In this document: in pieces, positions 1 to 57,318 of the stretch
Layout: every line of letters begins with the position of its first letter
How positions within the stretch are numbered: position 1 is the stretch's first letter
Source of the DNA: Chthoniobacterales bacterium
GTDB lineage: Bacteria; Verrucomicrobiota; Verrucomicrobiia; Chthoniobacterales; JACTMZ01
Direction of reading: 5' to 3'
Length of the DNA stretch: 57,318 bases
Assembly: GCA_018883245.1 (NCBI GenBank)
Contig: VEQL01000016.1
Coordinates: 1 to 57,318 of the forward strand
The notes under the pieces: model-generated
Database searches by the model: none
The model's input: the letters and a program-made list of their open reading frames with translations, nothing else
What the model was told of the DNA's origin: nothing
Program-made: the position numbers and the translations under genes

Positions 1-624
1 GGGTGAAGTGACGCGGGGGTGTTTCTCGTGTTCAGGGAAGCGGAAGTTGACGAACCACTCCTGATAAAGGGAGCGAGCCATCGTCTCCAGAATCCGAATC
101 CGCCGCTGGCTGTTTTCAATCAGCTCGTCGTATGCGGAAAGGATGCCTGAAACTCGACGCTGTGTGTTGAAGTCTTCGATGTAGCTGACCTCGAAGGCTC
201 GGAGGTTCGCGAGGCTGATAAACGGCTGAGCGGCGCCTGAGCGCACATTTATTACGTTTGACCGGAACTCAGGGCTCAAAACGACATAGTAAAAATAGCT
301 ACCTTCTACCTTGTGGCTGTTTGGGCGAAATAGCGCGACGTTTTTGATGCTGAACTCGCGGTCATCTTTGACTAATGCAGTGTCACCAACTGAACCAATG
401 TTGCTGAACAAGATGTCACCCCGTCGAGGCTTCACTCTCTTGCAGGCTTCTTCGTGGTCTTGCTGCGTGATGAAATCACAGGTTGAGAAATCAACCGTGC
501 CGCCGGAGATGTTTTTTCCTTTAATGAACGGCACGCCGTCCTTTTGAAGTTTGGGGGAATCGTGCGTGCCATCAGTCACCAACTCACAAAGCTCCTCCAT
601 TCGCGCTCGTCGCAGTGTAGCCAT
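1..624 (-). CDS. hsdS: Type I restriction-modification specificity subunit HsdS (partial)
   Basis: This frame reads 208 codons from ATG at 624 and runs off the left window edge without a stop, so the 3' part is missing. HsdS subunits choose the DNA target of a type I restriction-modification complex with HsdM and HsdR. The N-terminus has the usual HsdS opening, with a GTHDSP motif followed by FIKGKNI, and later AQPFISLANLR and a coiled-coil-like stretch (AYDELIENSQRRIRILE). These fit one target-recognition domain plus the start of the central conserved region. The start lies 2 nt after the hsdM stop, so the two genes are probably translated together. The family call rests on recognised motifs, not on a search. 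The target sequence cannot be inferred. Confidence 0.85.
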   Translation of the reverse strand, partial: MATLRRARMEELCELVTDGTHDSPKLQKDGVPFIKGKNISGGTVDFSTCDFITQQDHEEACKRVKPRRGDILFSNIGSVGDTALVKDDREFSIKNVALFRPNSHKVEGSYFYYVVLSPEFRSNVINVRSGAAQPFISLANLRAFEVSYIEDFNTQRRVSGILSAYDELIENSQRRIRILETMARSLYQEWFVNFRFPEHEKHPRVTSP

Positions 625-626
625 CG

Positions 627-2252
627 TCACGCCTCCAAAATCTCCGCCACGTTGCGGGCGATGGTTTGTTCAAGCTCATGCGCTTGAGAGTTCAGGGCTT
701 CGAGTTCTTCGTTGAGCGCTTCGAGTTGCTCCTTGAAGTCTTCGTCACTAACGGATTCGCCCGCCGAAACGCCGACGTAGCGACCAGGGTTCAGCGACCA
801 ACCCTGTGCTTTAATTTCATCGAGCGTGGCGGCTTTGCAGAGCCCCGCAATGTCCGTGTATTTCGGCTTCTTGCCGAAAACCTCCTTGAGCTTCTCCTCC
901 GTCTCGCCGTCGCCCAGCGTGTAATCGGGCTCTTCGCCTCGGTAGATGCGGACAATGTTGGCAAGGAAGCCAATCTGTGCAGGTGTCCAGTCGCGAACGG
1001 CGCGGGTGACTTGGCGGTAGATATGCCTCGCATCAACGAAGAGAACTTTGTCCCTGCGGTCGGTCTTGCTCTTGCCCTTGTCGAGGAACCACAGCGTGCA
1101 GGGCAACGTCACCGTGTAGAACATATTCGAGCCGACTGCCACGACGGCATCGACAGCTTGCGCCTCGATGAGCCGCTGACGGATGTCCTGCTCGGAGGAG
1201 CGGGCATCGGAGGCAGAGTTTGCCATCACGAATCCCGCTCTACCCGCGTCGTTCAGTGCGGCGTAGAAAAGCTGAATCCAGAGGTAGTTCGCGTTGTCAG
1301 CACGTGGCAACCCGAACGGAAAACGTCTTCCCGCGCCTGTCTGGTCTTTGAGTCGCTCCTTATCGACCGAGTCCACGTTGAAGGGCGGATTGGCGAGGAC
1401 GAAGTCGAATTTGCCGGTGAGTTTGTGCGGGTCGTCGTAGTAAGTGATGGCTTCACGGATGTCGCCCTCAAGTCCGTGGACAGCGAGGTTCATCCGGCAA
1501 AGCTTGGTTGTGTCGGCAACCTTCTCCTGCCCGAAAATGGATAACTTCGCGGTAGGGTTCGCTTTGTGCTCCGCAACGAAGCGGGCTGACGAGACGAACA
1601 TTCCGCCAGAGCCGCAGGCTGGGTCGAGAATGCGCCCGTGGAACGGCTCCAAGACTTCCACGAGTAGGCGGACAATGCTCTCGGGCGTGTAGAACTCGCC
1701 GCCGCCTTGTCCCTCCTTCATCGCAAACTCACCGAGGAAATACTCGTAGATGCGCCCGAATGCATCGCCGCCGATGTCTGCGCGGATAGTCGAGAAAGCT
1801 TTGAGAAGCTCCTTGAGGAGCCGCGCATCGAAAGACTGGTAGCCCTTCGGCAACACGCCCGCGAGTTGCGGGTTGTCTCGCTCGATGGCGCTCATCGCGT
1901 CGTTGACAGCCTGCCCGAGGCTCTTTCCCCCGCGCCCGCCTTCGGGATACTCCAGCAGTTCCCCGAAGCGTGCGCCCTCGGGTAGGAATATCACACGCTC
2001 CGCGTGATACGCCGCCGGGTCATCGACAGGCGAGGCACGCCGCGAAGACTTGGCGGACTGCTTTTCGAGTTCCTTTCGTCGAGCCTCGAAGCGGGCATCG
2101 GCGAAGCGAAGGAAAATCAGACCGAGGACGGGCTGGGAGTATTGTGCCGAGGTCAGGCCGGAGTTGGCGCGAAGCTGGTCGGCGGCATCCCAAAGCCGCT
2201 TTTCGAGGGTCGTCTGGGCTTCGTTACTCGCGGAGGGGGCAACCCATTTCAT
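627..2252 (-). CDS. hsdM: Type I restriction-modification system DNA methyltransferase subunit HsdM
   Basis: This is a 541-residue N6-adenine methyltransferase of a type I system; it transfers a methyl group from S-adenosylmethionine to adenine at the site chosen by HsdS. An HsdM N-terminal helical domain covers roughly residues 12-160. The SAM-binding motif DPACGSGG is at about 210-217 and the catalytic motif NPPF at about 288-291. A C-terminal helical tail around 500-535 could contact HsdS. Length is normal for HsdM. The gene is immediately upstream of hsdS, and no hsdR is visible, so the restriction subunit may lie left of the window. The ATG at 2252 gives a family-like N-terminus. Confidence 0.93.
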
Positions 2253-2691
2253 ATCTGGTCAGAGTAAAGCCCCTATTGCGTATCCAGAAGCAAATAGCAC
2301 CCAACGAGGGCGGAAGTAGTGCATCATCACCCCATCTCCGGGCTTCCGCGAGACAAGCGCAAGCCTCTAGCGTGTCATAAGCGGGCGCGGGTGGAACAAT
2401 CGGCGCAGTTTCGCTCGATGTGGGGCGGGATGTGGCGACCTTCCAATACGACGAACATTTTGCGGGGGGTGGTATCGAGATGTCGCCGTTGGCGATGCCG
2501 CGACCACGTGTTCTTGTCCGTCGATGCACAGGCAGCACACTCAGCGGACTCGCTCGAAGGATCTTCTGTAGCCTCCTCACGGGGGCGCCACACCTGCGCG
2601 ATTTATACGGACGCAAAAGAAGAGACCGGGGGCTCTCGCAAAGCTTGTGCCCAGCTTCCGCAGAATGAATTCCTTGCGGGAGGTGTAAAAC
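2253..2691. other. Intergenic region between hsdM and the AbiE pair
   Basis: This 439-nt stretch separates the divergent hsdM and abiEi genes. Short open frames exist on both strands but none resembles a protein family, so no gene is called. It should hold both promoters, but I could not pick convincing -35/-10 pairs. A good ribosome binding site (GGAGG) sits about 8 nt before the abiEi ATG at 2692. Confidence 0.5.
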
Positions 2692-3453
2692 ATGCTTATG
2701 AGTTCAAGTGTGGCTTTAATTAAGAGGCAAAACTTACTCCAAGCAGTCCAGACGGAACTTCCCCGCGGCTGTCCGCTCACTACGGAAGCAATGAGGGGAC
2801 AGGGAGTGTCTTCGGCTTTGGCTTACCATTATTTGAAAAGCGGATGGCTCGTGCGTTTGGAGCGCGGTGTTTTTGCTTTTCCGCACGATAAGTTGCAGCG
2901 CGATGCTTGCATCAAGCTCTTGGCGACGCGGCTGTCTGGCCTTCATGTCGGGGGCAAGACGGCGCTTGGATGGCGGGGCTTCCGCCACAATCTTGCGGTG
3001 CGAGAGCGTCTCGTCTTGTGGGGCGATGCACGTGGAAAATTGCCTGCGTGGTTTCTCGCGCAATTTCCAGCCCGCTATGTTTCGAAACATCTTTTTTCAG
3101 CGGAGTTGCCCAAAGATTTTGGATTGAAGCCGCTCCCCGAAACTGCCGACGGCGCGCTGGTGTCCGTTCCGGAGCGAGCCCTGCTGGAGATGCTGAGCGA
3201 TGTCGGGCAACAGCAGGGGGTGGAGGAGGCTCGGCATATCATGGAACTGCTTGTTTCAATACGAGGAGATGTTCTTGGGGTCCTACTCAAGTGCTGTGTC
3301 AGAGTGAAGGTTGTGCGTCTTTGCGTAACGTGGTCCGAGGATCTCGGACTCCCTTGGGCGGCGACGGCGCGGAAAGCGGCGGCCCGAAACCTCGGGCGCG
3401 GGAAGTGGAGCGGATTTACGCGAGATGGCAAACGGCTCATCCTGAAAGCCTGA
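2692..3453 (+). CDS. AbiEi-family antitoxin / transcriptional regulator
   Basis: This 253-residue protein resembles AbiEi antitoxins of type IV toxin-antitoxin systems, which carry an N-terminal winged-helix DNA-binding domain and a C-terminal domain that counteracts the toxin. Residues about 8-65 look like the winged helix (SALAYHYLKSGWLVRLERGV). The stretch around 150-215, with VPERALLEMLSDV followed by a HIMELL segment, is typical of the AbiEi C-terminal part. The start is supported by a GGAGG ribosome binding site. Its TGA overlaps the ATG of the next gene by one base (3453), as expected for an antitoxin-toxin operon. Related antitoxins repress their own promoter; no operator was identified here. 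Confidence 0.8.
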   Translation: MLMSSSVALIKRQNLLQAVQTELPRGCPLTTEAMRGQGVSSALAYHYLKSGWLVRLERGVFAFPHDKLQRDACIKLLATRLSGLHVGGKTALGWRGFRHNLAVRERLVLWGDARGKLPAWFLAQFPARYVSKHLFSAELPKDFGLKPLPETADGALVSVPERALLEMLSDVGQQQGVEEARHIMELLVSIRGDVLGVLLKCCVRVKVVRLCVTWSEDLGLPWAATARKAAARNLGRGKWSGFTRDGKRLILKA

Positions 3454-4367
3454 TGGACAAGCAATATATCGATACTGTCCGCCTTCTCTTGGAGGTTGCG
3501 CCGCGAGTTTTCCGCAATTCTCGCTTCGCCATGAAAGGAGGCACCGCGCTGAATCTGTTCGTGCGGAACCTGCCCAGGCTATCGGTGGATATCGACGTTG
3601 TGTTTGTCGAGCACACGATGCCAAGAGAAGCTGCCTTGGCGGAAATAGCTTCTTCGCTGTCCCAATTGGTCGGCGAGTTGAAAGGCTCGGGTTTGTCTGC
3701 GCGGACTCTATCAACGCAGGAAGGGGAGGAGGCGAAGATTCTTGTCGGCAAAGACAAGGCTCAGGTCAAAGTCGAGGTGAACTACAATTTTCGAGGCACG
3801 CTTCTGCCTGTGGAGAAGCGTCCCATTGTTGCGGAGGCGGGCGAACTTTTCTCCGTCGAGGTGAACTTGCCGGTGCTCGGGGAAGACGAGCTTTACGGCA
3901 GCAAAATGGTTGCCGCTCTGGATAGGCAGCATCCGCGTGATTTATTCGATATTCGCGAAATACTCGCCGCAAACGGACTTGGGGAGGGTGTGGTTGATTG
4001 CTTTGTTTGCTATCTCGCAGGGCATAGCCGCCCAATTCACGAGGTTTTATTTTCCACAGATCAACCTCTCGACCTCGCCTACGAGGGGGAGTTTCTTGGC
4101 CTAACCCGTGAATCTGTCTCGCTCGACGAATTGAAAGAGGCGCGTTCGCATCTGAGGGCATGTTTGGCCAACGCCTTGGAATTGCGGCATAGGGATTTCC
4201 TGCTCAGCGTGGCACGCGCCGAGCCGGAGTGGAGCTTGATGCCGTTCGAGCATCTGGCGGAGTTGCCGGCGCTACGGTGGAAGCAGGAAAATTTGCGAAA
4301 ACTCAAAAAAACGAACCCCGAAAAATTCAGAAAGCAGGCCGACGAGTTGTTAAAGCGGCTGGGGTAG
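3453..4367 (+). CDS. AbiEii/AbiGii-type nucleotidyltransferase toxin
   Basis: This 304-residue protein belongs to the AbiEii/AbiGii nucleotidyltransferase-like toxins, the partners of AbiEi. It shows KGGTALNL (about 28-35) and SVDIDVVF (about 44-51), the glycine-rich and DxD motifs that bind nucleotide and metal in this fold. A conserved YGSKMVAALDRQHPRDLFD segment follows near residues 149-167. Characterised AbiE-type toxins stop growth or abort phage infection by modifying a tRNA or nucleotide target; the target here is unknown. The ATG at 3453 overlaps the antitoxin stop. A longer open reading from 2907 in the same frame is rejected because it overlaps abiEi and adds only low-complexity residues. 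Confidence 0.85.
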   Translation: MDKQYIDTVRLLLEVAPRVFRNSRFAMKGGTALNLFVRNLPRLSVDIDVVFVEHTMPREAALAEIASSLSQLVGELKGSGLSARTLSTQEGEEAKILVGKDKAQVKVEVNYNFRGTLLPVEKRPIVAEAGELFSVEVNLPVLGEDELYGSKMVAALDRQHPRDLFDIREILAANGLGEGVVDCFVCYLAGHSRPIHEVLFSTDQPLDLAYEGEFLGLTRESVSLDELKEARSHLRACLANALELRHRDFLLSVARAEPEWSLMPFEHLAELPALRWKQENLRKLKKTNPEKFRKQADELLKRLG

Positions 4368-4457
4368 GACTATTGGCGATGGGGAGTTTTAGATGATGGG
4401 TGATCCCCAAGGGTGGTATTTTCACGGCCAAAAAACGGCCAATTTCAGGCCTCTCCC

Positions 4458-4476
4458 AGGAGTTTTTACTCCTTTA
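4458..4476 (+). terminator. Possible weak intrinsic terminator after the AbiE operon
   Basis: AGGAGT (4458-4463) pairs with ACTCCT (4468-4473) around a four-T loop and is followed by a short T run. It lies 91 nt after the toxin stop. The stem is only 6 bp and the T run is poor, so termination is tentative. Confidence 0.3.
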
Positions 4477-4542
4477 TGGCGAGGCCCAAAGTGGGTGTTC
4501 ATGACACGGCGCTTCAGCGCACGTCTCTCCTTATGAGGGGAG

Positions 4543-4625
4543 TGGGCAGGAGTGGATTCGAACCACTGAAGGCAAGAGCCAGCAGATTTACAGTCTGCCC
4601 CGTTTGGCCACTCCGGAACCTGCCC
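4543..4625 (-). tRNA. tRNA-Tyr (anticodon GTA)
   Basis: The minus strand folds as a tRNA. A 7-bp acceptor stem pairs GGGCAGG (from 4625) with CCTGCCC, followed by discriminator A at 4543. The anticodon loop reads CTGTAAATC with anticodon GTA. The T arm is AGTGG-TTCGAAT-CCACT. A long variable arm makes it a class II tRNA, as bacterial tRNA-Tyr is. The 3' CCA is not encoded. Its 3' end points toward the defence genes. Confidence 0.95.
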
Positions 4626-4647
4626 TGAATTGCGCGTCGTCTATGTC

Positions 4648-5250
4648 TCAAGAACCGACGCGCGGTTCGAGGACTATGCGTTTAATGACGATTTTTTCCA
4701 AGGGAAAGTTGTTGCGGTCAGTGCGTTGCCGGCTGATGGCATCGAGCACGTCGAGACCATCAAGCACGCGGCCGAAGACGGTGTATTGACCGTTGAGCGC
4801 AGGCATGGGCTTGAGCGTGACATAAAACTGGCTGCCGTTGGAGACGCGCGCGGGATTGATCTTGGTGTCGAGGCGCGCGGCGGCGACGGATCCCTTGACG
4901 TGCGGCAGACGGATCTCGGCCGGCACGGTCCAACCCGGGCCACCGGTGCCGGTGCGGTCTGTCGGGCCGCGCTTGCTGTAGGGGTCACCCGTCTGCACGA
5001 GCGTCCCGGGAAACGCGCGGTGAAACTGCATTCCGCGGTAATATTTTTGACGGACGAGCGTCTTGAAGTTTTCCACGTGCTGCGGGGCGGCGTTGTCATA
5101 GAGGCCGATGACGACGCGACGCAAATCGCGGTCGTCACCGATTTTGACATCCATCACGGCCACATCGGGGCCGAGTTGCTGCGCGTGCGAAGACGCAGAC
5201 GCGGCGAGAAGGATCACGCCGGCAACCAAGGCGCGGAGGCACTGCTTCAT
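4648..5250 (-). CDS. Exported cyclophilin-type peptidyl-prolyl cis-trans isomerase
   Basis: This 200-residue protein starts with a Sec signal peptide (positively charged start, hydrophobic core, likely cleavage after about residue 23 at SHA). The rest is a cyclophilin domain with FHRAFPGTLVQTGDP and GSQFYVTL motifs and the FGRVLDGLDVLDAI closing motif. Cyclophilins catalyse proline isomerisation and help envelope proteins fold. Its stop is 22 nt before the tRNA-Tyr. It lies 11 nt downstream of a second isomerase of the parvulin type, and the pair probably forms a periplasmic folding operon. Confidence 0.9.
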   Translation of the reverse strand: MKQCLRALVAGVILLAASASSHAQQLGPDVAVMDVKIGDDRDLRRVVIGLYDNAAPQHVENFKTLVRQKYYRGMQFHRAFPGTLVQTGDPYSKRGPTDRTGTGGPGWTVPAEIRLPHVKGSVAAARLDTKINPARVSNGSQFYVTLKPMPALNGQYTVFGRVLDGLDVLDAISRQRTDRNNFPLEKIVIKRIVLEPRVGS

Positions 5251-5261
5251 CTCGGGACGGC

Positions 5262-6308
5262 TCAGCTTTCTTTCTTGGCCGGGGCGGTGGCTGACGGCGC
5301 GGGGGCGGGCAGCTTGTTCTCGACCTTGGCCTCCGAGCGGATGCTTTCGATCACGCCGCGGACGATCTCGCGGCGCTTGGGCTCCTCGAGGTAGCGCTTG
5401 ATCTGCTCCTTTGATTCGTCAAAGGACAGCGTGCCGGGAGCTTTGCGTCCGGTGACTTTGATCACGTGCCAGCCGAACTGGGTCTTCACCGGCTCCTTGC
5501 TGATTTCGCCTTCTTTGAGGGCAAAAGCGGCATTGGCGAACTCCGGAACCATGCGCTCCTTCGGGAAAAAGTTGAGGTCGCCGCCGGATTCTTTGGCGCC
5601 GGGTTCTTCCGAGACTTCTTTGGCGACTGCGGTGAAGTCTTCTTTTTTCTTGGTCACGCGTTCGAGGGCGGCTTCTGCGGCTTTCTTTTTCTCGGCCACG
5701 ACTTCGTCGTTTGCGCCCTCGGGGATGCGGATGAGGATATGGCTGGCGCGAACCAACTCGGGTTGCTCGAACTCCTTTTTGTTCTCGTCGTAGAATTTTT
5801 TCACGTCCGCATCGGCAACTTTGTCTTTGTCGGCGATCTGGGACTTCATCCAAGTCTGCTGCTGCATGCTGCGCTTAACATCGTCGCGGAACGCGGTCTC
5901 GGTGACGCCGGCTTTGGTCATTTCGCTCTTGAAGACGTCCTCGCTGGGGAATTGGCCCTTGATCTTTTTGATTTCGGCCTCCAAGTCGGCGTCCTTGATT
6001 TCAACGGAGGAAGCTTTGCGCGAGACGAGCTTGTCGATGATGAGTTGGTCGAGGATCTCGCGATATCCGGCCATTTTTTGTTCGGCCGTGAGATCCGCCG
6101 CGTTCATGCCGGATGAGGCGAGGGCATTGTTGAAGGCGTCCTGGAGATCCGCTCGGGAAATTTTTTCGCCTTCGACCACGGCGACGGGATCCGGCAGATC
6201 GACGCTCTCGCTTTTGGCGTCGCCTTTGGGAGTCTGCGCGTGAAGCGACAATGAGCACGCAGTGAAGACAAACAGAAGGGCGGCTGCCCGGCGGATGACT
6301 GATTTCAT
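5262..6308 (-). CDS. Exported SurA/PpiC-like parvulin chaperone
   Basis: This 348-residue protein combines a signal peptide (residues 1-24, ending HAQ), a SurA-like N-terminal helical chaperone region (about 40-180) and one parvulin domain (about 185-289). The parvulin part is marked by ASHILIRIPEG, SGGDLNFFP and TQFGWHVIKV. Such proteins help outer-membrane proteins fold in the periplasm. The open frame extends upstream to 6614, but the ATG at 6308 gives a clean signal peptide and the upstream residues look non-coding, so 6308 is preferred. It is followed 11 nt later by the cyclophilin gene. The C-terminus is rich in Ala, Pro and Lys. Confidence 0.88.
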   Translation of the reverse strand: MKSVIRRAAALLFVFTACSLSLHAQTPKGDAKSESVDLPDPVAVVEGEKISRADLQDAFNNALASSGMNAADLTAEQKMAGYREILDQLIIDKLVSRKASSVEIKDADLEAEIKKIKGQFPSEDVFKSEMTKAGVTETAFRDDVKRSMQQQTWMKSQIADKDKVADADVKKFYDENKKEFEQPELVRASHILIRIPEGANDEVVAEKKKAAEAALERVTKKKEDFTAVAKEVSEEPGAKESGGDLNFFPKERMVPEFANAAFALKEGEISKEPVKTQFGWHVIKVTGRKAPGTLSFDESKEQIKRYLEEPKRREIVRGVIESIRSEAKVENKLPAPAPSATAPAKKES

Positions 6309-6355
6309 AGGAGCCGGGAGTCTGGCAGGGGCGGGCATGCCCGGCCAGAGGTTTT

Positions 6356-6817
6356 TCAGGCTCGCTCCCGCTGGAGCCAATCGAGCATTGCCCTGTGGCG
6401 GCCCGCGAAAATGACCGGGAAAACAAACCGCGCAAGCACCCAGTCGGCCGGCCGCCCGCCGCGCCGGGGTGGAAGACGGAATGTGACGCGGTCGGTCATG
6501 ACCGTGCCCGAGTCGTCGTGCGCCGGTTCGAAAAGGTGCTCGTGCTGCCAAAAAGAAAACGGGCACTCCACGCCGGTATCGACCAGCACGGATGGCGGAT
6601 CGACTTTTTGCCATTGCCCGGTCCAGCGAAGCACGAAGGGCCCCGTCTGCACAACCACGGTGAATTGCTCCCCGACGGCGGCGGTCTCCTTCGCCTCGAT
6701 CCGGCGTATATTCATGCCCGACGGCGCGACAATACGAAGGTTGCGGGGGTTTTCGTGGAACCTCCAGAGCCTGCAGGGACTGGCAGGCAGGGTGATCGAT
6801 CGCGTGTAGAGAGCCAT
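6356..6817 (-). CDS. SRPBCC-fold (START-like) protein, ligand unknown
   Basis: This 153-residue protein resembles the SRPBCC ligand-binding cyclase/dehydrase family. The opening ([23 protein letters not shown]) is how these domains typically begin. The middle carries [12 protein letters not shown] and TVMTDRVTF, followed by a [15 protein letters not shown] tail. The ATG at 6817 is chosen because the family motif begins immediately; an upstream extension to 6883 is unlikely. It sits 47 nt upstream of the parvulin gene on the same strand and is divergent from acpP. The fold binds small hydrophobic ligands in many proteins, but no specific role can be assigned. Confidence 0.7.
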
Positions 6818-6915
6818 GGAAAATCGGGGTGCCGGTTCCAGCCGGGGATGGTTTTCTTTATTGCAATCGCTTGATCCAGCCAATAAGCGTTTCCATTCAA
6901 TCCAACCAAATTCTT

Positions 6916-7158
6916 ATGTCCGACAAACCCATCGAAGAAAGAGTCAAAGAAATCATCGTCAAAGAGCTCAGTGTCAATCCCGAGCAAGTGACGCCTACCG
7001 CGTCATTCATCGAGGATCTCGGTGCCGATTCGCTCGACACCGTGGAGCTGGTCATGGCTTTCGAGGAGGAGTTCGGCGTTGAAGTTCCCGACGAGGAGGC
7101 AGAGAAGCTGCAAACCGTCGGCGATGTGGTCAAATACATCGAAGCGAACAAAAAGTAA
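6916..7158 (+). CDS. acpP: Acyl carrier protein
   Basis: This 80-residue acidic protein is an acyl carrier protein, which carries growing fatty acids on a 4'-phosphopantetheine arm. The attachment serine is in [18 protein letters not shown] at about residues 34-51. Length and charge are typical. The ATG at 6916 gives the family start; there is no clear ribosome binding site before it. Unlike the usual fab cluster, no fabF or fabG follows. A strong terminator 37 nt after the stop isolates the gene, which suggests it is transcribed on its own. Confidence 0.96.
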
Positions 7159-7194
7159 GCGGATTTTGCCGGGCTGTCCCGGCGCGTCTTGTCA

Positions 7195-7229
7195 CAGCCC
7201 CGGGGCCGCGCTCCGGGGCTGTTTTCTTT
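7195..7229 (+). terminator. Intrinsic terminator after acpP
   Basis: A perfect 9-bp GC-rich stem, CAGCCCCGG (7195-7203) with CCGGGGCTG (7213-7221), encloses a 9-nt loop and is followed directly by TTTTCTTT. This is a classic Rho-independent terminator for acpP. It ends 34 nt before the moeB start. Confidence 0.9.
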
Positions 7230-7263
7230 GCGGACGCGGCGTGCACGGCTATTTGTTTTTCAT

Positions 7264-8397
7264 ATGGGGACATTAGCTTCCGGCGAGATCGAACGGTATG
7301 CGCGGCAGATGGCGCTGCCGGAGTTCGGACATGAGGGGCAGGAAAAGCTGGCGCGGGCGCGTGTTCTTCTTGTCGGTGCGGGGGGACTCGGCTCGCCGGC
7401 GGCGCTTTATCTGGCCTCCGCCGGCGTGGGCGCCCTCGGCATTGTCGATCCGGACAAAGTCGAGTTGTCGAATCTGCATCGGCAAATCCTCCATGGAACC
7501 GCGGACCGCGGGCGCCCGAAGGTTGACTCGGCCAAAGACCGCCTGCACGCCGCGAATCCGCATGTGCGCGTGAAAGCGATCTGCGACCGCTTGACGGCGG
7601 AGAATGCCGTGGAGCTGATCCGGGGGTGGGATGTGGTGATCGATGGTTCGGACAATTTTCCGACACGCTATGCATCCAACGACGCCTGTGTGGTGCTGGG
7701 CATCCCGAATGTTTATGGATCCGTGTGGCGTTTCGAAGGGCAGGTGGCCGTCTTTGCCCCGCACCTTGGCGGACCTTGTTACCGGTGTGTGAATCCGCGT
7801 GCGCCGGAACCGGGCGAAGCTCCCTCCTGCGCAGAGGCCGGCGTGCTCGGCGTCATGCCCGGACTCGTCGGAATCTTGCAGGCGCTCGAGGCGATGAAAC
7901 TCGTCACCGGCATCGGCGATCCGCTGCTCGGACGTTTGCTGCACATCGATGCGCTCGGCGTGAAATTTCGCGAGTTCGGGTTGCGGAATGATCCCCAGTG
8001 CGAGCGCTGTGCGCCCGGCCGTCGCGACAAGCCATTGGCGCAGGAGGGGACGGGTTGCGCAAGCGGGATGGATCCGGGCATCGACGAAATCAATGTTGGC
8101 GAACTCGATGCCGTGCGTAAATCGGGACGTCCTCACGTCCTCCTCGACGTGCGCGAGGCCTGGGAACTGTCCGTCGCGCGGCTGGACCCTTGCCTGCACA
8201 TTCCGCTGGGTGAGTTGCCGGCCCGAACGGGAGAGATTCCGCGCGACATCCCGGTCTATGTCATGTGCCATGGCGGCGTGCGAAGTGCACGCGCGGTGGA
8301 GTTTCTGCGAGGCTCGGGTTTTGGCGCGGCCGTCAACGTGCGGGGAGGAATCGCCGCGTGGTCGCAAGAAATCGACTCTGGCGTTCCGACCTACTAA
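7264..8397 (+). CDS. MoeB/ThiF-type adenylyltransferase fused to a rhodanese domain (MoeZ-like)
   Basis: This 377-residue protein activates the C-terminus of a ubiquitin-like sulfur carrier (MoaD or ThiS type) by adenylation, and its C-terminal rhodanese can supply sulfur. The E1-like domain (about 5-245) has GAGGLGSP at 38-45, two zinc-binding CxxC pairs (CYRC and CERC) and a candidate catalytic Cys in EAPSCAEAG. The rhodanese domain (about 275-377) has an active-site loop CHGGVRS with Cys near 335, so it should be active. The ATG at 7264 excludes an upstream extension that would run through the terminator. It heads a plus-strand run ending with infC. No moaD or thiS is visible, so the substrate carrier is unknown. 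Confidence 0.88.
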   Translation: MGTLASGEIERYARQMALPEFGHEGQEKLARARVLLVGAGGLGSPAALYLASAGVGALGIVDPDKVELSNLHRQILHGTADRGRPKVDSAKDRLHAANPHVRVKAICDRLTAENAVELIRGWDVVIDGSDNFPTRYASNDACVVLGIPNVYGSVWRFEGQVAVFAPHLGGPCYRCVNPRAPEPGEAPSCAEAGVLGVMPGLVGILQALEAMKLVTGIGDPLLGRLLHIDALGVKFREFGLRNDPQCERCAPGRRDKPLAQEGTGCASGMDPGIDEINVGELDAVRKSGRPHVLLDVREAWELSVARLDPCLHIPLGELPARTGEIPRDIPVYVMCHGGVRSARAVEFLRGSGFGAAVNVRGGIAAWSQEIDSGVPTY

Positions 8398-8408
8398 CAT
8401 TCACACAC

Positions 8409-8894
8409 GTGCATTCGATTTTGACAGGCGAAGAAGGACTAAAAGCGGCGCTTGGCCGTATTCCGAGCGGGCTCTATGCCGTGGGCGCAACACTTGAAGG
8501 CCGGCGCACGGGAATGTTGTGCAGTTTTGTCGAACAGGCGGGGTTCGAGCCGCCGATGATCAGCATCTCGCTCGGAAAAGACAGGCCGCTCCGCGCCGTC
8601 CTGGAGCATGGTGGCCTTTTTGCCGTCAATATTCTTGGATCCGAGGACAAAAAGATTCTCGCGGCCTTCGCCTCGGGGCGTGAGGAGGATCCCTTCGCTT
8701 CGTTCAAGCTGTTGGACAACGGCCACGGTCTTCCGCAGTTGGCCGATGCGTTGGCGTGGCTCGCGTGCCGGTGCCGCGGTTCGGTCGCCGCCGGCGACCA
8801 CGTCGTGTATGTGGCCGAAGTCATGGAAGGCTGCTTGCACCGTGAGGAAGGGGAGCCGATGATCCGCGTCCGCAAAAATGGATTCGCCTACTGA
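8409..8894 (+). CDS. Flavin reductase-like FMN-binding protein
   Basis: This 161-residue protein matches the flavin reductase-like split-barrel family, which binds FMN and often reduces flavin with NAD(P)H. Family features are ALGRIPSGLYAVGA near residue 10, MLCSFVEQAGFEPPMISISLG near 35-55, and the GLFAVNILG segment near 70. The start is taken as GTG at 8409, 11 nt after the moeB stop, because it gives the normal family N-terminus; no ATG fits. The next gene starts one base after its stop. The physiological partner is unknown. Confidence 0.75.
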   Translation: MHSILTGEEGLKAALGRIPSGLYAVGATLEGRRTGMLCSFVEQAGFEPPMISISLGKDRPLRAVLEHGGLFAVNILGSEDKKILAAFASGREEDPFASFKLLDNGHGLPQLADALAWLACRCRGSVAAGDHVVYVAEVMEGCLHREEGEPMIRVRKNGFAY

Positions 8895-8895
8895 A

Positions 8896-9054
8896 ATGGA
8901 TTTCCTGTTCGAAGTCTTGCGCTGCCCGCGCACGGGGCAAAAGCTGCATGAGGAAGGCGGACGATTGGTGACGGAGGATGGCAAGCTGGCTTACCGCATG
9001 GACCACGGGATTCCGGTGCTTTTGCCGGACGAGGTTTCGGAGGTGCTGTCATGA
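8896..9054 (+). CDS. Trm112-family small protein
   Basis: This 52-residue protein resembles Trm112/YcaR proteins, small zinc-ribbon-like proteins that in some organisms activate methyltransferases. The start MDFLFEVLRCP and the end YRMDHGIPVLLPDE are typical. Only one of the usual cysteine pairs is evident, so metal binding may be lost, as in several bacterial members. An in-frame ATG at 8878 would overlap the flavin reductase; 8896 is preferred because it matches the family start. Its TGA overlaps the thrS ATG (9051) by 4 nt, implying coupled translation. Confidence 0.75.
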   Translation: MDFLFEVLRCPRTGQKLHEEGGRLVTEDGKLAYRMDHGIPVLLPDEVSEVLS

Positions 9055-10886
9055 CCGAGCTTGAGACACTGCGCCACTCTTGCGCCCATGTGTTGGCGGA
9101 GGCCGTTTTGCGCCTCTGGCCCGAAGCGCAATTTGCCGCCGGTCCCCCGGTCGAGCAGGGCTTTTACTACGACGTCGATTTGTCCCACCGCATTTCGCCC
9201 GAGGACTTTCCCAAGATCGAAGCCGAGATGGCGAGGATCATCGCGGACGATCAGCCGTTCGAGCGCAGCGTGGTTTCGCGCTCGGAGGCAATGGAACTCG
9301 GACGTCATGGCAAGCTTGCGGCTCTGGGCGAGCGCGGCGTTCCGAGTCGCTACAAGTTGGATATTCTCGAAGGCATACCCGACGGCGAGGAGATCAGCCT
9401 TTACCGCAATGGCGCGTTCACCGACCTCTGCGCCGGGCCGCACGTTGCCTCAACGGGAAAAATCGGGGCATTTGCCCTCACCGCGGTTGCCAGCGCCTAC
9501 TACAAGGGCGACGAGAAAAATCCGCAGCTCCAGCGAATCTACGGCATCGCGTTTTCCACGAAGGACGAACTCGCGAAATGGCGCGAAATGATGGAAGAGG
9601 CGCGCAAGCGTGATCACCGCAAGCTCGGGCGCGAGCTGCAACTTTTTCACGTGGATGACGCGGTCGGCGCAGGTCTCATCCTTTGGACTCCCAAGGGTGC
9701 GGTGGTCCGGCAAGAATTGCAGGATTTCATCAGCGAGGAACTCCGCAAGCAGGGCTACGAACAAGTGTTCACGCCGCACATCGGTCGCCTCGAGCTTTAC
9801 CGCACGTCGGGCCACTATCCTTACTACTCCGACTCGCAATATCCGCCGCTGGTCGAGCGGGAGACACTCCATCGCCTTGCGGAGGATGGGTGTTCCTGCG
9901 CCGATCTGGCCGCGCGCCTCGAGAAGGGCGAGGCCGAAGGCTATCTGCTCAAGCCGATGAATTGCCCGATGCACATCAAGATCTTTGCTTCGCAGCCGCG
10001 CAGCTACCGCGATTTGCCCGTGCGCCTGGCCGAGTTCGGCACCGTTTACCGCTGGGAGCAGTCGGGGGAACTCAACGGCATGACCCGCGTGCGCGGCTTC
10101 ACGCAGGACGACGCGCATCTCTTTGTCACCGAGGACCAGATGGCGGCGGAAATCCAGGGGTGCCTCGACCTGGTCAAAAAAGTTTTCTCCGTTTTCCGCA
10201 TGGCCGATTACCGCGTGCGGCTCGGCTTGCGCGAGCCGGGCTCGGACAAATATGTCGGACGCCCCGAGGACTGGGAGCGCGCCGAAGAGGCCTGCCGTCA
10301 GGCCGCCAAGACCCTCGGTGTTCCCTACACCGAGGAGAGGGGAGAGGCCGCGTTCTACGGGCCGAAGATCGACTTTGTCGTGCGCGATGTGATCGGGCGC
10401 GAGTGGCAGCTCGGGACGGTTCAAGTCGATTTCCAACTGCCGGAGCGCTTCGAGTTGCACTACACGGGCGCGGACAACAAGCCGCACCGCCCTGTGATGA
10501 TCCACCGCGCACCGTTCGGCTCCATGGAGCGTTTTGTCGGCGTTCTCATCGAGCACTTTGCCGGGGCTTTTCCCGTGTGGCTTTCGCCCGAGCAAGCGCG
10601 CGTGCTTCCCGTTTCCGAGAAGGTCGCGGACTACGCCCGCGAAGTTGTGCAAGCACTCAAGTCGGCCGGCGTCCGGGCGACGGCCGATGAGTCGCAGGAC
10701 AAACTCGGCGCCAAGATTCGCCTTGCGCAGGTCGAGAAAGTGCCTTACATGCTCGTGGTAGGCGGCAAGGAGGCCGAGTCGCGGCAGGTTTCTGTGAGAA
10801 GCCGTAAAGCCGGTGACGAAGGCGCCTTGGGCCTGGAAAACTTTGTTGAGCGCATTAAAAACGAAATCAGTGAACGAGTCCTGTAG
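9051..10886 (+). CDS. thrS: Threonyl-tRNA synthetase lacking the TGS domain
   Basis: This 611-residue enzyme charges tRNA-Thr and edits mis-acylated seryl-tRNA. It begins directly in the editing domain (LRHSCAHVLAEA, with the HxxxH motif at residues 9-13 and a CAGPH motif near 127-131). The N-terminal TGS domain of about 60 residues, usual in bacteria, is therefore absent. The catalytic core is intact: zinc ligands C305, H356 and H485, the motif 2 loop near 333-350, and an anticodon-binding domain from about 515. Spacing relative to the E. coli enzyme indicates an insertion of about 30 residues near 264-297. The start is fixed by the 4-nt overlap with the Trm112-like gene, and no in-frame TGS sequence lies upstream. 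infC follows 48 nt later. Confidence 0.95.
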   Translation: MTELETLRHSCAHVLAEAVLRLWPEAQFAAGPPVEQGFYYDVDLSHRISPEDFPKIEAEMARIIADDQPFERSVVSRSEAMELGRHGKLAALGERGVPSRYKLDILEGIPDGEEISLYRNGAFTDLCAGPHVASTGKIGAFALTAVASAYYKGDEKNPQLQRIYGIAFSTKDELAKWREMMEEARKRDHRKLGRELQLFHVDDAVGAGLILWTPKGAVVRQELQDFISEELRKQGYEQVFTPHIGRLELYRTSGHYPYYSDSQYPPLVERETLHRLAEDGCSCADLAARLEKGEAEGYLLKPMNCPMHIKIFASQPRSYRDLPVRLAEFGTVYRWEQSGELNGMTRVRGFTQDDAHLFVTEDQMAAEIQGCLDLVKKVFSVFRMADYRVRLGLREPGSDKYVGRPEDWERAEEACRQAAKTLGVPYTEERGEAAFYGPKIDFVVRDVIGREWQLGTVQVDFQLPERFELHYTGADNKPHRPVMIHRAPFGSMERFVGVLIEHFAGAFPVWLSPEQARVLPVSEKVADYAREVVQALKSAGVRATADESQDKLGAKIRLAQVEKVPYMLVVGGKEAESRQVSVRSRKAGDEGALGLENFVERIKNEISERVL

Positions 10887-10934
10887 TCACTCCTGACATC
10901 CCGCACGCTCACGGGATCACATCACCGCAAACGC

Positions 10935-11543
10935 TTGTCCTTCTCACGCACTCCACAGCCGCCCGCGATACGGGTCAACCACCGCATCCGCGCGCGCGAA
11001 GTCCGCGTCATCAACGGCGCCACCAACGAGCAACTCGGCGTGCTGAAGTTGCCCGATGCCCTCCGGAAAGCCGAAGAATTGGGTTTGGATCTCGTCGAAG
11101 TCGCGCCGAATGCCAATCCGCCCGTCTGCCGCATCGTCAACTTCGGGAAATACCGCTACGAACTGGCCAAGCAGGAGAAGGACCGCAAGTCGCACGCGGG
11201 CAAGGTCAAAGAAGTGAAGTTCCGGGTGAACATCGACAACCACGACTACCTGACCAAGGTCCGTCACGCCGAGGAGTTCCTCGACAAAGGCAACAAGCTC
11301 AAGATCCAGCTGCAGTTCCGCGGGCGCCAGATGGCGCACCAGGAATTGGGAATGGCCGTGGTCAAGCGCGTCCGCGAGGATCTTGCCACCATGGGTCATG
11401 TCGACATGGAGCCCAAGCTCGTCGGTCGCGCTATCAACATGACCATGAGCCCGCTCCCGGCAAACAAGCGCAAGCGGAAGTTCGCACCCATGGAAGTGGA
11501 GCCGGAAGACGACAGCGCTGTTCCGGACGAGACGGACGACTAG
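10935..11543 (+). CDS. infC: Translation initiation factor IF-3, probable TTG start
   Basis: IF-3 binds the 30S subunit and checks the start codon and initiator tRNA. The family N-terminal motif (VNHRIRAREVRVI) and the C-terminal domain ending in MSPLPANKRKRK are both present; an acidic tail follows. The 202-residue form is slightly longer than the E. coli protein because of that tail. No ATG precedes the conserved N-terminus. TTG at 10935 is the best start, recalling the rare infC start codons that allow self-regulation elsewhere. The usual downstream neighbours rpmI and rplT are missing; lpxA follows in convergent orientation. Confidence 0.93.
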   Translation: MSFSRTPQPPAIRVNHRIRAREVRVINGATNEQLGVLKLPDALRKAEELGLDLVEVAPNANPPVCRIVNFGKYRYELAKQEKDRKSHAGKVKEVKFRVNIDNHDYLTKVRHAEEFLDKGNKLKIQLQFRGRQMAHQELGMAVVKRVREDLATMGHVDMEPKLVGRAINMTMSPLPANKRKRKFAPMEVEPEDDSAVPDETDD

Positions 11544-11588
11544 ATCAAGGTCGCTGAAGTCCGCTGCAACGTCGCAGCAGATCCGGCG

Positions 11589-11607
11589 CCGCTGACGGGA
11601 TCAGCGG
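11589..11607. terminator. Hairpin between convergent infC and lpxA
   Basis: CCGCTGA (11589-11595) pairs perfectly with TCAGCGG (11601-11607) around a 5-nt loop. It overlaps the lpxA stop codon and lies 46 nt after the infC stop. There is no T run, so it is only a candidate terminator or RNA-stability element. Confidence 0.3.
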
Positions 11608-12368
11608 ATGATGCCGCGCTCGCTCGACTCGATGAATGCGCAGAGTTCCGCGATCTCGGGAATGCCCGGCAATTCTGTGCGGATGGCCTCGACCGACTGC
11701 TTCACGTTGAGTTTGCCGCGATAGAGAATGCGGTAAGCTTCCTTGAGCGCGCGGATGGTCTCCGGCGCGAAGCCTGCGCGCTCAAGGCCTACCTGATTGA
11801 CGCCGCGGACTTCGGCAGGATTGCCGTCTGCGATGAAAAAGGGCGGAACGTCTTGGACGATTTTCGAGCATCCGCCCGTGATGGCGTGCCGCCCGACCCG
11901 GCAGAATTGGTGGATGGCGGTGAGGCCGCCGATGACCGCGTGATCGCCAACATGCACGTGCCCCGCAAGCGTGCCGTTGTTGGAGAAGATCACCTTGTCT
12001 CCGACCAAGCAGTCATGCGCGATGTGCGAGTATGCGAGAAAATTTCCACCGTTTCCGATGATGGTTTTCGTGCCCGGAAGAGTGCCGCGGTTGACCGTGC
12101 AAAATTCGCGGAACACGTTTCCATCGCCGATTTCGAGAAAGGTAGGCTCGCCTTCGTATTTGAGATCCTGGGTCTTTTGTCCGATCGACGTGTAGGCGTG
12201 GAAAAAGTTTCCGCGGCCGACGCGGGTCGGGCCCATCATGGTCACGTGGTTCTGGAGTTCGGTATCCTCGCCGATGACGACGCCCGGCCCGATGATGCAG
12301 TAGGGGCCGATACGCGCGCCGGAATGCACCTGCGCCGCGGGATCCACGATGGCGGTGGGGTGGATCAT
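11601..12368 (-). CDS. lpxA: Acyl-ACP--UDP-N-acetylglucosamine O-acyltransferase
   Basis: LpxA performs the first step of lipid A synthesis, moving a 3-hydroxyacyl chain from ACP to UDP-GlcNAc. The 255-residue protein is built of hexapeptide repeats forming a left-handed beta helix (about 1-185), then a helical C-terminus. The catalytic histidine is H118 in YSHIAHDC, corresponding to E. coli H125. The ATG overlaps the stop of lpxC-fabZ by 4 nt (12365-12368), so the steps LpxC, FabZ and LpxA are coupled. lpxD and lpxB are not in the window. Confidence 0.95.
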   Translation of the reverse strand: MIHPTAIVDPAAQVHSGARIGPYCIIGPGVVIGEDTELQNHVTMMGPTRVGRGNFFHAYTSIGQKTQDLKYEGEPTFLEIGDGNVFREFCTVNRGTLPGTKTIIGNGGNFLAYSHIAHDCLVGDKVIFSNNGTLAGHVHVGDHAVIGGLTAIHQFCRVGRHAITGGCSKIVQDVPPFFIADGNPAEVRGVNQVGLERAGFAPETIRALKEAYRILYRGKLNVKQSVEAIRTELPGIPEIAELCAFIESSERGIIR

Positions 12369-13672
12369 TCGGAGACGAGGCCGAAAAGAAGTGTGCCCTC
12401 GCTCACAACCTCGCCGTTGACCGTGCAGGAGCAGGCGGCCCGGGCCATGGTTTTGCGCGAGCGGGTGAGTTCGCAGTGGATGAACAACGTGTCGCCGGGA
12501 AAGACAGGCTTCCGGAACTTCACCTCGTCCGCACTCATGAAGTAGCCGATTTTTCCGGAGTTCTGCGTGTTGAGCATCATGAGGATGCTGGCGACCTGCG
12601 CCATGGCCTCGACCTGCAGGACACCGGGCATCACCGGGTGGCCCGGGAAGTGGCCTTGGAAGAAGGGTTCATTGATGGTGACGGACTTCACGCCGGTGCA
12701 TTTCGAGTCCCCCTCGAATGCCACGATGCGATCGACCATGAGGAAAGGATAGCGGTGCGGGAGAATCTTCATGATCTCCGTGGTGGGAAGCACGCGTTCC
12801 CCGACGGGCAGCTTGGCCGGCGGGATCATCGCCATCATTTTCGCGTGTTCCTTGGCGATTGCCGCAGCCAGCTCGGTATTGGGCCCGTGGCCGGGTTTCA
12901 CGGCCACGACATGCCCGAGTATCGGGCGCCCGACCAGGGCAAGATCGCCGACGATATCGAGGATCTTGTGCCTCACGAATTCGTCGGGGAAGCGCAGGGG
13001 TTCCTTGCTCAGAACCGAGTCGCCGCGGATCACGATCGCGTTCTCCAGACTGCCGCCGCGGATCAGGCCTTTCTGCATCAATGGTTCAACATCCTCGTAA
13101 TGGACAAACGTGCGGGCCGACGCGATTTCTTTCTCGTAGTTCTCCGCGGTGATTTCCACGCTGAGGTATTGCGTGTGGTTCCCGTCCGGTCCCGCCTGCG
13201 TGCAAGAGACGCGGAAGCTGGTGTCCGGCAGGACAACGAGGATCGATCCGTTTTTCGTCTGGATGGCGACCGGCTCGCGGATTTCGCAGTAGCGGCGAGG
13301 TGCGTCTTGCTCGACGATGCCCGCTTTTTTGATCAAGGCCACATAGGGCGCGGCGCTGCCGTCGCCGATCGGCGGCTCGTTGGCGTCCATGTCGATGAGC
13401 GCGTTGTCTACACCGAGCCCGGTGAGTGCGGAGAGGATGTGCTCCACGGTGTGGACCTTCACATTGCCATCAACCAAAGTGGTGGCGCGCTCGACAGTGC
13501 GGACGTTGGCCGCTAGCGCATCGACGATAGGCGCATCCTTGAGGTCGGACCGGCGGAACTTGAACCCGTGGTCGGTCGGCGCGGGGTGGATTGTCAGGGT
13601 GACTTTTTCACCGGTGTGGAGAGAGACGCCGGAAAGCGAGGCGGCAGAAGCAAGAGTGCGTTGATTTTGCAT
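12365..13672 (-). CDS. Bifunctional UDP-3-O-acyl-N-acetylglucosamine deacetylase / 3-hydroxyacyl-ACP dehydratase (LpxC-FabZ fusion)
   Basis: This 435-residue protein joins two enzymes. Residues about 1-285 are LpxC, the zinc deacetylase committing to lipid A synthesis: HTVEH at 74-78 holds a metal ligand, and GHVVAVKPGHG follows in the second half. Residues about 290-435 are FabZ, which dehydrates 3-hydroxyacyl-ACP: LPHRYPFLMVDRI and GHFPGHPVMPGVLQVEAMAQ carry its His and Glu. The fusion is known from Bacteroidetes and some related phyla. Both draw on the same hydroxyacyl-ACP pool, so the fusion may balance lipid A and phospholipid synthesis. The frame continues upstream to 14002, but ATG 13672 matches the LpxC start. 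Confidence 0.93.
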   Translation of the reverse strand: MQNQRTLASAASLSGVSLHTGEKVTLTIHPAPTDHGFKFRRSDLKDAPIVDALAANVRTVERATTLVDGNVKVHTVEHILSALTGLGVDNALIDMDANEPPIGDGSAAPYVALIKKAGIVEQDAPRRYCEIREPVAIQTKNGSILVVLPDTSFRVSCTQAGPDGNHTQYLSVEITAENYEKEIASARTFVHYEDVEPLMQKGLIRGGSLENAIVIRGDSVLSKEPLRFPDEFVRHKILDIVGDLALVGRPILGHVVAVKPGHGPNTELAAAIAKEHAKMMAMIPPAKLPVGERVLPTTEIMKILPHRYPFLMVDRIVAFEGDSKCTGVKSVTINEPFFQGHFPGHPVMPGVLQVEAMAQVASILMMLNTQNSGKIGYFMSADEVKFRKPVFPGDTLFIHCELTRSRKTMARAACSCTVNGEVVSEGTLLFGLVSE

Positions 13673-13886
13673 GTGGGCGAAGGAGTTGCGTTTTGTGGCA
13701 GGCCGAGGCGGCCATCGCAAAGACTCCGCACGATGTCGCCATCGGGGCACGTAGCGATGGATTTGAAATAGTATGAGTCGGACGGGCGCTTCGAGGCAAT
13801 CTTCGAGACGGATCGGGGACGACTGTGGATCAGGCCGGTTCGCTAGGCGTGCACTTGATGTCCCGGCGAGCGATAATTTTCCAGAA

Positions 13887-14678
13887 ATGGCGCATCCAAT
13901 CGAACGCACCGGAGCCGGCCAGAGTGTCGGTGCGGACAGTTTCAGCGTTGTCGCGGAGGGCGAAGGCTGGATTGTCGTGGACAAGCCGGCAGGTTTGCTC
14001 ACTCATCCGACCCGGCCGGATGGCACTCCGACTTTGTGGGAAGGACTCCGGTCGCTTCTGGCCTACGAAATGGCCAACCGCGGCAAGATTTCCATCATCA
14101 CGCGCTTGGATCGCGAGACCAGCGGTTTGGTTCTGCTGGCGGTCACGCGGGAATGCGCGCGTTCTCTGGGCCTGGCCATGCAACGCGGCGCCATTGCCAA
14201 GGAATACCAAGCCATCGTGCGCGGCTGGCCTTTATGGGAGGAGACCGTGATCGACGCGCCGATCGAGAGGCAGGGTGAAGTGCGCAAGTCGGACGTCTGG
14301 CTGAAGCGTTGCGTGGATGAACGCGGGGCGGCGGCACTGACGACGGTGCAGGTGGAAAAGCGTTTCGAGCAGCGCGGCGAGCGCTTTGCCCTTGTGCGCG
14401 CGCGACCGCGCACCGGCCGGACGCACCAGATCCGAGTCCATCTCGCCCATGCAGGACATCCTCTCGTCGGTGACAAAATTTACGGCGGGCGCGGGGGCGC
14501 CGCCTACCTGGAATTTATCGAAAGGGGATGGACCCCCGCGTTGGCGGACGAACTCCTCTTGCCGCGTCACGCGCTGCATGCGAGCAGACTTGAGTTTCCC
14601 ACCTCCGAGGGTTTTCGCCAGGCGGAGAGCGGGTTGCCGGAGGACTTGGCTTTTTTCGCATGCGAGAATCGTAAATGA
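13887..14678 (+). CDS. RluA-family RNA pseudouridine synthase
   Basis: This 263-residue protein isomerises uridine in RNA. It has the RluA-family signature [13 protein letters not shown], with catalytic Asp at about residue 75, plus [13 protein letters not shown] near 29-41 and [20 protein letters not shown] near 180-200. No N-terminal S4 domain is present, so it is more like RluA/TruC than RluD. The ATG at 13887 precedes the catalytic domain closely; the frame is open further upstream but looks non-coding. The 214 nt between it and lpxC should contain divergent promoters. The RNA target cannot be told from sequence. Confidence 0.88.
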
Positions 14679-14688
14679 TGGAGGTTTC

Positions 14689-16806
14689 ATGACCCAGTGC
14701 TGTCACGGTAAATCCAAGCTCCAGCGCCAGCCGGTGATCGTGGCTGCGGGTGCGCGTTACATCTGTCCGATGCATCCCGACGTTTCGCAGGATCATCCCG
14801 GTGACTGTCCGAAATGCGGGATGGCTTTGGAGGCTGAGGGCATCACGTCGGCGCAGGACGACTCCGAGCTGCGGGACATGACGCGCAGGTTCGTGGCGGC
14901 GGCCGTGTTGTCAGTGCCCGTGGTGGTCCTCGCCATGGCGCACATTTTTCCCGGTTCCGCGTTGGCGCATTGGAGCATGGGACGGTTCTCGCTCTGGCTG
15001 CAGGCGGTATTGACCACAGCGGTTCTTTTCGGATGCGGATGGCCGCTGCTGTTCCGCGCATGGCGATCGGTCGTCAACCGTTCAGCCAACATGTTCACTT
15101 TGATCGCGGTGGGGACGCTCTCTGCGTGGGGATTCAGCATGGCCGTCGTGGTTTTTTCGGCGACGAGTGGCCCCGTTTATTTCGAGTCTGCCGCGGTCAT
15201 TGTTGCTTTGGTGCTCTTCGGGCAGATCCTCGAATTGCGCGCGCGCCGCCGCACAGGTGACGCACTTCGTGCTCTCATGGACCTCTCGCCGGCAACGGCA
15301 TGGAAAGTTGACGCCAACGACCGGGCGGACGAGGTGGCTCTTGAGACGGTCGGCAAAGGCGACGTTATCAGGGTCAAACCCGGAGGAAAAATCCCTGTGG
15401 ATGGAACTGTGATTTCGGGACATAGCTCCCTCGACGAATCCATGCTCACTGGCGAGTCATGGCCTGTGGAGGTTGTTGCCGGGTCCAAGGTGCGCGCCGG
15501 AACACTCAATCTTGCCGGAGCTATCGATTTGCGTGCGGAAGAAGTGGGAGCCGCAACCTTGCTCTCCCAAATCGTCGGCATGGTTGCGCAGGCCCAGAGG
15601 GCGCGGGCGCCAGTGCAGGATCTTGCCGATCGTATTTCTGCGGTTTTCGTCCCTGCAGTCGTTGTTTCTGCGCTGCTGTCGTTTGCCGCCTGGATGTTTT
15701 TCAGCGGATCTTTGTCTTCCGCGATCACGGCATCGGTTTCCGTCCTTATCATCGCATGCCCGTGCGCCATCGGCCTTGCCGTGCCCGTTTCCATCGCCGT
15801 GGGCGTTGGACGCGCAGCGAGGGAAGGTGTTTTGGTGAGGCAGCCCGCCGCGCTGGAACGCATGGAAAAGACCGACACTATCTGCGTGGATAAGACGGGC
15901 ACGCTTACCGAAGGACGGCCCGAAGTCGTGGAATGCCTTCTTGCTCCGGGCGCGGATGAGTCGCTTTTTTGGTGCTTGGTCGGTTCCCTAGAATCGCGCA
16001 GCGGGCATCCTTTGGCCGAGGCGATTGCGCGGGAGGCGGTGAAGCGCGGTGCGGAGCAAGCTGCGGTCACGGACTTCCACTCCGAAGCGGGGCATGGCGT
16101 CAGCGGCATGTGCCGCGGCTTGCAAGTGCGCGCCGGGACGCCGGCGTTCGTTGGGACGAGCGATACTCCGGTGCACGGGCAGGGCGCGCGCTCGCGTGTG
16201 GACATTTCAGTCGATGGCGGCTGGATAGGCACGCTGATGCTGGATGATTCCGTGAAGCCGTCGGCCCGGGCAGCGCTTGACGAACTTCAGAGCGGGGGAA
16301 GGAAGATCGTGATGTTGACCGGCGACTGCGAAAGTGTCGGCGAACACGTTGCGAGAACTTTGGGCATCACGGAATTTTATGCGGGCATGACGCCTGCTCA
16401 AAAAGCAGAAGTGGTCGGCGCCCTCCAGTCGGCCGGAAGGGTGGTCTGCATGGCGGGTGATGGCGTGAACGACGCGCCTGCGCTCGCTGCGGCGGATACC
16501 GGCATCGCCATGGGAGCCGGCAGCGACGTGGCCAAGGAGACGGCTGATCTTGTGTTGGTTCACGGTTCGCTGCAGGGGATCGTGCGGGGGTTCGCCCTCG
16601 GCAAAGCGATCATGCGCAACGTTCGGCAAAATCTGTTTCTCGCGTTCGCCTACAACTTGCTCGGGATTCCTCTCGCTGCAGGAGTGTTTTACCCGCTGAC
16701 CGGCTGGCTTCTCAGTCCGATTGTCGCCGGGGCGGCCATGAGCCTGAGTTCGGTGTCGGTAATCGCCAATGCCTTGCGCCTGAATCGCACCGGAATTGGG
16801 GCGTGA
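14689..16806 (+). CDS. Copper-exporting P1B-type ATPase
   Basis: This 705-residue pump uses ATP to move copper ions out of the cytoplasm. It starts with a Cys-rich segment and a heavy-metal-binding domain (YICPMHPD with CPKCGMAL, about 24-47) instead of the common HMA domain. Transmembrane helices begin around residue 65. Core motifs are TGES (254-257), the transmembrane metal site CPC (357-359), the phosphorylated DKTGT (Asp 401) and [12 protein letters not shown]. The last helices contain YN and MSLSSVSV, the pattern of Cu(I) pumps. A GGAGG ribosome binding site precedes ATG 14689. It lies 10 nt after the pseudouridine synthase; no copper regulator is nearby. Confidence 0.9.
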
Positions 16807-16841
16807 AGGTAGCCACGAGTGTGCTATGTTGTGCGCTTGTT

Positions 16842-18281
16842 ATGACTGACTATCTGCGGGTGGCCGGGATCCTTCTGGAGGTCTTGCTGCTTTTCAACCT
16901 TATCATTGTCGCCCACGAACTCGGGCATTTTCTCGCTGCGCGCTGGCGCGGGTTGGTGGTGGAAAAGTTCGGCATCTGGTTCGGCAGGCCACTGTGGAAA
17001 AAGACGATAGGAGGGGTCGAATACAGCCTCGGATCCATTCCGGCAGGCGGGTTTGTCGCGCTGCCACAACTCGCCCCGATGGAGTCCGTCGAGGGCGAGA
17101 GCAAGCATGACCGCTCCGCTCTTCCGCCTGTCAGCGCGATGGACAAAATCATCGTCGCGCTGTCGGGTCCCGCGGCCAGCATGGCCTTGGCCTTGCTCTG
17201 CGCCGTCCTGGTCTGGGCGGTCGGTCGTCCCGTGAGCGAAGCCGAGAGCACTACGGTCATCGGCTATGTGGTCCCCGATGGTCCGGCGGCCAAGGCAGGC
17301 TTGCTGCCGGGTGACCGGATTCTTGAGGTCAACAACCACGCGGTGACCAAGTTCTCCGGCATGGGCAACATGCGGCAGAGCGTCAGCTGGAACGTGGTGC
17401 GCAGCGAAGAACCGCTTGTTCCGGTGAAGTTCGAACGCGATGGGGTCATCAAGACCGTGGAGGTCGAACCGACGCTGCCCGTCCGTGAAGGGTGGGGGCG
17501 CAAAAAGCTTCGCGACATCGGTATCCGCCCGGCCCAGACGCCCATGGTGGCACGTGTTTTTCCCGACAGCCCCGCAGCTCTTGCCGGCCTGCATCCGCGC
17601 GACCTCATCGTCGCCGTGGATAATCAGCCGTTGAGAAGTCTCGCCTCGCTCAGTGAATATTTGGACACGCACAAGGCCGGGGAACCGGTGACGCTGACGG
17701 TCAAACGCGATCAAGAAACGCTCGCCGTCACGGTCATCCCCCAGGTGCCGGAAGGCGACAGCAAACCGCGTATCGGAATTTTGTGGGACGACCGCGGCCT
17801 GACGACCCTCGTCCATCCCAATCCGTGGGAGCTTGTGGTGGGAAGCGTGCGAACAATGCTGGACACGCTGTCGGCCGTCTTTTCCCCGCGCAGCGACATC
17901 AAGGCCGAGCATTTAAGCGGGCCCGTGGGCATCATGCGCATCTACTATTTGCTGTTCGAGTCGCCGGACGGTTGGCGTTTGGCGCTGTGGTTCAGCGTCG
18001 TCTTGAACGTCAATCTGGCTCTTCTCAACCTTCTCCCGATTCCGGTGCTGGATGGCGGCCACATCGTGCTTGCTATCATCGAAGCGGTGCGGCGTCGCCC
18101 GGTAAGCGCGCGCGTTTTGGAAAAAGTCCAGGGCGCTTTCGCGATGCTCATCATCGGCTACATGCTTTACATAACGTTTTTCGATGTCGTCGATTTGCCA
18201 TGGCGCCGGGCACCCGAACCGTCCGCTCCGGAGTTGAAATTCTCGCCGGATAAAACCACCCCGGCCCCAACCGTGCCATGA
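16842..18281 (+). CDS. rseP: RseP-like site-2 membrane metalloprotease with two PDZ domains
   Basis: This 479-residue intramembrane zinc protease has HELGH at residues 25-29 in the first transmembrane segment and a second metal motif in NLLPIPVLDGGH near the C-terminus. Two PDZ domains lie between them (around 135-215 and 230-315). RseP-type proteases cut anti-sigma factors or leftover signal peptides within the membrane. A GTG at 16803 overlapping the ATPase stop is also possible; ATG 16842 places HELGH where the family has it. The stop overlaps the ispG start by 4 nt. RseP and IspG are near neighbours in many bacteria, often with dxr, which is not seen here. Confidence 0.9.
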   Translation: MTDYLRVAGILLEVLLLFNLIIVAHELGHFLAARWRGLVVEKFGIWFGRPLWKKTIGGVEYSLGSIPAGGFVALPQLAPMESVEGESKHDRSALPPVSAMDKIIVALSGPAASMALALLCAVLVWAVGRPVSEAESTTVIGYVVPDGPAAKAGLLPGDRILEVNNHAVTKFSGMGNMRQSVSWNVVRSEEPLVPVKFERDGVIKTVEVEPTLPVREGWGRKKLRDIGIRPAQTPMVARVFPDSPAALAGLHPRDLIVAVDNQPLRSLASLSEYLDTHKAGEPVTLTVKRDQETLAVTVIPQVPEGDSKPRIGILWDDRGLTTLVHPNPWELVVGSVRTMLDTLSAVFSPRSDIKAEHLSGPVGIMRIYYLLFESPDGWRLALWFSVVLNVNLALLNLLPIPVLDGGHIVLAIIEAVRRRPVSARVLEKVQGAFAMLIIGYMLYITFFDVVDLPWRRAPEPSAPELKFSPDKTTPAPTVP

Positions 18282-20065
18282 CGCAGCGGCTTCCGCCGCC
18301 GTTTTACCCGAGTCGCCGCCGTTCGCGGGAAGTCCGCATCGGCGATGTCGGCCTCGGGGGTGACAACCCCGTGCGTGTGCAGTCGATGATCACCTGCGAC
18401 ACGATGGACACGGAAGCGAGCGTGGCGGAGTCACGGGCGCTGGCAGACGCGGGCTGCGAGATTGTGCGCATCACAGCGCCGACGGTGAAGGACGCCCGCA
18501 ATCTCGAAGTCATCGCAAAAGGACTTCGAGACGGAGGCTGCGATGTGCCGTTGGTGGCAGATATCCATTTCAAGCCCGAGGCGGCGATGGAATCGGCAAA
18601 GTGGGTCGAGAAGGTGCGGGTGAACCCGGGAAACTACGCGGATTCCAAAAAATTCGCCGTGCGGGAATACACCGACGAGCAATACGCGGCCGAGATCGGG
18701 CGAATCCGGGAAAAATTTGCACCCTTGGTTCAAGCGTGCCGCGAGCGCGGGGTGGCAATGCGGATCGGCACGAACCACGGCTCGCTCAGCGACCGGATCA
18801 TGAACCGGTATGGCGACACGCCGCTCGGCATGGTTGAAAGCGCTCTGGAATTCGCCCGCATTGCGCGCGACCTCGGCTACCACGATTTCGTTTTTTCCAT
18901 GAAGGCGTCGAATCCCAAGGTGATGATCGAGGCCTACCGCCTGCTTGTTTCGCGGCTCGAGGCCGAGGGCGCCGATTGGAATTATCCGATCCATCTCGGC
19001 GTGACCGAAGCCGGGGACGGCGAGGACGGGCGCATCAAGAGCGCGGTGGGGATCGGGGCACTTCTTGCAGACGGTATCGGCGACACGATCCGTGTCAGCC
19101 TAACGGAGGACAGCATTCACGAGATTCCGGTCGCCCGTGAGTTGGTGAACTTGTTCGCCGGAAAGTGCGAGGGGTGGACCGGTCCGGAGAGGGTTTCGTT
19201 CGATCCGTTCACCTACGCGCGCCGCGCGAGTGCGCGGATGCTGGTGAACGGCGTGGCGGTCGGCGCCGACGAAGTTCCGCGCGTGGTGGTCACGCGCAAG
19301 CATTACGATGCGGTGGCCCACAAACTTGCCGGGCTGGGGGACTTCCAGCCGGAACTCGTTTACGAGGATCTGGCAGCGGTCGAGATCGACCCGCGCGATT
19401 TGCAGGATGTCGCGGCAGTGAACGGACGGAAGGAGCCCTGTCTTGTGACGGTCAAAGACGGAATCGGCATGCCGGTAATCGCCGCGTTCCGCCTTCTCGC
19501 TTCGAGAGTCGAGTCACGGCATCCCATTTTGCTGAAGGACACGCTCGTCCCCCATCCGGACCCCCAGACGCCGTTTATTCGGACATTGCTGGCTGCCTCG
19601 GCGCGCTTGGGATCGCTCCTGTGTGACGGGATCGGCGATGCGGTCCTGTTGCGCACCGAGGATGCTCCGGGCCAGACCCTGCGGCTTGCTTACAACATTC
19701 TGCAAGCCGTCGGTGCGCGTATTTTCAAGACCGACTATGTGGCTTGCCCGAGTTGCGGGCGAACGCTCTTCAATCTTCAGGAAACAACAGCGCGGATCAA
19801 AGCCGCAACGCAACATCTCAAAGGCGTAAAAATCGCCATCATGGGATGCATCGTCAATGGTCCCGGCGAGATGGCCGATGCGGACTTCGGCTACGTGGGG
19901 GGAGCGCCGGGCAAAGTGAATCTTTACGTGGGCAAGAAACCGGTGAAATTCAATATTCCCGAAGCTGAGGCCGTGGACCGGCTCGTCGATCTTATCAAAG
20001 AGCATGGCCGGTGGATGGAATTGCCGGTGCACGCGGCGGTTGCAGAAGGTTCGGTCTCCGCCTAA
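18278..20065 (+). CDS. ispG: 4-hydroxy-3-methylbut-2-en-1-yl diphosphate synthase, long form
   Basis: IspG (GcpE) carries out the second-to-last step of the MEP isoprenoid pathway, using a [4Fe-4S] cluster. At 595 residues this is the long form with an extra middle domain, as in chlamydiae, Bacteroidetes and plants; the E. coli type is about 370. The N-terminal TIM barrel has VQSMITCDTMDT near residue 34 and VTEAGDGEDG near 245. The C-terminal iron-sulfur part has CPSCGRTLFN and GCIVNGPGEMADADFGYVG. The gene overlaps rseP by 4 nt and ends only 9 nt before rnpB. Confidence 0.95.
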   Translation: MTQRLPPPFYPSRRRSREVRIGDVGLGGDNPVRVQSMITCDTMDTEASVAESRALADAGCEIVRITAPTVKDARNLEVIAKGLRDGGCDVPLVADIHFKPEAAMESAKWVEKVRVNPGNYADSKKFAVREYTDEQYAAEIGRIREKFAPLVQACRERGVAMRIGTNHGSLSDRIMNRYGDTPLGMVESALEFARIARDLGYHDFVFSMKASNPKVMIEAYRLLVSRLEAEGADWNYPIHLGVTEAGDGEDGRIKSAVGIGALLADGIGDTIRVSLTEDSIHEIPVARELVNLFAGKCEGWTGPERVSFDPFTYARRASARMLVNGVAVGADEVPRVVVTRKHYDAVAHKLAGLGDFQPELVYEDLAAVEIDPRDLQDVAAVNGRKEPCLVTVKDGIGMPVIAAFRLLASRVESRHPILLKDTLVPHPDPQTPFIRTLLAASARLGSLLCDGIGDAVLLRTEDAPGQTLRLAYNILQAVGARIFKTDYVACPSCGRTLFNLQETTARIKAATQHLKGVKIAIMGCIVNGPGEMADADFGYVGGAPGKVNLYVGKKPVKFNIPEAEAVDRLVDLIKEHGRWMELPVHAAVAEGSVSA

Positions 20066-20074
20066 TTTTCCTTT

Positions 20075-20470
20075 GGCGGGTGGCCGGCGGCCGCTGCGCG
20101 GTTCGCCCGTGCAGAGGAAAGTCCGGACACCTCGGGGCAGCACGCCGCGCGCAAGCGCGGGGCCGACGGACGCAAGTCCGCCGCCACGGATAGTGTCGCA
20201 GAAAATATACCGCCCGCTTCGGCGGGTAAGGTTGAAATGGCGGGGTAAGAGCCCACCGCCCCGAGAGCAATCGAGGGGGCAGGACAAACCCCGTGCGGTG
20301 CAAGACAGAACAGGAATGACGGCCCGCCCCGGCCGCCCCGCGCAAGCAGGGCACATTCCGGGTATTAGTCGCACCCTGCGAAAGCGGGGCGCCGGCGCGA
20401 GCCGGTGAGAGAAATGGCCGCCCGGACGGTTCGCCGTCCGACAGAATCCGGCTTACGGCCACCCGCCCTT
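20075..20470 (+). ncRNA. rnpB: RNase P catalytic RNA
   Basis: The sequence shows the conserved core of bacterial RNase P RNA, which trims the 5' ends of pre-tRNAs. GAGGAAAGTCCGGACACC near the 5' end and ACAGAATCCGGCTTAC near the 3' end form helix P4 and its surroundings. The internal AAGACAGAACAGGAAT block is also present. The outer helix P1 is perfect: GGCGGGTGGCCG (from 20075) pairs with CGGCCACCCGCC (ending 20467). A short T-rich tail follows P1. The 5' end is 9 nt after ispG and the 3' end abuts the convergent actP stop at 20472. Exact ends are inferred from P1. Confidence 0.95.
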
Positions 20471-20471
20471 T

Positions 20472-22043
20472 TCAATGCGCCGAAGCCTTCTCGGCGCCGA
20501 GACCGGTGTTGGCGCGAACCTGCATCTCGGTGAATTTGTCTGCGGAGGGAATGTCCTTGGACAACATTGTTCCGAGCCAAGCTCCGAAGAATCCCAAAGG
20601 TATGCTGACGAGTGCCGGGTTTTTGAGCGGGAACAAAGGCTCCTTCATGAGGTCGGGGCTGACCAAGATGAGAACAATGCTGGAGACAAGACCGGTCAGC
20701 AGCCCTGCGACGGCACCTGCCGTGTTGAACCTTTTCCAGTAAAGCGAAAAGACCATCACGGGAAGGTTGGCGCTGGCGGCAACAGCAAAAGCGAGGCCGA
20801 CGAGGAAGGCGACATTGACGCCGGGGCCCAAGGCGATCGCTATCGCAATAGACGCCGCGCCGACGACAAAAGCCGTGATGCGGGCAACGCGAACCTCCTC
20901 CCCGGGTGCCTGTTCCTTGCCGTGGTGGATGACATTGACAAAGAAATCGTGGGCGAAGCTCGTGCTTGCGCTGATGGTCAGCCCGGCGACAACAGCCAGA
21001 ATCGTGGCGAAGGCCACCGCGCAGATAAATGCGAAGAAAACTTCCCCACCAAGCACGCGCGCCAACTCCGGTGCCGCCATGTTGGTTCCCCCGTTGGCCG
21101 CGATGTGGTCCGGGCCCAAAAGACTTGCGGCGCCGAAACCAAAAAAAGTGGTCATGATGTAAAACAGACCGATGATCAGCATGGCCCAGACCACGCTGGC
21201 GCGCGCCGTCTTGGCGTCCGGCACTGTGTAGAAACGAATCAAAATGTGCGGCAGGCCGGCGGTCCCGAGGAGAAGCGCCATGCCGAGGGAAATTTGATCC
21301 CAGGGATTTTTGAATATCAGGCCCGGCGTTAGAAAGTTCCGCGTCACCGTTTGTCCGTCGGCCGCGGTGGAGGTGATCGCCGTGAGGGAAGCAAAGAATT
21401 CGCCGAGGTTGAAGTGGTAGCGCTCGAGCACGAGGATGCTGAGTAAAATGCTGCCGGCGATCAGCAGCACGGCTTTGATGATTTGCACCCACGTAGTTGC
21501 CAGCATGCCGCCGAACACGACGTAAACGACCATGAGCACACCCACGCCGATCACCGCGACTTCGTAGGAGGCACCGGGTATCAGTTGGCGGACAAGCACA
21601 CCTGCACCGACCATCTGGGCGATCATGTAAAAAACGGAAACCGTCAAAGTGCTGAGCGACGCGGCAGCGCGAACGGGGCGAGGTTTGAGCCGGTAGGCCA
21701 GCACGTCCGCCATCGTGTATTTTCCGGCGTTGCGGAGGGGTTCGGCCACGATGAAAAGAACGGTCAGGTATGCCACCAGAAATCCGACGGAATACATGAA
21801 GCCGTCGTAACCGTTCATCGCGATCATTCCCGCGATCCCGAGAAAGCTGGCGGCGCTCATGTAGTCGCCGGCCACGGCTAGGCCGTTTTGCCATCCGGTG
21901 ATACGGCGCCCGGCGGCGAAGAAGGCGCTGGCGTCCGACGATTTGCGCGCGCTGATCCATGTGATGACCAGCGTTGCCGCCACGAAGGCGAGGAACATCC
22001 AGAGCGAAGTCTGGCTGCCGGAGGAAGCGGGTGCGGCTGTCAT
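20472..22043 (-). CDS. actP: Cation/acetate symporter (sodium:solute symporter family)
   Basis: This 523-residue membrane protein belongs to the sodium:solute symporter family and resembles ActP, which imports acetate and other short carboxylates with sodium. About 13 hydrophobic segments run through the sequence. Recognisable segments are AAGRRITGWQNGLAVAGDY near residue 43, MADVLAYRLKPRPVRAAA near 112, and GTAGLPHILIRFYTVPDA near 258. The start at 22043 lies 3 nt after the stop of a DUF485 protein, the usual ActP partner (YjcH). No acetyl-CoA synthetase gene is adjacent. The gene ends head-on against rnpB. Confidence 0.9.
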   Translation of the reverse strand: MTAAPASSGSQTSLWMFLAFVAATLVITWISARKSSDASAFFAAGRRITGWQNGLAVAGDYMSAASFLGIAGMIAMNGYDGFMYSVGFLVAYLTVLFIVAEPLRNAGKYTMADVLAYRLKPRPVRAAASLSTLTVSVFYMIAQMVGAGVLVRQLIPGASYEVAVIGVGVLMVVYVVFGGMLATTWVQIIKAVLLIAGSILLSILVLERYHFNLGEFFASLTAITSTAADGQTVTRNFLTPGLIFKNPWDQISLGMALLLGTAGLPHILIRFYTVPDAKTARASVVWAMLIIGLFYIMTTFFGFGAASLLGPDHIAANGGTNMAAPELARVLGGEVFFAFICAVAFATILAVVAGLTISASTSFAHDFFVNVIHHGKEQAPGEEVRVARITAFVVGAASIAIAIALGPGVNVAFLVGLAFAVAASANLPVMVFSLYWKRFNTAGAVAGLLTGLVSSIVLILVSPDLMKEPLFPLKNPALVSIPLGFFGAWLGTMLSKDIPSADKFTEMQVRANTGLGAEKASAH

Positions 22044-22046
22044 GAC

Positions 22047-22481
22047 TCAGCGGTGTTGCGCCCCGTATTTGCTCAGCAACTCGTGCTCGCTTTTGTCCCA
22101 GCGGGCAGCCGCCGCCACATAAATGCCGGCGAGAATCCACGCCATGAAGAACTGCGAGAGCGCATAAAAATAGGCGATGTTCATATCACCCCAGATCTTT
22201 TTCTCCATCAGGGAAGGGAACCACCCGACCCCCACAGGCAGGAGGAAATAATAGACAACGAAGAAGATCGTGGCCGGAACAATGAGGCGCAGCTTCGATC
22301 GCCGCAACTCGGCGAAGCCGGGATCGGCGGCAATGCTCGTCCATAGAGGCCGCCCGCCGTCCTCTTCCGCGGTCAATTCATGATCGGGTTTCCGCCCGGT
22401 GCGGCCGAGCGGCGCGATGTCCGTCTGGGAACCAACGATTGCAGTATAGTCGCGGTTGGTGGGAGTGTCTGGGGATGACAT
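22047..22481 (-). CDS. DUF485 inner-membrane protein, ActP partner (YjcH-like)
   Basis: This 144-residue protein has a DUF485 domain in its C-terminal half (about 45-140) with two transmembrane segments (VPATIFFVVYYFLLPVGVGW and YALSQFFMAWILAGIYVAAA). The first 50 residues are a polar extension longer than in E. coli YjcH. Such proteins are coded next to actP-type symporters and are thought to help them. Here the gene is directly upstream of actP with a 3-nt gap, so the two form an operon. Confidence 0.85.
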   Translation of the reverse strand: MSSPDTPTNRDYTAIVGSQTDIAPLGRTGRKPDHELTAEEDGGRPLWTSIAADPGFAELRRSKLRLIVPATIFFVVYYFLLPVGVGWFPSLMEKKIWGDMNIAYFYALSQFFMAWILAGIYVAAAARWDKSEHELLSKYGAQHR

Positions 22482-22676
22482 GCGGCGGATATGAGCAGGA
22501 GATGCGGCTCGTGGAAAGTTCGGAATCGCGATTACGGAGCCCTGCTTGCTTGACGCTTGCGGAATGATGATTCCGGCCGGCGTGTCAATGGCCTGCGCAA
22601 CGATCGAAATTGTGCCGGGCGCGAAACCCCGTCTTTTGAGGCGTGAGCCTAAAATTGTCAGACCTACGTGAGGAGA

Positions 22677-22753
22677 TGGTCGGGCTGGTGGGATTTGAAC
22701 CCACGGCCTCTGCGTCCCGAACGCAGCGCTCTACCAAGCTGAGCCACAGCCCG
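22677..22753 (-). tRNA. tRNA-Pro (anticodon CGG)
   Basis: The minus strand forms a full cloverleaf. Acceptor CGGGCTG pairs with CAGCCCG, the D arm includes AGCTTGGTAGAGC, and the anticodon stem CTGCG/CGCAG closes a loop TTCGGGA with anticodon CGG. The T arm is GTGGG-TTCAAAT-CCCAC. Discriminator A and the 3' CCA (22677-22679) are encoded. Confidence 0.95.
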
Positions 22754-22885
22754 AAAAGAAATATACCTCTGCGGTATGGAGTTATTGTGCAGGGCTATTT
22801 CGTCTTTGTCACCTGATTTTGCAAACCGGGCTTTGGCGAAGCTCTGGCGTGCACTGTCCAGTCCGGAGCCAATCTTCAAAATTCT

Positions 22886-23326
22886 GTGTATCTCCCGCGC
22901 CGCTCCGATCGCGTATGTTTTTGCCCGGTAGCAAACCTCTATGAATTCCTAAGAATCGGCGCGGAGATCGCCTGCCAACTCGGCACGCCTACGGTGACGA
23001 ACGTTTGGATTCCCGACGGATCGAAGGACATGCCTTTCGACCGCAAAAGCATCGCCGCATGGGTCATCGGCACATGCTCGACGATCAAGACGCTTCTTGC
23101 CGCCCTGCTCAAGCCATCGGACTTGTTGCGCAAGGCCGAAGAAGAGGGCCATTTCATAACGCGTCTCGCGCTCATGGAGGAAGCGAAGACCCCGCCTTTC
23201 GGGGCCGTCTGGCAGGAGTATTGCTCTCGTCACAATATTCCCGGTGACTCGTCGTGGATCGCGGAGGTCAAAAAGCACGAGGTCGCGATCCTCTCCAAGC
23301 GGAGCAGAATAATTTCTCCGAAGTGA
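22886..23326 (+). pseudogene. rhaA: Internally deleted L-rhamnose isomerase remnant
   Basis: The 146-codon frame reads as two separated pieces of L-rhamnose isomerase (RhaA, about 420 residues in E. coli). Residues about 17-53 match the segment [18 protein letters not shown] through [10 protein letters not shown]. From residue about 54 ([10 protein letters not shown]) to the end it matches the C-terminus, including [10 protein letters not shown] and [13 protein letters not shown]. From family knowledge, the block of roughly 130 residues that should lie between them, holding most metal ligands, is missing, as is the N-terminus. The join near 23045 keeps the frame. An active isomerase is not possible; a decaying gene is most likely. 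No other rhamnose genes are nearby. Confidence 0.85.
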
Positions 23327-23351
23327 CGGGGATCAGCCGCCGGTGGCGAGG

Positions 23352-25505
23352 TCAGCCCTCGGCCGAGTTTTTCTTTTTGCGGCCGAAGAGCCGTTGGAAA
23401 AAGTTGGGCTTTTTCGTGACGCTGCCCTCGGAGTCCGCGGCGGGCTTGACCTTCGGTTGCGGAGCAGAGGCTGTGCCGCCCGGTTCTCCCGGTTCGCCGG
23501 GAGGTGCCGCAGCCAAAGCGGCAGGAATGGCGCGCCCGAAGTCCACGCTCGACACATAGCCGAAGCTTCCTTTGGCCGGAGCGAGGCTGGCGAGCTGCAC
23601 CTCGTTGCCCTCTTCCATCTTGAAAATGTCGGACAGGATCTTCGAGGCGATCGGTGCGGCGACGCCGCCGCCCGAGGATCCGCCGTTGACCATCACGCAC
23701 ACTGCGTAGCGCGGGTTGTGATACGGGGCAAAGGTGATGAACCATGTGTGATTGTCCTTCGCCCCGCGCCGCCAGAACTGCGCCGTCCCGGTTTTGCCCG
23801 CGACCTCGTAATTTTTGATGCGTGCTCCCGGCGCGGTGCCACCCCCGCGATTGACCACGTCCCACATGCCGCGCCGGACAGCCTCGATACCTTCCGGAGT
23901 GAATCCGTTTTCCAGAAGGTTGGCGCGGATCTTCACGGGTTCTTCGCGGATGACTCTGCCGTCCCTCGCGACAACTCTCCGGACCAGGCGAGGGTAGTAG
24001 CTGGTGCCTCCGTTCGCCAATGTGGCAGCGACCATCGCCATCTGCAGCGGGGTGGCGAGCACGAATCCTTGGCCGATCGAAGTGTTGGCGGTCTGTCCGG
24101 TTGACCATTGCTCCTTGAGTTTCTGATTTTCGAGCCACTCGGGTCCGGGAAGAATGCCGGCGTATTCGCCCGAAAGCGGGAGACCGGTTTTCTGCCCCAG
24201 CCCGAGCAACCGTCCGGTGTCATCGATTGCATCGATTCCAGCAGCATTCCCGTAGAGGCAGAAAAATGCGTTGCACGATACGCGGAGGGCCGAGCCGACA
24301 TCGATCGTCCCGTGCGACCCGCTGCACTTGAGCATGTGCGTGCCGTATTGGACGCCGCCGTTGCAGGTGAACGATTTGTCACCGATGTTCTTGCGGAAGC
24401 CTGCAAGCGCGGGAACCACTTTGTAGGTCGAACCGGGTGCGTAGGCGCTGGTGGCCCGGTTGAGCAGCGGATGCGTGGCGTCGGTGGCGAGTTGTTTCCA
24501 GTCTTCCGAAGCGATCGCCGGGATGAAGCTGTTCGGATCAAACGAAGGCACGCTGGCCATGGCGAGGATGTCGCCGCTGTGCACATCGACGACGATGGCG
24601 GCACCGCGGCCCACGGCGCGCAAAGCTTTCTCGGCGATGAACTGGATGCGTGCGTCGATCGTCAGCTCGATGTTGCATCCGGGGATCGGCGGCTCCACCG
24701 CAACCTCGCGTTCGATCACGCCCTTTGCGTTGCGCTGCAGAACGCGGGCGCCGGCCGTGCCTCTCAGTTCGTCGTCGAAAAGCGACTCGAGCTGCGTCTT
24801 TCCCTCGGCCTCCTGCTGGTAGAAGTCAAACTGCTCCGCTTCCTTCGCATCGACCTCCTCCGGCTCGCCGACGTAGCCGAGAAAATGCGCGCCGAGCGAT
24901 CCGTAGGTGTAATGGCGGACCGGGCGCACGCTCACATCGATGCCGGGCAGAGCGAGGTCGTGTTCGGTAAACTTCGCCATAGTGTCGAAGTCGAGATCCT
25001 CTAGGTAAAGGAAAGGAATTTCCGAACTGCTGCGGTAATGAAGACGGAGCTGGTTGGCGTTGTAGTCGCGGGTGAGCCCGAGCTCGGCCAACTTCGGCAT
25101 GATTGTCTCGTTCACGATCCGGACGATGTCCGGCTCGGACTTCTCTTTTTGCGCGCCGGCTGCAACCACGCGGTAGTTGTGCATGGGCACGTCGCCGAAG
25201 CGCCGACGGTATTCACGCACAATGTCCGGAAGATAAAACTCCACCGCCACACTGGCGCGATTTTGGGCGAGGGGCAGCCCGGTGCGATCGAGAATTTCAC
25301 CCCGCACAGCCGGAAGCCTGACGCGAATCTGGGATGTTGCGCGCATGCGGTCGGCGTAATGGACGCCGCGGGCCATCTGCAGATACCAAAGTTTTCCCGC
25401 GAGCAAAACGAACGCGAGAAGCATTAGTGAGCCGATAAGCGCGATCCGGAACTCGTGCGTGCGGAACAAACTGGGCGCGCCGTTCGTGCGTGCAGTGATA
25501 ATCAT
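23352..25505 (-). CDS. mrdA: Penicillin-binding protein 2, elongation transpeptidase
   Basis: This 717-residue class B penicillin-binding protein crosslinks peptidoglycan during cell elongation. It has one N-terminal transmembrane anchor (about 21-39), a dimerisation domain (about 60-250) and a transpeptidase domain. Active-site motifs are STYK near 355, SCN near 409 and KTGT near 570. The C-terminus ends in a low-complexity Pro/Gly/Ala and Lys-rich tail (after about 655), unusual in length. The ATG at 25505 is preferred to a TTG at 25547. The usual neighbours mreC, mreD and rodA are absent. It converges with the rhaA remnant, 25 nt away. Confidence 0.93.
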   Translation of the reverse strand: MIITARTNGAPSLFRTHEFRIALIGSLMLLAFVLLAGKLWYLQMARGVHYADRMRATSQIRVRLPAVRGEILDRTGLPLAQNRASVAVEFYLPDIVREYRRRFGDVPMHNYRVVAAGAQKEKSEPDIVRIVNETIMPKLAELGLTRDYNANQLRLHYRSSSEIPFLYLEDLDFDTMAKFTEHDLALPGIDVSVRPVRHYTYGSLGAHFLGYVGEPEEVDAKEAEQFDFYQQEAEGKTQLESLFDDELRGTAGARVLQRNAKGVIEREVAVEPPIPGCNIELTIDARIQFIAEKALRAVGRGAAIVVDVHSGDILAMASVPSFDPNSFIPAIASEDWKQLATDATHPLLNRATSAYAPGSTYKVVPALAGFRKNIGDKSFTCNGGVQYGTHMLKCSGSHGTIDVGSALRVSCNAFFCLYGNAAGIDAIDDTGRLLGLGQKTGLPLSGEYAGILPGPEWLENQKLKEQWSTGQTANTSIGQGFVLATPLQMAMVAATLANGGTSYYPRLVRRVVARDGRVIREEPVKIRANLLENGFTPEGIEAVRRGMWDVVNRGGGTAPGARIKNYEVAGKTGTAQFWRRGAKDNHTWFITFAPYHNPRYAVCVMVNGGSSGGGVAAPIASKILSDIFKMEEGNEVQLASLAPAKGSFGYVSSVDFGRAIPAALAAAPPGEPGEPGGTASAPQPKVKPAADSEGSVTKKPNFFQRLFGRKKKNSAEG

Positions 25506-25617
25506 GGGAACTGTCGGATTCGCTGCTTCCAAAAGCACGGACGGCAAGGGCTCAAAATGTCGGGCAGCCCGCGCTGGAAACAGCCGGCCAATTTTAAGCG
25601 GCAGCGGCTCCGGGCCA

Positions 25618-25635
25618 ATACCCTGCGGAGGGTAT
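25618..25635. terminator. Short perfect hairpin after the PEP/pyruvate-binding protein gene
   Basis: ATACCCT (25618-25624) pairs with AGGGTAT (25629-25635) around a 4-nt loop, 15 nt past the stop of the upstream minus-strand gene and 113 nt before mrdA. No T run follows on either strand. It may be a weak terminator, an RNA-processing hairpin or an operator for mrdA. Confidence 0.3.
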
Positions 25636-25649
25636 GCCGTTGATTGGCC

Positions 25650-28217
25650 TCAGCCCGCTTCGCCGGGGAGGCGGATGGCTGCCGTTTGGTTGAGCGTGTC
25701 CGCAGTCAGAACAGCCCCGGTCGAGGACATGTCGATAAGACGCACGCAGCCGGCGAACTTAGCTCCCGGTGGCGTCTTGCTCACGGCGGCACTGAACCAC
25801 TTCTCGTCGATCATGTTGCCCGGCTTCCCGGGGAAGCACGCGAGGTAAAGAAGGTCGTGTTCCACAAGATCGTTGAAGAAATGGGTTCCGAGCGACACGT
25901 CAGGGACAAGACCGGCGTGCATGGCGACGATTTCGCAGACCGCACATGCAAGCGCGATGCGCCCCGAACGCACGGGAATGCCCAAGGCAGGCATGGCAGT
26001 TCCCCATCGTCCCGGGCCGATAAGCACAAGGTTCCGGGCTGGATCGTGTGCCTGGGTCAGGTTTTCGATCAGTCGCGCTACACCGTAACGATCCTGCTCG
26101 TGCAGTGCGGCATACGAGGCCGTGGGAACATAGATGATGTCATCGACGGGGATTTCGCGTCCCAAGCCGATTACCGCACCGCGCGCCAAGAGTATGGCGC
26201 GACCTGCCGGAGGCTTTGCAGCGGCCGTCAGGGGCAGAACGTGCTTTCGCACTTGGAATGTCCGGCACTGCAGGAGATTGATGGCATAATTCTCGGGATC
26301 GAGAAAATTGATGGTGAACTCGATGTCCACGGGCGCATCGTATTCGGCTTCGAGAGCGGAGAGCATCCGGCGGAAATCGGCGACGACGCCCGTGTTTTTG
26401 ATGAGGCGGTTGAATGTCACCCACGGCTGTCCGCTGTCGAAATCGACGAAGTGGCGGACCGGGAAATCGCCGCAGAGCGGAACCAGATCCTCCACCGGCC
26501 GCGAAACCAAAGCGCGTGCGCCGAGATCGATCGCATCCATGCGTCGCTGGGAATGGTCCCGCTGCTCGTCGAGCGAAGTTTCCGGGCGGCGGAGCGGGGC
26601 GGAAAGACTCACCAGCCTCGTGTAGTCATCGTCGGCCCGGTCCACGGCGCGCGTTCCCAAGCCGAAGACCAAGCGCACGACGCCGGCTTCCGGATCGATG
26701 TCGGGATGCCACGACCATGGGTTGTAGGAAAGCCCGACTCCCGCCGCCTGCGGAAAAAAGAAGGATCCGCGTTGCCGCCCGGACACGCGCATGATCAGCA
26801 GGGCCATGCGCTCCTCGCTGGCAAGAAGATTGCGAGCTTTGCGGTAAAGGATGGCGTCCGGATCCAGCACGCTCGCATAAACCTCGCGCACCGCGTGGAG
26901 CAGAGCCTCCAAGCGTTCCTCGCGCGAACCTCGGTTCGCAAGGAACACGCTCTCGTATTTTCCGGAAAAGGCGTTGCCGCGCGCATCCTCGAGGATCGAG
27001 CTGGATCTCACGATACAGGGGCGCTCGCCGAAGTAGTCGAGCATGCCCTCGAATTGGAGCAACACATCGGGCGGGAAGACCCCCGTGAGGATCCGGCGAC
27101 GCCCATCCTCGAGTTCTTCAGCCGTGCCTTGGCCGCTTTTTTGGCGTTCGCGTATCCACCAGACGCCGTTGCGCACGAGAAAGGTGACAAAGACCTCCGC
27201 GCCGACAAAAAACGAGTCGTGGACCTCGAGCCTCGCGGCGACATCGGGTTCGCGCTCGCGCAGGATGCTGCGCGAGACCAGCATTCCCAAAGCTTTGCCT
27301 CCGATCGAGCCGATGCCGATCATGCGCTGCCGGATAGATTGGAAGTCCTCGAGCCCGAGCCATTTTTCCACCAGTGCCGCGATGCCCGAGCGGTGCACGC
27401 GGAATGCGGCACGGACCTTGTGCAGGAGCGCGGCTTCCTCGGCGGGGGAACTGATGCCGGTTGCTCGGCCGGCAATGAGGCGGTCCATTTCCTGATACAT
27501 ACCGTCCCAGTAGCCGGAGCGCCTGTTGCGCATGAGCCGCGGCCAGCGGGTTTTCGAAAGGATGCGGGCGAGCACGGCGCTTTCCTCCACCGGGACAAAC
27601 TCGCCGCCCTGCTGCTCCACATGAAGCGTGTCCATCACATCCTGCGAGCGATATTGGACCTTGATCGGGCGGATATAGAAGCCTCCGTCCTGCGTGAACA
27701 CCTCGAGAAAGAATTGCGTGGTCCTGCGGATCGGCTCGATGGCATGGATCGAGTGCCGGTCGCGCTCGATGGCGAAGTAGGTGACGGTATGCAGGTCGAA
27801 AAGCCTCGGACACGTGAGGACGAAAAAATTGCCAAGCGCCTGGTCGGAGAACCATGCGTCGGCAAGGCTGCTCAGCGAGTCGAAAATGTAAACCGTGCCG
27901 GGGCCGCAGTCCTCAATGATGCGATGCACCTCGCGCACAAAGTGCTCAAAGCCGGGCGTCGGATCGATCTCATGCACGCGGATCGGATAAGTTCCGGGAA
28001 AAAGCGGGGCGTGGCGGGCAAACCGGAAGTAAACGACCCGCCGGCCTGCCTCGCGCGCGGCCTTTTCGTAGGGCTGGACCAACCGGGCATAGTCCTCGAT
28101 GCAGTCCACGCCCCAGACAATGTTGTCACCGGGCCGGATGCCGTGGAGCACGGCGTCAAGTCCTGGCAGACCGGTGGTGGCAGCGGGAGGAGGGGAATCT
28201 CCGGAACCCGCGGTCAT
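25650..28217 (-). CDS. PEP/pyruvate-binding-domain protein with KaiC-like N-terminal domain
   Basis: This 855-residue protein carries the ATP-grasp PEP/pyruvate-binding domain of PEP synthase and pyruvate phosphate dikinase (about 340-700), shown by IVRSSSILEDARGNAFSGKYES and further downstream by GLGTRAVDRADDDYTRLVSL. The phosphohistidine swivel domain and C-terminal PEP-binding barrel of true PEP synthases are not recognisable. The first 200 residues resemble a KaiC/RAD55-type ATPase (GLPGLDAVLHGIRPGDNIVWG), but the Walker A lysine motif is missing. It may be a phosphotransferase of unknown substrate; PEP synthesis is unlikely. The ATG at 28217 removes a non-conserved extension that would enter gdhA. 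gdhA ends 25 nt upstream on the same strand, so co-transcription is plausible. Confidence 0.75.
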   Translation of the reverse strand: MTAGSGDSPPPAATTGLPGLDAVLHGIRPGDNIVWGVDCIEDYARLVQPYEKAAREAGRRVVYFRFARHAPLFPGTYPIRVHEIDPTPGFEHFVREVHRIIEDCGPGTVYIFDSLSSLADAWFSDQALGNFFVLTCPRLFDLHTVTYFAIERDRHSIHAIEPIRRTTQFFLEVFTQDGGFYIRPIKVQYRSQDVMDTLHVEQQGGEFVPVEESAVLARILSKTRWPRLMRNRRSGYWDGMYQEMDRLIAGRATGISSPAEEAALLHKVRAAFRVHRSGIAALVEKWLGLEDFQSIRQRMIGIGSIGGKALGMLVSRSILREREPDVAARLEVHDSFFVGAEVFVTFLVRNGVWWIRERQKSGQGTAEELEDGRRRILTGVFPPDVLLQFEGMLDYFGERPCIVRSSSILEDARGNAFSGKYESVFLANRGSREERLEALLHAVREVYASVLDPDAILYRKARNLLASEERMALLIMRVSGRQRGSFFFPQAAGVGLSYNPWSWHPDIDPEAGVVRLVFGLGTRAVDRADDDYTRLVSLSAPLRRPETSLDEQRDHSQRRMDAIDLGARALVSRPVEDLVPLCGDFPVRHFVDFDSGQPWVTFNRLIKNTGVVADFRRMLSALEAEYDAPVDIEFTINFLDPENYAINLLQCRTFQVRKHVLPLTAAAKPPAGRAILLARGAVIGLGREIPVDDIIYVPTASYAALHEQDRYGVARLIENLTQAHDPARNLVLIGPGRWGTAMPALGIPVRSGRIALACAVCEIVAMHAGLVPDVSLGTHFFNDLVEHDLLYLACFPGKPGNMIDEKWFSAAVSKTPPGAKFAGCVRLIDMSSTGAVLTADTLNQTAAIRLPGEAG

Positions 28218-28242
28218 CTTTGGTCCGTTTCCGGTAGTTTTG

Positions 28243-29640
<1,398 letters not shown>

Positions 29641-29666
29641 TTAAACGACCTTTCCGGCCTGGGCAA

Positions 29667-29687
29667 ACTATTAGCCGGCCTAATAGT
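29667..29687. promoter_or_regulatory. Palindrome in the gdhA upstream region
   Basis: ACTATTAG (29667-29674) and CTAATAGT (29680-29687) form a perfect 8-bp inverted repeat with a 5-nt GC spacer. It lies between the end of the CNMP-decarboxylase gene and gdhA, 75-95 nt before the gdhA start. It stands out as an A/T-rich arm pair in G+C-rich DNA. It could be an operator for gdhA or a terminator for the upstream gene; the T run after it is poor, so an operator is somewhat more likely. Confidence 0.4.
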
Positions 29688-29726
29688 CTTCGGGCGCTCG
29701 GTCGCCCCATCAGCAGACCACTGGAT

Positions 29727-31475
29727 TCAGCGCTTTCTGCGCTGCGAGTCCATGCTTTTTAGCAACTGACGCGCAACGTGTGCTTGGGCGGGGAGATTTC
29801 CGATCTGCTGCGCGATAGCCGACGCCTCAGGGCTCGCAAATTTCAGGCCGGAGGCATTGATCCGGCTGTGCTTGAAGCTCCCCGGTTCTTGGTTCTTGGT
29901 GTTGATGACGTGCGCGAGTTGGTAATGCCAGGGGGAAAGCGGCAGGCTCACGGAAGGTCCAACGGATTCGCCCGTGCCATTGTTCAAGATGAACCAATAA
30001 AGATTTTCCGGGTAATCCGACGAAAGGACTTTTTCCATCTCGTTCATCACCGCGTTCTGGTCGCCGTCGATGGCAACGAAGACTTGGTCGGGGTTCGATT
30101 TTGCCGCGCCCCAAGCAATCGCCAGGGTGCTGCCCATTCCGCCGGCATTTTCAAAGGTGTATTCCGTCAGGCGCAGACCCTGCATCGCGCGCGGATTGAA
30201 CCCGTTTCCCACGATGTAGAAAGGATCGAGGTGCGTCATTTGTGCATGGATGTTGCAGAGCGCGTCCTCACGACTGATGAGCGGCTCTTTTTGAACATCG
30301 GCGAAAGGCTTTCCTTTTCGGGCCGTGATTGCCTCGTAACTTCCCGGGTCGAGGTAAGGGACGATATTGTCGGCGACGCGTTTCAAAGAATAATTTCTGG
30401 AGAACCCCGGCGGCGAAATGCGAAGGCACGAAAGATTTCCACGTTTCGCGTCCTCGATCGCTTCCCGCAAGTCGCGCAGCAGGCCGACTCCGCTCCTTTG
30501 GCCGAAAACATGCTCTTCGCCCAAGGTGTTGCGGTTGTCCGCATCGGTCACGTCGCCCACAAGGATGTGGGGTTCGCTGTCATCAAGCAGGGCATCGAAC
30601 CCGCGCCAACTGGATATCACCAAACCGGGGACGCGATGGACCAGCATTACCGTGCGCAGATAATCCATGGCATTTGTGAATCCGCTGTTCTGCATGGACA
30701 TGACGGTGAGTTTGCCTGTCGCCAACCAGCGCCCGACGGCGACCGCGGGAATGGATCGTTCGGACGGGACGACCCAGCGGTTCACTTTTCCCGCGCTAGC
30801 AAGGTCGGAGATGTATTGGTCCATGGTGGCGAAAACCGAGTCCGCCACGAGGCAGAACGTGTCCATCCCCGACGCGACGAACTCATCGACGATTTCCTTT
30901 TCCGTGGGGACGGTGGAGAGGAACTCCTCGGCCCACGAAGAAGCGAAAGGGCTGTGGCCGGCGACGGCGCGAGCCACGAGATTCTCCGCCTCCGATGCCG
31001 TGGTCTCCGGCGAAACGTAGCTGAGCAATCTCTCGTTGGTATCGTGCATTTTGCGAGCCATGTCGCGCGCGATGATCCGCGAGAAGGCCAAGGCGGCGGC
31101 CGGGGATGTTTTCCCCAGCGCGGTGTAAGCTTTCTTGGAAAGCCAGTGCACGGAAACATGGTCCTCCGCGTAAACGCTAGCGGATCGTCTGGGCACACCC
31201 GCCAGCGACATCTCCCCGACAAGCTCGCCGGGGCCGAGATAGCCGAGAACAATCGTGCGGCCGCCGGATTCCTGGGCCAACTCGACCCGTGCCGTTCCCC
31301 CGCGGATCAAATAACAGCCGTCGCCTTCGCCGCCTTGACGCATGATGCAAGCTCCAGCGGGAAATTCGCGAGGTTCGAGATGCGCCAACAGCTCCTGTCT
31401 TTCGGCGGGCAATAGTTGGCCCAGAACATCGGACGACGGCCGGTCGGCGTTTTGCTTGTCTTCGGGGCTTTGCAT
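29727..31475 (-). CDS. Cyclic-nucleotide-binding domain fused to a phosphonopyruvate-decarboxylase-like ThDP enzyme
   Basis: This 582-residue protein has two parts. Residues about 15-145 are a cyclic-nucleotide-binding domain of the CRP type, with GELVGEMSLAGVPRRSASV at 83-101 matching the phosphate-binding cassette. Residues about 185-582 resemble phosphonopyruvate/sulfopyruvate decarboxylases: PSERS at 237-241 holds the catalytic-type Glu 239, SMQNSGFTNAMDYL follows, and the diphosphate/metal site is GDQ (471-473) with NN at 498-499 and GTGESVG after it. The usual GDG is thus GDQ. No CRP-type helix-turn-helix is seen, so the sensor probably controls the enzyme. The substrate is unknown; no PEP mutase gene is present. 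ATG 31475 is 10 nt after the next upstream gene. Confidence 0.8.
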   Translation of the reverse strand: MQSPEDKQNADRPSSDVLGQLLPAERQELLAHLEPREFPAGACIMRQGGEGDGCYLIRGGTARVELAQESGGRTIVLGYLGPGELVGEMSLAGVPRRSASVYAEDHVSVHWLSKKAYTALGKTSPAAALAFSRIIARDMARKMHDTNERLLSYVSPETTASEAENLVARAVAGHSPFASSWAEEFLSTVPTEKEIVDEFVASGMDTFCLVADSVFATMDQYISDLASAGKVNRWVVPSERSIPAVAVGRWLATGKLTVMSMQNSGFTNAMDYLRTVMLVHRVPGLVISSWRGFDALLDDSEPHILVGDVTDADNRNTLGEEHVFGQRSGVGLLRDLREAIEDAKRGNLSCLRISPPGFSRNYSLKRVADNIVPYLDPGSYEAITARKGKPFADVQKEPLISREDALCNIHAQMTHLDPFYIVGNGFNPRAMQGLRLTEYTFENAGGMGSTLAIAWGAAKSNPDQVFVAIDGDQNAVMNEMEKVLSSDYPENLYWFILNNGTGESVGPSVSLPLSPWHYQLAHVINTKNQEPGSFKHSRINASGLKFASPEASAIAQQIGNLPAQAHVARQLLKSMDSQRRKR

Positions 31476-31485
31476 GACGCGGCGA

Positions 31486-32088
31486 CTACAGTCCGGGTAT
31501 TTTGCGCAGGGGCCTTTCAATACGCACGGCAAACGCGTTGTTTGTCAGTGCAAAGAGGACGTATTGGGAAACCAGACTGACCAGGGCGATCCACTGCGCC
31601 GGGGTGAGTGCATCTTGCCAGCGCCGCCAAACGCCGGCGCGGATCGTGCGATGCTCGACGAGTTCATCCGTGAGAAGAAGCAGCCCGCGCTCTTTCGGCG
31701 GGAAAACACGGCCGAACTTGCCGCTCCTCACCGCTGCAAGTTCGGCCGGCTGGACACCGAATTCGCGGGCGACCGGCACGTGGTGCTTCCAGACATACTC
31801 GCATCGGTAAAGAACAGCCATGCGCAGTATGATGAGCTCTTGCTCGCGGACCGTAAGCCCCATGTGCAGCTTGCAGCCCACCCAGTAATCGAGAAACGGG
31901 CCGAAAATTTCCCCGTTGTGCATGAGCGTTCCGAGAACGTTCTTGGGGAAAAGTTTTCCTTTGAGACCAGCACCGGGAATCCGGGCGAGTGCGTGCGCCC
32001 ATGACTTTTTCATCTTCTCCATCGGCAAAGCCGCCAGTCTGGGGCTGCCCGCGCTGCGCTTGTGCTTTTTACGGGGCTTCGGGCGCAT
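31486..32088 (-). CDS. Carboxymuconolactone decarboxylase-family protein
   Basis: This protein of about 200 residues fits the carboxymuconolactone decarboxylase/AhpD fold. The core reads GLTVREQELIILRMA followed by YRCEYVWKHHV, near residues 89-115. It has a single Cys in a CEYxWxxH arrangement, not the CxxC of AhpD peroxidases, so AhpD-type redox activity is unlikely. The start is uncertain: ATG 32088 is used, but ATG 32022 or a TTG at 32181 are possible. It is directly upstream of the CNMP-decarboxylase gene with a 10-nt gap, so the two are probably co-expressed and may act on the same compound. Confidence 0.7.
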   Translation of the reverse strand: MRPKPRKKHKRSAGSPRLAALPMEKMKKSWAHALARIPGAGLKGKLFPKNVLGTLMHNGEIFGPFLDYWVGCKLHMGLTVREQELIILRMAVLYRCEYVWKHHVPVAREFGVQPAELAAVRSGKFGRVFPPKERGLLLLTDELVEHRTIRAGVWRRWQDALTPAQWIALVSLVSQYVLFALTNNAFAVRIERPLRKIPGL

Positions 32089-32200
32089 GTGCAGAGACGT
32101 CACGAGTGAGGAAAGGTTTATGATTTCAGGGCTGTGCGAGGTCAATGGCAATGTCGCCGCGGCCTCGCCAAATCGCGGCAAGTGCGTTACGTTTAAAAAT

Positions 32201-32629
32201 ATGAAGGTGTCGGCTGATGCCCCTTCAGGGGGGCGGCCTCATGTTTCGCGTTCGACGTTGCCCCGGGTGCTGAACATCTTGCTGTGGCTTGTTTTTTGCG
32301 GAATGTCTGGAACGGGTCTTCTGCTCGCCTTCCGCCTTCCGCCCGGGTCACGCGGCGGGGCCGGACTCGCAGCCATGGGGTGGGGACGTCACGACTGGGG
32401 CTGGCTGCACACATGGCTGTCATATGTCTTTCTGGTTCTGATCGTCTCGCACCTTGCGCTCCACTGGCGTTGGCTCTGGCAAGTGGCGGCCAGAAGGCAT
32501 TCGTGGCCGCTGGTGGCCGGGTTCGGAACAGGACTCGCGATCATACTTTTTTTGGCGCTGCAGCCTGTGGCGAAACGCGGACCGCATCATGGTGGCCCCA
32601 AACATGAGGACGCGGCGCAGGTGCGCTAG
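32201..32629 (+). CDS. Small membrane protein, DUF4405/cytochrome b-like
   Basis: This 142-residue protein has three hydrophobic segments (about 24-44, 68-90 and 100-119). The second contains GWLHTWLSYVFLVLIVSHL with histidines spaced as in DUF4405/cytochrome b561-like domains, and ALHWRW follows, so heme binding is possible. The ends are polar, with a His-rich tail. The ATG at 32201 follows an A/T-rich patch that may hold the promoter. No redox partner is next to it; the divergent neighbour is the carboxymuconolactone-type gene. Confidence 0.6.
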   Translation: MKVSADAPSGGRPHVSRSTLPRVLNILLWLVFCGMSGTGLLLAFRLPPGSRGGAGLAAMGWGRHDWGWLHTWLSYVFLVLIVSHLALHWRWLWQVAARRHSWPLVAGFGTGLAIILFLALQPVAKRGPHHGGPKHEDAAQVR

Positions 32630-32698
32630 TTAAGGACTGGCTGCGCTTCCAAGAGGCAGCTTCAGCGGTTCCACTTGCTGCATGAGAACGCCGGGTCG

Positions 32699-33484
32699 AT
32701 GATGCCAGTTGCTATGGCCCGCCCCCGCCAGAAACCCGGCAGCCTCCTTCGTTCGTCCATGGTGAAACTTCTCAGGGAGGCGCGGCGGGCCGTGGAGACT
32801 TTTGACGATGACCCTTGCGGCAAAGCACATTTGATCCGCACGCGGGTGAAACGTCTGCAATCCCTTTCGCGATTGGTGCCTCATGCCTCTTTGTGGCGCG
32901 AAGATTTCCTGCGTCCGTGCGGCGAACTCAAAGACATTTTTGCGCCGACACGAGACGCAACGATTGTCGGTGCTTTGGCGGAAAAATACGCGCCCGGCAG
33001 AGGTTCGCAGCTGCTCAAGCCACCCAAACCCGACCTTAAGGCGGCGGCAAACCGAGTGCTGGCGGCACTCCTGGAGATTGGGCGCTTTTCAGGATGGCAA
33101 GCCGCGGATTGGGAAGGCATCGCCGATCGCGCAACGGGAACCTACCGCGCGGCGCGCAACGCATGGAAGCAGGCACGGCGGAAGAACGCGTCTGACACCG
33201 CATTCCACGAATGGCGACGAAGGCTGAAGCGCCTGCTATACCAGTGCGAATATCTCGGCGGACGGGCAAGGCTCGCGCGATTCACCGCTCGTGTTGACCG
33301 ACTGGGCGAAATCCTCGGAGAAATTCAAGATGTCTGCCTCGCCGAAAGTTGGCTGCAAGACCAAGGCCTGCACGTTCCCGCGGACCTTGCCCGCAGCAAA
33401 GAGGTCTTGAGGCATGATGCAGTGCGCAGGGGAAAATCGCTTCTTGTGCACAAGCCCAAAGATTTTCGCAGAATGCTCAAGTAG
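32699..33484 (+). CDS. CHAD-domain protein
   Basis: This protein of about 261 residues is a CHAD (conserved histidine alpha-helical) domain, a basic helical fold that binds polyphosphate in characterised members. Typical elements are HLIRTRVKRLQSLSRLV near residue 42, FAPTRDATIV near 84, and FHEWRRRLKRLLYQCEYL near 170. It lacks the CYTH triphosphatase domain often joined to CHAD. Two adjacent ATG codons (32699, 32702) are possible starts. The gene stands alone between two minus-strand blocks and is convergent with dapB, 29 nt away. Confidence 0.8.
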   Translation: MMPVAMARPRQKPGSLLRSSMVKLLREARRAVETFDDDPCGKAHLIRTRVKRLQSLSRLVPHASLWREDFLRPCGELKDIFAPTRDATIVGALAEKYAPGRGSQLLKPPKPDLKAAANRVLAALLEIGRFSGWQAADWEGIADRATGTYRAARNAWKQARRKNASDTAFHEWRRRLKRLLYQCEYLGGRARLARFTARVDRLGEILGEIQDVCLAESWLQDQGLHVPADLARSKEVLRHDAVRRGKSLLVHKPKDFRRMLK

Positions 33485-33513
33485 GGCGGCGCCGGGAATG
33501 GGGGCCGGACCGG

Positions 33514-34257
33514 CTACTTGAGACCGAGAACATCCTGCATGTCGTAGAGGCCCGGCGGCTGGTTAGACGCCCACTTTGCGGCGCGCAGTGCCCCGCGGGC
33601 AAACGTATCGCGGCTCGAAGCTTTGTGCACGAGTTCCAGTCTTTCGCCGGGTGCCGCAAAAATGACCGTGTGATCTCCGACGACATCACCTCCGCGCAGG
33701 GCATGCACCCCGATTTCGGAGTCTGTGCGCTCACCGACGATTCCGGCGCGGCCATGCCGCGCCGCTTCCGCGTAGTCGAGATCGCGAACCCCGGCCAGAA
33801 TTTCCGCGAGGCGGCGCGCAGTGCCTGACGGAGCATCTTTTTTGAGGCGATGATGCATTTCCACAACTTCCAAGTCGAAGCCGGGCCCGAGAATTTCCGC
33901 GGCTTTGCGCGTGAGCCAGAACAAAGCATTCACACCCACACTGTAGTTGGGCGAGAAAACCAGCGGGATTTGTTTCGCCGCGAGCTGAATTTGTTCGCGA
34001 TCCTTCTGCTCGTGACCCGTGGTCCCGATAACGAGGGTCTTGCCCGCGGCCGCACAATCGCGCGCCACCTGCGGGGTTACATGCGTGGCGGAGAAGTCGA
34101 TGACCGCATCACAAACGCGCAACGCGTCGGCGAAGTCATCGCCAGCATCGACTTCCGCTACCACATTCAGGGCAGGGTCTTCTTCAGCGCAGCAGATCAG
34201 CGCCCGGCCCATCCGGCCTTTGGATCCATAAATGCAGAGACGCAGAGGCGGCTTCAT
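33514..34257 (-). CDS. dapB: 4-hydroxy-tetrahydrodipicolinate reductase
   Basis: DapB reduces 4-hydroxy-tetrahydrodipicolinate with NAD(P)H in lysine and diaminopimelate synthesis. The 247-residue protein has a Rossmann start (IYGSKGRMGRAL), a FSPNYSVGVN segment and the catalytic EMHHRLKKDAPSGTA motif near residues 138-152. The length is normal. It overlaps dapA by 4 nt (34254-34257) and is last in a dapF-dapA-dapB order, so the block should yield meso-diaminopimelate for peptidoglycan. Other steps of the pathway are not in the window. Confidence 0.96.
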   Translation of the reverse strand: MKPPLRLCIYGSKGRMGRALICCAEEDPALNVVAEVDAGDDFADALRVCDAVIDFSATHVTPQVARDCAAAGKTLVIGTTGHEQKDREQIQLAAKQIPLVFSPNYSVGVNALFWLTRKAAEILGPGFDLEVVEMHHRLKKDAPSGTARRLAEILAGVRDLDYAEAARHGRAGIVGERTDSEIGVHALRGGDVVGDHTVIFAAPGERLELVHKASSRDTFARGALRAAKWASNQPPGLYDMQDVLGLK

Positions 34258-35132
34258 GAAAGCAGACCGAGATCTTCGAGAGTCTTCCGGACGATCGCTT
34301 GGTTGTCGGCGGACATTTCCACGAGCGGAAGCCGCAATGCGGGTGAGAAGCCGGATGTCAGCGAGAGCGCATACTTGACCGGCGAGGGATTGCTCTCGAT
34401 GAAAAGGTTTTTGAACAACGGGTAAAGCCGCCGGTGGATTGCCGCGGCCTGGTGCATCTGGCCCGCACGCGCGGCACGGACAAGATCGGCAACGGGGGCC
34501 GGGACAAGATTCGAGGCGACACTCACCACTCCGACTGCGCCGACCGACATGAATGGCAATGTCAGCGAATCGTCGCCGGACAGGATTTCGAACGCGTCCG
34601 GGAGAGATTGCCGCAACTGGCTTACCCTCTCAACCGAGCCGCCAGCTTCTTTGATTGCCACGATGTTCGGACATTCTTCCGCCAAGCGGGCAACCACGGG
34701 AACTCCGATCTCGATGCCGCAGCGTCCGGGAATACTGTAGAGGACAAGGGGAAGCTTGGTAGCGCCGGCGACGGCCCTGAAATGTCGGTAAAGCCCCTCC
34801 GGCGAGGGCTTGTTGTAGTAGGGTGCAACGACCAGGACGGCATCCGCTCCGGCTTGCTCCGCATCGCGGGTAAGGCTGACTGCCTCGTCAGTCGAGTTGG
34901 ACCCCGTGCCGGCAATCACTTTGACGCGGCCACTCGCGGTCGCGACCGCAGCTTTGACGACGTCGCGGTGTTCCTCGTGGGATAGCGTGGGCGATTCGCC
35001 CGTGGTGCCGACAGGCACAACTCCATCCACGCCCCCCGCGATCTGGGCCTCGATCAACTCACCAAAGGACTCGTAATCGACCGAGCCGTCGCGGAACGGC
35101 GTGACGAGGGCTGTGTGGGTTCCTGCAAACAT
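34254..35132 (-). CDS. dapA: 4-hydroxy-tetrahydrodipicolinate synthase
   Basis: DapA condenses pyruvate with aspartate semialdehyde. The 292-residue protein is an aldolase-type TIM barrel with GTTGESPTLSHEEH near residue 43, VLVVAPYYNKPSPEGLYRHF near 100, the catalytic Tyr in LVLYSIPGRCG and the Schiff-base lysine in NIVAIKEAGGS. The Asn usually next to the catalytic Tyr is Ser here. The start is 12 nt after the dapF stop and the stop overlaps dapB. Confidence 0.96.
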   Translation of the reverse strand: MFAGTHTALVTPFRDGSVDYESFGELIEAQIAGGVDGVVPVGTTGESPTLSHEEHRDVVKAAVATASGRVKVIAGTGSNSTDEAVSLTRDAEQAGADAVLVVAPYYNKPSPEGLYRHFRAVAGATKLPLVLYSIPGRCGIEIGVPVVARLAEECPNIVAIKEAGGSVERVSQLRQSLPDAFEILSGDDSLTLPFMSVGAVGVVSVASNLVPAPVADLVRAARAGQMHQAAAIHRRLYPLFKNLFIESNPSPVKYALSLTSGFSPALRLPLVEMSADNQAIVRKTLEDLGLLS

Positions 35133-35144
35133 CGGATCAGTGAA

Positions 35145-35957
35145 CTAGACGGCGATGTCGCCTTCAAAGACAAAATCGGCCGGACCCGTCAAAACCACGT
35201 CGGAGAAGCCATCGGCGTTGCGCCGGAAAGCAACCACAAGCGTGTCGCCACCCCTGACCCGGACGCGAATCGGGGATTCGGCTCCGGCAAGCACGGCAAC
35301 CGTGAGGGCGCTGGCCACCACGCCGGTTCCACAGGCGAGCGTTTCATCCTCGACCCCGCGCTCGTAAGTGCGGATGGCCAGATCCTGGGGCCCGAGCTGG
35401 CGAACGAAATTGGCATTGGTGCCGCGCGGCTGGAAGTGGTGGTGATGGCGGAGGGCGGGACCGAGCTTTTTCAAGTCCACATCCTCGATGTCGTCCACCA
35501 AAACAACCGCGTGCGGAACTCCCGTGTTGATGGAATAAACAACCAGCTTTTCCCCCGCGGCATCGAGTTCGACGCCCTCGGCAAGCGGGCCGGGCGCGCT
35601 CATCGCAAGCGATACACTGTCGCCGGCAAGATCGGCTGAAATAAGGCCTGCGGGCGTTTCGAAGCTCACAGTGTTGGCGGCGGACTGGGCAATGCGGTGT
35701 GCGAATCTGGCGAAACAGCGCGCTCCGTTGCCGCACATTTCCACCTCAGCACCGTCGGCATTGTAGTAGCGCATCCGCCAGTCGGCATTGCCTTCCGCCG
35801 GCTCAACCATCAGAAGGCCGTCGGCCCCGATGCCGCGGTGGCGATCGCAAAGACGTGCGATCTGACTGTCGGTGAGGACAATCCGGCGATCCCGGTTGTC
35901 GAGCATGACGAAGTCATTGCCCGCACCATTCATTTTCGTGAAATGCAATTTTGTCAC
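35145..35957 (-). CDS. dapF: Diaminopimelate epimerase
   Basis: DapF converts LL- to meso-diaminopimelate with two cysteines acting as acid and base. Both are present: one in MCGNGARCFARF and one in LACGTGVVAS. The 270-residue length assumes the GTG start at 35957, which gives the family opening KLHFTKMNGAGNDFV; a TTG at 35972 is also possible. It heads the dap genes and lies 70 nt downstream of rnc on the same strand. Confidence 0.95.
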   Translation of the reverse strand: MTKLHFTKMNGAGNDFVMLDNRDRRIVLTDSQIARLCDRHRGIGADGLLMVEPAEGNADWRMRYYNADGAEVEMCGNGARCFARFAHRIAQSAANTVSFETPAGLISADLAGDSVSLAMSAPGPLAEGVELDAAGEKLVVYSINTGVPHAVVLVDDIEDVDLKKLGPALRHHHHFQPRGTNANFVRQLGPQDLAIRTYERGVEDETLACGTGVVASALTVAVLAGAESPIRVRVRGGDTLVVAFRRNADGFSDVVLTGPADFVFEGDIAV

Positions 35958-36027
35958 CGCTTTTTCTCCCAAGCGGCGGCAGCGGTGTCAACCGCGCGGA
36001 CGGAGAAGCGGAAGGAAAACGATCCGG

Positions 36028-36759
36028 TCAACCCCTCGCTTCCCAAGCTCTGTGCTGCAACGCCGCGGCAGCGGCGTTGATCTCTGCCTGCTTCTTACTC
36101 TGGCCGCAACCGCGGCCGAGTTCCCGCCCTTCCCACATGACGCGGCAAACGAACTCTTTTTGGTGGTCCGGACCGGTCTCGGAAACAACCTCGTAGGCGG
36201 GGCTGACGGGCGAAATCGCCTGGATAATCTCCTGCAATTCGCCCTTGGGATTGTGCTCGGCAGGTTCGCGGGCGAGGGCACCAAGCTCGGTCGATGCAAC
36301 CTTGAGAACGAAACGCCGGGCGGTTTCCAAATCGCTGTCCAAATAGATGGCCCCAACCAGCGCCTCGAACGCGTCCGCCAAGGTGGACGCACGCTCGCGG
36401 CCTTTGCTTGCTTCCTCGCCACGGCCGAGCATGAGGTAGTCGCCGAGCCGGAGTGCGAGCGCATGCTTTTTGAGGCCTTCGCGTGAGACGATTCGCGAGC
36501 GAAGTTTTGTCAGCTGCCCCTCACTGAACGCAGGAAAAAGGCGGTAGAGGTGGTGCGTGATGATCAGCTGCAGCACGGCATCGCCGAGAAATTCAAGCCG
36601 CTGGTTGTCGAAGTGGAATGTTTTGCGCTCGAAAGACAGACTGGGGTGGGTGAGTGCTTCCGCAAGCAGCAATGAGTTGCGGAACTTGTATCCCATGCGC
36701 TGTTCCAGCGGATTCATCTGCCGCGCGAAGTTCGCGTCTGCGGCGCCGTGCGTGTCCAT
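36028..36759 (-). CDS. rnc: Ribonuclease III
   Basis: RNase III cuts double-stranded RNA in rRNA maturation and mRNA turnover. The 243-residue protein has the signature NQRLEFLGDAVLQL near residue 52, a second catalytic region TLADAFEALVGAIYLD near 125-140 and a C-terminal double-stranded-RNA-binding domain ending with KKQAEINAAAAAL. Catalytic acidic residues appear intact. It lies 3 nt downstream of rho. This pairing is less usual than the common rnc-era arrangement. Confidence 0.95.
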   Translation of the reverse strand: MDTHGAADANFARQMNPLEQRMGYKFRNSLLLAEALTHPSLSFERKTFHFDNQRLEFLGDAVLQLIITHHLYRLFPAFSEGQLTKLRSRIVSREGLKKHALALRLGDYLMLGRGEEASKGRERASTLADAFEALVGAIYLDSDLETARRFVLKVASTELGALAREPAEHNPKGELQEIIQAISPVSPAYEVVSETGPDHQKEFVCRVMWEGRELGRGCGQSKKQAEINAAAAALQHRAWEARG

Positions 36760-36762
36760 GGC

Positions 36763-38094
36763 TCAACGGAGTCCGCCAAGCAGGAGCTCGGCATTGGTTT
36801 TCGTGCGCTGCAGGTTCCGCACCAAGGTTTCCATGGCCTCGACAGCAGGCAACTCGTTGAGTTGCTTGCGCAAGACGACGACACGCGACAATTCGTCGGG
36901 GTGGTAAAGGTTTTCCTCGCGGCGCGTGGCGGACTTGGTCACGTGAATGGCGGGGAATATCCGTTGGTCGGCGATCGTGCGGTCGAGATGGATTTCCATG
37001 TTTCCGGTGCCCTTGAACTCCTCGAAAATCAGGTCGTCCATCCGGCTCTGGGTTTCGATAAGGGCCGTTGCGACGATGGTGAGGCTTCCTCCCTCCTCGG
37101 TGTTGCGTGCCGCGCCGAAGAACTTTTTGGGCTTCATCAATGCCTTGGTATCCACGCCTCCCGACATGATCCGCCCTTTGCCGGGCTGGAGGTTGTTGAA
37201 TCCGCGAGCCAGACGGGTGATGCTGTCGAGAAGGATCACGACATCGCGCCGCTGTTCGACAAGCCGCTTGGCCCGTTCGATGACAAACTCGGCCAATTGG
37301 GTGTGCCTCTGCGGCGACTCGTCGAAGGTGGAACTGTAGATGTCCGCGTCAATCGACCGGCGGAGATCCGTCACTTCCTCGGGGCGCTCATCGACCAGCA
37401 AAAGTATCAAGCGCACGTCGGGCGACGTCGCCCGGATTGCCTGCGCCATGTCCTTCATGAGAATGGTTTTGCCTGTGCGCGGGGGGGCGACGATGAGCGC
37501 GCGCTGACCCTTCCCGAGCGGCGCGATAAGATCGACTGCGCGCGTGGTGAGGGCCGGGTCTTTGACGGGTTCCAGCAGGATGCGTTCCTGCGGAAAAAGG
37601 GGAGTAAGTTTGTCAAAAGGAATGGGCGGCTTCCATTCGGCAAGCGGCACTCTTTCGATGTCGGTGATTGCCGCCAAGCCGCAGTAGCGGTCGCGATCTC
37701 CCGGTGTGCGCAAGACCCCGGAAATCTCCAGTCCGGTCTGCAGTCCGTGGTCTCGCACAAGTCCTATTGATACGAAGACGTCGTCCGGGCCGGCAGCGAA
37801 ATTGTAACGAGGCCAGCGCAACATGGCATGGTCGCCGACATCCTCGATCATGCCGCGGCACGAAATGCTCGCGCCGCCAGCCAGGTAAAAGCGGCAAAGG
37901 TCGAAAACCAGGTGTCTCTTGGTGCCGTCTGGGCGCACGCGCATCGAGTATCTTGCCAGCAACTCGGCCAGCTGCGCGTGGGACAGCGCTTGTAGCAAGT
38001 CCAAGTCCAGTGCGGCACCGGCCACTTGGCTGGCGTCCGACGGAAGGCAGGCCAGAGACTGGTTCGGTTGCGTGGTGGCGGTCGCGCTTTTCAT
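36763..38094 (-). CDS. rho: Transcription termination factor Rho
   Basis: Rho is a ring-shaped RNA helicase that stops transcription. The 443-residue protein has an N-terminal Rho domain, a cold-shock-type RNA-binding fold (about 75-160; [19 protein letters not shown]) and the ATPase core. The core shows Walker A ([10 protein letters not shown]), [13 protein letters not shown], the R loop [10 protein letters not shown] and the Q loop region [14 protein letters not shown]. Start ATG 38094 overlaps the coaE stop by 4 nt; upstream residues in the same frame are shadow of coaE. It has the short N-terminus without long inserts. Confidence 0.96.
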
Positions 38095-38687
38095 CGTTGT
38101 GGCAGACCCAGACGAAGGGCCAAGAGCGCCGCCTGATGCTCGAGCCGAGGATGGCAACCATCGTTCCAAACCACGACCGTGGCGAGGGCCAGTTTATCCG
38201 CCAAAGGCCATTGGCTCGCGATCATGGCCTGCGCCTGCTCACGGGTAAGACCCCGCCCGGAAAGCCGCTCGAGTTGGACCGAGGGTGATGCACCGACAAC
38301 AACGGAAGCATCGAAACATTCCTGCGCCCCGACTTCGAAGAGCAGGGGGATGTCAGCAAGAAAGTCGCGTCCTTCGGCCAGGCATTCGGACCGCAGTTGC
38401 TGCCAGCGGCGATGCACTCGGGGATGAATGATTGTTTCGAGGCGTTTTCGAGCCTCGACGTCGGCGAATACTCTGCTGCGCAGGGCATGCCGATCGATTG
38501 TTCCGTCCGGCGCCAGGGCACGATCGCCGAATGCCGCGCGAATTTCTGAAATGACGGATTGATTCAACGAAAGCAATTCATGAACAAAGGCGTCGGCGTC
38601 GAAGCACACGAAGGGCTGAATAGCCGCAAGAGCGTGCGAAAAAGCGGACTTGCCCGATGCAATTCCTCCCGTGACCGCGAGAATCAT
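38091..38687 (-). CDS. coaE: Dephospho-CoA kinase
   Basis: CoaE adds the last phosphate in coenzyme A synthesis. The 198-residue protein opens with a P-loop (GGIASGKS, about 7-14), then CFDADAFVHELL and DIPLLFEVG, typical of the family, and an Arg-rich lid near RLSGRGLTREQA. The gene is translationally coupled to rho through a 4-nt overlap. It starts 80 nt downstream of the secretin gene on the same strand, so a promoter in 38688-38767 is likely but was not identified. Confidence 0.94.
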   Translation of the reverse strand: MILAVTGGIASGKSAFSHALAAIQPFVCFDADAFVHELLSLNQSVISEIRAAFGDRALAPDGTIDRHALRSRVFADVEARKRLETIIHPRVHRRWQQLRSECLAEGRDFLADIPLLFEVGAQECFDASVVVGASPSVQLERLSGRGLTREQAQAMIASQWPLADKLALATVVVWNDGCHPRLEHQAALLALRLGLPQR

Positions 38688-38767
38688 GGTTATGCAGATA
38701 GAAAATGGATATAGTGCGGCGACTCGGGACTAATGCACCGACTCAGCAAAAGAGCCGTCCCGCGGAC

Positions 38768-41410
38768 TTATTTCTGGCGGAATCCTTTGGCCGACATGCT
38801 TGGCTTTTTCAAATCTTTGGGCAACCCAAGAGGGTCGACGATTTCTTCCTGGTCCGAATCATCTTCCGGCCGCAACAACTGGCCGGCGGCGTCCATCAGG
38901 CGCGCCGTGACAAATATGATCAGATTTTTTTTGATCTTTTGATCGACCTCGGACCGAAACGCAACGCCGGCCAAAGGAATGTCGCCGAGGATAGGCACCT
39001 TGTCGTTCACTTTTTGAACGTCTTCGCGAATTAAGCCGCCCAAGGCCACCGTCTGGCCGTCCCAGATGCTCACGTTGGTGGTCACTTTGCGAACGCTGAA
39101 GATCGGCTGGTTGATGACATTTTCAGTCATCAGCGAGCGATCAACAGCAAAGAGATTCCTCAACACCGGAAGACCCGGGACGGTATTGTCAATCACTTGG
39201 CCAATGACCCTGTTTCTAACCATGTAGATCGGAGATCCGTAGTTCACAAAGCCGTCAAAGTCGACTACTTGGGGACTCAAGTTGAGATCGATGGTATAGC
39301 CATCGGGGCCGACCTGTGGCGTGACTTCCAGGATCACGCCAAGCTCCCGCGTCGTCATTGTCTCGGGAAAAGCTGGAGTCACGATCGGATCCGCCTGTGC
39401 TTGGCCAACAATTGCATTGTTATTATTGTTCCCGACCTGGTTGGGGACATCGGGCGGTGTGAAAGTTTCCGGGTAGGGGAATTCGCGTGTGATTTGGATC
39501 CGCGCCTTCTGCTGGCTTTTGGTCGTGACCTTGGGTGCAGCCATAAGATCCACGCCCTTCTTCTGGTTGAGCGCACGGATCACCATCTGGAACTGGGGAT
39601 TGGTGAAAACACCCGATATCGAAAAAATGCCCGGCGCCGGTGCGGTTAAGTTGCGGCCGGAGATACTTTGTGAAAGGAGGGCGTCGATCGAGTTCGCGCT
39701 TACTGCGCTCCCGGGACTCAGACCCGTGCCGGACCGGATACCGCTGGTGACGCTGTCTGTGCCAATCGGGGTGCCAGTGGCCGGATTGACAAACGGCCAC
39801 GTTCCGGTGGGGTCGTTGATCGTGGTGCCGCCGCTCCCGAACACGGCGTCTGAGCCGGGAATGCTGAAGGGACCAAGAGCCCAATCGAAGCCGAGTTCTT
39901 TCAAATTATTCTGGGACACCTCGACAAACTTCGACTCGATCTCGACTTGGGTCGGTTGTTCGGCCATGGCGGCATCGACGAGAGATTCGATGAGATCCAG
40001 ATTCGGCGCGGTATTTCGCACCACCAGCCGGCTGCTTCCCGCTATGAAGTTTGCACTCGCGCCGGGCGGAAACTCCACACCTTGAGACTCGAGGAACTGC
40101 CGGGCACTTTGGCGCGCAGAGAGACGGGAAGCTCCGGTGACGGGAACATCGCTGCGGCCCGGGGCTGCGGCTTGCTCCTCGGCGGTGGCAGTGAGCGCGT
40201 TACTCGGAATGAAACCGGGCGGAACTTTGAACTCCCTTTGCTCGAGGGTATCAGTTGGTTCAGACAGGGGCACGATAGAGACAGCGAAAGGCTCCACTTT
40301 CACTTTGAGGCCGGCCAAGGTCGCAACGTAGCGCAGCGCTTCATAGAGCGGAACGTTGCTGAGGCTGAGGTTGATCCTGCCGTCGCCGGCAGGTGCAGGG
40401 GGTGCCGCTGCTTCCTCTCCCTCCGCCCCTGCCGCGGGCGTGGTGACTGGCGGCGTAGTCGGCAACTTCAGGACGATATTGACCCCGCGACGCTCGGCAT
40501 CCGCTTCGCCCGTGTCGAGATCGCGGCTTCGTTGCTGCAGGAAGCCGATGGCCTGGCGGACAGTGGCATCTTTGAAGTCGATGCGGGGCACGATGATCCG
40601 GTTCAATTTGGCCAGCATCATTTCCGTGCCACGCTTCTCCTCCTGCAGCGCCGTGGAGTCGGTGGTGCGCGCCTCCACGAACTTGCGCCTGGGGCGCTCC
40701 CAGGCTTTGTCAACTTCCCACAGCATGCGTGAGCGGGTGTCGTTGTAAGCGCTGTCGTAGTAGCGTTGCTTGCCGAGTTCAACTTGTTCCATTCCGCGCA
40801 TCGCCGCGGCATTGTATTTGTCCGCGGAAAGCACCTGCTCATAACGCTTCAAAGCCATGTCATAGCGTCCGGAGTCGTAAAAGCCGTTGGCTTCAATGAG
40901 CAATTGTTCGACCTTTGAACGGTCCTCGGCAAACTCGGGTGTGATCGTTTTGTTGAAGTAGTCCGGTTGTTCGAGGCGCGAAAGGAACAGCGCAGCTGGC
41001 CGGTAGTCCGGGTTATACGCCGGCTCGAGCACCTCGCGCGCCACGGCTTCGGCTTTTGCATATTCCCCCTGACTGACGAGATATTCCGCATAGCGAACGG
41101 CGGTAGAGCAAAAGCGGGAGAGGGCGCGGGCGTGCAGGCCCTTGGTTGGATCGCCATCGGCTGCAAGGTTGACTGCCTCCTTGTATGCAAGGTAGGCGCC
41201 TTCGACATTGCCGGCCTTGAGCTTGGCATCTCCCTCGCGGAGCTTTTCTTCCGAGAGGACGGCGTTTTCCTGCCGGCGAATAATTTCCCGTTCGGCGCCG
41301 GCCTCGAGCCCGCCGGAATAAGATTCTGCTCCGGTTCCTGCCAAGGAAGTTATCGGGCCCGCTGCAATCAACACGGCGGACAACGAGATGGCTAAGCGCA
41401 GCGTGGTCAT
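38768..41410 (-). CDS. Secretin with N-terminal TPR region (Amuc_1098-like, copy 2)
   Basis: This 880-residue protein starts with a signal peptide (about 1-24), followed by TPR-like helices (about 45-230; KAGNVEGAYLAYKEAVNLA, YDSGRYDMALKRYEQVL), a secretin/STN-like N domain near 275-385, and a C-terminal secretin beta domain whose end is marked by VPILGDIPLAGVAFR near 805-819 and KKNLIIFVTA. Secretins form outer-membrane channels for type IV pili and type II secretion. It is the last gene of the locus, overlapping the preceding paralogue by 4 nt, and the two have the same domain order. A Pro/Ala-rich linker (about 310-340) and a variable loop near 535-610 set it apart from copy 1. Confidence 0.87.
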   Translation of the reverse strand: MTTLRLAISLSAVLIAAGPITSLAGTGAESYSGGLEAGAEREIIRRQENAVLSEEKLREGDAKLKAGNVEGAYLAYKEAVNLAADGDPTKGLHARALSRFCSTAVRYAEYLVSQGEYAKAEAVAREVLEPAYNPDYRPAALFLSRLEQPDYFNKTITPEFAEDRSKVEQLLIEANGFYDSGRYDMALKRYEQVLSADKYNAAAMRGMEQVELGKQRYYDSAYNDTRSRMLWEVDKAWERPRRKFVEARTTDSTALQEEKRGTEMMLAKLNRIIVPRIDFKDATVRQAIGFLQQRSRDLDTGEADAERRGVNIVLKLPTTPPVTTPAAGAEGEEAAAPPAPAGDGRINLSLSNVPLYEALRYVATLAGLKVKVEPFAVSIVPLSEPTDTLEQREFKVPPGFIPSNALTATAEEQAAAPGRSDVPVTGASRLSARQSARQFLESQGVEFPPGASANFIAGSSRLVVRNTAPNLDLIESLVDAAMAEQPTQVEIESKFVEVSQNNLKELGFDWALGPFSIPGSDAVFGSGGTTINDPTGTWPFVNPATGTPIGTDSVTSGIRSGTGLSPGSAVSANSIDALLSQSISGRNLTAPAPGIFSISGVFTNPQFQMVIRALNQKKGVDLMAAPKVTTKSQQKARIQITREFPYPETFTPPDVPNQVGNNNNNAIVGQAQADPIVTPAFPETMTTRELGVILEVTPQVGPDGYTIDLNLSPQVVDFDGFVNYGSPIYMVRNRVIGQVIDNTVPGLPVLRNLFAVDRSLMTENVINQPIFSVRKVTTNVSIWDGQTVALGGLIREDVQKVNDKVPILGDIPLAGVAFRSEVDQKIKKNLIIFVTARLMDAAGQLLRPEDDSDQEEIVDPLGLPKDLKKPSMSAKGFRQK

Positions 41411-43863
41411 TTCAAGTAAGGGGCCTGTTCGACAGGCGGCAGCGGAGCCGTGGAATCGAGCGGGATTTCTTCATCCGTGAGGGCGGCGTCCTTGGCCGCG
41501 GCAAGCGGCTGGCCAGCCGGATCCATCAAAGTGGCCGTGACGAAAATGATGAGATTGCGCTTGATGTGCTGGTCGGCTTGCGAGCGGAAAAGCGCACCAG
41601 CCATCGGGATGTCGCCGAGGAGAGGCGTTTTGTCGTTCACTTTTTGGATGTCTTCGCGGATCAAGCCGCCGAGAACAACGGTCTGGCCGTCATAAATGCT
41701 CACCGAGGTTTCAACCTTGCGCGTTGAAAAGACAGGATACTTGATCTCGTTTTCCGTGAGCACCGCTCCTTGGCTGAGAATGGGTGAACCGTAATTCACG
41801 AAGCCGTCGAATTCGGTTATTTCAGGAAGCAGGCGCAGGTCGATGGTGTAGTTGTCCGCACCAACGTTCGGCTGGACCTCCAGCCGAACTCCTGTGGGTT
41901 TCATGGTGAATTCGGTCGGGGTGGCCGGCGACACAGGCTGGGGGCCGGAATTCTGATCCTGCGGAACCTCCGGAGGAGTGTAAAGCGAGGGATAGCGAAA
42001 CTCGCGGACAATCTCGATGTTGGCGGACAGTCCGCTCTTGGTCGTAACCTTCGGCGCGGATAGAACATCCACACCTTTCTTTTGGTTGAGTGCGCGCAGA
42101 ACAACCTGAAACTGAGGGTTGGTAAACACACCGGCCAGAGAAAGAACGCCGGCGGCTGGCCCTACGGGAGAGCCGAAGAGGAGCGCATCCAGAGCACTGG
42201 CGGAAATGGCTGCTTGTCCGGTGCGGTTGCCTGCGGTCAAGGGATTTTGCCCGACTGGCGTGCCTCCCGGGTTCAAAAAGGGGTAATACGGCGCGGCTCC
42301 CGGAGTGCTGGGATCGACGGTGTTGAACTGGTTGCCCGTGGTGCCGCCGCCGGCAAAAATGCCGGAGCCGCCGGGTAAAGCGAACTGCCCCAACAGCCAA
42401 TCGAAGCCGAGTTCTTTGAGGTTATTTTGGGTGATCTCGACGAATTTGGATTCGATCTCGACCTGAGATGGGACCGTTCCCGCTGCGTTTTCGACGAGCG
42501 CATCGACGAGGTCCAGATTCTCTTGGGTGTTGCGCACGATGAGGCGACTGCTGCTGGCAAGGAAGTTCGCGCTGGCTCCGGCGGGAAACAGGACTCCCTG
42601 CGACTCCAGGAAAGCCTTCGCCGTGCTGCTGCCCGCAGTGCCTCCGGCGGTGTCAGCAGGTGCGCCGCTGCCCGACGGCATGCTGGTGAGAAAATCAGGC
42701 GGCACGCGGTATTCCTTTGTCAGGAGGGTGTCCGTCGGCTCGGAAAGCGGCACGATCAGCACCGCGTATGGCTCCACCTTTATTTTGAGGTTAGCCAAGC
42801 GTGTGATGTAATCGAGCGCTTCCCTTAGCGGGATGTTCGAGAGGTCGATGGTGATGGTCTGCGAAGCGGCTGCCGCGTCGAGTTTTAGCACAATATTGAC
42901 GCCGCGATCCGCGGCATCAACAGCCCCGGTATCGAGGGAAGCCGATCGTTGCCGCAGATATTCGACAGCCTCGCGAACGGTAGCATCGGTGAAGTTGATC
43001 CTCGGCACTATAATTTCGTCGAGCTTGCGGTTAAGGGACTGCGTGCCTCGGGTTGTGAGGACGGGCTGCTCGATGACTGCGGCCGGCCCGAGATCCACCC
43101 GCTTGACCGGCGTTTCCCACGCCTTGTCCACTTGGGTGATCATGCCGGCGCGCGTTTCGCTGTAAGCAGTATCTGCGACGCGCATCTTGGCCACATTGAC
43201 CTGTTCCATGCCGCGGCGCGCCGCGACGTTGTATCTGTCTAGACGCAGGACAGATTCGTAGCGCGCGGTTGCCTCGTCGAAGCGTCCTGAATCATAGAGG
43301 CCTTGGGCTTCGACGAGGAGCTGCTTGACCTCCTCGACCTTCGCCACCTGGCCGGGGGTTACCGTTTTGTTGAAATAGTCGGGAGCTTCGAGGCGGGCCA
43401 GCAACCGCTGGCCTGGTTTGTAGTTCGGATTGTATTCGAGGAGCTTTTGCGCGGTTTCTTTCGCATCTTCCCATCTTCCCTCGGCAATGCGCTGCTCGGC
43501 CAAGCCCATGCATGCTTTGGAGAATCCGTCCATTGCCGTGGTGCGCAGGTCGCGAACACGGGGAGCATCGGGAAGCGCATCCACCGCCGCTTTGTATTGA
43601 GCGTAGGCCGTCTCGTAGTCGCGCTCCATCAGCGCCACGGAGCCCCTCTGCATGGCTTGGGGTGCATAGTCCTCCGCAAGCTTCATGCGCTTGGCAATTT
43701 CCAATTCTGCCTGGGCCTCGACACCGGATGCAGGGGCCGGGCCCGACGTGCCGCCTGCATTCAACAACGCCGGCGAGGCAGTGAAAACCAGGATTGCACA
43801 GACGAAACGCTGCTTGAGTGCACCCAGCCGCTGGTGGGATCGGGACTTGGTCACGGTGGTCAT
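41407..43863 (-). CDS. Secretin with N-terminal TPR region (Amuc_1098-like, copy 1)
   Basis: This 818-residue paralogue of the next gene has the same plan: signal peptide (to about residue 36), TPR-like helices (about 55-245), a short STN-like domain near 335-375 (TIDLSNIPLREALDYITRLA) and a secretin domain with ALNQKKGVDVLSAPKVTTKSG, VVLGGLIREDIQKV and TPLLGDIPMAG near 746-756. It is coupled by 4-nt overlaps both upstream (43860-43863) and downstream (41407-41410). The two secretins could form a mixed ring or two separate channels. Family assignment is firm; the relation to Amuc_1098 rests on gene order and domain layout. Confidence 0.87.
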   Translation of the reverse strand: MTTVTKSRSHQRLGALKQRFVCAILVFTASPALLNAGGTSGPAPASGVEAQAELEIAKRMKLAEDYAPQAMQRGSVALMERDYETAYAQYKAAVDALPDAPRVRDLRTTAMDGFSKACMGLAEQRIAEGRWEDAKETAQKLLEYNPNYKPGQRLLARLEAPDYFNKTVTPGQVAKVEEVKQLLVEAQGLYDSGRFDEATARYESVLRLDRYNVAARRGMEQVNVAKMRVADTAYSETRAGMITQVDKAWETPVKRVDLGPAAVIEQPVLTTRGTQSLNRKLDEIIVPRINFTDATVREAVEYLRQRSASLDTGAVDAADRGVNIVLKLDAAAASQTITIDLSNIPLREALDYITRLANLKIKVEPYAVLIVPLSEPTDTLLTKEYRVPPDFLTSMPSGSGAPADTAGGTAGSSTAKAFLESQGVLFPAGASANFLASSSRLIVRNTQENLDLVDALVENAAGTVPSQVEIESKFVEITQNNLKELGFDWLLGQFALPGGSGIFAGGGTTGNQFNTVDPSTPGAAPYYPFLNPGGTPVGQNPLTAGNRTGQAAISASALDALLFGSPVGPAAGVLSLAGVFTNPQFQVVLRALNQKKGVDVLSAPKVTTKSGLSANIEIVREFRYPSLYTPPEVPQDQNSGPQPVSPATPTEFTMKPTGVRLEVQPNVGADNYTIDLRLLPEITEFDGFVNYGSPILSQGAVLTENEIKYPVFSTRKVETSVSIYDGQTVVLGGLIREDIQKVNDKTPLLGDIPMAGALFRSQADQHIKRNLIIFVTATLMDPAGQPLAAAKDAALTDEEIPLDSTAPLPPVEQAPYLK

Positions 43864-44888
43864 GGGGACGGCAGAGATTCCGGGGCTGGTGCTGTCTGGG
43901 CCGAAGCCGGTGGCACCGTATGACGCTCACCCGGAACAGATACGGACTCTATTACCGCCCCCGTGGCATCTGCGTCAATGAGTTTGTAGGAGTCACGACC
44001 GGGCGGCAGGGGAAATGTCTTGCCCTTTTCAACCCGAATATCTTCGCCTGTCACGGCATAGTTAAAAATTGCGTAGGAGTAGGGCGAGTCCACTTCCTTT
44101 TCGGCTGTCAGGACAATTTTGTCGCTAGTTCCAAGATCTTGAACCACAAGCTCGGAGACATCGATATCCGCCCCAATGCGGTTTTTGGTCATTTTTGGAA
44201 TGGCCTCGATAATTTTCAGCTCTGTTCCTTTGATCTTATCTCCGATCTTGAGAAACTGGGTGGGCTCATTGGAGTCGGTGGGATTGGCGATGGCGAAGAG
44301 CGTGTCTGCCGGGAAGGATTTGGAGCCTTCCGGCAAATCCCAAGGCTTCGAGCTGGGCGCGCCCATAAATTTGATGCGGAAAGGTATCTTTTCGTAGGAA
44401 GCCAGACGGAGCTTGGACCAAAGAGGGGGTTTGGATTCAGGGTCACGCGGGTTGGATCCCGCCCGGAATTCCTCCTCGTTGGTGAAGGCATCAGCGTCGG
44501 CGTCCTTCATCATCAAATCGCGGTCGGCGTAATCCAATTCGTGCTGCAAAATCCATTCGTTTGGAACTCCCGGATAGAGCTGCGTGTTGCTTTCGAAAAT
44601 ATCGACCAATTCGCCATCGCGGAGCAGGTAAACGCGGCTGACAAACAGCGAGCCGTCGGCGGCATCCCAAGTAAATTCTCCCGGTTCGGCAAGCTTGGCG
44701 GACTCGGACTTGAGTGCGGCGAGCGACTCGTTCGGGGCGAAGGCCGCGCCCCTTCCGGCTTGGGCCGGAGAGACAAAAGTCGTGCGGCACTCCTGCATTC
44801 CGGTGACAGCGAAGAAGGCGGCACCAAGCAGGAACAGTGCGGCTAAAATCAACAGGAGGCGCTCGTAGTTGGCTTTCAGGTAGTCCAT
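43860..44888 (-). CDS. Amuc_1099-like anchored periplasmic protein with EF-hand-like loop
   Basis: This 342-residue protein has one N-terminal transmembrane helix (about 10-30) and a large periplasmic part. Residues 129-140 (DADADAFTNEEE) fit an EF-hand calcium loop with acidic residues at positions 1, 3, 5 and 12, followed by AGSNPRDPESKP, a pattern common in calcium-binding bacterial repeats. The rest is not recognisable beyond its position, which is that of Amuc_1099 between the Amuc_1100-like gene and the secretins. The C-terminal tail is Pro/Ala/Ser-rich. It is probably an inner-membrane alignment subunit comparable to PilP or GspC. It starts 11 nt after the Amuc_1100-like stop. Confidence 0.7.
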   Translation of the reverse strand: MDYLKANYERLLLILAALFLLGAAFFAVTGMQECRTTFVSPAQAGRGAAFAPNESLAALKSESAKLAEPGEFTWDAADGSLFVSRVYLLRDGELVDIFESNTQLYPGVPNEWILQHELDYADRDLMMKDADADAFTNEEEFRAGSNPRDPESKPPLWSKLRLASYEKIPFRIKFMGAPSSKPWDLPEGSKSFPADTLFAIANPTDSNEPTQFLKIGDKIKGTELKIIEAIPKMTKNRIGADIDVSELVVQDLGTSDKIVLTAEKEVDSPYSYAIFNYAVTGEDIRVEKGKTFPLPPGRDSYKLIDADATGAVIESVSVPGERHTVPPASAQTAPAPESLPSP

Positions 44889-44899
44889 TGGTGCGTCTG

Positions 44900-45802
44900 C
44901 TATTTTGCTGTTGGCGCGGCAGCGCCGTTTCCGGAGAGCGAGGCCAAACGCAAAATCATGGAAATCTTTTCCTCGCCGAAGATCACCGGAATGCGAGCCT
45001 CGCCTTGGACTTGTCCCGCCACTCCCATGTCGGGTGCCGCGGGAGGCGGAGTTGCGGCGGATTGGCTTTTGGCCGGCGGGTCGGGCGTGGAATTGGCGAT
45101 CTCGACAAGACGGACGAAGAGAATCGGCTTGGATGCCACGATTCGCGCAAACGCATCACGGCAGCGGCTCTGGTCGCCGGTGAAAGCGATGTCGAAAGGC
45201 GCAAGGGACATGACCGTGGAGGTTTCGCTTTGCTTTTTGTCGCCGTGCTTTTGGTCTGCGGTCTCCACGGGCAGGGGACGTCTGCTGACTTGGGTGACGG
45301 ATTCGACTTTGGCAGCCAAGAGCTGGTTCACTGCGGAGGCGACGGCAAGAAGTTGCTGACCGAGCAAAGGAGCTGCTTCAACGCTCGGCAGCTCGGTTTG
45401 GTATTTGTCAAACCCCAGGTAAAAGTCCTCCGGCAGCTTGCTGCCGGCTTTTTCCGCCGCCGCCGTGATCTCGCCCACCGCTTTGTTGAGCCGGTCTTGG
45501 AACTCCTGCGGATCGATGTCTGCCTCGACAACTCCGGAATCCTTGGCCATGACCGAGGACAATGACGCGAGTGTGGTCTCGACGTCTTTCAGCTCGGCTT
45601 CCAGTTTGTCCAAATTCTCCTTGTTCGGAAACGGCTTGCCGCTCTGCAAGCGTGCCAAGATGGACGTGTTTTCGGCGTAGGCTTCCGACGCCGCGACATA
45701 GGATGCGTGAAACGTATAGATCAGGTAGATTGCCGCGGCGGCCGCAATACCCGCGGTGATGGCGGCGGCGCTGAGTTTGGGATTTTGTCGGAACCAGTTC
45801 AT
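44900..45802 (-). CDS. Amuc_1100-like (PilO-type) membrane-anchored protein
   Basis: This 300-residue protein has a short cytoplasmic start, one transmembrane helix (about 11-30) and a coiled-coil-like periplasmic region. The middle closely follows Akkermansia Amuc_1100: YLGFDKYQTELPSVEAAPLLG, then an AVNQLL stretch and RRPLPVET, then FDIAFTGDQSRCRDAF. Amuc_1100 has a PilO-like fold and is a known immune-active surface protein. Here the ferredoxin-like domains should dock with the PilM-PilN fusion encoded just upstream. ATG 45802 lies 4 nt after the pilM stop; the in-frame stretch upstream is pilM shadow. A Pro/Ala-rich loop near 245-268 parallels a similar loop in Amuc_1100. Confidence 0.85.
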   Translation of the reverse strand: MNWFRQNPKLSAAAITAGIAAAAAIYLIYTFHASYVAASEAYAENTSILARLQSGKPFPNKENLDKLEAELKDVETTLASLSSVMAKDSGVVEADIDPQEFQDRLNKAVGEITAAAEKAGSKLPEDFYLGFDKYQTELPSVEAAPLLGQQLLAVASAVNQLLAAKVESVTQVSRRPLPVETADQKHGDKKQSETSTVMSLAPFDIAFTGDQSRCRDAFARIVASKPILFVRLVEIANSTPDPPAKSQSAATPPPAAPDMGVAGQVQGEARIPVIFGEEKISMILRLASLSGNGAAAPTAK

Positions 45803-45806
45803 CGCA

Positions 45807-47549
45807 TCAAAGGGGGATCGGGCGCCGCAGCGGCACGAGCAGCTTGTAGCGGTAAGCCCAAGACTCACCGTCGGGAGTGGTGCGGAGCTTCACCACGTCC
45901 GCCTTGTTTTCCTCGGTCACCGCAAAGAGCTTGGAATCTTTGAGCGCATCCACGAAGGCATCAACCACGCCGGCCCCCTGAGGGTTGCCTGCCTCGATAT
46001 AAAGGCCCTCGATACTCAAAGCCGTGACTGCCGCTGCCGTCTTGTCGGACGACTCCGCGGAGGCTGTCTGGTTTGGACGCTTGCCGCCATCCGGCAGCGC
46101 GAAGCCCGGAACGGCGGGTGATGGCTGGAGTTTTGTGATCCAAATGAACTTGGGTGGCTGGCGGCGGCTCAACTCGTTGAGGATTTCCGGCCATGCCGTG
46201 CGCATGAACGGGGCGGAAGCCAGATCGGAGGCATCTTTGAGCATCTTGTCCCTCTTCGCCTCAAGAGACTTGATACGGGCGGCTGTATCCTGCAGCGGGG
46301 CGATCTGCGACTGGATGGCCGCGTTGATCCCGGCGATGTGGGCTTCCGCGCCCCGGAAATAGAGGGCTAAGAGCGCCAAAGAGGCAAGGGCGAGCAAAAC
46401 CGCGCCTGCGAAGAACGGCATTTTGCGGGCGGTCTTGCGCTCGGATTCGAGGGAAGGTGATTTCAGCGAGACTTCGATCGGGCACTCCGGCTTCATCGCT
46501 CGCAGAGCAAGACCGACGCATTCGCCCAGAAGGTGGGCTTTGCCGGAGAGGCCCAAAGTCTCCACGGTCTGCGCCACACCCACGCGTCTGAGCGGATTGA
46601 AAAACTCGATCGGCAGGGAAAGCTTCTCGTTGAAGAATTCTAGCGTGTAGGGAAGCGAAACCCCGCCACCCGCGAGAAAAACCCTCATCGGTGCGCCGCC
46701 TTTCTGGTTGGTGCGGTAATGAGTGATGGAACGCGTGATTTCGTTGTGGATGCGGGTCATCACGGTCCTTGCGATCTTTCCCATTTCCGTCACTTCTTCG
46801 CTCTTCGCCCCCGCGTAGTTGCCGGGCGGGGGTATAAGGCCCTCGCTTTTCTTCAATGCCTCGACGTCATGAAAAGTGTGTGACTCGAACTTCTTGTGCA
46901 AAGCTGCCGTGATCGAGTTCCCGCCGATCGGCAGGGTGCGCATGAAAATATCTTCGCCCTCCGCAAAGATCAGGTTTGTCGCGCGTGAACCGATGTCGAT
47001 GAGCAGTGAGCAGCCCTGCGCCTCGGGGTAATTGTAGCGAAAGGCGTTGTAGAGTGCTGTCGGGGAAGGCTCGATGAGGGCAGGGGTAAGGCGCGCCCCT
47101 TTGAGAGCACCGACCGTGTCCTCCAACGCATCCACTTTGGTTGCGATGATCAGCGCGTGCATGCCGGCTTCGTCTTTATCCGGCAGCAATTGATAGGCCC
47201 ACGCAACGTCTTCGATCGGGTAGGGCACGTTTTGCTGCGCCTCGAAAAACAGCATCTGGCCGATCTTCTCCGGCGCCACGCTGGGGATTTTCACGAATCT
47301 CGCGAAGACCCCCTGAGAGGGGATGGCGCAGTATACTTCGCCGTGATTCCAGCCTGTTTTTGCCTTGAGCTCACTCAGAGCGATGCGCAGCTGTCCAGGG
47401 CGGCTGTCATCAGCGGCAGGATCAGGCAGGAGGTCCGTCTGCGCGTAGGAAACAAGCGAGATACCATCGTTCGCCGCCTCGAAGACCGCCATGGTGACGG
47501 TCTGCATGCCAAGGTTCAGGGTGGCGACGCGGGACGGTGCTTTTGGCAT
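45807..47549 (-). CDS. PilM-PilN fusion protein (Amuc_1101-like)
   Basis: This 580-residue protein joins a cytoplasmic actin-like PilM domain (about 5-360) to a membrane helix (about 378-398) and a periplasmic PilN-like region (about 400-580). PilM features are ATLNLGMQTVTMAVFE, LIDIGSRATNLIF (183-195) and FLAGGGVSLPY (291-301) for ATP binding. In the Pseudomonas system PilM and PilN are separate and bind each other; here they form one GspL-like chain. It sits 41 nt after the Amuc_1102-like gene and 4 nt before the Amuc_1100-like gene. ATG 47549 is preferred over the in-frame extension to 47726, which is antisense-like and non-conserved. Confidence 0.87.
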   Translation of the reverse strand: MPKAPSRVATLNLGMQTVTMAVFEAANDGISLVSYAQTDLLPDPAADDSRPGQLRIALSELKAKTGWNHGEVYCAIPSQGVFARFVKIPSVAPEKIGQMLFFEAQQNVPYPIEDVAWAYQLLPDKDEAGMHALIIATKVDALEDTVGALKGARLTPALIEPSPTALYNAFRYNYPEAQGCSLLIDIGSRATNLIFAEGEDIFMRTLPIGGNSITAALHKKFESHTFHDVEALKKSEGLIPPPGNYAGAKSEEVTEMGKIARTVMTRIHNEITRSITHYRTNQKGGAPMRVFLAGGGVSLPYTLEFFNEKLSLPIEFFNPLRRVGVAQTVETLGLSGKAHLLGECVGLALRAMKPECPIEVSLKSPSLESERKTARKMPFFAGAVLLALASLALLALYFRGAEAHIAGINAAIQSQIAPLQDTAARIKSLEAKRDKMLKDASDLASAPFMRTAWPEILNELSRRQPPKFIWITKLQPSPAVPGFALPDGGKRPNQTASAESSDKTAAAVTALSIEGLYIEAGNPQGAGVVDAFVDALKDSKLFAVTEENKADVVKLRTTPDGESWAYRYKLLVPLRRPIPL

Positions 47550-47590
47550 ATCAGCAGTCTTGGTAAGCGGGATCTGTAGCTGGCGGGGCC

Positions 47591-48211
47591 TTACATTCCA
47601 GCGGGACGGGCCTTGATCGCCTCGTAATAGTCCCACACAAGCGGAGCGAACGGCGTTTCGTTTTTGTTGAGCACATATCCTTGTGTGGTTGTCTGCTGCT
47701 CCCACCACTTGCCCTTGCCCTTCCAACTGGCCTCGGCCACGAGTTGGCCCTGTTGCGAGATGGTTACTCCCACATCGACGACGGCCGACGCGGCGGTCGA
47801 GGGGGCCCTGCCGCCAAAGAAGCGCTCAAGGGTGCGCGGGCTGACATACATCACGGAGTTGAGGCCTTTGGCTTGGGGAATCGCGACGTGAGTGACAGAA
47901 CCGGAGAGAAGGGTTCCCTTGGGATTCTCGCGGTCTTTGTTGTTTAGCAGGATATAGTAATTGATCGTGATCTCATCGAGAAATTCGGGCTTTTTCTGGC
48001 GAGGCTGCCAATCGAAATTCACTTCAACGGCCAGAAAATCTTTGTTTTTGCTGACCTTCTTGCCGGTCGGGCCGAGGGAAAATTGGTAGTCCGGCGTGCT
48101 CACATATTCTGGGGTGATTTTGGCGATGGCGAAGTCGCCGCTCGGGGTCTGCTGGGCGCAAAGCGGCGTGGCCAGCATGATCGCGAGTGTCGGTAGGATG
48201 TGTCTTTTCAT
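47591..48211 (-). CDS. Exported Amuc_1102-like protein of the pilus-like locus
   Basis: This 206-residue protein has a signal peptide (about 1-19, ending LCAQ) and a beta-rich mature part without a recognised domain. Motifs visible are FLAVEVNFDWQP, EITINYYILLNN and WDYYEAIKARP at the C-terminus. Its place as first gene of the block, before pilM, matches Amuc_1102 relative to Amuc_1101. A periplasmic or surface role in the pilus-like machine is likely by context only. The in-frame extension upstream to 48400 overlaps the epimerase gene and is rejected. Confidence 0.7.
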   Translation of the reverse strand: MKRHILPTLAIMLATPLCAQQTPSGDFAIAKITPEYVSTPDYQFSLGPTGKKVSKNKDFLAVEVNFDWQPRQKKPEFLDEITINYYILLNNKDRENPKGTLLSGSVTHVAIPQAKGLNSVMYVSPRTLERFFGGRAPSTAASAVVDVGVTISQQGQLVAEASWKGKGKWWEQQTTTQGYVLNKNETPFAPLVWDYYEAIKARPAGM

Positions 48212-48245
48212 GGTGTTGTTCGATGTTGTTGGAGGATGTGTTGGT

Positions 48246-49202
48246 TCAGGCCGCCGGGACGCGGCCGCGGAAATAGTCGATGGTGCGGGCGATGCCCTCG
48301 TCGAACGCCACGGTCGGCCGCCAGCCCAGCTCGCGCTGGGCCCTTGTGATGTCGGGCTGACGCACCTTGGGGTCGTCAACCGGGAGAGGGCGGTAAACAA
48401 TCTCGCTTTCCGGCGCTATGAGGTCGCGGATGCGCTCGGCAAACTCCTTGATCGTCATTTCGTGGGGATTGCCGATGTTCACAGGTTCGTGGAAGCCGCT
48501 CATCATGAGCCGGAAGATTCCGTCGATCAGATCCGAGACGAAGCAGAAACTTCTGGTCTGCGAGCCGTCGCCGAAGACAGTGATCGGCTGCCCGGCGAGC
48601 GCTTGGCCGATGAAAGCCGGAACGACGCGACCGTCGCGCAGACGCATGCGCGGCCCGTAGGTATTGAAGATTCGCACGATCTTAGTGTCCATCTTGTGGA
48701 AGCGATGGTAGGCCATGGTCATGGCCTCGGCGAATCGCTTGGCTTCGTCATAGACGCCGCGCGGGCCGATGGGATTGACGTTGCCCCAGTATTCCTCGCT
48801 CTGCGGATGGACAAGCGGATCGCCGTAGCATTCCGACGTCGAGGCCAGCAGAAAGGACGCTCCCTTTGCTCGCGCCAACCCCAAGGCGTTGTGTGTCCCC
48901 AAAGCCCCCACCTTCATGGTCTGGATCGGCAACTCGAGATAGTCGATCGGGCTGGCCGGCGAAGCCATATGGAAGATGTGATCGATCCTGCCGGGGATGT
49001 AGAGGTATTGCGTGACGTCCTGCTTGATGTAGCGGAAGTCGGGATTGCCCGCCAGGTGGGCTATGTTGTCGATGCTGCCGGTGATCAAGTTGTCGATGGC
49101 GATGACTTGATGTCCTTCGGCAAGCAGCCGGTCGCAGAGATGCGACCCGAGGAAGCCTGCGCCGCCCGTGACGAGGGAAACATGCTTGGAGGAAGATGAC
49201 AT
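48246..49202 (-). CDS. UDP-glucuronate decarboxylase (UDP-xylose synthase)
   Basis: This 318-residue short-chain dehydrogenase-type enzyme has the NAD-binding GGAGFLGS near residues 13-20, the catalytic GVYDEAK motif near 148-154, and [10 protein letters not shown]. The [12 protein letters not shown] segment near the end is typical of UDP-xylose synthases, which convert UDP-glucuronate to UDP-xylose. The product would feed surface polysaccharide or protein glycans. It lies between a polyprenyl-phosphate sugar transferase gene (49 nt gap) and the pilus-like locus (34 nt gap), all on the same strand. Confidence 0.9.
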
Positions 49203-49251
49203 GAATTGGAAAGACTACAGGACGGCCGGCAAATTTTCGAGAACTTAAGCG

Positions 49252-50673
49252 TCAGCGTGCACCGCGGCCCAAAAGAACCACGGGTATGGTCCGCAGCAGG
49301 ATCTTCAGATCGAGCCAGAGCGACCAATTGTCTATGTATCGGACATCCAGCTTCACCCAGTCGTCAAAGTCCCGCACATCGTTGCGCCCGCTGACTTGCC
49401 AAAGGCACGTGAGGCCCGGCTTCATGCTCAATCGCCGCCGGTGCGCCGTGAGTTCGAAGTTGTCCACTTCGTAGATCGGCAGAGGACGCGGACCCACCAG
49501 GCTCATCTGGCCGAGGAGCACGTTGATCAGTTGCGGAAACTCATCAACGCTGGTTTTTCGCAACCAACGTCCGAATCTTGTCACGCGCGGATCGTCGGCA
49601 ACCTTGAAGACGGGACCGCTCATCTGGTTGAGCGCCAGGAGTTCGTCACGCTGTGTTTCGGCACCCGGGTTCATCGACCGGAACTTGAACATGGTGAACG
49701 GGCGGCCGTAGCGCCCGGCGCGGGTTTGTTTGAAGATGACCGGGCCGGGGGAGGAGACCTTGATGATCGTCGCCACGACAACGAAAAACGGCATCAAAAG
49801 CACAAGGCCAAGCAACGCCCCGAGACGATCCATCGTGCTTTTGACCAAGAGAGCCCAGGAGAGGTCCGGCGTCCGTCGAAAGACCAGCATCGGGGTGGAC
49901 CCAAGCGAGTCATAGGCGGGGCGGGCGATCGACGAGCGCACAAAGTCGGCGGCGAGCCATGCCTCGACCCCTTCCGTTTCACAGGCGGCGATTGCTTCCT
50001 GCAAACCCGGCGTGGCGTGGGATCCGAAACTCAGGATGACACGCCCGACGCTGTGGCGGTGTATGGCATCGACCAGCGATTGCACCGGTTCGGTGCCGAG
50101 ATCGATCCGCTCGACGATGTTGAGTTCGAGTTTTTGCACCGGTGAGAGGCTTTCCACGAGTTCGCTCATCCGCTCCGGTTCCCCGGCCAGAATCACACTT
50201 TCGCCGTGCGCTCCTTTGCGCAGGCGGCGGAGTCGCAAGTGACGAAACGCAGCCTCCCGCAGCAACAGGCCGGGGGGTGCGATAAGAAGAAAAAGGACAA
50301 ACGCCGACCGGCTGGGAATCGTGAGTTTCAGAAACACGACACAGGCACCGAGGATCAACCCCAACCAGACTCCCGCGTAGGTAATCTGCCGCAACGACCG
50401 CGCCGCGGATTTTTCCAAAGGATACTGATAAAATCCCTGCATCTCCAAAAGCAGAGGCCCGAAGAGGCCGACCACAATGAACATCCACACAAAAGCCTGG
50501 AGCGGCGGGATATCCGGGAGAACATCGAAGTCGATCATCTGGTAGTGGCGTAGGGCAAATCCGATATACAGAGCGCCTACCAAGATCGCCGCATCGGCAA
50601 GTTGGTTCAGTTGCAGCGAGAGTTCCTGTCTTCGCGAAATCATGTCGGGGTAAATTTCCGGCGAAATACGCAT
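49252..50673 (-). CDS. Polyprenyl-phosphate sugar-1-phosphate transferase
   Basis: This 473-residue protein begins exopolysaccharide or glycan assembly by moving a sugar-phosphate onto undecaprenyl phosphate. The N-terminal half has about four transmembrane helices and a nucleotide-binding-like domain (CoA-binding-type, about 140-245). The C-terminal catalytic domain (about 265-470) has MFKFRSMNPGAE, TRFGRWLRKTSVDEFPQL with the Asp-Glu catalytic pair, and MSLVGPRPLPIYE. The PglC-like core is complete. The first sugar cannot be told. It heads the long minus-strand run and is divergent from aroD. Confidence 0.9.
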   Translation of the reverse strand: MRISPEIYPDMISRRQELSLQLNQLADAAILVGALYIGFALRHYQMIDFDVLPDIPPLQAFVWMFIVVGLFGPLLLEMQGFYQYPLEKSAARSLRQITYAGVWLGLILGACVVFLKLTIPSRSAFVLFLLIAPPGLLLREAAFRHLRLRRLRKGAHGESVILAGEPERMSELVESLSPVQKLELNIVERIDLGTEPVQSLVDAIHRHSVGRVILSFGSHATPGLQEAIAACETEGVEAWLAADFVRSSIARPAYDSLGSTPMLVFRRTPDLSWALLVKSTMDRLGALLGLVLLMPFFVVVATIIKVSSPGPVIFKQTRAGRYGRPFTMFKFRSMNPGAETQRDELLALNQMSGPVFKVADDPRVTRFGRWLRKTSVDEFPQLINVLLGQMSLVGPRPLPIYEVDNFELTAHRRRLSMKPGLTCLWQVSGRNDVRDFDDWVKLDVRYIDNWSLWLDLKILLRTIPVVLLGRGAR

Positions 50674-50698
50674 GGCGACAAACGCGCGGAATAGCTAT

Positions 50699-50717
50699 AT
50701 GAAAAGCACTTTTTCAT
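50699..50717. promoter_or_regulatory. Inverted repeat between divergent aroD and the sugar transferase gene
   Basis: ATGAAAA (50699-50705) and TTTTCAT (50711-50717) form a perfect 7-bp A/T-rich repeat with a 5-nt spacer. It overlaps the aroD start codon and lies 26 nt before the divergent gene. The 42-nt gap must contain control signals for both, so this is a candidate operator or start-site hairpin. Confidence 0.3.
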
Positions 50718-51411
50718 GAAACGGAAGAAAAAGCCTGCGATGAGCCGTGCCCCGCTGGTGGTTGCGACGGTCCATACGCCGCGCGGGTTACGCCAAGCCG
50801 CGCGCTCCGTGCCCAAGGGCATCGATCTTGTGGAGATCCGGCTCGATTGCCTTGCGCGTCATTCGGAGATCGTCTCGGAATTTGGGCCGCTCATCCGCTG
50901 TCCGCTCCTCTTCACGGCGCGGCATCCTCGGGAGGGCGGCGCCTCCGGAGTGCCTGCCGGACACCGCCGCTTCGTGCTCGAACAGTTTCTTCCTTTGGCC
51001 TCCGCCGTAGATGTCGAACTGCGCTCTGTTCCGGACATGCGGGACACGACTTCCGCGGTCCGCAGGGCGGGCAAAACTCTCGTGCTCTCCTTCCATGATT
51101 TCGGCCGCACGCCTCCGCTTGCCGACCTGCGTGCAAAAGTGGCCTCCGCGCGACGAGCCGGTGCGGATGTTGTGAAAATCGCCTCGACCCTGCGCAGTGC
51201 CCGCGACCTGGCGACACTGCTTCTTCTTCAAACTTCGCACCCGCAGATTGGCCTGGCGACGATGGGCATGGGGCCTCTCGGCCGCGTTTCACGCCTTGTG
51301 CTCGCGGCAGCCGGGTCGCACCTCAATTACGGTTACCTCGACCGGGCACAAGTGGAGGGACAGTGGGAGGCTCCTGTGCTTGCTGCGAGGCTCGGCGAGG
51401 TGCTGCCTTGA
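50716..51411 (+). CDS. aroD: Type I 3-dehydroquinate dehydratase
   Basis: AroD removes water from 3-dehydroquinate in the shikimate pathway. The 231-residue protein is a type I enzyme using a Schiff base: Lys 154 in DVVKIASTLR, general base His 127 in LSFHDFG, and the substrate motif EIRLD at 40-44. It is about 20 residues shorter than E. coli AroD. The stop overlaps the TTG start of trpD by 4 nt, so two aromatic amino acid steps are coupled. Confidence 0.92.
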   Translation: MKRKKKPAMSRAPLVVATVHTPRGLRQAARSVPKGIDLVEIRLDCLARHSEIVSEFGPLIRCPLLFTARHPREGGASGVPAGHRRFVLEQFLPLASAVDVELRSVPDMRDTTSAVRRAGKTLVLSFHDFGRTPPLADLRAKVASARRAGADVVKIASTLRSARDLATLLLLQTSHPQIGLATMGMGPLGRVSRLVLAAAGSHLNYGYLDRAQVEGQWEAPVLAARLGEVLP

Positions 51412-52448
51412 AAGACTGGATCCAGCGTATCGTCACGGGTTCTGCCCTTCGCGACGATGAGACGGCCGGCGTCGTGGCGGATTTGGTTTCCTCGCGCCAC
51501 AGCGACGAGGCAAAAGCGGATTTTCTCGAGGCTCTCCACCGGCGCGGCGAAACCCCGGATGAAATCCTCGGCTTCGCCCGGGGATTCCTGCGCGAGGCAA
51601 AGCCGTTTGAAGCGCCGGCTGATATCGGCCCGCTGCTGGAGGTTTGCGGCACCGGTGGAGACCGCTTGGGCCTTTTCAATGTCTCGACCGCCGTGATGTT
51701 TGTCGCCGCCGGCGCAGGCGCAAAGGTCGTCAAGCACGGGAACCGCGGCGCGACCTCCAAGAGCGGCGGAGCCGACGTGCTGGAGGCACTCGGACTGCCA
51801 CTGGACTTTGAAACAAAACAGCTGCAAAAAATGCTGGAGGAAGCCGGCGCCACATTTCTCTTTGCCCCGAGTTTTCACCCGGCATTCCGAGCAGTGGCAC
51901 CGGCGCGCAAAATCCTCTCCGCGCGCGGAAGCGCGAGCGTTTTCAATATTCTCGGACCTCTGCTCAACCCCGCCCAACCCGAACTCCAGCTTTCCGGTGT
52001 TTTTGCCGCGCAACTCACCGACATCTACGCGAATGTTCTTCGCGGTCTCGGCCGGACCAAGGCATGGGTAGTCCACGGGCGGGCGGGCGATCATGGCGTA
52101 ATGGACGAAGTGTCGACCCTCGGGCCGACGATGGTGGTGGAGATCTCTTCCGAAGACTCCCGCAGATTCACTTTGGATCCCGCGGAAATGGGTGTTCGCC
52201 AGGGGAAACTTGCCGATTTGCAAGGAGGAGATGCGGCGGAAAACGCGCGCATCATGACGTTGTTGCTGTCCGGCGAGATGCGCGGCGCTGCCCGTGACCT
52301 GGTGCTGGTCAACACCGCGGCCGCGCTTTTGGTTGCCGGCATTGCGACCTCTTGGGGCGAGGGGATGTCGCGCGCGGCCGAATCGATCGACTCCGGCGCG
52401 GCCGCAAAGGTTCTGCAAAAAATGCTGCGCTTTGCGCGAAGCCGTTAA
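51408..52448 (+). CDS. trpD: Anthranilate phosphoribosyltransferase
   Basis: TrpD joins anthranilate to phosphoribosyl pyrophosphate in tryptophan synthesis. The 346-residue protein has the PRPP-binding GTGGD (81-85), KHGNRG (109-114) and NILGPLLNPA motifs. The TTG at 51408 is chosen as start because it overlaps the aroD stop (TTGA) and gives the normal family N-terminus; a start at 51363 would run inside aroD. No other trp genes are adjacent. Its stop overlaps that of the convergent penicillin-binding protein gene by 4 nt. Confidence 0.93.
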   Translation: MKDWIQRIVTGSALRDDETAGVVADLVSSRHSDEAKADFLEALHRRGETPDEILGFARGFLREAKPFEAPADIGPLLEVCGTGGDRLGLFNVSTAVMFVAAGAGAKVVKHGNRGATSKSGGADVLEALGLPLDFETKQLQKMLEEAGATFLFAPSFHPAFRAVAPARKILSARGSASVFNILGPLLNPAQPELQLSGVFAAQLTDIYANVLRGLGRTKAWVVHGRAGDHGVMDEVSTLGPTMVVEISSEDSRRFTLDPAEMGVRQGKLADLQGGDAAENARIMTLLLSGEMRGAARDLVLVNTAAALLVAGIATSWGEGMSRAAESIDSGAAAKVLQKMLRFARSR

Positions 52449-54391
52449 TTCTCCGCCGCCTTGGCGCCCATGACTTTGGTCCAGATCGGCAAAGCGAGGG
52501 TCGCGCCGTAGCCGCGATCGACAATGGTTTTGGGCTGATCGAATCCGACCCAGACCCCGCATGTCGTGTCCCGGTCGAATCCGATGAACCACGCATCGCG
52601 GTAGTCGTTCGTCGTGCCCGTCTTGCCCGCCGCCGAGCCGTCATTTTTGTATCCCAGTGCGGCCGCCACGGCACCGGTCCCGCGGGTCATCGCCTCGCGC
52701 AGCACCCCGACAGTTGTCCTCGCAGGACCAGCCGTCAGAATCCTGCCCAGCGTGCCGCGATGACGATAAAGCACGCGGCCTTGCGCATCCTCTACTCGCT
52801 CGAGCAAGTAAGGCGACGGCGCGACACCGTCGTTAGCCAGTGCGGCATAAGCGACTGTCAAGGCGCGCAGAGTGCTGGTGAAAGATCCGAGGAAGATCGA
52901 AGGAAAACGCGGCAGGTCCGCGGCCAGCTCCGCGGCCATAAGGCATTCCCGCACCCGGTCTATTCCCGCCATCATGCCCACGCGAACGCTCATCGTGTTG
53001 CGCGAAAGCACCAGCCCGTCCTTTGCCGGCAGCATGCCCCGGTAAGTGTCATCGCTGTTGCCCGGATCATAATTGCCGAACGATTTCGGCAATTCTCCCG
53101 GCGAAAGGCGGTTGTCGCTCACCGGCGAGTCGGGGCTCAGGCCTCCGGCAAAAGCCACAGCGTAAACAAAAGGCTTCACCGCGGACCCGACCTGCCGTTC
53201 CGCAAAATACGCACGGTTGTATTTGCTCGCCGCGTAGTCGCGTCCGCCGACCAAAACCCGCACGCCGCCGCTGCGATTGTCGATCGCCATGGCCGCCGCC
53301 TGCAAGTAAGGCGTTCCTTCGCGGCTTTGCGGGTCCACACTGGCGACGTCGGCCTTGCGCGGGTGCGGATAGCCGGACCTTTCCTCCACGGAATGCAACT
53401 GTTCCTCCACTGCTGCCACAGCGGCCTTTTGCATCGCACCATCCAGCGTGGTGTAAATTTTCAAGCCGGCGGAATCGATCACGTCCTGCGGCAGGATCTT
53501 CTCGAGTTCGCGCGAGATCAGTTCCATCGCCCAGTCCTCCTGCGGCGGCGGCGGCCGCTCCGCGGCCAGAAGCAATGGTTCGGCTTGCGCCTCGAAACGC
53601 TCACCGGGAGAGATGAACCCTTGGTCTTCCATTTGCTGCAAAGTAAGATTTCTCTGGGCGAGAGCACCGTCGGGATCGCGGAACGGTGACAGGCGGTTCG
53701 GGCTGCGTATCAGCCCCGCGAGCAAAGCCGCCTCGGACAGCGTTATTTCCAACGCGGGCTTGTGAAAATAGGCTTGGCTCGCCGTTTCGACTCCGAAGAG
53801 ACCCGACCCGAAGTAGATCCGGTTCATGTAGTGGGTGAGTATTTCGTCCTTGGTCAAAACGGCCTCCATCCGCAAGGCGAGAAATGCCTCGAGAATTTTT
53901 CGATGGATGGTCTGGCCGCCGAGCGGGAAACTGTTGCGCGCCAGTTGCTGCGTTAGGGTGCTTCCGCCTTGGCGAACGCCACCCGCGGCCAAGTTCCTCG
54001 CCGCGGCACGCAAGATCCCGACGGGATCAATGCCGAAGTGGTCCATGAACCGCGAGTCTTCGCGTGCAATAACCGCGCGGACAAACCACGGACTGACGGC
54101 GGACAGTGGAACAGTTCGCCGATTTTCCCCCGATAACCGCGTGTAGACCTGCCCGCGGCAATCAAGCACAAGCGAACTTTCGGGAATGCGCCCGACCATT
54201 TGCATATCGAACGTCCACGCCCATGCGGCGTAGAACGCGGCCACCAATCCCCAAAGGAGGAAGCACGCCAAGATCAGACGCCCGAGTTTCCGCGTCCTCT
54301 GCCTGCGCGCGCGGCGGCGCCGACTCCGCAGCCTGAGGACGGCGGGTGTGCGCTCGGCGCGGAGGCGGCGGGGACGCTTGGCGGAGGGCAT
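52445..54391 (-). CDS. Class A penicillin-binding protein (PBP1a-type)
   Basis: This 648-residue bifunctional enzyme polymerises and crosslinks peptidoglycan. It has a very Arg-rich cytoplasmic tail (1-36), one transmembrane helix (about 38-60), a glycosyltransferase domain with catalytic Glu 111 in REDSRFMDHFG and GGSTLTQQLARN, and a transpeptidase domain with SAVK near 402, SRN and KTGTT near 588. Both activities look intact. It is a monocistronic gene convergent with trpD, overlapping it by 4 nt at 52445-52448. Confidence 0.93.
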   Translation of the reverse strand: MPSAKRPRRLRAERTPAVLRLRSRRRRARRQRTRKLGRLILACFLLWGLVAAFYAAWAWTFDMQMVGRIPESSLVLDCRGQVYTRLSGENRRTVPLSAVSPWFVRAVIAREDSRFMDHFGIDPVGILRAAARNLAAGGVRQGGSTLTQQLARNSFPLGGQTIHRKILEAFLALRMEAVLTKDEILTHYMNRIYFGSGLFGVETASQAYFHKPALEITLSEAALLAGLIRSPNRLSPFRDPDGALAQRNLTLQQMEDQGFISPGERFEAQAEPLLLAAERPPPPQEDWAMELISRELEKILPQDVIDSAGLKIYTTLDGAMQKAAVAAVEEQLHSVEERSGYPHPRKADVASVDPQSREGTPYLQAAAMAIDNRSGGVRVLVGGRDYAASKYNRAYFAERQVGSAVKPFVYAVAFAGGLSPDSPVSDNRLSPGELPKSFGNYDPGNSDDTYRGMLPAKDGLVLSRNTMSVRVGMMAGIDRVRECLMAAELAADLPRFPSIFLGSFTSTLRALTVAYAALANDGVAPSPYLLERVEDAQGRVLYRHRGTLGRILTAGPARTTVGVLREAMTRGTGAVAAALGYKNDGSAAGKTGTTNDYRDAWFIGFDRDTTCGVWVGFDQPKTIVDRGYGATLALPIWTKVMGAKAAEN

Positions 54392-54482
54392 AGAGAAGCA
54401 GGAAAGCTAACAGCAAAGCCCGATGGTTCCCCGAAAAAATCGCTTCCATCGCGCCGGATTCGCGGCCACGTTTTCGCTTGCC

Positions 54483-55025
54483 ATGACTTCCAACACCACT
54501 CGGAACTCGCCAGCCTGGACAATGTTCCAGGGAATCCTCCTCATCGTGCTCGGTGCGCTTGCCATCATCTTCCCGCTTGTCGCCAGCATTGCGGTGGAGC
54601 AACTGTTCGCCGCCCTGCTGCTCATTGCGGGCGGCTATGCCCTTGCCGCCGCCCTCGGCAGGAAGGAGTCGGGCTTCGCCCACCGCATGGTTTCCGCCCT
54701 GTGGGCCGTTCTCACGCTGGCCACAGGTCTGCTGCTGTTGTTCAAGATCGGAGCAGGCGTCCTTACGCTCACCATTTTGCTGGCTTCGTATTTTGCCGCG
54801 CAGGGCATAGTCACCATTATCTCCGCGTTCCGTTTCTCCGGGACTGGAACCATGTGGATGATGCTCTTGAGCGGGGTTGTTTCACTTGTTCTGTCGTGGA
54901 TGATATTCAGCGGTTTCCCGGGCTCCGCTGTTTGGCTGCTCGGACTGCTCTTTGGTATCAACCTCATGTTCACCGGCGCCTTCTTCATCTCGATGTCGTC
55001 CGCCCTCAAGGCACAAGAAGCCTGA
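54483..55025 (+). CDS. HdeD-family (DUF308) membrane protein
   Basis: This 180-residue protein has about six transmembrane segments in paired repeats, typical of the HdeD/DUF308 family linked to acid resistance in E. coli. The first helix pair is GILLIVLGALAIIFPLVAS, followed by a LFAALLLIAGGYAL segment; the last pair includes WLLGLLFGINLMFTGAFFIS. ATG 54483 is preferred to an upstream start at 54423. A strong bidirectional terminator follows. A regulator or acid-stress gene is not nearby, so the function is unproven. Confidence 0.83.
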   Translation: MTSNTTRNSPAWTMFQGILLIVLGALAIIFPLVASIAVEQLFAALLLIAGGYALAAALGRKESGFAHRMVSALWAVLTLATGLLLLFKIGAGVLTLTILLASYFAAQGIVTIISAFRFSGTGTMWMMLLSGVVSLVLSWMIFSGFPGSAVWLLGLLFGINLMFTGAFFISMSSALKAQEA

Positions 55026-55043
55026 TAGGCCGGTTGTTTCTGC

Positions 55044-55074
55044 AAAGACCCCGCGGAATTCCGCGGGGTCTTTT
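55044..55074. terminator. Bidirectional intrinsic terminator
   Basis: AAAGACCCCGCGG (55044-55056) pairs perfectly with CCGCGGGGTCTTT (55061-55073) around an AATT loop. A/T runs flank both sides, so it can end both the HdeD-family gene (plus) and the convergent anion transporter gene (minus). Confidence 0.9.
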
Positions 55075-56900
55075 CATTTGTGCAGGGGCCAGACGAGCGG
55101 GATGAGGATTGCGGCCCCCACGAGGTAGAGAAGATTGAGCGGCAACCCGATCCGCAGAAAGTCGGTGAACTTGTATCCTCCCGCTGAATAAACAAAAGTG
55201 TTCGTCTGGTAGCCGATCGGCGTGGCGAAGCCGGCGCTGGATCCCAAGATGATCGCCACAGCGAAAGGACGGACGTCGAGACCGAGCTGGGTGGCGATAC
55301 CAAGCGCTATCGGCATCATGAGAACAACCGTCGCGTTGTTCGAAAGCACTTCCGTGATTATGACAGTCAGCAGGTAAATGGCAGCCAGCATGGCCACGGG
55401 CTTCCAAGCATCGCTGAACCACCCGGCTGACGTTTGCACCATGCCCTCCGCGATGTAGCGCGCAGCGCCGGTCGACTCCATGGCAACTCCGAGAGCCAGT
55501 GTCGTGTAGATAAGAAACATCAGCGGCCAATCAACCGACCCGTATGCCTCCCGGGGCTTGATAGCGCCCGCGACCATCAGCAGCACACATCCGGCGATGG
55601 CGGCGACTTCAATCGGAAGCCATTCGAAGGCGGAAACAACAATCACCGCAGCGAGTGTCGTGAAGACCAACGGGGCGCTCGCCTTCTGCGCGGACGTGGG
55701 GACACGCGTCCGGTCAAGCAGAAGCAGGTCGCTGCTGCGGCGCAGTTGGTTGAGGCTGGGTTCGCTGCCCATCAACAGCAAAGTGTCGCCGGCCTGGAGC
55801 GGCACGGACTCGAAACCGCGGCTGAGATTGAGACCGCGACGGTGGACCGCCAGAACAACGAGACCGAAGCGCTGGCGGAAATTGATGTCGCGAAGGCTGC
55901 GCCCGGCGATTTCCGAGAGCGGGCCGACGATGGCCTCGGCCAAATGCGTCTCGTGCGCGGCAAGGAACTCGCCGGTCTTTCCGCTCTCTGCTTTCAAGTT
56001 CACCCCCTGCATGCCGAGAATCGAGGCAACGCTTTTCGGCGCACCCGCAATCACGAGGTGGTCGCCCTCTTCCAACCGCACGGTGTCCAATGGGTCGAAG
56101 ACCGGTTCCCCTCGGCGCAACACTTCGATGATGCGCATGCCCGTGCGCGGGCCGAACCCCGCCTCGGCAAGGGTCTTGCCGATCACGGGCGATCGGGGAT
56201 GCACGGTCGCCTCGACGGCGTATTCCGAAATGCCATCTTCGCCGCCGAGGTCTTCGGCGAGCATCCGTCGCACGGGCAGAAGCTTCGGCGCAGCCCACAC
56301 CGTGTAAAGGGTGCCGATGATCGCCAATGGCAGTCCGACCGCTCCGATCTCGAACATGCCGAGCGGTTTCTGCCCGGCATCGGCAAGCAGGCCGCTGCCA
56401 AGGAGGTTGGTGCTGGTGCCGACAAGGGTGCAACAGCCGCCGAAAACCGCCGCATAGGAGAGGGGGATCAGAAAAATGGACGCCGGAACGCCGGCGCGCT
56501 TGGCGAGGTGGATCGCAACGGGCAAGCCGACAACCACGACAGGTGTGTTGTTGATGAAGGCCGACACAAAGCCCGCGGCGAGCATCATCAAGAGAAGCAA
56601 ACCGCGCGGCCCCAAGTTGCCGACGCTCTCGAGTGCAACGAGCGCGCGACTGATCGCTCCGGTCCTTTCGAGGGCGTAGGTCAGGACGAACATCGCCGCA
56701 ACCGTAAGGGGCGCCGGGTTGGCGAACACTTTCAACAAGCGTGCCGCATCAGGAAATGCGCTTCCGCCGGGCAACTGCGAAAGCAAAAGCAGGATCGCGA
56801 ATACCGCGAGACCGGTGAGATCGAGCGGCCACTTCTCGCGCACGAATTGCACAAGCGCAAAGGCGACAAGTCCGAGCACAACTGCGATTTCCCAAGTCAT
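55074..56900 (-). CDS. SLC13/DASS-type anion transporter with two RCK_C domains
   Basis: This 608-residue membrane protein is a sodium-linked divalent anion transporter of the DASS/ArsB-NhaD superfamily. Two groups of transmembrane helices (about 1-200 and 410-608) each carry an Asn/Thr signature: INNTP and LVGTSTN in the first, LSNNATVV and GYQTN in the second. Between them are two RCK_C (TrkA-C) domains (about 225-300 and 315-395), cytoplasmic ligand-sensing modules found in sulfate-type transporters. The likely substrate is sulfate or a dicarboxylate. It stands alone in its operon; the stop is at the shared terminator. Confidence 0.88.
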   Translation of the reverse strand: MTWEIAVVLGLVAFALVQFVREKWPLDLTGLAVFAILLLLSQLPGGSAFPDAARLLKVFANPAPLTVAAMFVLTYALERTGAISRALVALESVGNLGPRGLLLLMMLAAGFVSAFINNTPVVVVGLPVAIHLAKRAGVPASIFLIPLSYAAVFGGCCTLVGTSTNLLGSGLLADAGQKPLGMFEIGAVGLPLAIIGTLYTVWAAPKLLPVRRMLAEDLGGEDGISEYAVEATVHPRSPVIGKTLAEAGFGPRTGMRIIEVLRRGEPVFDPLDTVRLEEGDHLVIAGAPKSVASILGMQGVNLKAESGKTGEFLAAHETHLAEAIVGPLSEIAGRSLRDINFRQRFGLVVLAVHRRGLNLSRGFESVPLQAGDTLLLMGSEPSLNQLRRSSDLLLLDRTRVPTSAQKASAPLVFTTLAAVIVVSAFEWLPIEVAAIAGCVLLMVAGAIKPREAYGSVDWPLMFLIYTTLALGVAMESTGAARYIAEGMVQTSAGWFSDAWKPVAMLAAIYLLTVIITEVLSNNATVVLMMPIALGIATQLGLDVRPFAVAIILGSSAGFATPIGYQTNTFVYSAGGYKFTDFLRIGLPLNLLYLVGAAILIPLVWPLHK

Positions 56901-57006
56901 TCCGGCGCAAAAATTGCCCGGCCGGCATCAGGGAGGCCAGTCCGAAAAAGGACCGCGGGCGGTTTTCCCCTTGCCGCTTCGCTCTTCCTGACTGACTTTG
57001 CCGCGC

Positions 57007-57318
57007 GTGAAATGGTCGTTTCAGGTTGCGCGAATCGCCGGCATCGACGTGAAGATTCACGCCACGTTTCTCCTTCTGCTCGCTTGGCTGGGCTTTGTTT
57101 ACTACGCCGAGGGCGGCGTCGAGGCCGCGGTTGCGGGACTCTCCTTCATCGTCCTGCTGTTCGTATGCGTGGTGCTGCATGAATTCGGACACGCGCTCGC
57201 AGCCCGTGGCTACGGAATCCGCACGCCGGACATCACCCTCCTGCCGATCGGCGGGGTGGCCCGACTCGAACGGATGCCGGAAAAACCGTGGCAGGAATTG
57301 GTCGTTGCACTAGCGGGG
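57007..57318 (+). CDS. Site-2 protease-family membrane metalloprotease (partial)
   Basis: This frame starts at GTG 57007 and runs off the right window edge after 104 codons. It encodes an M50-type intramembrane protease of the SpoIVFB/CBS-linked type: FQVARIAGIDVKIHATFLLL at the start, zinc motif HEFGH (about 58-62), then ITLLPIGGVARLERMP with the conserved Gly-Gly. It differs from the RseP-like gene at 16842 in having no PDZ before the cut. It is divergent from the anion transporter with a gap of 106 nt. An ATG at 57012 is in another frame and belongs to a spurious reading. Confidence 0.85.
   Translation, partial: MKWSFQVARIAGIDVKIHATFLLLLAWLGFVYYAEGGVEAAVAGLSFIVLLFVCVVLHEFGHALAARGYGIRTPDITLLPIGGVARLERMPEKPWQELVVALAG

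Follow-up and report, generated by a model that had tools for sequence, protein, structure and literature searches.

A tandem pair of Amuc_1098-family secretins fixed in six families of Chthoniobacterales: possible subunits of one mixed ring

In six families of Chthoniobacterales the locus known as Amuc_1098-Amuc_1102 from Akkermansia muciniphila carries two secretin genes in tandem, and this duplication is fixed there, not private to the genome of the window (the whole 57,318-nt stretch of DNA that was analysed). We propose that the two products, here called SecA and SecB, join in one mixed (heteromeric) secretin ring over a single platform, a reading to which we assign a probability just short of one half (about 0.48).

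The locus occupies positions 38768-48211 of the minus strand, with six genes in the order Amuc_1102, PilM/Amuc_1101, Amuc_1100, Amuc_1099, secretin A and secretin B (Table 1), as the preliminary description had read them, and five of the six products exceed the respective NCBIfam cut-offs. The Amuc_1102-like protein scores 120.4 bits against NF042424 (Amuc_1102_rel; cut-off 55) and is similar to the solved Amuc_1102 (7dsz; phmmer E 6.4e-10), the Amuc_1099-like protein scores 173.5 bits against NF042425 (Amuc_1099_fam; cut-off 50), and SecA and SecB score 832.7 and 849.9 bits against NF042912 (Amuc_1098_fam; cut-off 750). A lack of similarity between the Amuc_1100-like protein and Amuc_1100 had been named as grounds for abandoning the assignment; the similarity is there, with 188.3 bits against NF038287 (Amuc_1100_fam; cut-off 180) and E 1.6e-15 to the solved Amuc_1100 (6kny/6lad; phmmer). 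The sixth product, the PilM-like protein, is matched over its full length by NF045709 (Amuc_1101_fam; 529.7 bits, E 1.2e-158), under the cut-off of 650, as well as by Pfam PilM_2 (E 2e-21) and by PilM of Myxococcus (E 3e-25) and Thermus (E 5e-18; phmmer), and from its position and these PilM matches we regard it as a divergent Amuc_1101 orthologue, though by the curated score it is no equivalog. The window thus contains a true Amuc_1098-1102 locus, known from the Verrucomicrobiae, in a genome of Chthoniobacterales (Verrucomicrobiota), with chance excluded. The 4-nt gene overlaps described earlier are confirmed in the sequence (41407-41410 between SecA and SecB, 43860-43863 between the Amuc_1099-like gene and SecA), and the remaining intergenic gaps measure 4, 11 and 41 nt; scans for promoters and terminators returned a number of sites not above that in shuffled sequences.

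Table 1. Positions in the window of the genes of the locus, their neighbours and the secretin loops.
Feature	Position	Strand	Details
rho, after coaE	36763-38169		synteny
coaE (dephospho-CoA kinase), downstream neighbour	38091..38687	-	Pfam CoaE E 5e-41
Second secretin SecB	38768..41410	-	880 aa
SecB upper-gate hairpin	39119..39229	-	residues 728-764, 37 aa
SecB lower-gate hairpin tip	39377..39451	-	residues 654-678, 25 aa
SecB N0-domain loop	40364..40468	-	residues 315-349, 35 aa, Pro/Ala-rich
First secretin SecA	41407..43863	-	818 aa
SecA upper-gate hairpin	41749..41781	-	residues 695-705, 11 aa
SecA lower-gate hairpin tip	41929..41970	-	residues 632-645, 14 aa, EVPQDQNSGPQPVS
SecA N0-domain loop	42844..42885	-	residues 327-340, 14 aa
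Amuc_1099-like protein	43860..44888	-	342 aa, pilP/pilW position, PilO-like on one side, secretin on other
Amuc_1100-like protein, PilO position	44900..45802	-	300 aa, ATG at 45802
PilM-PilN-like fusion (apparent), Amuc_1101-like	45807..47549	-	580 aa, ATG at 47549
Amuc_1102-like periplasmic protein	47591..48211	-	206 aa, start 48211
NAD-dependent sugar-nucleotide epimerase/decarboxylase (uxs-like), upstream neighbour	48246..49202	-	Pfam Epimerase + GDP_Man_Dehyd, synteny

By synteny, the coaE-rho flank is kept throughout the order and also in the family of Akkermansia, and the uxs-like upstream flank is conserved as well. The order 1102-PilM-1100-1099-secretin-coaE-rho is common to the window and the genomes of the Akkermansia family, one of which (G019) is identified as Akkermansia by its Amuc_1100 match (E 1.4e-148). 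The isolated locus with coaE-rho downstream is the ancestral arrangement of the class, the Akkermansia family included. The genome itself is a 2.9-Mb draft in 84 contigs, whose nearest relatives are mostly lake MAGs, together with the MAGs VE1, BJ18 and DTUVER2; the named relatives in the GTDB collection carry the labels Chthoniobacterales, Spartobacteria and Verrucomicrobia.

The distribution of the pair was determined in 117 genomes of the order, 101 of which have a secretin of the family at E 1e-60 or better, with family labels taken from the genome collection and pairs tallied by hand from the table. In families f1, f3, f4, f6, f7 and f11 a match is present in 42 genomes, and the adjacent pair is found in all 41 that could be checked, including some in which the second copy is cut by a contig end; the genome left out (G144) has a contig break within its first copy. 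In families f2, f5, f8, f9, f10 and f60 the pair is found in none of 59. Among named strains, Chthoniobacter flavus Ellin428 has one secretin and 'Spartobacteria bacterium LR76' (L144) has two. In four genomes of these six families that show one secretin or none (G139, G346, G232, G079) the contig ends within the second copy or next to it, and three members of the pair-carrying families (G304, G314, G275) gave no secretin match at all, possibly owing to assembly gaps. One MAG (G212) has the entire secretin pair in two diverged versions, on contigs C24 and C75 (L118, L120), and its bin probably mixes two strains. Open frames of 1719-1772 aa (e.g. in G216, G163 and G107) were considered as fused double secretins and rejected, for a TAA or TAG stop is followed by an ATG and a new N-terminus. 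The preliminary description had allowed that a two-secretin layout might already be on record as standard for the group. Fixed though it is in six families, no description of it was found in literature searches on tandem, duplicated and heteromeric secretins and on Verrucomicrobiota pili, from which subscription journals were mostly missing; this is weak evidence that the pair is new against the searchable literature.

In the tree of 55 secretins the first copies form one clade (support 100/99) and the second copies another (100/100), with the long-branch members from f3, f6 and f11 placed less surely, and a quicker tree with more outgroups recovers the same two clades; as to the age of the duplication, on which the preliminary description had wanted a tree, the copies split into clades older than the six families. 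In the PilM tree the pair-carrying families form a single clade (100/99). First and second copies separate into clades, their carriers group together by PilM and the flanks (uxs ... coaE-rho) are unchanged; the secretin gene was thus duplicated a single time, in place, in the ancestor of the six families, and the other genes of the locus were not doubled. The duplication may have preceded or followed, by a short interval, the divergence from f2, f8 and f9 (support 62/35). Gain of the pair by transfer is ruled out by the in-situ synteny and the agreeing trees.

Both copies are maintained. For both secretins NG86 gives dN of 0.18-0.27 and dS of about 1.6-3.2 (one comparison was not computable), and since synonymous change is near saturation the resulting dN/dS, near 0.1, is approximate; both copies are under purifying selection, and decay of one copy is ruled out on this ground. 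Secretin identity within the genus is 69-76%, as opposed to 36-50% for Amuc_1099 and Amuc_1100. The earlier reading of two complete, non-decaying genes is borne out, and the alignment it had called for gives 52% identity between SecA and SecB. The reading of the pair as a recent or redundant duplication, retained by chance or for dosage, is refuted in its recent form by this low identity together with the age of the two clades, and in any form it is highly improbable, for every intact copy has the loops specific to its class and loss is not seen.

SecA consists of a signal peptide, a TPR region, an N0/STN domain, an N1-like domain and the secretin barrel (Pfam Secretin, STN and TPR), and SecB has the same domains (Pfam Secretin); neither gave a match to the AMIN domain. 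The TPR region, which in the Akkermansia secretin has been likened to pilotin proteins (PMC4960237), is the most divergent part, with 41% identity between copies versus 49% among first copies of different families, whereas the barrel core is 63% identical between copies versus 65% among first copies. The copies differ most consistently in their loops. Among intact copies the lower-gate tip has 14-15 aa in first copies (short in all 19, and in each of the 36 first copies of a named set that overlaps with them), 16-32 aa in second copies and 16-38 aa in single ones. The N0 loop of first copies has 14-18 aa (14-19 in the named set), that of second copies 27-50 and that of the true single copies of the order 31-72. 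The upper-gate hairpin has 11 aa in every first copy read from the window's genus versus 37-38 aa in the accompanying second copies; on the other hand, the stretch after the LGFDW motif is longer in first copies (32-50 versus 19-33 aa). Since the long state is common to second and single copies, the first copy is the derived one within the order; an outgroup secretin (L085) also has a short N0 loop. The loop lengths mark the one lone, short 'single' copy (L161) as a first copy, from a locus cut by the contig end.

A profile alignment to the structure of Vibrio cholerae PilQ (6w6m) places the REF-YP motif on residues 441-446 and the hairpin preceding the FSxR motif near T493. In VcPilQ, S448 and S453 belong to the lower gate hairpin and T493 to the upper one (PMC7545093). 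The alignment suggests that the gate tip of SecA and SecB follows directly after VcPilQ 441-446, next to S448/S453, in a low-scoring stretch whose register is held by the flanking domains.

The platform proteins are present in one set only (Amuc_1099-1102) beside the two secretins. The PilM-like protein is laid out as a PilM domain, a transmembrane helix, a coiled coil and an alpha/beta domain (AF2 model, pLDDT 86). Pfam PilN weakly matches the C-terminal parts of 9 of 37 PilM-like relatives (best E 0.0037), and a fold search with the C-terminus returned nothing under E 0.001 (Amuc_1100 6kny at a probability of 0.60, PilO 5uvr at 0.66); a PilN part is apparently fused to the PilM-like protein. 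The Amuc_1100-like protein is the putative PilO equivalent by its position and its kinship with Amuc_1100. For PilP, neither Pfam nor the fold search gave an equivalent: the AF2 model of the Amuc_1099-like protein (pLDDT 82) has a TM helix and beta modules, and its identification as PilP by fold was dropped after a PDB fold search without significant match. We infer a PilP/PilW-like role for it by position only, the same operon position being occupied by PilW in Thermus (PMC13039148). Relatives of Amuc_1099 carry a DPDxDGFTNLEEF motif, which in 17 of 37 members is assigned by Pfam to the bacterial TSP3 repeat, a calcium-binding type.

No pilin, PilB/PilT or PilC gene is present at the locus, as had been noted before, and all of them are found elsewhere in the genome. 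Of three large T2SSE-family ATPases, two are encoded as tandem PilB-like genes on contig 2 (130761-133671) and the third on contig 4, beside a T2SS-like secretin and an F gene; two tandem PilT genes lie on contig 1 with a prepilin gene a few kb away, PilC on contig 3, the prepilin peptidase (PilD) on contig 8 and Tad-like genes on contig 14, and the prepilins amount to 23 N-methylation signals, 22 of them over the Pfam cut-off. Because PilB, PilT, PilC, PilD and prepilins are encoded elsewhere, the locus is predicted to supply a type IV pilus system with its envelope core. The suggestion that this core is encoded apart from its motor holds, whereas the separation is nothing special, the isolated locus being ancestral in the class.

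The same genes make it improbable that the locus encodes, as was also suggested, a distinct machine for protein secretion built from reused pilus-core genes. The absence of motor and pilin genes from the locus would agree with such a machine, as would the genomes that keep the pair without PilT at E 1e-90 (G102, G065, G139 and G252 of f6-g7, and G087 of f3); these encode PilB-type ATPases, however, and perhaps make a pilus without a retraction motor. Every pair-carrying genome searched has PilB-type ATPases and nearly every one has PilT, contig 4 bears a separate T2SS-like set with secretin, E and F genes of its own, and Amuc_1098 is located in the outer membrane and has been proposed as the pilus secretin (PMC4960237). 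Conversely, the family secretin and PilT are both absent from f61 (G306-G309) and from two 0.9-Mb genomes (G017, G026), except for one weak PilT match in G309, a joint absence that links the locus with the pilus motor (Fisher p 0.004, without correction for kinship).

How, then, could two secretins serve one platform? The first copy has lost the long N0 loop and the long lower-gate tip (in this genus its upper-gate hairpin is short too), and the second has kept the ancestral state. In the mixed ring that we propose, SecA and SecB would be translated together, with separate N-terminal TPR regions, and would enter one outer-membrane ring over the PilM-N/Amuc_1100/Amuc_1099 platform, in which the long gate loops into the pore and the long loop into the N0 ring would come from SecB subunits only, while SecA subunits would leave room. 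Such a ring could seal against leakage and yet open for the filament made by PilB and, where PilT is present, retracted by it. The joint retention of both genes in the 41 checkable genomes counts for the mixed ring, for if two channels competed for the one platform, loss of a copy would be expected in some lineage; and gate tips that are short in just one subunit make most sense with a long-tipped partner. The similarity of the barrel cores is expected if the barrels must fit each other; however, together with the conserved adjacency, it would also fit two homomeric channels made together. Against the mixed ring stands the fact that the secretin structures in the literature searched and in the PDB search are homo-oligomers. 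The stronger statement, that two ancient paralogues with opposite gate lengths form this pilus secretin as an obligate hetero-oligomer, which would set it apart from the homo-oligomeric secretins described so far, we advance with somewhat more reserve.

The main rival to the mixed ring is a pair of homomeric channels on one inner-membrane platform, with the long-looped SecB gating one filament or state and the short-looped SecA another, so that the SecA channel might admit a wider or second pilus, or DNA or protein. We consider this a serious but less probable reading. The 22 prepilins, the two PilB and the two PilT genes would allow more than one filament, and the Akkermansia family, with two family secretins at separate loci, offers a precedent for two channels that also weighs against the mixed ring. 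However, there is one Amuc_1099-1102 set only; tandem PilB occurs in single-secretin families too (e.g. in G154, G202, G323 and G332), so that motor doubling does not track secretin doubling and a link between the two was rejected; in Thermus thermophilus a single PilQ serves two pili (PMC13039148); and both copies are present in every checkable genome, including small ones and those without PilT.

A fixed pair with complementary gate changes would be a natural experiment in the sealing and opening of the pore by gate loops, and, if the mixed ring is true, secretin rings can become mixed, like other rings after gene duplication. Akkermansia is a gut bacterium whose pilus locus is of medical interest through Amuc_1100, and that locus is now seen to belong to an old gene block shared across the class, of which there is a clear variant for comparison.

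Compared with Amuc_1098-Amuc_1102 of A. muciniphila, the locus has the same genes in the same order, every one homologous at a significant E-value, with coaE-rho downstream and no motor genes; it differs in having two tandem secretins instead of one and a PilM-like protein below the equivalog cut-off. The second Amuc_1098-family secretin of the Akkermansia family lies at another locus, not in tandem (L084:8344-10866 on the minus strand, with L084:6678-8324; also L080 and L082); it exceeds the family cut-off in G019 and other genomes, and adjoins a conserved protein of ~520-550 aa, not PilM-type genes. With pilMNOPQ of type IVa pili the locus shares the operon order of PilM, a PilO-position protein and the secretin, with a gene between PilO and PilQ, whereas here the apparent PilN part is fused to PilM, Amuc_1099 replaces PilP, Amuc_1102 is extra, and the secretins are two, with a TPR N-terminus in place of a recognizable AMIN domain. 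The single-secretin loci of other Chthoniobacterales (e.g. that of C. flavus Ellin428, L162) are orthologous in genes and flanks, and their one secretin has the long N0 loop and the long gate tip that are here the state of the second copy.
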